Shown: positions 1-22,175 of the stretch, piece by piece
How the letters are laid out: the number at the start of each line of letters is the position of its first letter
Numbering within the stretch: the first letter of the stretch is position 1
Virus record (IMG/VR): IMGVR_UViG_3300017781_000165
Span: 1-22,175 of that record
DNA: 22,175 nt
DNA from: a virus
Strand: one strand, 5' to 3'
Notes under the pieces: generated by a model
Database searches by the model: none
The model's input: only the letters and a program-made list of their open reading frames with translations
Told to the model about the DNA's origin: nothing
Translations under genes and position numbers: made by a program

Positions 1-242
1 AGAGCAACTCCTGACCATTGTTCTTTGTTCGCAGTACCGTTTGAAGTGTTAGACGCTTCATCAATTAATTGACGAGCTTGGTTTTCTAAAAGAACAGCCA
101 TACCAGATTTATCATATTCCTGGTTGATGCCTTCAAGAAGACCAGTCTTTTCCCACTTACTAACTAGACCACGAGTTTGCGCTAATTGGTTTGCATGTGC
201 ATTACCAGCGCCGTCTAATAAGTTTGAAATGTTGTTTGACAT
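1..242 (-). CDS. gp23: Major capsid protein gp23, N-terminal part (cut by window edge)
   Basis: Only the first 80 codons lie in the window; the gene continues past base 1. The ATG is at 240-242, with AGGAG eight bases upstream. The translated N-terminus has the T4-type capsid pattern: a helical propeptide with KWEKTGLLEG (residues 30-39), MAVLLENQARQLIDE (48-62), then a Ser/Asn/Thr-rich stretch and EQWSGVA (74-80), which in gp23 relatives leads into the conserved start of the mature chain. T4 gp23 is cleaved after Glu65 by protease gp21 at an (I/L)-x-E site. L-I-D-E at 59-62 is the matching site here, so the mature subunit probably begins at Ala63. It follows scaffold gp22 by 23 bp, as in T4. 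The identification is firm although partial. Confidence 0.93.
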   Translation of the reverse strand, partial: MSNNISNLLDGAGNAHANQLAQTRGLVSKWEKTGLLEGINQEYDKSGMAVLLENQARQLIDEASNTSNGTANKEQWSGVA

Positions 243-265
243 TTTTTAATCTCCTAATTTTTAAA

Positions 266-1198
266 TTATAGCAATCCTGCTAATTTTTTCATTCTACTTG
301 AAAATTGATTAGATTCAACAATCACTTCCTTTGCAGGAGCAGTTGATTTAGTTGGTCTAGATGCAATTCCCTCTTTAATTGTCGTTTTCTTGCTAGCACC
401 TGCAGTTAAAGATTCAGCTAAAGTAGAATAAACTAATTTAACTTCTCTAGTACTTTGAGCTCTATCAAGAGTTTCGATGATTTTCATCTTTTGTCCTTCA
501 GTTAAGTTGTGAGACTTGAATAATTTGTTTGAGAACAATAATTTAGCGTTTAATAAATTAACTTCATTTATTGTAGCTTTTAATGAACGAATAGTAGAAT
601 AAGCTTCTTCAAGTTCTTCTTCTTTCTTTTCCATTTCGTCATTCTCATTAACTTCTTCGTCTTCATCTTCTTCTGTTAAAGATTTGATGATTTCATCTAA
701 GTCGATGTCTTCTTCCATGTCTTCAGTTTCTTCCATGTCTTCATCTTCTTTGTAAGCCATTTCAGTTTTTTCTTCGTCTTCGTCTTCTTCAAGTTCTCTG
801 ATAATTTCATCAAGATCTAAGTCTTCATCTTCTTCCATATCAGCCATTTCTTCTGGATCTTCGTCATGCTCACCTTCAGTAAGTTTGTCAACAACCTTTA
901 AGTTGTTATCTTCAGTTCCAGGAGCAGCGGATGTAGTTTCAGTTTCAGCTTTTTCTTCGTCATTACCGTCAACTTGATCTACCTTGTTGTCACCTTTACC
1001 TAATCCAGATGAATCAGTTTGTTCTTCTAATTCGTCTTCATCATTATCCTCAGCTTCTTCTTCTATCTTTTTAGATAGCATAGATTGAAGTTTTGGGGTA
1101 AAAGCTTCTTCAAGGGCTAGCTTTGCATTTGCAATTGCAGTTTCTCTAACAGCTTTTGCGTCAGCGATAGCTTCCTTAAGCAATTTGCTTTCAGCCAT
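266..1198 (-). CDS. gp22: Prohead core scaffold protein gp22
   Basis: A 310-aa, strongly acidic protein placed immediately before gp23, the T4 position of the main scaffold protein. It is assembled inside the prohead and removed by gp21 proteolysis. The N-terminus (MAESKLLKEAIADAKAV) and the basic C-terminal end (FSSRMKKLAGLL) are typical of gp22 of marine T4-like phages. Residues 45-185 are almost all Glu/Asp. Within them a segment is duplicated: 121-143 and 161-182 both read MEED..DLDEII, followed by a Leu and EDEDEE. Residues 186-235 look like a coiled coil. The ATG at 1198 has AAGGAG upstream. The gene has a leader of about 150 bases downstream of a terminator (1347-1371), so it probably starts its own transcript together with gp23. 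Candidate gp21 sites (L-x-E) occur, for example LTE near residues 232-234. Confidence 0.9.
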   Translation of the reverse strand: MAESKLLKEAIADAKAVRETAIANAKLALEEAFTPKLQSMLSKKIEEEAEDNDEDELEEQTDSSGLGKGDNKVDQVDGNDEEKAETETTSAAPGTEDNNLKVVDKLTEGEHDEDPEEMADMEEDEDLDLDEIIRELEEDEDEEKTEMAYKEDEDMEETEDMEEDIDLDEIIKSLTEEDEDEEVNENDEMEKKEEELEEAYSTIRSLKATINEVNLLNAKLLFSNKLFKSHNLTEGQKMKIIETLDRAQSTREVKLVYSTLAESLTAGASKKTTIKEGIASRPTKSTAPAKEVIVESNQFSSRMKKLAGLL

Positions 1199-1229
1199 AA
1201 TTTTTCTCCTTAATATTTTAATTTGGAAA

Positions 1230-1249
1230 TAAGGTTATTTTGAACCTTA
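1230..1249 (-). other. Hairpin in the gp22 leader
   Basis: A perfect 7-bp inverted repeat (TAAGGTT / AACCTTA) with a 6-base loop, about 32 bases upstream of the gp22 ATG. Flanking AATTT and AAATT could extend it across an internal loop. No T-run follows, so it is not an intrinsic terminator. It could stabilise the gp22-gp23 mRNA or affect its translation; that role is inferred. Confidence 0.35.
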
Positions 1250-1316
1250 ATAGAAATTTAATTTTGATCTGTTACTTCCATATAGAGATGGGGTATTTTT
1301 AGATCGTTTTACTGAT

Positions 1317-1324
1317 ATAAATAT
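1317..1324. promoter_or_regulatory. Conserved intergenic octamer, copy A (ATAAATAT)
   Basis: Lies 118 bases upstream of the gp22 start and just beyond the terminator that ends the bS21 unit. Read on the plus strand, 1316-1323 is TATAAATA, the T4 late-promoter box, but this points away from gp22. In the direction of the genes it reads ATATTTAT. A promoter here would suit the need for a new gp22-gp23 transcript. Confidence 0.4.
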
Positions 1325-1346
1325 ATACAAATATACAAAAAGTAAA

Positions 1347-1371
1347 AAAGGGAACAAAAAATGTTCCCTTT
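1347..1371 (-). terminator. Intrinsic terminator after the bS21 gene
   Basis: On the minus strand a 10-bp perfect stem (AAAGGGAACA / TGTTCCCTTT) with a 5-base loop is followed by TTTACTTTTT. It lies 29 bases beyond the bS21 stop codon and upstream of gp22, and so separates the two transcription units. Confidence 0.85.
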
Positions 1372-1399
1372 AAATAATATTTTAGTGATTTTAAGCTTT

Positions 1400-1759
1400 T
1401 TAGCTAGCTTTTCCATCAATAATTGCTGTCCAGCAATGTCCTTTGTCATGTCTTTCTGATTTTCTGTCTAAAGTCCATTGCCAGCGTTTGGCTTCGTCAA
1501 GCTCTCTCCTTCTTCTCATTGATGGTTTTTCATAATAACGGTTATTTCTAAGCGTCATCATTGTATCATCATCTTTTAGTTGTCTCTTTAAATATTTTAA
1601 AGCTTTTTCTAAAGTTCCTGGAGCTTCATCTGGTACTTTTACTGCTAGTCCATGACCGGGGACATAAAAGTCCTCTCTCCTATGACGTTTGCCCTTAAAG
1701 GGTCTTTTTTTAAAACCGTCTCTATTTTGATTACGGTTGTTTTTAAAGTTTTTTTGCAT
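1400..1759 (-). CDS. rpsU: Ribosomal protein bS21 homologue with N- and C-terminal extensions
   Basis: A 119-aa basic protein. Residues 38-92 match bS21: a short strand (LAVKVPDEAP), a helix (EKALKYLKRQLKDD), then LRNNRYYEKPSMRRRRELDE, which contains the bS21 signature (Y/F)-E-K-P-S followed by a basic helix. bS21 is a small-subunit protein at the mRNA exit/anti-Shine-Dalgarno region and takes part in initiation. Phage-encoded bS21 is known from viral genomes and metagenomes. Here the core is flanked by an Asn/Lys/Arg-rich N-terminal tail (1-35) and a C-terminal extension with Trp residues (93-119), both beyond the usual bacterial length of about 70 aa. No clear Shine-Dalgarno sequence precedes the ATG at 1759. 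The gene sits alone between two intrinsic terminators, amid head genes, so it appears to be an independent transcription unit. Confidence 0.88.
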   Translation of the reverse strand: MQKNFKNNRNQNRDGFKKRPFKGKRHRREDFYVPGHGLAVKVPDEAPGTLEKALKYLKRQLKDDDTMMTLRNNRYYEKPSMRRRRELDEAKRWQWTLDRKSERHDKGHCWTAIIDGKAS

Positions 1760-1773
1760 AAATTTGTTTTTAG

Positions 1774-1785
1774 TTAAACGTTTAA
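1774..1785. promoter_or_regulatory. 12-bp perfect palindrome upstream of bS21 gene
   Basis: TTAAACGTTTAA is self-complementary and lies 15-26 bases upstream of the bS21 start codon, inside a 95-bp gap. Its position would suit an operator or a small mRNA hairpin near the initiation site. No protein that binds it can be named. Confidence 0.3.
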
Positions 1786-1801
1786 TTACTTTAATATAAA
1801 C

Positions 1802-1831
1802 AAAAAAAATGACATATAAAAATATATGCCA
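1802..1831 (-). terminator. Intrinsic terminator after the 346-aa protein gene
   Basis: On the minus strand a 9-bp stem (TGGCATATA / TATATGTCA, with one G-U pair) and a 4-base loop are followed by eight T. It ends the gp20-gp21 group of genes 24 bases beyond the stop codon at 1855 and isolates the bS21 gene from it. Confidence 0.8.
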
Positions 1832-1854
1832 CTTAATTTCACTTTTATTATTTT

Positions 1855-2895
1855 TTATCTAAGATCGATATAGTCTTTGCTTGTGTCTACCTTGTTAAGA
1901 TCTGCCTTTAATGTTTTGAATTTTGATTGTATACCTCTTGCATATTTAAGCATTTCTTTTTGATAGTACTTTTCTTCACTCCAAGAGGCTTTATCTCCAG
2001 CCTTTAACTTAGCTGCTTTATCTCTGTCTGCACCTTTTACTGCACTATTTTCTGCTCTTAAGTAATACTCAAAATCTTGTAGTATATCTCTATATGCTCG
2101 CTGTACTTTAGTAGCAGAATCGTTCCAACCAGAAGAAACCTTTTTCTTCTTTAACATGGCTAACTGCTTGTCAACAGTAGATTTATACATTTTAGTAACT
2201 GCATCTACCATTTTAATTATTTGGTCTCCTGGACTAGAATTTGCTAATCTATCTCTTAGTATTGTTTCATATCTGCTTCTGTTTTGTTGAGCAACCGTTT
2301 TTGCGTCAATAAGTGCAGTTGCTCCTGCCTTAGCTGCCGCTCTACTTGCCTTTAAGTCTTTAGAATCTCCTATTTTAGTAAGGTCAATAGTAATTACTTC
2401 ATCTGCAACCTCTGCAAACCTCTTATAGTTATGTAATTGGTCTAGATTATCACCCATTGCAGAGCCAGTATTACGACCTTTAGATTTTTCACCAGTAGCA
2501 GAATATGTTGTCTTACCAGTACTTCTGTCGTATCTGTCTCTACTAACGTGAATTTTTTCTTTTCCTCTAGTTACACCAATAAGTCCTGGTCTAATTGTAA
2601 GGTCATATGAATAGCCACTTTTTGCAAATGGATTTTTTTTATCTTTATTCACAAAAAAGAAGTTTACTTTTTTAGGATCTGGTCCTTTACCAAAAGCTTC
2701 TTCTGGAGCGTTTGCCCAATCTACACTATATGTTTTAGCAAATGCTTGAAAGAATTTTGCGTCTGTGCCTTTTAATTTGCCGTATAGTTTACTGGCCGTT
2801 TTAGATTGAAACTTTTCAGTTATTATACCTGCTTTTTCTGCCAGTACTGAAGCTATAGCTTCTTTTACTAATTTTCTGAACTGAGATTTTTTCAT
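1855..2895 (-). CDS. Unrecognised 346-aa protein with capsid-targeting-like N-terminus
   Basis: I do not recognise a catalytic family. The first 20 residues (MKKSQFRKLVKEAIASVLAE) form an amphipathic helix ending in L-A-E. This is the pattern of T4 capsid-targeting peptides, cut by gp21 after (I/L)-x-E. The body (about 22-170) is rich in Lys/Gly/Tyr with a possible beta-rich section (SGYSYDLTIRPGLIGV, near 92-107). The C-terminal part (about 180-346) is mostly helical and basic, with a likely coiled coil. Starts at ATG 2895 with AGGGA upstream, ten bases after the preceding stop codon, and ends at an intrinsic terminator. Position among head genes plus the N-terminus suggest an internal head protein packaged with DNA; an additional core protein is the alternative. 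Function is unknown. Confidence 0.8.
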   Translation of the reverse strand: MKKSQFRKLVKEAIASVLAEKAGIITEKFQSKTASKLYGKLKGTDAKFFQAFAKTYSVDWANAPEEAFGKGPDPKKVNFFFVNKDKKNPFAKSGYSYDLTIRPGLIGVTRGKEKIHVSRDRYDRSTGKTTYSATGEKSKGRNTGSAMGDNLDQLHNYKRFAEVADEVITIDLTKIGDSKDLKASRAAAKAGATALIDAKTVAQQNRSRYETILRDRLANSSPGDQIIKMVDAVTKMYKSTVDKQLAMLKKKKVSSGWNDSATKVQRAYRDILQDFEYYLRAENSAVKGADRDKAAKLKAGDKASWSEEKYYQKEMLKYARGIQSKFKTLKADLNKVDTSKDYIDLR

Positions 2896-2904
2896 TGTAT
2901 TTCC

Positions 2905-3378
2905 CTATTGTTTTTTAACTGCTTTAGAAACTGCTTTTCGTCTGTTTAAAAGATAATCGTCTGTCTTGTCTTTATCGCCATCGTTATCAATATCACCATC
3001 TTCTTTTCCAACTGGATCAAGTTTTTCACCTAATTCATAATATCTTCCAAGTTTAGACCCTAGATCTTCATATAATGATTCAAGCCTTTGCTGTAGTGAA
3101 GCCATTTCTAGAGCTGTTTTTTCAAATAATTGGGATGCATTATTTATTTCTTTAACATCTTTTTTAACAGTAACGCCATCAAACCAATTATCTGTTTCAG
3201 AAACAATATAATTTCCTGCACTAGCAGATAATTTTTTAATTGATTCTACAACCTCTTTTAAGTTGCCTTCTCTATATATATTTTTTCCAAAGTCGTTGAA
3301 TTTAGAAACTGCTTCTAAAAATACAGCTTTTTGCTTTGGACGTAATTTACTTTCTGATAATATCTTTTTTAATTTCAT
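2905..3378 (-). CDS. Head-region protein with an EF-hand-type calcium loop
   Basis: A 157-aa protein. The N-terminus MKLKKILSE ends in L-S-E, a candidate gp21 site. The centre (about 30-120) is helical and probably coiled coil. Near the C-terminus, residues 129-140 ([12 protein letters not shown]) are a complete EF-hand/dockerin-type loop: Asp at loop positions 1, 3, 5, 7, 9 and 12 and Gly at position 6. A basic helix with YLLNRRKAV follows. Such 'DxDxDG ... YLxxRRKA' tails recur in hypothetical proteins of marine T4-like phages. The gene starts three bases after the preceding gene's stop codon (GAGG upstream), so it belongs to the gp21 operon. A calcium-stabilised core or internal protein is plausible; no enzyme activity is suggested. 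Confidence 0.8.
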
Positions 3379-3381
3379 AGT

Positions 3382-3663
3382 TTACCTCTTTAATACGAAT
3401 ATAGTTGTATCAGCGTCATCTGCGGTTGCTCGCATTACTCCGATTTCATGTATAACACCTGCTGACAGATGTTCTATTCTCATGCTTCCGCCTCTTGCAA
3501 GATCAATTGATCCATTTTGAGCTCCGGCTGATGATGCAGATATCATGATTGCAGCTGCACCTACATTAGAACCAGAACTAAAGTCTCTGTTTCCATTACT
3601 TACGGCTACTACTTCATTATATTTTCCAAATGGTCCGTATTTATCTAATTGAGTTGTTTTCAT
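3382..3663 (-). CDS. Small 93-aa protein following the prohead protease
   Basis: I chose ATG 3661-3663, which overlaps the gp21 stop codon as TAATG and has GGAGG upstream, over an ATG 21 bases further upstream that lies inside gp21 and has no ribosome site. The 93-residue product begins MKTTQLDKYGPFGKYNEVV and is rich in Ala, Ser and Gly (SSGSNVGAAAIMISASSAGA). It ends in alternating hydrophobic stretches (VIHEIGVMRA, TTIFVLKR) that would suit a small beta-barrel. No signal peptide or membrane segment is seen. I do not recognise a family. Translational coupling to gp21 suggests a role in head building or in the virion. Confidence 0.75.
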   Translation of the reverse strand: MKTTQLDKYGPFGKYNEVVAVSNGNRDFSSGSNVGAAAIMISASSAGAQNGSIDLARGGSMRIEHLSAGVIHEIGVMRATADDADTTIFVLKR

Positions 3664-4337
3664 TAATGTCCTCCACAGCCACAAGAATTCTTTTTACTGG
3701 GAGTTGGTATTTCACATTTACCAGTTATTTCACAAAGAATATCTGAAACTAAGTTATTTATTTTTGTATATTTATTTTTAATAGTAGACTTTGCGCCAGC
3801 TGATTCATTCATTGCTGAAGGTTTCATAAATGCGCCGTGAGTTGATGGATTAGAAACAAAGTCCCAACATATTAACTCAAAGTCGTCTTTTACTTGTACA
3901 GATCCCGGGTCTTCGCGCAATTCTTCTACACTTCCCAAGCCTCTACTGCTAATACCAAGTTTTATACCACTTCTAAGTAGTTCTTTAAGTATATTTCCGG
4001 CTGGAGTTCCAAGTACTTCTACTTTTCCCATGACGTCATCACCATTCCACCAAACTTCTAATACGTTATGTGAAACATTTTGTAAATTTACAACAGATGA
4101 TTCTGGATGGTCTAATTCTCCAAGGGCTCTTTTTTCTGATATTTGAACCTTTTTGTAATTTGCAACTTCTCGCATTAATATTTCTTTTGGATATACTCTA
4201 CCGTTTTGATTTTTTGACTCGGCTCTTTGTAGACAACCTGTTACTATTACTCTACCATTATTTTTTGATTCTGATTCATTTATCATTTGAGGAGATACTT
4301 CAAACGATGTATAATCAATAAGTAGTGACTTAGACAT
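3663..4337 (-). CDS. gp21: Prohead core serine protease gp21
   Basis: A 224-aa protein of the T4 gp21 protease family, which matures the prohead by cutting scaffold, internal and capsid proteins after (I/L)-x-E. The catalytic His is in GELDHPESSVVNLQNVSH (His77) and the nucleophile Ser is in KLGISSRGLGSV (Ser130 or Ser131). NGRVYPKEIL (45-54) is another family motif. It lies between core genes and gp22/gp23, as in T4. The C-terminal tail has an L-C-E site (201-203), a likely self-cleavage point, and ends in the Cys/Gly-rich CGCGGH. The ATG lies within an 8-bp overlap with the preceding small gene and has GGAG upstream. Confidence 0.93.
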   Translation of the reverse strand: MSKSLLIDYTSFEVSPQMINESESKNNGRVIVTGCLQRAESKNQNGRVYPKEILMREVANYKKVQISEKRALGELDHPESSVVNLQNVSHNVLEVWWNGDDVMGKVEVLGTPAGNILKELLRSGIKLGISSRGLGSVEELREDPGSVQVKDDFELICWDFVSNPSTHGAFMKPSAMNESAGAKSTIKNKYTKINNLVSDILCEITGKCEIPTPSKKNSCGCGGH

Positions 4338-4518
4338 TTTTTACTCCACTATTAATATATGCTGCATATGTATTAGTATTATGTGATAGTTCAGAGTACA
4401 TTTTAGTTTGCTTATGCATTGGCAATTCCCATCCTTTAACCTCTTTGCCTTCGTGTATAAAAGTTTTATTTTTTATATTATTTCTAAATTGTTGCCATGT
4501 AATTTGGTTTTTATACAT
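4330..4518 (-). CDS. Small 62-aa protein preceding gp21
   Basis: A 62-residue polar protein (start MYKNQITWQQFRNNIKNK) with Trp and Tyr residues and no membrane segment. It starts three bases after the preceding stop codon and overlaps gp21 by 8 bp (ATGTCTAA), so it is translated as part of the head operon. T4 has the small core genes 67 and 68 between 20 and 21. This gene has an equivalent position, but no sequence similarity to those is evident by eye. The ribosome site is weak (GCGGGA). A small prohead core component is the best guess. Confidence 0.7.
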   Translation of the reverse strand: MYKNQITWQQFRNNIKNKTFIHEGKEVKGWELPMHKQTKMYSELSHNTNTYAAYINSGVKNV

Positions 4519-4521
4519 AAG

Positions 4522-4980
4522 TTATCCCGCAATTTCTCTTAGTTTTTTAGATACTTTAAATAATCTTTCAGCTATTTTATTTATTCTTGGACCAGTAGAT
4601 TTCCAATATTTATCACTAGTTATTCCATCTTCACTTTTTAGCTTTGAAGTTCTATTAATTATTCTTTCTATTTGAAAAAGTCGTTTATTTATTTCTTTAA
4701 TAGCCCCATTTACTTTCTGCTTAGAATTTTTACCGTCATCTTTTTTAAATGAAGGGTAATTTTGATCGTACATTTCTTTTACAACAGTATATCCTGTGCT
4801 AGTAGTAGCTATTTTATCTTTTCTTTTTTTATCACTTTTACCAGTGAATGCATATGGTGTTTGATAGCCTGGAACCGAAGAAGTTGTAGATACTTCTTCT
4901 ATTTCTTCTTCTACCTCATTGCATCCATCTTCGCAAAGTATTTCATCAATTATTTCTTTTAATTTTTTACTAATTGACAC
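4522..4980 (-). CDS. Probable prohead core / internal protein (152 aa)
   Basis: Begins with GTG (4980) inside an 11-bp overlap with the preceding gene, with GAGGAG at good spacing; this frame gives MSISKKLKEIIDEILCE. The N-terminal helix ends in L-C-E, a candidate gp21 cleavage site. An acidic stretch follows (EVEEEIEEV), then VPGYQTPYAFTGKSDKKRKD (37-56), a segment I associate with head-core proteins of marine T4-like phages. The C-terminal half (85-150) is basic and helical, with INKRLFQIERIINRTSKL likely coiled coil. Its position between portal and protease suits a scaffold/core role comparable to T4 gp67/gp68, by position rather than proven homology. Confidence 0.75.
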   Translation of the reverse strand: MSISKKLKEIIDEILCEDGCNEVEEEIEEVSTTSSVPGYQTPYAFTGKSDKKRKDKIATTSTGYTVVKEMYDQNYPSFKKDDGKNSKQKVNGAIKEINKRLFQIERIINRTSKLKSEDGITSDKYWKSTGPRINKIAERLFKVSKKLREIAG

Positions 4981-5827
4981 GGCCCAACTCCTCTAATAGC
5001 TCATACACATTCATCATAGTTATTAAATAAGATTCATTAACTAAGTTAGACTTTTCAATTCTTTGTAGTTGATTTGATACTTCTTTTAATTTTATGGATG
5101 TTATCTTATCATCTATTTTATTTGCAAAACCTTTGATTTTTTCTACTGAAGATTTTGCTTCTTTGTTGATGTGCTCAACAAGTTTAGCATTTTGACCACT
5201 AATATATTTTTTAAGTAATAATTTTTGGCTTTCGTTTAGTTTTTTTCCGTATGTTTTATTAAATTTTTCTAAAAGTACTCTGTAGCTTAAAAGCCTCATA
5301 GACTTGTCTTGCTTAGAGTATTCTTTTAATACTTTATCTTGTGTTGATTTAGGAGATTTTGAAATTGAATTTTCAACTATAGTTTCCCTACACGTTAATA
5401 ATGACTTTGGATCACTTACGGTTTTAGAAGAAATGGTTTCAAACAAATTATAAATTGAAGCGTTTAGTTTATAGTTGTTTATTTTTGTTTTAAAAAAATT
5501 TTCTAATTGATATTTTTTTCCAATTTCTTTTATTAAGTTATATTTTTGCCTTTTTAAAACAGTAGAAGAAATTTTTGATCTTTCTTTTAATACTAAATCT
5601 AAAAATTTTTCAGCTTTTGCTGGAATATTAAATTTTTCTTTATTTAAAGAATTATACAAATCTAACTCTTTTTTTAATGTTGTTTTTTTACCAAAATATT
5701 CTTTTACAATTGTTAAAGCAGGAGATTTTTCTACCCCATTAAGAGTATCTGTAGTTATTTGCCTAACTAGTAGTTCAAACAATACACCTGTATTCTTTAT
5801 TTTTGAATGTTTCAATTTTCTTCCCAC
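4970..5827 (-). CDS. Lysine-rich helical protein downstream of portal, probable core protein
   Basis: A 285-aa protein with very high Lys content and almost wholly helical character. It starts at GTG 5827, with AAGGAG seven bases upstream. The N-terminus GRKLKHSKIKNTGVLFELLV includes a hydrophobic helix (GVLFELLVRQITTDTLNG). The middle carries amphipathic helices with LKERSKISSTVLKRQKYNL (about 80-98), and the C-terminal end is YLITMMNVYELLEELGRVN. No catalytic motif is visible. It follows the portal gene by about 60 bp, where T4 has core genes. I infer a prohead core or portal-associated scaffold component. No family can be named with certainty. Confidence 0.75.
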   Translation of the reverse strand: MGRKLKHSKIKNTGVLFELLVRQITTDTLNGVEKSPALTIVKEYFGKKTTLKKELDLYNSLNKEKFNIPAKAEKFLDLVLKERSKISSTVLKRQKYNLIKEIGKKYQLENFFKTKINNYKLNASIYNLFETISSKTVSDPKSLLTCRETIVENSISKSPKSTQDKVLKEYSKQDKSMRLLSYRVLLEKFNKTYGKKLNESQKLLLKKYISGQNAKLVEHINKEAKSSVEKIKGFANKIDDKITSIKLKEVSNQLQRIEKSNLVNESYLITMMNVYELLEELGRVN

Positions 5828-5865
5828 AAAAAGTCTCCTTTTTCAGTACATACTTATATTCATAT

Positions 5866-5873
5866 ATAAATAT
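5866..5873. promoter_or_regulatory. Conserved intergenic octamer, copy B (ATAAATAT)
   Basis: In the 59-bp gap between portal and the next gene, 38 bases upstream of the GTG start. Plus-strand 5865-5872 is TATAAATA. On the minus strand, 5858-5851 reads TATAAGTA, one base from the T4 late box and facing the genes, which could be the actual promoter. Confidence 0.4.
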
Positions 5874-5886
5874 ATTAAAATTTCTG

Positions 5887-7740
5887 TTATGTTAAGTCTC
5901 TATCTATTAAATTAGACTCGTCTAACATGTCTGTACTTTCTTTTAGTATAGATGGTTTATTTTTAAATAATTCTATTGAATTTGCAATTTCTCTAGCTAA
6001 AGGGCTTCCACCTTTATACTTATTTTTAATTCCCCGGTCTCTATTTTTAACATCGCGCTTCATTTTTTCATTGCCAAGCGGATCTCTTCCTCTAGCTCCA
6101 TTATCTGTTCCATAGTAATCTCCTTCTACGGGTCTTCCAACATCTGCGTCTGTTTTTCCGCCTCTTGTTTTTCTAGTATCGCCTGAAGCTCTAAGTCTAT
6201 CTCGTTTATTTTTTTCTTTTGCTTCTTCAGCTACAGTTGGCTGTTTTGCAGGATCTTTTCCGTCGCTTTCGATCATACTTCTTCTATATTTTTGTATGGT
6301 ATCTTCAACAACTTTTTCTCGTTCAAGTTTGACTTCTTCGTCAGACATTCCAAATATTTTATCATATACCCAATCTTCAGAAAGCATTTGACCGCTTCTC
6401 ATATCGTCAGCTAACCTGTTTTTAGAAGACCAAAGCTCTATTTTTTCTTGTTCGTATATTGTTGATGGATTTGTCAACTCTAATTTAAAGTCAACTAGGT
6501 CTTCATCAGTATATCCTTGGGTGTATAGGTGTACAAGGGCTATTTTTGTTAATTCAGAAGTAGCAATTCTTTGAATTCTTTCTATTGTTCTTGCAAATCT
6601 AACGTCCATGGCTGCTAAGGTTGCTTTTCCATCTACTCCTTCTTCGTATCCAACAAATGCCTTTGGAACCCTAAGGGCTGCTAGCATTCTATTTTTAAGA
6701 TATTCTATATCTTCTGTGCCTGTCCATTCCATTCCGCCTAATGAATCTATACTAGTACCACTGTTTCCGCCTCTTGTTGGTAAATAAAAATCTTCCATCA
6801 TGTTTTGAAGATTAAATTTAAGGTTATAGTCTCCAGTATTCTGATCGATATATGGAGTTTTTTTCATTCTATTTACTACTTGTTGCATATAGTTATCAAC
6901 TTCACTTGGCGGTATATTTCCAATATCAATATTAAATACCCTTTTTTCTGGTGCTCTCATAATTCTATGAATCATCATGGCATCTTCCATAAGACTAAGC
7001 TGTTTCCATGTTTTTCTAGCTCCTTCTAATACAGATTTACCGTATGGCAAAAAGTTTGTATCACTAAGCATTCTAAAATGGGCTATCTCATAGTTTTCAA
7101 AGTAAGTTTTTGCCGTTGCAGTTTTGTGGTAATTTGAACCTTGTCCTCCAAAAGTAGGGTCATGCATAAATCTAACATATTCTGGTTTTGTTGGATCTGT
7201 TCCTTCTTCTCTTACAACTTCGTAAACCGATATTGGTTGAACACCCGTTACGCCAACCTTTTCTAAAATATCCATCTTTAAATAAAAATCGCCGTATTTA
7301 ACCATATTTCTTATCCATGGCCATAGATTAAATTCAATATTTAAAACATCGTAAAATAAATTGTTGAGTATATCCTTTATCTCTTCTTTACCGGTTGTGA
7401 TTTTTAATACGTCTCCAAATTCGTTTTTTATTGTTGATTCATCAGAGTATATATCTAATGCTGAAGAGATTATTGAATCGCTATCCATTGACTCATACTC
7501 TGAAAACAGTTCCATTCTCATTTGGGCAAAAGCATTACTTGGGTTGTAAACACTATTACTATTTGTTCCAGAAGTGTGTAATCTATTATATCTGTCTACT
7601 AATGAGTTAGATGCTAAGTTTCCAGACGATTGTAGTCTGGATGGATCTACCACTTTTAATTTATTATCTCCAACTTTTCTAACAACTGTAGATGTTGAAA
7701 ATGCTTTTTTTAATCTTCCAAAAAATGTTTTATCTGCCAT
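5887..7740 (-). CDS. gp20: Portal vertex protein gp20
   Basis: A 617-aa T4-type portal subunit; twelve form the ring at the packaging vertex, where terminase docks and the tail joins. Family features seen in order: the N-terminal SLVDRYNRL and YESMDSDSIISSALDIYSDE (about 46-102), LPYGKSVLEGARKTWKQL (231-248), MMIHRIMRAPEKRVFNIDIG (255-274), YMQQVVNRMKKTPYID (284-299), LPTRGGNSGTSIDSLGG (320-336) and YLKNRMLAALRVPKAFVG (347-364). The C-terminal 100 residues are Lys/Arg/Gly/Asp-rich and probably flexible. Starts at ATG 7740, with AGGGGA upstream, 16 bases after the terminase stop codon. The gene directly follows gp17: T4 genes 18 and 19 are not in between. Confidence 0.95.
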   Translation of the reverse strand: MADKTFFGRLKKAFSTSTVVRKVGDNKLKVVDPSRLQSSGNLASNSLVDRYNRLHTSGTNSNSVYNPSNAFAQMRMELFSEYESMDSDSIISSALDIYSDESTIKNEFGDVLKITTGKEEIKDILNNLFYDVLNIEFNLWPWIRNMVKYGDFYLKMDILEKVGVTGVQPISVYEVVREEGTDPTKPEYVRFMHDPTFGGQGSNYHKTATAKTYFENYEIAHFRMLSDTNFLPYGKSVLEGARKTWKQLSLMEDAMMIHRIMRAPEKRVFNIDIGNIPPSEVDNYMQQVVNRMKKTPYIDQNTGDYNLKFNLQNMMEDFYLPTRGGNSGTSIDSLGGMEWTGTEDIEYLKNRMLAALRVPKAFVGYEEGVDGKATLAAMDVRFARTIERIQRIATSELTKIALVHLYTQGYTDEDLVDFKLELTNPSTIYEQEKIELWSSKNRLADDMRSGQMLSEDWVYDKIFGMSDEEVKLEREKVVEDTIQKYRRSMIESDGKDPAKQPTVAEEAKEKNKRDRLRASGDTRKTRGGKTDADVGRPVEGDYYGTDNGARGRDPLGNEKMKRDVKNRDRGIKNKYKGGSPLAREIANSIELFKNKPSILKESTDMLDESNLIDRDLT

Positions 7741-7756
7741 AATTTTCCCCTATAAC

Positions 7757-9340
7757 CTATTTAATTAACCAGGTTAAATCTTCGTCTGAGCCATTTATTT
7801 TTTGACTCCATTGATTCTTATTTAAACCTGTATTTGTGTATATTCCACCGGATGATTTTCCAATTCTATTTATTGCTAATTTATCCAGCTCTATACCTTG
7901 TTGTTTTAATTTTAATGCAGTGTCTCTAACCCACATGCCAATACTAAACGCCATTACTAGGTCATCATTGTATCCTCTTTGGGCTTCTGCTTTGCTTCCA
8001 TTCCATACAAATACTCTAAGCTCTTCTAGTAATCTTTTTGACCTAATTACACACCCTTTTTCTCTTAAATAAATATCAAGTTTGGAGATTAAAAGTGGTC
8101 TGGTTTTGCTAGATGTTGTAAATCCTGGTGTCATTTGACTTCTAGATTTTAAATCATAACCTTTCGTTAACTGAGTTGTGGCATCTGTAACCCCGTCTTG
8201 CTTATACGTATAATATAAGTTTTTATAATCTCTATCAATAGCGCTCTGTATTGCTCCAAAACCTACACTTGCATTTTCAATAACTAATAATGCATCGTTA
8301 TATTCTGTTGCAACGCCTACTAGCATGTTTCCAAAGTCTTTAGGTGTTAATTGGCCTCTATACTCTGCAACTTGGGTTACGGTTTCAACGTCTAATACAT
8401 GAAAAGTAGAGTAATCACTACCATCACCTCTAGCAACATCAGCTACTACCATGTAATTTTTAGTATAGTCACAAGATTCCCAAATCCAATAATTTCCATC
8501 AAATCCTCTTTGTTCTTTAGGATTTTGCATTTGAGAGTCTTTAAACCATTCAAGTAAGCTTCCATCAACAACACTATTACCCGAACTAATAAAATCACAA
8601 TCACATTCTTGTGAAGCTAATTTTGGTCCTAATAGTTCATCTTGCTCGTTTCTCCAATCTTGATTTCTTTCTGGATGTACTGACCAGTGAAGTCTTATTG
8701 TATTAAAACTATTTGTACCTTCTTCTGCCTTTACCCATGTTTTATGAAAGAAATTACCTATGCCATTTGGAGTAGATAAAACAATTGCTTTACCTCCTGT
8801 TGCTAATGTTTGTTGTGCTGAGGCCCAAATTTCTTCAACGCCTTTAATAAATGCTGCTTCATCTATGATTAGTAATGAAAGTGCTTCAGATCTACCAGCA
8901 TCTCCTGAACTAGAAACTGCCTTTATTTGAGAGCCATTTTTAAACCTAAGACTTAGCTTATTATCTTCAACGGTAACCCCCTTTAACCAACTAGGAAGAT
9001 AGTTATGCATTTCTCTTACTTTAGTTACTAAGTTTTTTGCAACTTCTTGTTTTGTTGCAATTACAAGAACATTTTTGTCCTGTTGAAATAACATTAGCCA
9101 AAGAGAATATCCAGCAGATATTGTAGAAATACCCAATTGTCTGGATTTTAATATTATATTATAATCGTAATGCTTAAATTGTTCAAGAGATCTTTCTTGA
9201 AACTGATATAGATTAAATGGAATTCTTCCTCGAGTTGGGTGTTGGATTTGACAATATTTTCTCATAAAGTAGACTGGGTCTTGAGCGCACTTTATGTATT
9301 CGTCTTTTATTACCTGCTTAAGGCCTTTAGTCTTCTTCAT
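7757..9340 (-). CDS. gp17: Large terminase subunit gp17 (packaging ATPase/nuclease)
   Basis: A 527-aa DNA-packaging motor protein. The ATPase domain has the terminase Walker A-like KSRQLGIST (65-73), Walker B LLIIDEAAF (156-164, Asp160/Glu161) and coupling motif LSTPNG (188-193). The nuclease domain begins with MVVADVARGDGSDYSTF (297-313, Asp301 as metal ligand), with LLVIENASVG (351-360) and a later acidic pair in YNDDLVMAFSIG. Length and order match T4-type TerL. The ATG at 9340 lacks a Shine-Dalgarno sequence and is abutted by the AT motif of copy C. A small terminase (gp16) is not recognised in this window. Confidence 0.96.
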   Translation of the reverse strand: MKKTKGLKQVIKDEYIKCAQDPVYFMRKYCQIQHPTRGRIPFNLYQFQERSLEQFKHYDYNIILKSRQLGISTISAGYSLWLMLFQQDKNVLVIATKQEVAKNLVTKVREMHNYLPSWLKGVTVEDNKLSLRFKNGSQIKAVSSSGDAGRSEALSLLIIDEAAFIKGVEEIWASAQQTLATGGKAIVLSTPNGIGNFFHKTWVKAEEGTNSFNTIRLHWSVHPERNQDWRNEQDELLGPKLASQECDCDFISSGNSVVDGSLLEWFKDSQMQNPKEQRGFDGNYWIWESCDYTKNYMVVADVARGDGSDYSTFHVLDVETVTQVAEYRGQLTPKDFGNMLVGVATEYNDALLVIENASVGFGAIQSAIDRDYKNLYYTYKQDGVTDATTQLTKGYDLKSRSQMTPGFTTSSKTRPLLISKLDIYLREKGCVIRSKRLLEELRVFVWNGSKAEAQRGYNDDLVMAFSIGMWVRDTALKLKQQGIELDKLAINRIGKSSGGIYTNTGLNKNQWSQKINGSDEDLTWLIK

Positions 9341-9344
9341 ATAT

Positions 9345-9352
9345 ATAAATAT
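9345..9352. promoter_or_regulatory. Conserved intergenic octamer, copy C (ATAAATAT)
   Basis: Only four bases separate this copy from the gp17 ATG. Plus-strand 9344-9351 is TATAAATA. No Shine-Dalgarno sequence is present between it and the start. Further upstream on the minus strand, 9377-9371 reads ATAAGTA, a possible late-type box facing gp17. Confidence 0.4.
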
Positions 9353-9374
9353 ATTTCTAAGACAATTTTAGTAC

Positions 9375-9767
9375 TTATTTTTTTCTTTTTTCGAATGATC
9401 GTCCACCAAAATAAGCACCGATAACCGTTATCAATACCAGTTGTAATAGGTCAGTCCATTTTTCTTCTACTTCAAAATGAATTGTACCAGCATCAATAAA
9501 TATCATTAATACCGTACATACAACTAGAAATATAAGAACCATTGGTCTTACATTTTTGGATAACCAAGAATCAGAATTCATATCTGATTTCCATCTGTCT
9601 GTTATGTTAGCTTCCATTTTAGTTTCGTAGTCAGAAACTAATTCTTTTATTTTTTGTTCAGCTGCTAACTTTTCTTCTTTAGATGTATGTAGGTTGTCTA
9701 TTACTCCACCAACACCCTTTACCAAATCAGCTGCACCGCCTGAAAATAACTTTGTTAATATACTCAT
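9375..9767 (-). CDS. Holin-like membrane protein of the GTA 3TM type
   Basis: A 130-aa protein. Residues 1-68 form an amphipathic N-terminal part (MSILTKLFSGGAADLVKGVG, then TSKEEKLAAEQKIKELVSDY) and the conserved SDSWLSKNVRPM (65-76). Two strong membrane helices follow, at about 74-92 and 104-121, with a short acidic loop between and a basic end (SFEKRKK). This is the layout of the 'holin of 3TMs' family described from gene-transfer agents and found in marine phages. The family is thought to permeabilise the inner membrane at lysis, but direct evidence is limited. SD AAGGAG precedes ATG 9767. It lies just upstream of gp17; no endolysin is seen nearby. Confidence 0.75.
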   Translation of the reverse strand: MSILTKLFSGGAADLVKGVGGVIDNLHTSKEEKLAAEQKIKELVSDYETKMEANITDRWKSDMNSDSWLSKNVRPMVLIFLVVCTVLMIFIDAGTIHFEVEEKWTDLLQLVLITVIGAYFGGRSFEKRKK

Positions 9768-9783
9768 AACTTTTTCTCCTTAT

Positions 9784-10479
9784 TTAGTATTCAAATGGAG
9801 GTGTACCATAATCTTTTTGTTGAATACCATACCAAGTATTTCCAACTTGATAGTACCACCAACCATGTTTGTTGTCTTCTATAATCTTAAATTTGCCCTT
9901 TGGTAATGGCGAATCTTTTTTAGAAGCTCTTGCAATGTATTTAAGAACAGGAACACCATCATCCCATGTTTTATCTGTTTTTCTAGCCTTTACAGATTTT
10001 CTATTGTCTGTGTTTGTTGCTGTATAAAGCTTAAATGTTGGGTCATCACCAAGAAAAGACTTAAATACATCTTCATTTACAGATTCTTTGTTTATTGACC
10101 TAGCTGCCTTAACTGCTTTTTTATGGGCTTTACTTCCTTTTTTAGCTGGTTTTTCGCCTCTTTTTCTTTTGGCATGTATATTTGCCCAAAGGCCTTGACT
10201 TTTTTCCGTTAAATCATCTATTGGTTCACTAGTAACCGCTTTATTAAAATCTTTTTCTGCTTGCTCTACTTTCTTATGAAGGCTTATTAAAGATTTTTTA
10301 AAAGTTTCTTTCTTTTTAGGATCCTTTTCAGCAACAAACTTTTTTCTAAGTTCTTGCTGCTTTAATTGTATTGATTGAAGAGCTTCAACAGCTTTTTGAA
10401 ACCTTTTTGTTATTGAAGCTTCAGATAAAACAGATTCTATTTCCTCGCTTAGTATTTTTTTAAATTGTTTTATATTCAT
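9784..10479 (-). CDS. Protein with LxE-type N-terminal peptide and SH3-like C-terminus
   Basis: A 231-aa protein in three parts. Residues 1-20 (MNIKQFKKILSEEIESVLSE) are an amphipathic helix ending in L-S-E, like a T4 capsid-targeting peptide. Residues 22-90 are a basic coiled coil. Residues 90-135 carry LTEKSQGLWANIHAKRKRGE followed by KPAKKGSKAHKKA, a Lys-rich segment recurrent in hypothetical proteins of T4-like marine phages. The C-terminal 50 residues (PKGKFKIIEDNKHGWWYYQV, then GNTWYGIQQKDY) look like a bacterial SH3-type beta-barrel, which often binds peptidoglycan or peptides. No enzyme motif is seen. An internal virion protein or a lysis-related cell-wall binder next to the holin are both possible. 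Confidence 0.75.
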   Translation of the reverse strand: MNIKQFKKILSEEIESVLSEASITKRFQKAVEALQSIQLKQQELRKKFVAEKDPKKKETFKKSLISLHKKVEQAEKDFNKAVTSEPIDDLTEKSQGLWANIHAKRKRGEKPAKKGSKAHKKAVKAARSINKESVNEDVFKSFLGDDPTFKLYTATNTDNRKSVKARKTDKTWDDGVPVLKYIARASKKDSPLPKGKFKIIEDNKHGWWYYQVGNTWYGIQQKDYGTPPFEY

Positions 10480-10507
10480 AGTTTAATCCCAGTAAATTGT
10501 TCTTATT

Positions 10508-10528
10508 ATACTACAATAAATATAGTAT
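10508..10528. promoter_or_regulatory. Conserved intergenic octamer, copy D, in the loop of an inverted repeat
   Basis: The octamer ATAAATAT (10516-10523) lies within a 6-bp inverted repeat (ATACTA / TAGTAT) with a 9-base centre. The repeat immediately follows the zinc-ribbon gene's stop codon and is 36 bases upstream of the next start. There is no T-run, so it is not a terminator. Here the box reads CAATAAATA on the plus strand. Confidence 0.35.
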
Positions 10529-11118
10529 TAGTCTTTGTTATTCAACTTTTCCAAATGAGAAGTTATTTGACTCTTTATATTTTCAACGTTTTCGTCTACT
10601 ATTGTTTTGATTTCGTCTTTATTTTGACTTGACCAATCTTCTATTTTTCCTGTTTCAGTAATATAACCTTTTCTATTTGTTTCTGAAATAAAATCTTGTG
10701 CAACCTTAGTTAAATCTTCCATCCAATCTTTTGCGTTTTCAGATCTTATTTTATTTGCATATTCTATATAGTTTCCACCAATTTTTAATTTAGTTTCATA
10801 ACTTATTCTACAATTAGAGCACTCGCCATACAATTTCCAAAATAGTTTATCCATTTGACCTCTCATATGTTTTTTCTTACACTTTGGGCAAAATAAAGGC
10901 ATTATTGCTGAATTTCTGGCCTTGTCTAATTTAGTAAGGGTTTGGGTAATTCCGTTCTTTATTGTCCACTTTTTGCCTTTTTCTTCCCAAACTTCTCCTT
11001 CAACGTGATCACCTAAACTTTTACCATAACCTACCTGTATTTTGGTTTTACTTCCAAACTGTTTTGTAACTAAATTTCTCATTCTTTGAACTTTATGTTC
11101 TGGAATATATTTTTTCAT
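10528..11118 (-). CDS. Zinc-ribbon protein of unknown function (196 aa)
   Basis: Two CxxC knuckles, CPKC (77-80) and CSNC (100-103), 19 residues apart, form a clear zinc-ribbon module in a basic, aromatic-rich context (KKKHMRGQMDKLFWKLYGE). The N-terminal part (1-75) is basic, with VGYGKSLGDHVEGEVWEEKG. The C-terminal third is helical and acidic/polar (DLTKVAQDFISETN, near 135-148, and VDENVENIKSQITSHLEKLN at the end). SD AAAGGAG precedes ATG 11118, 14 bases after the stop codon of the 801-aa gene. Zinc ribbons usually contact nucleic acid or protein. The position before gp17 could suggest a packaging accessory, but I see no resemblance to gp16. Function is not assigned. Confidence 0.78.
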   Translation of the reverse strand: MKKYIPEHKVQRMRNLVTKQFGSKTKIQVGYGKSLGDHVEGEVWEEKGKKWTIKNGITQTLTKLDKARNSAIMPLFCPKCKKKHMRGQMDKLFWKLYGECSNCRISYETKLKIGGNYIEYANKIRSENAKDWMEDLTKVAQDFISETNRKGYITETGKIEDWSSQNKDEIKTIVDENVENIKSQITSHLEKLNNKD

Positions 11119-11132
11119 AACCTTTTTCTCCT

Positions 11133-13538
11133 TTAGAAAGTCATCATACCAGCAATTTGATTTACTGGGGCAAATGCACCTGTTAATTTATATGTGTTTC
11201 CTTTGTATATAAAAACCAATCCTTCACTTGGAATTATAGTTTTAAATCCTCCGATAGCTGCAATTTTTTGCAATTGTTGAGTCATTCTATTTAATTTTTT
11301 AAGGTCTCCACCTTTTCTAACATCATTAATAGCTTTTGCTACCTGTTTTCTAACATTTTGAATTGCTTTATCTGGATTAGCTGCTAAGAATCCTTCCACA
11401 TTTTTAAGTACTTCAGCGCCTAATTCAAAAAATAATGTTTCAAAAGGAAGCATATTATTTTTTACTTGGTCTGCATGTTTTATTTTATCAAATTCTTTTG
11501 CTTTTTTAAGTAGGTCTTCACTAGGTATAGTTTTCTTGTCTAATCTAAATGACTTATCAAAGAATGCCCAACGTTTAACCAATCCCATTTTAATTGTATT
11601 ATCAACACCTTTCATTTTTTTATCAACAAAGTTTTCCCACCAAGCTTGATGATATTCAGCAAATGTTGATGTGTCTTTCATATTAAACTTTTTCATAAGT
11701 TTTTTAAGTTTTTCAGTGAAATAAGGTTTTTTTGCTGAGTAGTCTTGGTGAGGTTTCATCTTCAGAATCTTAGGTCCAATTATAGAAAAGTTTTTTTGAA
11801 CGCTTTGATTTATTTGTGCAATCATTCCTGCAAGAATTCTTGCTCCGTCTTGAACTGACCCTATGGCTTTGCCATCTTTATATTGTAATACATTATGAAA
11901 CTGTAGGTATGGTGCATCATACGTAATCACATTGGCAGAGGCAGGAAACATTATTTCCATATTTACCCAGTTATTACCGCCATTAAATATTTTTTCTTGT
12001 TGTTTAGCATTAAGACCTCCAATTGCTTTTGCTAGATCTTTCATTGCAAAAGTAAATGCTTTTTCTATATTGCCTCTACCTTTAAATTTTGCAGCAACGG
12101 CTTTATAGTCCATTCCACCACGCTTAAGGTCTCCAGTATTTCTAGCAGCTAGCATTTTGCCATTCCAACTAATAAATAAATTTTGGCCATCAGTTTTTTC
12201 TGTTGCTGCTTTTTCTAAATCAAGATTTCCTTGAAGAGCAAGGTTAATTATGTTTTTAAAGTCTCCAAATGTTAAAGCTCTATCATCGAATGGATGGGAC
12301 ATGTGACCATATGCTCCACCTTCAACTAATAATATTTGATTAGCTAGCCATTCACCTAAACTTTCTTTAACAGTATGGATAGATGTAGGTTTAATAACGG
12401 TTGGCTCTTGAAAGTGTATATTGGTTTTTTTCTGTTTGCTCAACATTTTTTGTAGCTTTTTTTCTTCTTTGTCTATTTTTATAGGTTCTTTTTTAGATTG
12501 TGTAGATGATATTTCAGCACCTAGAAAGTTCAAAAATTCATATCCAGCAGATTGAGCTATATATTTTGACCAACTACTCCATCTAGTATAAGCGTCTCTT
12601 CCTCTTTTATCTTGAAGGTAGTTTGTTCCAGCAACAACATCTTTTGCTCCTGTACCCGGTACACCAACAGGAAAATATGAAACTGCTGCGGTTGGTCCTC
12701 CAGTAAAGTCTTTCTTAAACGCTGTATCGTGTTGAAAAAATTCATTTTCTCCAGCAATATAATCTATAACCTCCATTCCCATTTTTTCAGCTAAGGCTTT
12801 ATTACTTGTTCGATATGCTTTTTGAGTACCATAAAAATATCTTGGTCCGTCATCAACATCAGCTGACCCTGGGGCTGTTTTTGAAGCTTCACTTATTATA
12901 TCTAATATATTACTGTTTTGGCAAAAGTCTTCAATGGTTTCATTTAATTTTTCTAGCTTATTTACTATAAGGTCATAATTTTTTGTGTGGCCAAATATTC
13001 CCTTAAAAACCTTTAACTTTTCAACCTTGTTTAATTCTTTATCTCCCAAAGCTTTTCTAATTGCCGTGCCGCTCATTTCTCCATATCCTGGTACATTCAT
13101 TGAAACATGAGGAGCAATTATGAGATATGCTCCTTCTTTATATCCAATCTCAGCCTTGCCTTTCCAATCTTGAAAAAACTTACCCTTAAGTCTTCCTGCG
13201 TCTTTTGAACCTACCATAAATACTGCTGCTGTAGTTTTAGGGTCATATTTTTTTAATATTTCTTCTGCCTTGTATGGGTTTTTTACTTTTACAACGTTTT
13301 TTATTCCGTGGGAATTTATTATTTTTCTTTTTTCAGCAAATGAAAATGGTGATTTTGGTAAATTTATTTTATCGCTTGTTCCAACATAAGAGTCTTTAAA
13401 CTTTGACTGGAGCCACTTAAATGTTTTTGCGTGGTGAGCTCCCATAGGTTGAAATCTTCCAGGATATATTGCAACAATAGTTTTAATATTTGTTTCCTCA
13501 AGTAAAATTTTATCTGATAAATATTTTCCTAAACTCAT
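11133..13538 (-). CDS. Fusion protein: NMN-adenylyltransferase-like domain, middle domain and RNA-ligase-like nucleotidyltransferase
   Basis: 801 aa. Domain 1 (about 17-205) is a nucleotidylyltransferase of the NMNAT/CoaD superfamily: IYPGRFQPMGAHHAKTF (24-40, nucleotide-binding loop with His35-His36) and the C-terminal MSGTAIRKAL (155-164, 'ISxTxxR'). Domain 2 (about 218-345) starts ASKTAPGSADVDDGPRYFYG and is not recognised. Domain 3 (about 408-801) carries ligase/capping-type motifs in order: I, EKTDGQN (447-453, Lys448 as adenylylated residue); Ia-like AARNTGD (464-470); III/IIIa-like VNMEIMFP (525-532); IV, EGLVF (772-776); a terminal Lys in TYKL (Lys784). The N-terminus SLGKYLSDKILLE resembles an internal segment SLGEWLANQILLVE (393-406). 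Both, and ILDIISE (211-217), end in (I/L)-x-E. It overlaps the kinase gene by ATGA. Substrate is unknown; NAD metabolism or RNA repair are candidates. Confidence 0.82.
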   Translation of the reverse strand: MSLGKYLSDKILLEETNIKTIVAIYPGRFQPMGAHHAKTFKWLQSKFKDSYVGTSDKINLPKSPFSFAEKRKIINSHGIKNVVKVKNPYKAEEILKKYDPKTTAAVFMVGSKDAGRLKGKFFQDWKGKAEIGYKEGAYLIIAPHVSMNVPGYGEMSGTAIRKALGDKELNKVEKLKVFKGIFGHTKNYDLIVNKLEKLNETIEDFCQNSNILDIISEASKTAPGSADVDDGPRYFYGTQKAYRTSNKALAEKMGMEVIDYIAGENEFFQHDTAFKKDFTGGPTAAVSYFPVGVPGTGAKDVVAGTNYLQDKRGRDAYTRWSSWSKYIAQSAGYEFLNFLGAEISSTQSKKEPIKIDKEEKKLQKMLSKQKKTNIHFQEPTVIKPTSIHTVKESLGEWLANQILLVEGGAYGHMSHPFDDRALTFGDFKNIINLALQGNLDLEKAATEKTDGQNLFISWNGKMLAARNTGDLKRGGMDYKAVAAKFKGRGNIEKAFTFAMKDLAKAIGGLNAKQQEKIFNGGNNWVNMEIMFPASANVITYDAPYLQFHNVLQYKDGKAIGSVQDGARILAGMIAQINQSVQKNFSIIGPKILKMKPHQDYSAKKPYFTEKLKKLMKKFNMKDTSTFAEYHQAWWENFVDKKMKGVDNTIKMGLVKRWAFFDKSFRLDKKTIPSEDLLKKAKEFDKIKHADQVKNNMLPFETLFFELGAEVLKNVEGFLAANPDKAIQNVRKQVAKAINDVRKGGDLKKLNRMTQQLQKIAAIGGFKTIIPSEGLVFIYKGNTYKLTGAFAPVNQIAGMMTF

Positions 13539-14239
13539 TTTGATTTCCTAAGCTCTAATTCTTTTTTAATCCACTGTTTGGCTATGTGATTTTGTACGGG
13601 TCTTGTTACAAATTCTCTTGCCTTTGATTTTATAATATCTGCAAAATCTTTTTTTTCTGAATTATCTACAACTAGCATATTGCTTGAACCAAATAAACTT
13701 TGGAATTTACCTAGGTTATTTTGTACTGCCTGCCAAGAAGATTTTACTAATTCTGTTGGAAGTTTTCTTTCTCTTTCTTGGTTTCTTTCAAGAGCAACGT
13801 CTAGGTCAGTGTTGACAAATATCATAAAGCAGTCATAACCTACAGCCTGTAATCTTTTTTTCTGCTTAGCTATATTAGGATAATTTTTACCTGTTCCATC
13901 TATGAGTAAACCTAGCCGTCCATTTATATAATTTTTTAATGCAGCATCTCTAACCTTTTTACTTTTTTGCCTTAGTTGCATGGCTTGAGAATATTCTGAT
14001 GGTTTTAATTTAGCTATGTCTTGGCTTAATCCTTTCATCTGTAAATATGTTTCAAAATACTTATCGCTGTTTACAGATTTCAACCCTTGAGCAGAAACAA
14101 AAGGCATTTTTTCAGGCATACCAAATAGACTTGACGCTGCATATGATTTACCACTACCAGGGCCACCTGCAGTAAATACCGCTTTGAATATACCTGGATC
14201 GTATATGCCTTCGTTTAATATGTCTACTAGTTTAATCAT
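13535..14239 (-). CDS. P-loop kinase (zeta-toxin / polynucleotide-kinase-like)
   Basis: A 234-aa P-loop phosphotransferase. Walker A is GGPGSGKS (25-32); VNSDKYFE (56-63) sits where zeta-type and PNK-type kinases place a substrate-binding acid. LGLLIDGTGKN (109-119, Asp114) ends a core strand, and ERNQERERKLP (151-161) is an Arg-rich lid. The N-terminal ten residues (MIKLVDILNE) end in L-N-E, a possible gp21 site. The stop codon overlaps the start of the NMNAT/ligase fusion gene (ATGA), so the two are translationally coupled. Kinase plus adenylyltransferase recalls NadR (nicotinamide riboside kinase + NMNAT); kinase plus ligase recalls phage RNA repair. The start at 14239 has no Shine-Dalgarno sequence. 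Confidence 0.82.
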   Translation of the reverse strand: MIKLVDILNEGIYDPGIFKAVFTAGGPGSGKSYAASSLFGMPEKMPFVSAQGLKSVNSDKYFETYLQMKGLSQDIAKLKPSEYSQAMQLRQKSKKVRDAALKNYINGRLGLLIDGTGKNYPNIAKQKKRLQAVGYDCFMIFVNTDLDVALERNQERERKLPTELVKSSWQAVQNNLGKFQSLFGSSNMLVVDNSEKKDFADIIKSKAREFVTRPVQNHIAKQWIKKELELRKSK

Positions 14240-14244
14240 TTTAT

Positions 14245-14252
14245 ATAAATAT
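14245..14252. promoter_or_regulatory. Conserved intergenic octamer, copy E (ATAAATAT)
   Basis: Fills the short gap between the 188-aa structural gene and the kinase gene, five bases from the kinase ATG. Plus-strand 14244-14251 is TATAAATA. No Shine-Dalgarno sequence lies between it and the start codon. Confidence 0.4.
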
Positions 14253-14254
14253 CA

Positions 14255-14821
14255 TTATTCTACTGTTATTTTACCACTATCTAATGTTATTGTTCCAGAG
14301 TTTAGTGTTATGGTTCTAGGACCTGCAGGAGTTTCTATTGATACAATAAAAAATATATCTGCTAAAGTTAATCTAAAGGCTTCTCCGGGTGGACCGCTAA
14401 GTGGATGTACATCAAATTCTAAGCTGAGACCGTCTATGTTGGTAGTTGTTAACGCAGCTCCGCTAGAATCAACCGTTAATTCAGGTAGTTCTACATCTCC
14501 TAAAACTAGGTTATCGACTGTAATAGAAATAGAACTATAGCTGCCTAAATCATCAGATATGACAGATTCTATTTTAATATCGCCTTTAAGCTTTTGACAC
14601 CTGTATACCAATTTTATTGAATTTATAGTTGCATTTTGCTGCAAAGGACCAAGATTTTCAAATTCTATTCCGGCAGCTGCACAAGTATTGCTTGTTTGGA
14701 GTACAACGGTTGAGTCATCCCCATCGCCTATTCTACCTAAAAATGAAGCAAGTTGGCCAATGCTCCATCCTGTAATTGACGTTATAGCTGTTGGTCTTAT
14801 TATTTGAGTTTGGATTGGCAT
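14255..14821 (-). CDS. Putative virion structural protein (188 aa)
   Basis: A beta-rich protein with many Thr, Ser, Ile and Val residues, beginning MPIQTQIIRPTAITSITGWS. The body has alternating strands (TINSIKLVYRCQKLKGDI, ISITVDNLVLGDVELPELTV). The end, RTITLNSGTITLDSGKITVE, consists of short repeats of (I/L)TL-x-SG. A very similar tail (IKLENGRYRLTAGKLTIKQ) closes the 218-aa protein at 18117-18773, which occupies the corresponding place after the other fibre gene. Starts at ATG 14821, 15 bases after the small coiled-coil gene. Two cysteines are present (in SNTCAAAG and VYRCQ). A fibre-tip, accessory fibre or decoration protein is plausible; no named family is recognised. Confidence 0.75.
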   Translation of the reverse strand: MPIQTQIIRPTAITSITGWSIGQLASFLGRIGDGDDSTVVLQTSNTCAAAGIEFENLGPLQQNATINSIKLVYRCQKLKGDIKIESVISDDLGSYSSISITVDNLVLGDVELPELTVDSSGAALTTTNIDGLSLEFDVHPLSGPPGEAFRLTLADIFFIVSIETPAGPRTITLNSGTITLDSGKITVE

Positions 14822-14836
14822 ATTATTGTTAAGCTA

Positions 14837-15010
14837 TTACTGGTTTTTTAACTTGTTTACCTCTACTATAATTTCATCTATTTTTTTAACAATAAATTTT
14901 ATAGTTTCTTGCATTTCATATATGTTTTCTGATGATTCAATATCTTCTTTTACTTGTGATAATGAACCAGATAATTCAAACTCTTCATTCGATGATTTTA
15001 TGTCTGACAT
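14837..15010 (-). CDS. Small coiled-coil protein paired with the 722-aa fibre (57 aa)
   Basis: A 57-residue frame with ATG at 15008-15010, three bases after the fibre gene's stop codon, and GGGAG just upstream. The product starts MSDIKSSNEEFELSGSL and ends KKIDEIIVEVNKLKNQ, a heptad-like coiled coil. It closely parallels the 54-aa product at 19340-19504 (starts MADIK, ends KIDELVAEVNTLKGD), which likewise directly follows a fibre gene. Acidic N-terminal half, no membrane segment. A fibre assembly chaperone or a trimerisation partner is inferred from this repeated pairing. Confidence 0.75.
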   Translation of the reverse strand: MSDIKSSNEEFELSGSLSQVKEDIESSENIYEMQETIKFIVKKIDEIIVEVNKLKNQ

Positions 15011-15013
15011 CTA

Positions 15014-17182
15014 TTACTCCCTTATCTTTGCCGTTACGGTATAATTACCCCTTACGTTTCCTGTCGCTTGTTGGGTTGTTTGTGCAAATACATAAAGCAT
15101 TTCACCCTTATCCATGGTAAGTCCAGTACTACCCGTTATGTATATAGTATTATGGTGGGCCCTTTTAAGTATTCCAGCTTTACCATTAGAAGAACCACTA
15201 GCTAAAAATCTTAGGTTTTGGATTCCATCTCCTTCAGGAGAATCTCCCGCATAAAGCCAATAATTTAGTTGATTGCCAGGATTTGTGTCTCCTGTATTTG
15301 ATGTATCTCCTGCAGTATATGGATCGCCTGAACCATCATTAGAACCAGAAGGAGCCGTTGAAGGCCTAAGATTACCAATAAGTTCAATGTCTGTTACGTT
15401 GTGCATAACAGGAACACCTTTTTGAATGTCATAGCTATTTGCAAAGGATCCTCCAGCTATTTCTGACTTTGTGACACTATCATTCCAAGCCCTGTCTGCC
15501 CATCCAAAGTTAGAGTTGCCATTAATTAGGTTATCTAGTCCTTGATCAGAGGTTGTGTTTGAATACCATGCATGCGTTACTAATTGGATGGGTGCACCAA
15601 TTATACTTGATCCATATATATTTCCACTTGCACTTATAGTACCTGATGTTGTTATATTACCAAATAATACATCACTTCCTGTTATTGCATATGAACCTGT
15701 TTTATTTGCTATACCATCAAATTGAGTTTGTATTGTTTGAGTAATATCAATTCCATCTAAAGTACCATATTCACTATTACCGACGTTACCATTCGATCCA
15801 ATTTGATTTGCATTTAATCTACTACCTAATGTTATAGAACCAAAATGTCCTTTACTTCCTGTTATAGTTCCACTTGCACTTATGTCTCCTGAAGCTGTTA
15901 TGTGGCCTGATCCGGATGCTAAATATATTGCATTTCCAATGTTTACTTTTTCATCATCAAATGTAGCAACTATGTGTTCTCCACTAGAGCCAGCAGTTCC
16001 ATCATTTGCTCTAATTTGAACTACGCCATCTTCAGCTCTATTAGCTAATGCTACAACATCTGACCCTGGGAATAGAAGTCCGTATCTAATACCCGCACTA
16101 GAGTCTTGATAGAGTACTCCTTCAGTTTGTCCACCATTTGCTCCTGTGAACATTATTCTTGCAGCTCCACTTGTTAGACTTAAATCATCTGCCATAGTGA
16201 CGTCGTCTCCTACAGAAGTAATATCACCTACAATTGTTAAATTATTTGCTTTTAAATCTCCACTTGCACTTAGATGACCGTTAATAGTTGTGTCACCTTC
16301 TACAAGCAGTCTTGTATTTGAAGGGATATTGGATGTTCCTATTGCTACTGTTCCTGAATCGTTGTCTATTTTTATAGCATTTGCATCATCAACATTGATT
16401 TCTATTCCATCAAGACTATAGTTTATATACTGATTACCTGGTAGTCCTGTTTTTGAAGTTATTACATTACCATTTGAACTTATATCACCTAAAAATGTAT
16501 TTGTACCAGTTCCGCTTGAGCTTATATTTCCTGAGGCTGATATGGACCCTAGCACATTTAAAGATACCGTATCACCGCTTCCTTTTAATGTGGAGGTATG
16601 TATGTGGGAGCTGGCACTAATTATGCTTGAGGTAATTCGAGTTATATTTGCAGACTGTCCTCTAAACTCTCCTCCGTCTTGTGATCCGGGGCCTAGATGA
16701 ATGTTAACCCCTGCAGATGCTGATAGATGACCTCCCACGCCAAAAGTATGTCTCGTAGTTGTATCTTCCAATATAGCCATTTTTACATTATCAGTGTGTT
16801 TTATTGTATAATCACTGTCAGTACCAAATTTTATTCCTTGATTTTCTCCCGTTCTTAAATTTGGTACTATAATTTGATTGAATGCAGACTGGAAAACCAC
16901 CATTGAATCTCCATCAACAAATAACTGAGGTGTTGTGGAATCAAAATATAGATTGCTTGCAATATTAAAGTTGTTTTCAGCGGCCGATGCGGTTTGTGCG
17001 TAAGATGAAGACGTTTCAAATGTTATTTCATGGGAAGCAGACACAGCAAAAGACGCTGTGACGTCTAGTAGTTCAACAAGAGATCCTGTTCCGTCCGCTA
17101 ATTGACCACTAGATGATAATTGCAATACTCGTTGATAAGTATCTTGAATATTTTGGCCTGTAAAGTTGTCTGATCCAGCCAT
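15014..17182 (-). CDS. Tail-fibre / virion fibre protein (722 aa)
   Basis: A long fibrous protein. The N-terminal 40 residues include YQRVLQLSSSGQLADGTGS, likely a base-attachment segment. Repeats of the form S-I-S-A-S-G-N-I-S then recur (near residues 205, 300, 425-440 and 520), typical of beta-solenoid shaft segments in fibres of marine T4-like phages. The middle has YSLDGIEINVDDANAIKID and RIMFTGANGGQTEGVLYQ. The C-terminal 170 residues, from HAWYSNTTSD on, form a separate domain that includes DIELIGNLRPS and ends GNYTVTAKIRE. It shares its plan with the C-terminus of the 296-aa fibre and is the probable receptor-binding head. The ATG at 17182 is preceded by AAGGG. Confidence 0.85.
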   Translation of the reverse strand: MAGSDNFTGQNIQDTYQRVLQLSSSGQLADGTGSLVELLDVTASFAVSASHEITFETSSSYAQTASAAENNFNIASNLYFDSTTPQLFVDGDSMVVFQSAFNQIIVPNLRTGENQGIKFGTDSDYTIKHTDNVKMAILEDTTTRHTFGVGGHLSASAGVNIHLGPGSQDGGEFRGQSANITRITSSIISASSHIHTSTLKGSGDTVSLNVLGSISASGNISSSGTGTNTFLGDISSNGNVITSKTGLPGNQYINYSLDGIEINVDDANAIKIDNDSGTVAIGTSNIPSNTRLLVEGDTTINGHLSASGDLKANNLTIVGDITSVGDDVTMADDLSLTSGAARIMFTGANGGQTEGVLYQDSSAGIRYGLLFPGSDVVALANRAEDGVVQIRANDGTAGSSGEHIVATFDDEKVNIGNAIYLASGSGHITASGDISASGTITGSKGHFGSITLGSRLNANQIGSNGNVGNSEYGTLDGIDITQTIQTQFDGIANKTGSYAITGSDVLFGNITTSGTISASGNIYGSSIIGAPIQLVTHAWYSNTTSDQGLDNLINGNSNFGWADRAWNDSVTKSEIAGGSFANSYDIQKGVPVMHNVTDIELIGNLRPSTAPSGSNDGSGDPYTAGDTSNTGDTNPGNQLNYWLYAGDSPEGDGIQNLRFLASGSSNGKAGILKRAHHNTIYITGSTGLTMDKGEMLYVFAQTTQQATGNVRGNYTVTAKIRE

Positions 17183-17193
17183 TTATATAACCC

Positions 17194-17772
17194 TTATTTT
17201 CTTTTTGAAAGTACTTTTACAACATTATTAATAACGTTTCCTGCTTCATTTATAGGATTAGTACTAACATATTCTGCTACTATTTTATTTAGCTTATTTT
17301 TCTTTACGGAAAGATTGTTTAAGTTTATATCTTCCTTTATAAGCAATTTTAATATGTTTATTACATGTTGTTTTTCTGATAAGGTTACTGTATCTTCCTT
17401 TATTCCGCTAACAACAATTTTTGGAGTAGTAGATTCTTGTATAGTTTCTTTTTTAGATTGATTTTGACTAACTACCTCAACAGTTACTTTTTTTGATTGT
17501 TGAACTTCAAAGTCGCTTTGCCACGGAATAAAATAAGTATCTTCGGCTATTACCTCTAATTTAATACTTCCCTTAGAAGATTCATCTATCAACCCTCTTA
17601 ATTTTTTTATTGGTACTACACATTTCCCGTTAGAATCAACTTTACCTTTAAAAAGTAAATTTAATTCTGGAGTTTCAACTATTAGCCTGGCAGATGTTTT
17701 TGCCATGCTTGCTCCTGAAATATTAATATCACACTCAAATAGTTCCGTTTTATCAGTAAATAATTTATACAT
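17194..17772 (-). CDS. Putative structural protein with Ig-like N-terminal half (192 aa)
   Basis: Residues 1-95 look like one or two beta-sandwich repeats: ELFECDINISGASMAKTSAR, LIVETPELNLLFKGKV, KCVVPIKKLRGLI, SIKLEVIAEDTYFIPWQSDF. A Ser/Thr/Gln-rich linker follows (VSQNQSKKETIQESTT). The C-terminal 70 residues are a helical bundle (VINILKLLIKEDINLNNLSV, KLNKIVAEYVSTN). Starts at ATG 17772, overlapping the preceding gene by 8 bp, and lies 11 bp before the large fibre gene, so it is part of the fibre operon. A connector or fibre-attachment protein is plausible. No named family is recognised. Confidence 0.75.
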   Translation of the reverse strand: MYKLFTDKTELFECDINISGASMAKTSARLIVETPELNLLFKGKVDSNGKCVVPIKKLRGLIDESSKGSIKLEVIAEDTYFIPWQSDFEVQQSKKVTVEVVSQNQSKKETIQESTTPKIVVSGIKEDTVTLSEKQHVINILKLLIKEDINLNNLSVKKNKLNKIVAEYVSTNPINEAGNVINNVVKVLSKRK

Positions 17773-18088
17773 CTATATTCTCCGCTAATATTTTAGCTTT
17801 TATTTCCTTTATTAGTAGTTTAACGTCTTCTACTTTTATTTCTATATCTTTTACTTCTTTATGTTTGTCATACATTTGTATACCTTTTCTCTTAAGTATT
17901 AAACGTATTAGTTTTTTCTTTTTCTCTTCAGGTAATTTGTCAACTACTGTAGAAACCGATCCAGATCCACCACCATCAATTTGATCAGCAATTTCTTGAA
18001 TTAGCTGGACATCATCCCAAGTATATGGATTATCGTTCCACGCAAAATCTGCCGTGTTCCATTTAAATGTTGTTATATTTTGTGCCAT
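17765..18088 (-). CDS. Small structural protein with aromatic repeats (107 aa)
   Basis: The N-terminus has short repeats rich in Trp and Asn/Asp: FKWNTADFAWNDNPYTWDDV (8-27), a pattern I associate with small structural proteins of marine T4-like phages. A glycine hinge (DGGGSGSVS) is followed by a Lys-rich helical C-terminal half (LPEEKKKKLIRLILKRKG and VKLLIKEIKAKILAENIDV). No signal peptide or membrane segment. The ATG at 18088 has no Shine-Dalgarno sequence; the octamer of copy F lies two bases upstream. Its stop overlaps the next gene's start by 8 bp. Probably a virion or assembly protein of the fibre unit. Confidence 0.78.
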   Translation of the reverse strand: MAQNITTFKWNTADFAWNDNPYTWDDVQLIQEIADQIDGGGSGSVSTVVDKLPEEKKKKLIRLILKRKGIQMYDKHKEVKDIEIKVEDVKLLIKEIKAKILAENIDV

Positions 18089-18090
18089 AT

Positions 18091-18098
18091 ATAAATAT
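18091..18098. promoter_or_regulatory. Conserved intergenic octamer, copy F (ATAAATAT)
   Basis: Two bases upstream of the ATG of the 107-aa gene. Plus-strand 18090-18097 is TATAAATA. In the same 28-bp gap the minus strand also carries AATAAATA (18118-18111), which faces the gene and ends 22 bases before its ATG, a credible late-type promoter box. Confidence 0.45.
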
Positions 18099-18116
18099 CA
18101 AGTTTTATTCTATTTA

Positions 18117-18773
18117 TTACTGCTTTATTGTTAATTTACCAGCCGTTAACCTATATCTTCCGTTTTCCAGTTTAATGTATGGTGGAACAGCCGGAGATTC
18201 ATCATAGGTTATTCGCATTATTCCGCTAAAATTAACATCATTAGTAACGTCTCCATCTTCTGATAAACCTTGATCGTTAAAATCAAGTCCTGCAATTAAG
18301 GCTATTGTAAAGGTGCTGTTATTATTAATATCCGATGCTGCGTCTGAATTTAATGCTACATCATTGGTTCCAGATCCATATAACCATTCCGTTCCTGTTG
18401 CTGCTTGAGAATATAGGTTTGCTGCTCCAAAAGAAAGATTATTAAAATCATCATTGGCAAGAACACCGTCTTCGCCAGTAAAAGCATTTGATTTTACAAC
18501 AAAAACGTTGTCTGCATCTCCTGATGCTGCTTTCTGTACGTTTAGTACAACATTAGTAGCAGTGGTAATACTAGACGTGTCAAATTTAATAAAGGTTCTA
18601 ATGTATCTAAATGTACCACCGCCTCTACCTGCAGATTGAAAATATTGCATGGCGACTACGTTTCCTGACGGTGCGTTATTTGCTGTACCTGAAGTTGCAT
18701 CTCTTGCTTCTTCTTGAGTAGTTTGTGAGGTTCCTGTAATAATTCCGAAAGCAGCTGCATTTTGTGTTGGCAT
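18117..18773 (-). CDS. Putative virion structural protein (218 aa)
   Basis: A beta-rich protein beginning MPTQNAAAFGIITGTSQTTQ. YFQSAGRGGGTFRYIRTFIK then FDTSSI (48-73) and later TNVVLNVQKAA resemble carbohydrate-binding-like jelly-roll proteins of the DNRLRE kind, but this is a resemblance by eye. Residues 135-185 are Asn/Asp-rich. The terminal IKLENGRYRLTAGKLTIKQ parallels the terminal repeat of the 188-aa protein at 14255-14821. Its ATG directly follows the methyltransferase stop codon (TAAATG), with AAGGA in the end of that gene. A fibre-tip or head-decoration role is inferred from context. Confidence 0.75.
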   Translation of the reverse strand: MPTQNAAAFGIITGTSQTTQEEARDATSGTANNAPSGNVVAMQYFQSAGRGGGTFRYIRTFIKFDTSSITTATNVVLNVQKAASGDADNVFVVKSNAFTGEDGVLANDDFNNLSFGAANLYSQAATGTEWLYGSGTNDVALNSDAASDINNNSTFTIALIAGLDFNDQGLSEDGDVTNDVNFSGIMRITYDESPAVPPYIKLENGRYRLTAGKLTIKQ

Positions 18774-19340
18774 TTAAAATTCCTTTTTCGGTAAATAATA
18801 GACTGTATTATTAAAATAACTATTGCTTGGTGGATCTACGGTTATTGCCTGATAATTAACGTTAGGTATATTATAATAATTAGTTTCTGTAATATTATTA
18901 TTCCACCAGGTTGTTTTAGCTCCTGAGTTTACAAGGTTGCTTAAGGATGAACTAAAATTTTTCATGTTTTGGTCTCCAAAAGTATCATAAAATATACCGT
19001 CATAGGTTGATAAAGAATCTTTAACATCATACCAGCTACCAGTTATAATATTTACATTTGATCTACCTGAAGCCCATGATAAAGCTTTAGGTATTATATT
19101 AGGATGATTTTCTATTATGGTGTGACTTGAAATAGAATGGGATTGAATATATCCTGCAGAGATTCCCATTCCATATCCTATTTCTAATATATCTCCTCCG
19201 TTTTCGCAAACATATGCTGCTGAAGCTGACATTAGAGAATCTTCCCAATCCATCATTACTTCAAATTCTCCTCCAAAAGATGCATCTGTATAATATATTT
19301 TAGATGTATTAAACGTTAATGTTCTGGTTAAATAAGTCAT
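18774..19340 (-). CDS. SAM-dependent methyltransferase of the guanidinoacetate/arginine N-methyltransferase type
   Basis: A 188-aa Rossmann-type methyltransferase. GEFEVMMDWEDSLMSASA (24-41) matches the start of the guanidinoacetate methyltransferase (GAMT)/RMT2 group (V-M-x-x-W-E-x-x-x-M). ILEIGYGMGISAG (51-63) is the SAM-binding motif I. TIIENHP (74-80) supplies the acidic ribose-binding residue. YDGIFYDTFGD (113-123) carries the family's second guanidino-binding acid (Asp119), the first being Glu33. It is shorter than GAMT (about 236 aa), mainly in the C-terminal part. It lies within the fibre gene run, with start overlap TAATG upstream and TAAATG downstream, so it is co-translated with virion genes. 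The substrate may be arginine in a virion protein or a small guanidino compound; this is not known. Confidence 0.8.
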   Translation of the reverse strand: MTYLTRTLTFNTSKIYYTDASFGGEFEVMMDWEDSLMSASAAYVCENGGDILEIGYGMGISAGYIQSHSISSHTIIENHPNIIPKALSWASGRSNVNIITGSWYDVKDSLSTYDGIFYDTFGDQNMKNFSSSLSNLVNSGAKTTWWNNNITETNYYNIPNVNYQAITVDPPSNSYFNNTVYYLPKKEF

Positions 19341-19504
19341 TAGTCTCCTTTAAGAGTATTAACTTCTGCAACTAGTTCATCTATTTTTTCTTTTAAAAGT
19401 TTTATTGTTAAAACCTCTGGAATTTCATCATTTCTAAGAAAATTTTCTTCAGTGTCATATGAACCAGAAGCTATTGTTTCCGTTATTGTTTTTATATCTG
19501 CCAT
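19340..19504 (-). CDS. Small coiled-coil protein paired with the 296-aa fibre (54 aa)
   Basis: ATG at 19502-19504, one base after the fibre gene's stop codon, with GAGG upstream. Its TAA overlaps the methyltransferase ATG (TAATG). The 54-residue product starts MADIKTITETIASGSYD and ends KIDELVAEVNTLKGD, a short coiled coil. It is a paralogue-like match to the 57-aa product at 14837-15010, in both sequence pattern and place behind a fibre gene. Inferred to be a fibre assembly partner. Coding is supported by the tight overlaps on both sides. Confidence 0.75.
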   Translation of the reverse strand: MADIKTITETIASGSYDTEENFLRNDEIPEVLTIKLLKEKIDELVAEVNTLKGD

Positions 19505-19505
19505 T

Positions 19506-20396
19506 TTACCTCGCCACTATTATTATATTCATTAATCCTCTTGCGTTTTTTGCAGGGGTACCTGATGTTTCAGATCCTACACCAACAAATATCATAGATC
19601 CTTTATCTAAATTTCCAGTATAAGTTAAATCATTTGTAGCATAATTGGCGTTATTAAATGTATCTGATTGATGAGCTACTTTAGTTAACGTAATATTTGT
19701 ATTACTATCATTTGATCTGTTTGCTGTATAAATTGCCAGTGAAAAATCATCACCTGTTACTCCACCACCTCCAGCTGGTCTTAAAGAACATTGTACCTCA
19801 ACACCAGATATATCAAAAGGTAATATATAACCCCAGTTCATATCATCTTCAGCTATATCAAAGTTGGCTGTACTAGAAATAGCTCCTCCAACTGCTTGAG
19901 GGTCGTTCCAATTTGAGTTTTGGTGTCCTAAATTTCCACCAAAGTATAATGAATTTTGAATCATTGGGTCATCATTAATATAGAATGATGCCGCTTTTAA
20001 AATGTGCTTTGTTCCTTGGAATGCTGATCCTGTTATTGGTCCATCAACCTCTAGACTAGTTTCTGTACCAACTCCGTGTAATTCTACAAAGGCTCCAATC
20101 CCGGCCGTTATTGTGCTTGTTGCCGAGGCAGATATATTAGATCCTGCTGAAGATGTTACGTGACCATTGAGGGTTGTTTTACCTATAAGTTGATGGGTAT
20201 CATTTGCTGGTGAATTTCCTGCAGTAAGATCATTAGATGTAGTAATATCTCCAGAAGTATCTACTGAAAAGGCGCCATTAGCAAGTTTAAATTCAACTCC
20301 TGTTATATCTCCATTTGAACTTATATTTCCTGAGGCTGTTACGTGTCTTACCTCTATGGCTGATCCACTGACCAGCACTTTTTTCCAATTAGGCAT
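19506..20396 (-). CDS. Tail-fibre / virion fibre protein (296 aa)
   Basis: Begins MPNWKKVLVSGSAIEVRHVT, an N-terminus I associate with short fibre proteins of marine T4-like phages, followed by shaft repeats ASGNISSNGDITG (21-33) and further Thr/Ser/Gly/Asn-rich turns to about residue 125. The C-terminal 165 residues form a domain, from ILKAASFYINDDPMIQNSLY on, with GYILPFDISGVEVQCSLRPA, DDFSLAIYTANRSND and NLDKGSMIFVGVGSETSG. Its order of elements (LRP motif, 'Y(W)LYA/AIYTA', 'DKGxM(L/I)(Y/F)V') matches the end of the 722-aa fibre. Likely receptor-binding. The ATG at 20396 is nine bases after GGAG; an out-of-frame ATG four bases upstream gives only three codons. Confidence 0.82.
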   Translation of the reverse strand: MPNWKKVLVSGSAIEVRHVTASGNISSNGDITGVEFKLANGAFSVDTSGDITTSNDLTAGNSPANDTHQLIGKTTLNGHVTSSAGSNISASATSTITAGIGAFVELHGVGTETSLEVDGPITGSAFQGTKHILKAASFYINDDPMIQNSLYFGGNLGHQNSNWNDPQAVGGAISSTANFDIAEDDMNWGYILPFDISGVEVQCSLRPAGGGGVTGDDFSLAIYTANRSNDSNTNITLTKVAHQSDTFNNANYATNDLTYTGNLDKGSMIFVGVGSETSGTPAKNARGLMNIIIVAR

Positions 20397-20474
20397 GCAT
20401 TATATCTCCAATTATGGTTGGTTACTCTTGGTGAGCCCACTTCCTTTTCAGGCCAATAATTAATATTATATACA

Positions 20475-20482
20475 ATAAATAT
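20475..20482. promoter_or_regulatory. Conserved intergenic octamer, copy G (ATAAATAT)
   Basis: In the 97-bp gap upstream of the 296-aa fibre gene, 78 bases from its ATG. The plus strand reads CAATAAATAT, as in copy D. A minus-strand ATAAATA (20501-20495) nearby overlaps the stop codon of the 54-aa gene and faces the fibre gene. The rest of the gap holds only AT-rich sequence and the GGAG of the fibre gene. Confidence 0.35.
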
Positions 20483-20493
20483 AATTTATGGAA

Positions 20494-20658
20494 TTATTTA
20501 TTATTGTTTGCGTCTTGTTTTTGTATTTTCTTATTTTCTTTTTCTATTTGTCTTTCTATTTTTTGAATTATAGAGGCAACAAAAAACGCATCAGAACCTT
20601 TTATTTGTGTATTGTGAATTGCAGCCATTATAAAGCCGTATTCTCTTAAATTAAACAT
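20494..20658 (-). CDS. Small 54-aa protein
   Basis: ATG at 20656-20658 with AAAGGAG at ideal spacing, two bases after the preceding gene's stop codon. The product MFNLREYGFIMAAIHNTQIK continues as a Lys/Gln/Asn-rich helix (IIQKIERQIEKENKKIQKQ) to a TAA at 20494-20496. It is likely expressed, given the strong ribosome site and operon spacing. No family is recognised; a short coiled-coil helper like the two other small fibre partners is possible, but the sequence differs from them. Confidence 0.7.
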   Translation of the reverse strand: MFNLREYGFIMAAIHNTQIKGSDAFFVASIIQKIERQIEKENKKIQKQDANNNK

Positions 20659-20660
20659 AA

Positions 20661-20849
20661 CTATTCTCCTTTAATGTATTCTTTTTGAAGTTTTGATGTA
20701 AGGTGGTACATTGAATCTATCATGTTTCCACCAAAATTAGAATTTTTTATTAATTCTAAAAGTATTGTAATTTCTTCTCTGGATAGTTGAACTAGAGCTA
20801 TGTTAGACTTTTTTGTCTCTTCTGCTCTGTTTCTTGAAATAATTCCCAT
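20661..20849 (-). CDS. Small 62-aa helical protein
   Basis: Starts MGIISRNRAEETKKSNIALV and continues as a helix (QLSREEITILLELIKNSNF, then IDSMYHLTSKLQKEYIKGE). No membrane segment or cysteine. The ATG at 20849 is preceded by a GGGTT-type weak ribosome site, 19 bases after the fibre-like gene's stop codon, and the stop codon is two bases from the next ATG. Context makes it part of the same operon. I do not recognise it. Confidence 0.7.
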   Translation of the reverse strand: MGIISRNRAEETKKSNIALVQLSREEITILLELIKNSNFGGNMIDSMYHLTSKLQKEYIKGE

Positions 20850-20868
20850 AATAACCCTTTTTATTTTC

Positions 20869-22175
20869 TTAACTAAATATATATATGTCCTCAGAATCTG
20901 TATCTACAACCATTAATCCTGCTCGTGATGCTTGATCGGCACCAAAACCAACAGGGTTTCCAGTTGGGGCTCCAGCTGATTGTGAAATTGCAGCAACATG
21001 ATAATCTGCAACAACTGCAGTTGAGTTCCAAGCTGCTTGATCTTCATATGCTAATCCCCATCTTTTTAAAGAATCATCATAAAACATAGAAGTACCAATA
21101 CCCGCTGCTCCGGTTTGAACAACAATACCACCGTCTCCAGAAGTTGAACCGCTATTCATAAGTATAAACTGGTCATCAACGTTTAAGTTTGTTACCTGTA
21201 ACGATACTAAATCTCCAGATACAGTAAGATCACCAGTAACGGTTGCATCTCCAGTAACTGTTAAAAGACTTCCATCAAAAGTAAGGTTAGCTTCACCATT
21301 CATTGCGTCTGTACCTGTTGCAGTTACGATTCTATTGTTAGATCCATTTGACATAAAGTCAGAAACGTCTACTGCAATTGCATTTGTTGAAACATCAATA
21401 CCTGTACCGGCTCCAACTGCCAGTGCAGATCCTCCACCACCTGTTAAACCGTTGCCTGCTACTGACGTTGCTAGTTGAGTAGCTGTTACTCCAGCATCAG
21501 CAACTTTTACCCCTGATGAACCTAAAGATAACGTACTGCCATCTAAGTCTAATGCAACAGATGCACCGCTTGAACCATCAAACGTAAAATCTGCTATACC
21601 ATTGCCGTCAGTTAAAGATGCTGCTAAACTATCTGCAGATACTCCAGTTAAGCTTGATCCATCTCCCACAAAAATAGATGCAGAAATATAGCCACTCGAG
21701 CTTATATTTGATGCTACTGCGCTTTGTAGTATTGAGTTGTTTGTTGCTTTTAATGTTGATGCTTGTATTTGTCCTGATAAAACTGCAGCTGCAGTAGTTA
21801 GTAGGCCTGTGTTAGGATTATAAGAAAGACCGGTATCTGTTTCTATTCCTTGTGTTCCTGTTGCTCCGTCTACAAACGTTAGATATACAGTTTCATTAGC
21901 AGTGTTATTTGCGGTTGCAGTAATACTTGTTGCCAAAGTAGCAGTATCTGCGTTACCAGTAAGATCTCCAGTTACATCTCCAACAACATTACCAACTAAA
22001 GCACCTACAAATTTAGTACCAGCAGTTATTGTGTTTTCTGTAAAAATATTACCAGAAGCAGTTACGTTACCAATCAGACTGATTGGGTTAGCAGACCTAC
22101 CAATTTTAATTGGCGTGTTATTTTCAAACCCAAACGCAATTTCTCCGCCTGTTCCATTAGTAACGGCAAATCTTG
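20869..22175 (-). CDS. Fibre-like virion structural protein, C-terminal 434 aa (5' end outside window)
   Basis: The frame is open to the window's end: codons upstream of a TTG at 21936 read on as FAVTNGTGGEIAFGFENNTP and VGDVTGDLTGNADTATLA, clearly coding, so that TTG is internal. The product is composed of repeated beta-turn segments (VTASGNIFTEN, LTATG/GNADTAT, ISSSGYISASIFVGDGSSLTG, SLTDGNG, TVTGDLTVSGDLV). Its C-terminal part (VDDQFILMNSGSTSGDGGIV, then MFYDDSLKRWGLAYEDQAAW) is of a type repeated in fibre and structural proteins of marine T4-like phages. It ends EDIYIFS. Probably a tail-fibre or neck/whisker-like protein. The true length is unknown. Confidence 0.85.
   Translation of the reverse strand, partial: RFAVTNGTGGEIAFGFENNTPIKIGRSANPISLIGNVTASGNIFTENTITAGTKFVGALVGNVVGDVTGDLTGNADTATLATSITATANNTANETVYLTFVDGATGTQGIETDTGLSYNPNTGLLTTAAAVLSGQIQASTLKATNNSILQSAVASNISSSGYISASIFVGDGSSLTGVSADSLAASLTDGNGIADFTFDGSSGASVALDLDGSTLSLGSSGVKVADAGVTATQLATSVAGNGLTGGGGSALAVGAGTGIDVSTNAIAVDVSDFMSNGSNNRIVTATGTDAMNGEANLTFDGSLLTVTGDATVTGDLTVSGDLVSLQVTNLNVDDQFILMNSGSTSGDGGIVVQTGAAGIGTSMFYDDSLKRWGLAYEDQAAWNSTAVVADYHVAAISQSAGAPTGNPVGFGADQASRAGLMVVDTDSEDIYIFS

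Follow-up and report, generated by a model that had tools for sequence, protein, structure and literature searches.

In the freshwater Bacteroidetes phages described by Chen et al. 2022 (PMC9723584), ribosomal protein bS21 is encoded within the TerL/portal/protease/capsid block of T4-like genomes, on the opposite strand from the structural genes, and in metatranscriptomes it is transcribed late, with the core structural genes but not in one operon with them; all 61 bS21 proteins of that study carry an aromatic residue at position 54. In Flavobacterium johnsoniae, as in Bacteroidia, Tyr54 of bS21 helps to hide the anti-Shine-Dalgarno (anti-SD) sequence in the ribosome, and a very strong Shine-Dalgarno (SD) sequence on the bS21 mRNA serves autoregulation (7JIL; PMC9976891). 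The substitution Y54A alone raises the translation of SD reporters there, 3-fold in vivo for rpsU'-gfp, and does not lower the yield of an SD-less template in vitro (PMC9976891). For the bS21 of the Pelagibacter phage HTVC008M, incorporation into 70S ribosomes of E. coli is reported (Mizuno et al. 2019, PMC6375957, cited after PMC9723584). Finally, phage Mel-JY01 (PP395634) has a gene annotated RpsU between its prohead protease and capsid genes, with Lys at position 54 and SD-rich structural genes around it.

Here we report the analysis of a 22,175-base viral fragment from a marine, T4-like phage, whose whole length is called the window below. On the whole, both the type of its bS21 gene and the location are familiar from other phages. 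As in the phages of Chen et al. 2022, it lies within the TerL/portal/protease/capsid block and outside the core structural operon; unlike theirs, it shares the (-) strand with the structural genes, has Arg instead of an aromatic residue at position 54, and possesses two flanking terminators and an invariant SD-less leader. It belongs to the same protein family as the F. johnsoniae bS21 and shares the KPS motif, whereas both Tyr54 and the strong SD are missing in the phage copy. According to the citing source, HTVC008M likewise provides a bS21 of a marine phage; however, the window protein has no match in the phage collection at E 0.01, and thus is not a close relative of the HTVC008M protein. 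Mel-JY01, whose TerL is the closest among isolates (58%), differs in that no insulating terminators are seen, the spacer is short with a weak SD (AAGGAC), and the N-terminus is short. For two features of the window gene we found no earlier description, namely that its SD-less leader is both invariant and insulated, and that an SD-rich phage has a non-aromatic residue at position 54.

The bS21 gene and its neighbourhood

The product of the gene matches Ribosomal_S21 (PF01165) over residues 48-92 with 41 bits against a cut-off of 27, which is exceeded by all members of the bS21 family of the window, and it also matches PHROG 21469 'ribosomal protein S21' and solved bS21 chains in the PDB (best E 1e-4). 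The motif YEKPS is present, and KP[ST] is conserved in alignments of the basic helical core. These results bear out the bS21 core with YEKPS which had been recognized in an earlier sequence-only reading. The protein consists of a basic N-terminal extension (residues 1-46), the core (47-105) and a C-terminal tail ending CWTAIIDGKAS, with helices predicted at 49-63, 66-73 and 79-105 and a pLDDT of about 90 at residues 81-100; a Foldseek search of the PDB with the whole, low-confidence model gave no significant match. In a bS21 tree, which has too few columns, the phage proteins mostly cluster together and not with any cellular clade.

On either side, the same (-) strand carries head genes of the T4-like kind, namely portal, protease, TerL, a scaffold-like gene and the beginning of the gene for the major capsid protein (Table 1). 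The start codon of bS21 is the ATG at 1759 and the upstream gene ends at 1855, which leaves the 95-bp gap noticed in the sequence-only reading. Elsewhere in the window, a Zeta-toxin/AAA_33-like P-loop kinase (13535-14239, (-); PF06414, 41 bits) adjoins a cytidylyltransferase-like protein. In addition, a relative of the window phage (L030, contig IMGVR_UViG_3300001450_000031) carries a permuted tmRNA gene at 6259-6418 (-), detected by RF04321 with 71 bits against a gathering threshold of 47, for which ARAGORN gives the tag GEQVELAMAA.

Table 1. Coordinates of the bS21 unit and of neighbouring genes in the window
Feature	Position	Strand	Remarks
Scaffold-like gene, next after bS21	266..1198	(-)	SD AAGGAG; start LLKEAIADAK conserved in relatives
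Promoter-like region TATATTTGTATATATTTATAT of gene 266-1198	1315..1338	(-)	same motif class as the bS21 element
Downstream intrinsic terminator	1347..1371	(-)	10 pairs, 5-nt loop, T-tract; found by scan
bS21 homologue, 119 aa	1400..1759	(-)	PF01165, PHROG, PDB chains, family alignment
SD-less 5' leader	1760..1788	(-)	dyad TTAAACGTTTAA (1774-1785), A-rich stretch before ATG; AATTAAACGTTTAACTAAA in viral contigs; no SD pairing
Promoter-like element TTTATATTAAAG	1789..1800	(-)	variant of the TATTTATA motif of the clade; kept in every leader of the family
Upstream terminator-type hairpin	1807..1834	(-)	12 pairs, 4-nt loop, T8 tract 1802-1809
Gene upstream of bS21, 346 aa, no family	1855..2895	(-)	another gene in its place in L005/L006
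Prohead protease (Peptidase_S77, PF03420)	3663..4337	(-)	112 bits
T4-like portal protein	5887..7740	(-)	255 bits
Terminase large subunit TerL (PF03237)	7757..9340	(-)	58% to Mel-JY01, 55% to Flavobacterium phage immuto

Terminators and promoter-like element around bS21

Read along the (-) strand, the gene 1855-2895 is followed by a terminator hairpin, the promoter-like TTTATATTA, a 29-nt SD-less leader, bS21, the terminator 1371-1347, the promoter-like TATATTTGTATATATTTATAT and the scaffold-like gene. The downstream terminator has the most pairs (tied with one site on the + strand) among the 14 sites found by the terminator scan in 20 kb, where 8.4 are expected, and its stems differ but stay paired in the relatives G003, G007, G022 and G025. 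The upstream hairpin, with the stem AAGTGGCATATA/TATATGTCATTT in the window, is A+U-rich and unflagged by the scan; it is near invariant in the family, its arms differ yet still pair in G022 and G025, and it is absent from L064. Hairpins were compared by individual folds, and the counting of pairs in MAFFT alignments was dropped, as length differences misalign the arms. Such changed but paired arms are stronger evidence for terminators than the scan. The order of terminator, promoter-like element, gene and terminator is conserved in relatives even with a different upstream gene (G012, L005/L006), and bS21 is probably a transcription unit of its own. The paired stems of changed sequence thus uphold the insulation by two terminators proposed earlier; the proposed coordinates hold for 1347-1371 and not for 1802-1831, the upstream hairpin being located at 1807-1834 with its T-tract at 1802-1809.

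The bS21 element TTTATATTA and the promoter-like motif of the clade have the 7-mer TTTATAT in common, which was counted in 59 of the family's 97 intergenic gaps against 9.4 expected, some of these gaps being the bS21 leaders themselves; the fuller TATTTATA occurs in 46 of 92 family gaps against 3.4 expected. The motif also stands before the scaffold and TerL genes in the window, and immuto likewise has it after T-tracts. This sharing with head genes, together with the published finding that phage bS21 is transcribed late (PMC9723584), argues for late expression of bS21 from a separate, putative promoter. Of the two parts of the earlier proposal, a putative promoter of its own is supported by the conserved element in the insulated unit, while a timing unlike that of the head genes finds no support, given the shared motif and the published late bS21.

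Position 54, Shine-Dalgarno use and host

Tyr54 of F. johnsoniae aligns with Arg92 of the window protein, and the family of the window has R or A at this position, the neighbouring Trp93 being not conserved. Therefore the aromatic residue of the Bacteroidia-type, anti-SD hiding bS21 is absent, and the strong SD of Bacteroidia-type autoregulation is likewise absent from all family leaders. The Arg at this position argues for an exposed anti-SD and hence for SD-led mRNAs. In two contigs of the Flavobacteriales MAG NAT55 (L223 and L224, putative phage or host contigs), the bS21 has Leu at position 54.

Strict SDs were defined as GGAG/GAGG at -20..-4 and counted from mechanical ATG starts. By this count, 39% of the called genes in the window have an SD against 6% in shuffles, bS21 belonging to those without; the proportions are 42-61% in relatives and 2% in the Flavobacterium phage immuto, which has no bS21. 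We then present an overall view of the TerL relatives, which were collected and read for bS21 and SD use, with a TerL tree built for them. In the TerL clade, the median strict SD proportion is 0.36 for the 13 genomes with a non-aromatic position 54, 0.09 for the 9 with Tyr/Phe54, and 0.05 for the 8 without bS21; rank tests, which ignore kinship, give p 0.012 for non-aromatic against aromatic and p 0.0045 for bS21 against none. On the TerL tree there are 3-4 independent contrasts, of which the differing ones are nearly always as expected, none being significant and the sign test giving no support. Two exceptions are a 120-kb relative (G041; L138-L143) with an R54 bS21 and a strict SD proportion of 0.01, and L064 with an A54 bS21 and 0.08. 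Both contradict the presence of bS21 as a sufficient cause of SD use. Conversely, G044, which has no bS21 and is nested in the SD-rich clade, has no SD at its portal, protease, scaffold and capsid genes.

In several relatives the SDs are concentrated in one part of the genome. In the TerL block, 11/20 genes have SDs in G035, 9/14 in G040 and 15/20 in G028, against 0/29, 0/18 and 2/19 elsewhere, and Mel-JY01 has 16/49 strict SDs at its structural end against 12/153 elsewhere; Fisher values for these blocks are optimistic, because the borders were set after inspection of the data. A sugar-metabolism-like block upstream of TerL in G028, G040 and G035 (L184, L188, L175-L176) is almost SD-free, its SD-poor genes being glycosyltransferase- and epimerase-like as judged from their sequences. 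The block pattern is seen in relatives; the genes of the window have SDs on both sides of TerL.

For the host of the family of the window, no evidence was obtained from the leader search, the outer-membrane protein, the epimerase or the TerL matches. The outer-membrane protein of G001 has one weak match each in Bacteroidota and Pseudomonadota, and the sugar epimerase of the SD-free block reaches 51% in Bacteroidota and up to 53% in Pseudomonadota. Among TerL matches in genome contigs, 5 of 10 are in Bacteroidota MAGs and the others scattered, with noisy binning. The TerL neighbours, that is immuto on Flavobacterium, these 5 of 10 matches and the promoters of Mel-JY01, point to Bacteroidota. 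The promoter type TTG-N17-21-TAnnTTTG marks Bacteroidia. Such promoters are found in 17 gaps of Mel-JY01 (L026, L048, L245, L246) against 0.8 expected, so that this phage, listed as a phage of Microcystis, may in reality infect a member of Bacteroidota and not Microcystis. In the family of the window, matches to this promoter type were mostly one orthologous region running through a terminator T-tract and were discarded; their absence is uninformative on the host, since immuto, which is known to infect Flavobacterium, lacks them too.

Possible working of the phage bS21 and its leader

We propose, with a probability of roughly 0.4, that a late, monocistronic bS21 leaves the anti-SD free and so helps SD-led late mRNAs. 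The gene would be expressed late from its own single-gene unit in the head cassette, through a promoter-like element of the head-gene kind. Since its mRNA has no SD, translation by ordinary host ribosomes could proceed without pairing to the anti-SD, and the product would probably replace the host bS21 on the 30S subunit. Because Arg and not an aromatic residue stands in place of Tyr54, the anti-SD of the 16S rRNA would then remain accessible, and ribosomes with the phage bS21 would favour SD-led mRNAs, which are common among the structural genes of the clade. A stronger form of this proposal is rather unlikely in our view: in phages of SD-blind Bacteroidia, a Tyr54-less bS21 would swap into the host ribosomes and turn on SD recognition, the SD-less late bS21 unit and structural-gene SDs working only after the swap making up a two-step translational switch. 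Besides, bS21 is a frequent phage gene, and a natural class of phages that lacks Tyr54 and is SD-rich stands beside a class that has Tyr54 and is SD-poor. The finding that loss of Tyr54 enables SD use in Flavobacterium (McNutt et al., PMC9976891) gives context to these natural phage alleles, with which the vague idea that phage bS21 favours phage mRNAs becomes simply testable.

The most likely reading is an exchange of bS21 in the ribosome, late in expression, by which the anti-SD is left free, and mimicry of the host is nearly as likely. The Arg may merely mirror an SD-using host, for example a member of Bacteroidota outside Bacteroidia, since R or K is the usual state of position 54 outside Bacteroidia, including other members of GTDB Bacteroidota; a host-type bS21 would then top up or replace the host protein without changing the choice of mRNAs, and the SDs would reflect host habit. 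Consistent with this, 24 of the 30 best-scoring bS21 loci in a sample of the GTDB phylum Bacteroidota have R and 5 have Y, Pseudomonadota bS21 has K/R, and SD class and bS21 class both track TerL clades. However, the SD-free genes of G035 and G040 beside an SD-rich structural block would be odd in an SD-using host, and Mel-JY01 combines its Bacteroidia-type promoter gaps with an SD-rich late region.

The leader of bS21 is considered next. The sequence preceding the ATG is ttaaagtaattaaacgtttaactaaaaacaaattt, with an anti-SD duplex energy of +1.5 kcal/mol, which agrees with the earlier observation that bS21 has no visible SD; none was found in any leader of the family. About 63 nt before bS21 are nearly invariant across viral contigs. 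The core AATTAAACGTTTAACTAAA occurs in 18 viral contigs, in 17 of them upstream of bS21 and in one as a chance match inside another gene, and a search for the leader pattern in 84,980 genomes found none. Between the window and G001 the leader is 99% identical over 88 nt, and the fourfold sites of TerL agree at 54/115; in the more distant G003 and G007 the leader is 80% identical. It is retained where the upstream gene differs (L005/L006, G012), and thus belongs to bS21 rather than to its neighbour. An open frame runs through parts of it but is interrupted by 1-nt insertions in L005/L006, and the leader was rejected as part of a longer protein. The first 45 coding nucleotides are also almost identical between the window and L005, the proteins being just 56% identical, and joint recombination of leader and bS21 5' end is also possible.

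An improbable alternative to the proposed exchange is that the leader acts as a gene-specific regulatory element, either an operator containing the dyad TTAAACGTTTAA or an RNA element recognized by bS21, setting the level or time of bS21, possibly unlike the head genes. Its near invariance and its restriction to bS21 would suit such a role, as would the departure of the bS21 element from the consensus (TTTATATTA, not TATTTATA); yet G022, G025 and L064, which are more distant, lack the dyad, the relatives have no stable RNA structure in common apart from the terminator, and a terminator followed by the promoter motif is found at other units of the clade as well. The model of the sequence-only reading, a separate, non-late timing with a shift of initiation toward SD-less phage mRNAs, agrees with the separate unit and the SD-less bS21 mRNA but is very improbable, as the promoter-like motif is of the head-gene kind, bS21 is expressed late in related phages (PMC9723584), Tyr54 is replaced by Arg92, and the SD-rich genes of this phage do not fit an aid to SD-less mRNAs.

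In addition, the ATG of TerL (7757-9340) and that of the gene 17765-18088 are immediately preceded by the motif ATATTTATAT. Motifs of this type abut the ATG in 12 family gaps, 1 of them with an SD, and the mRNAs concerned could be leaderless late mRNAs.
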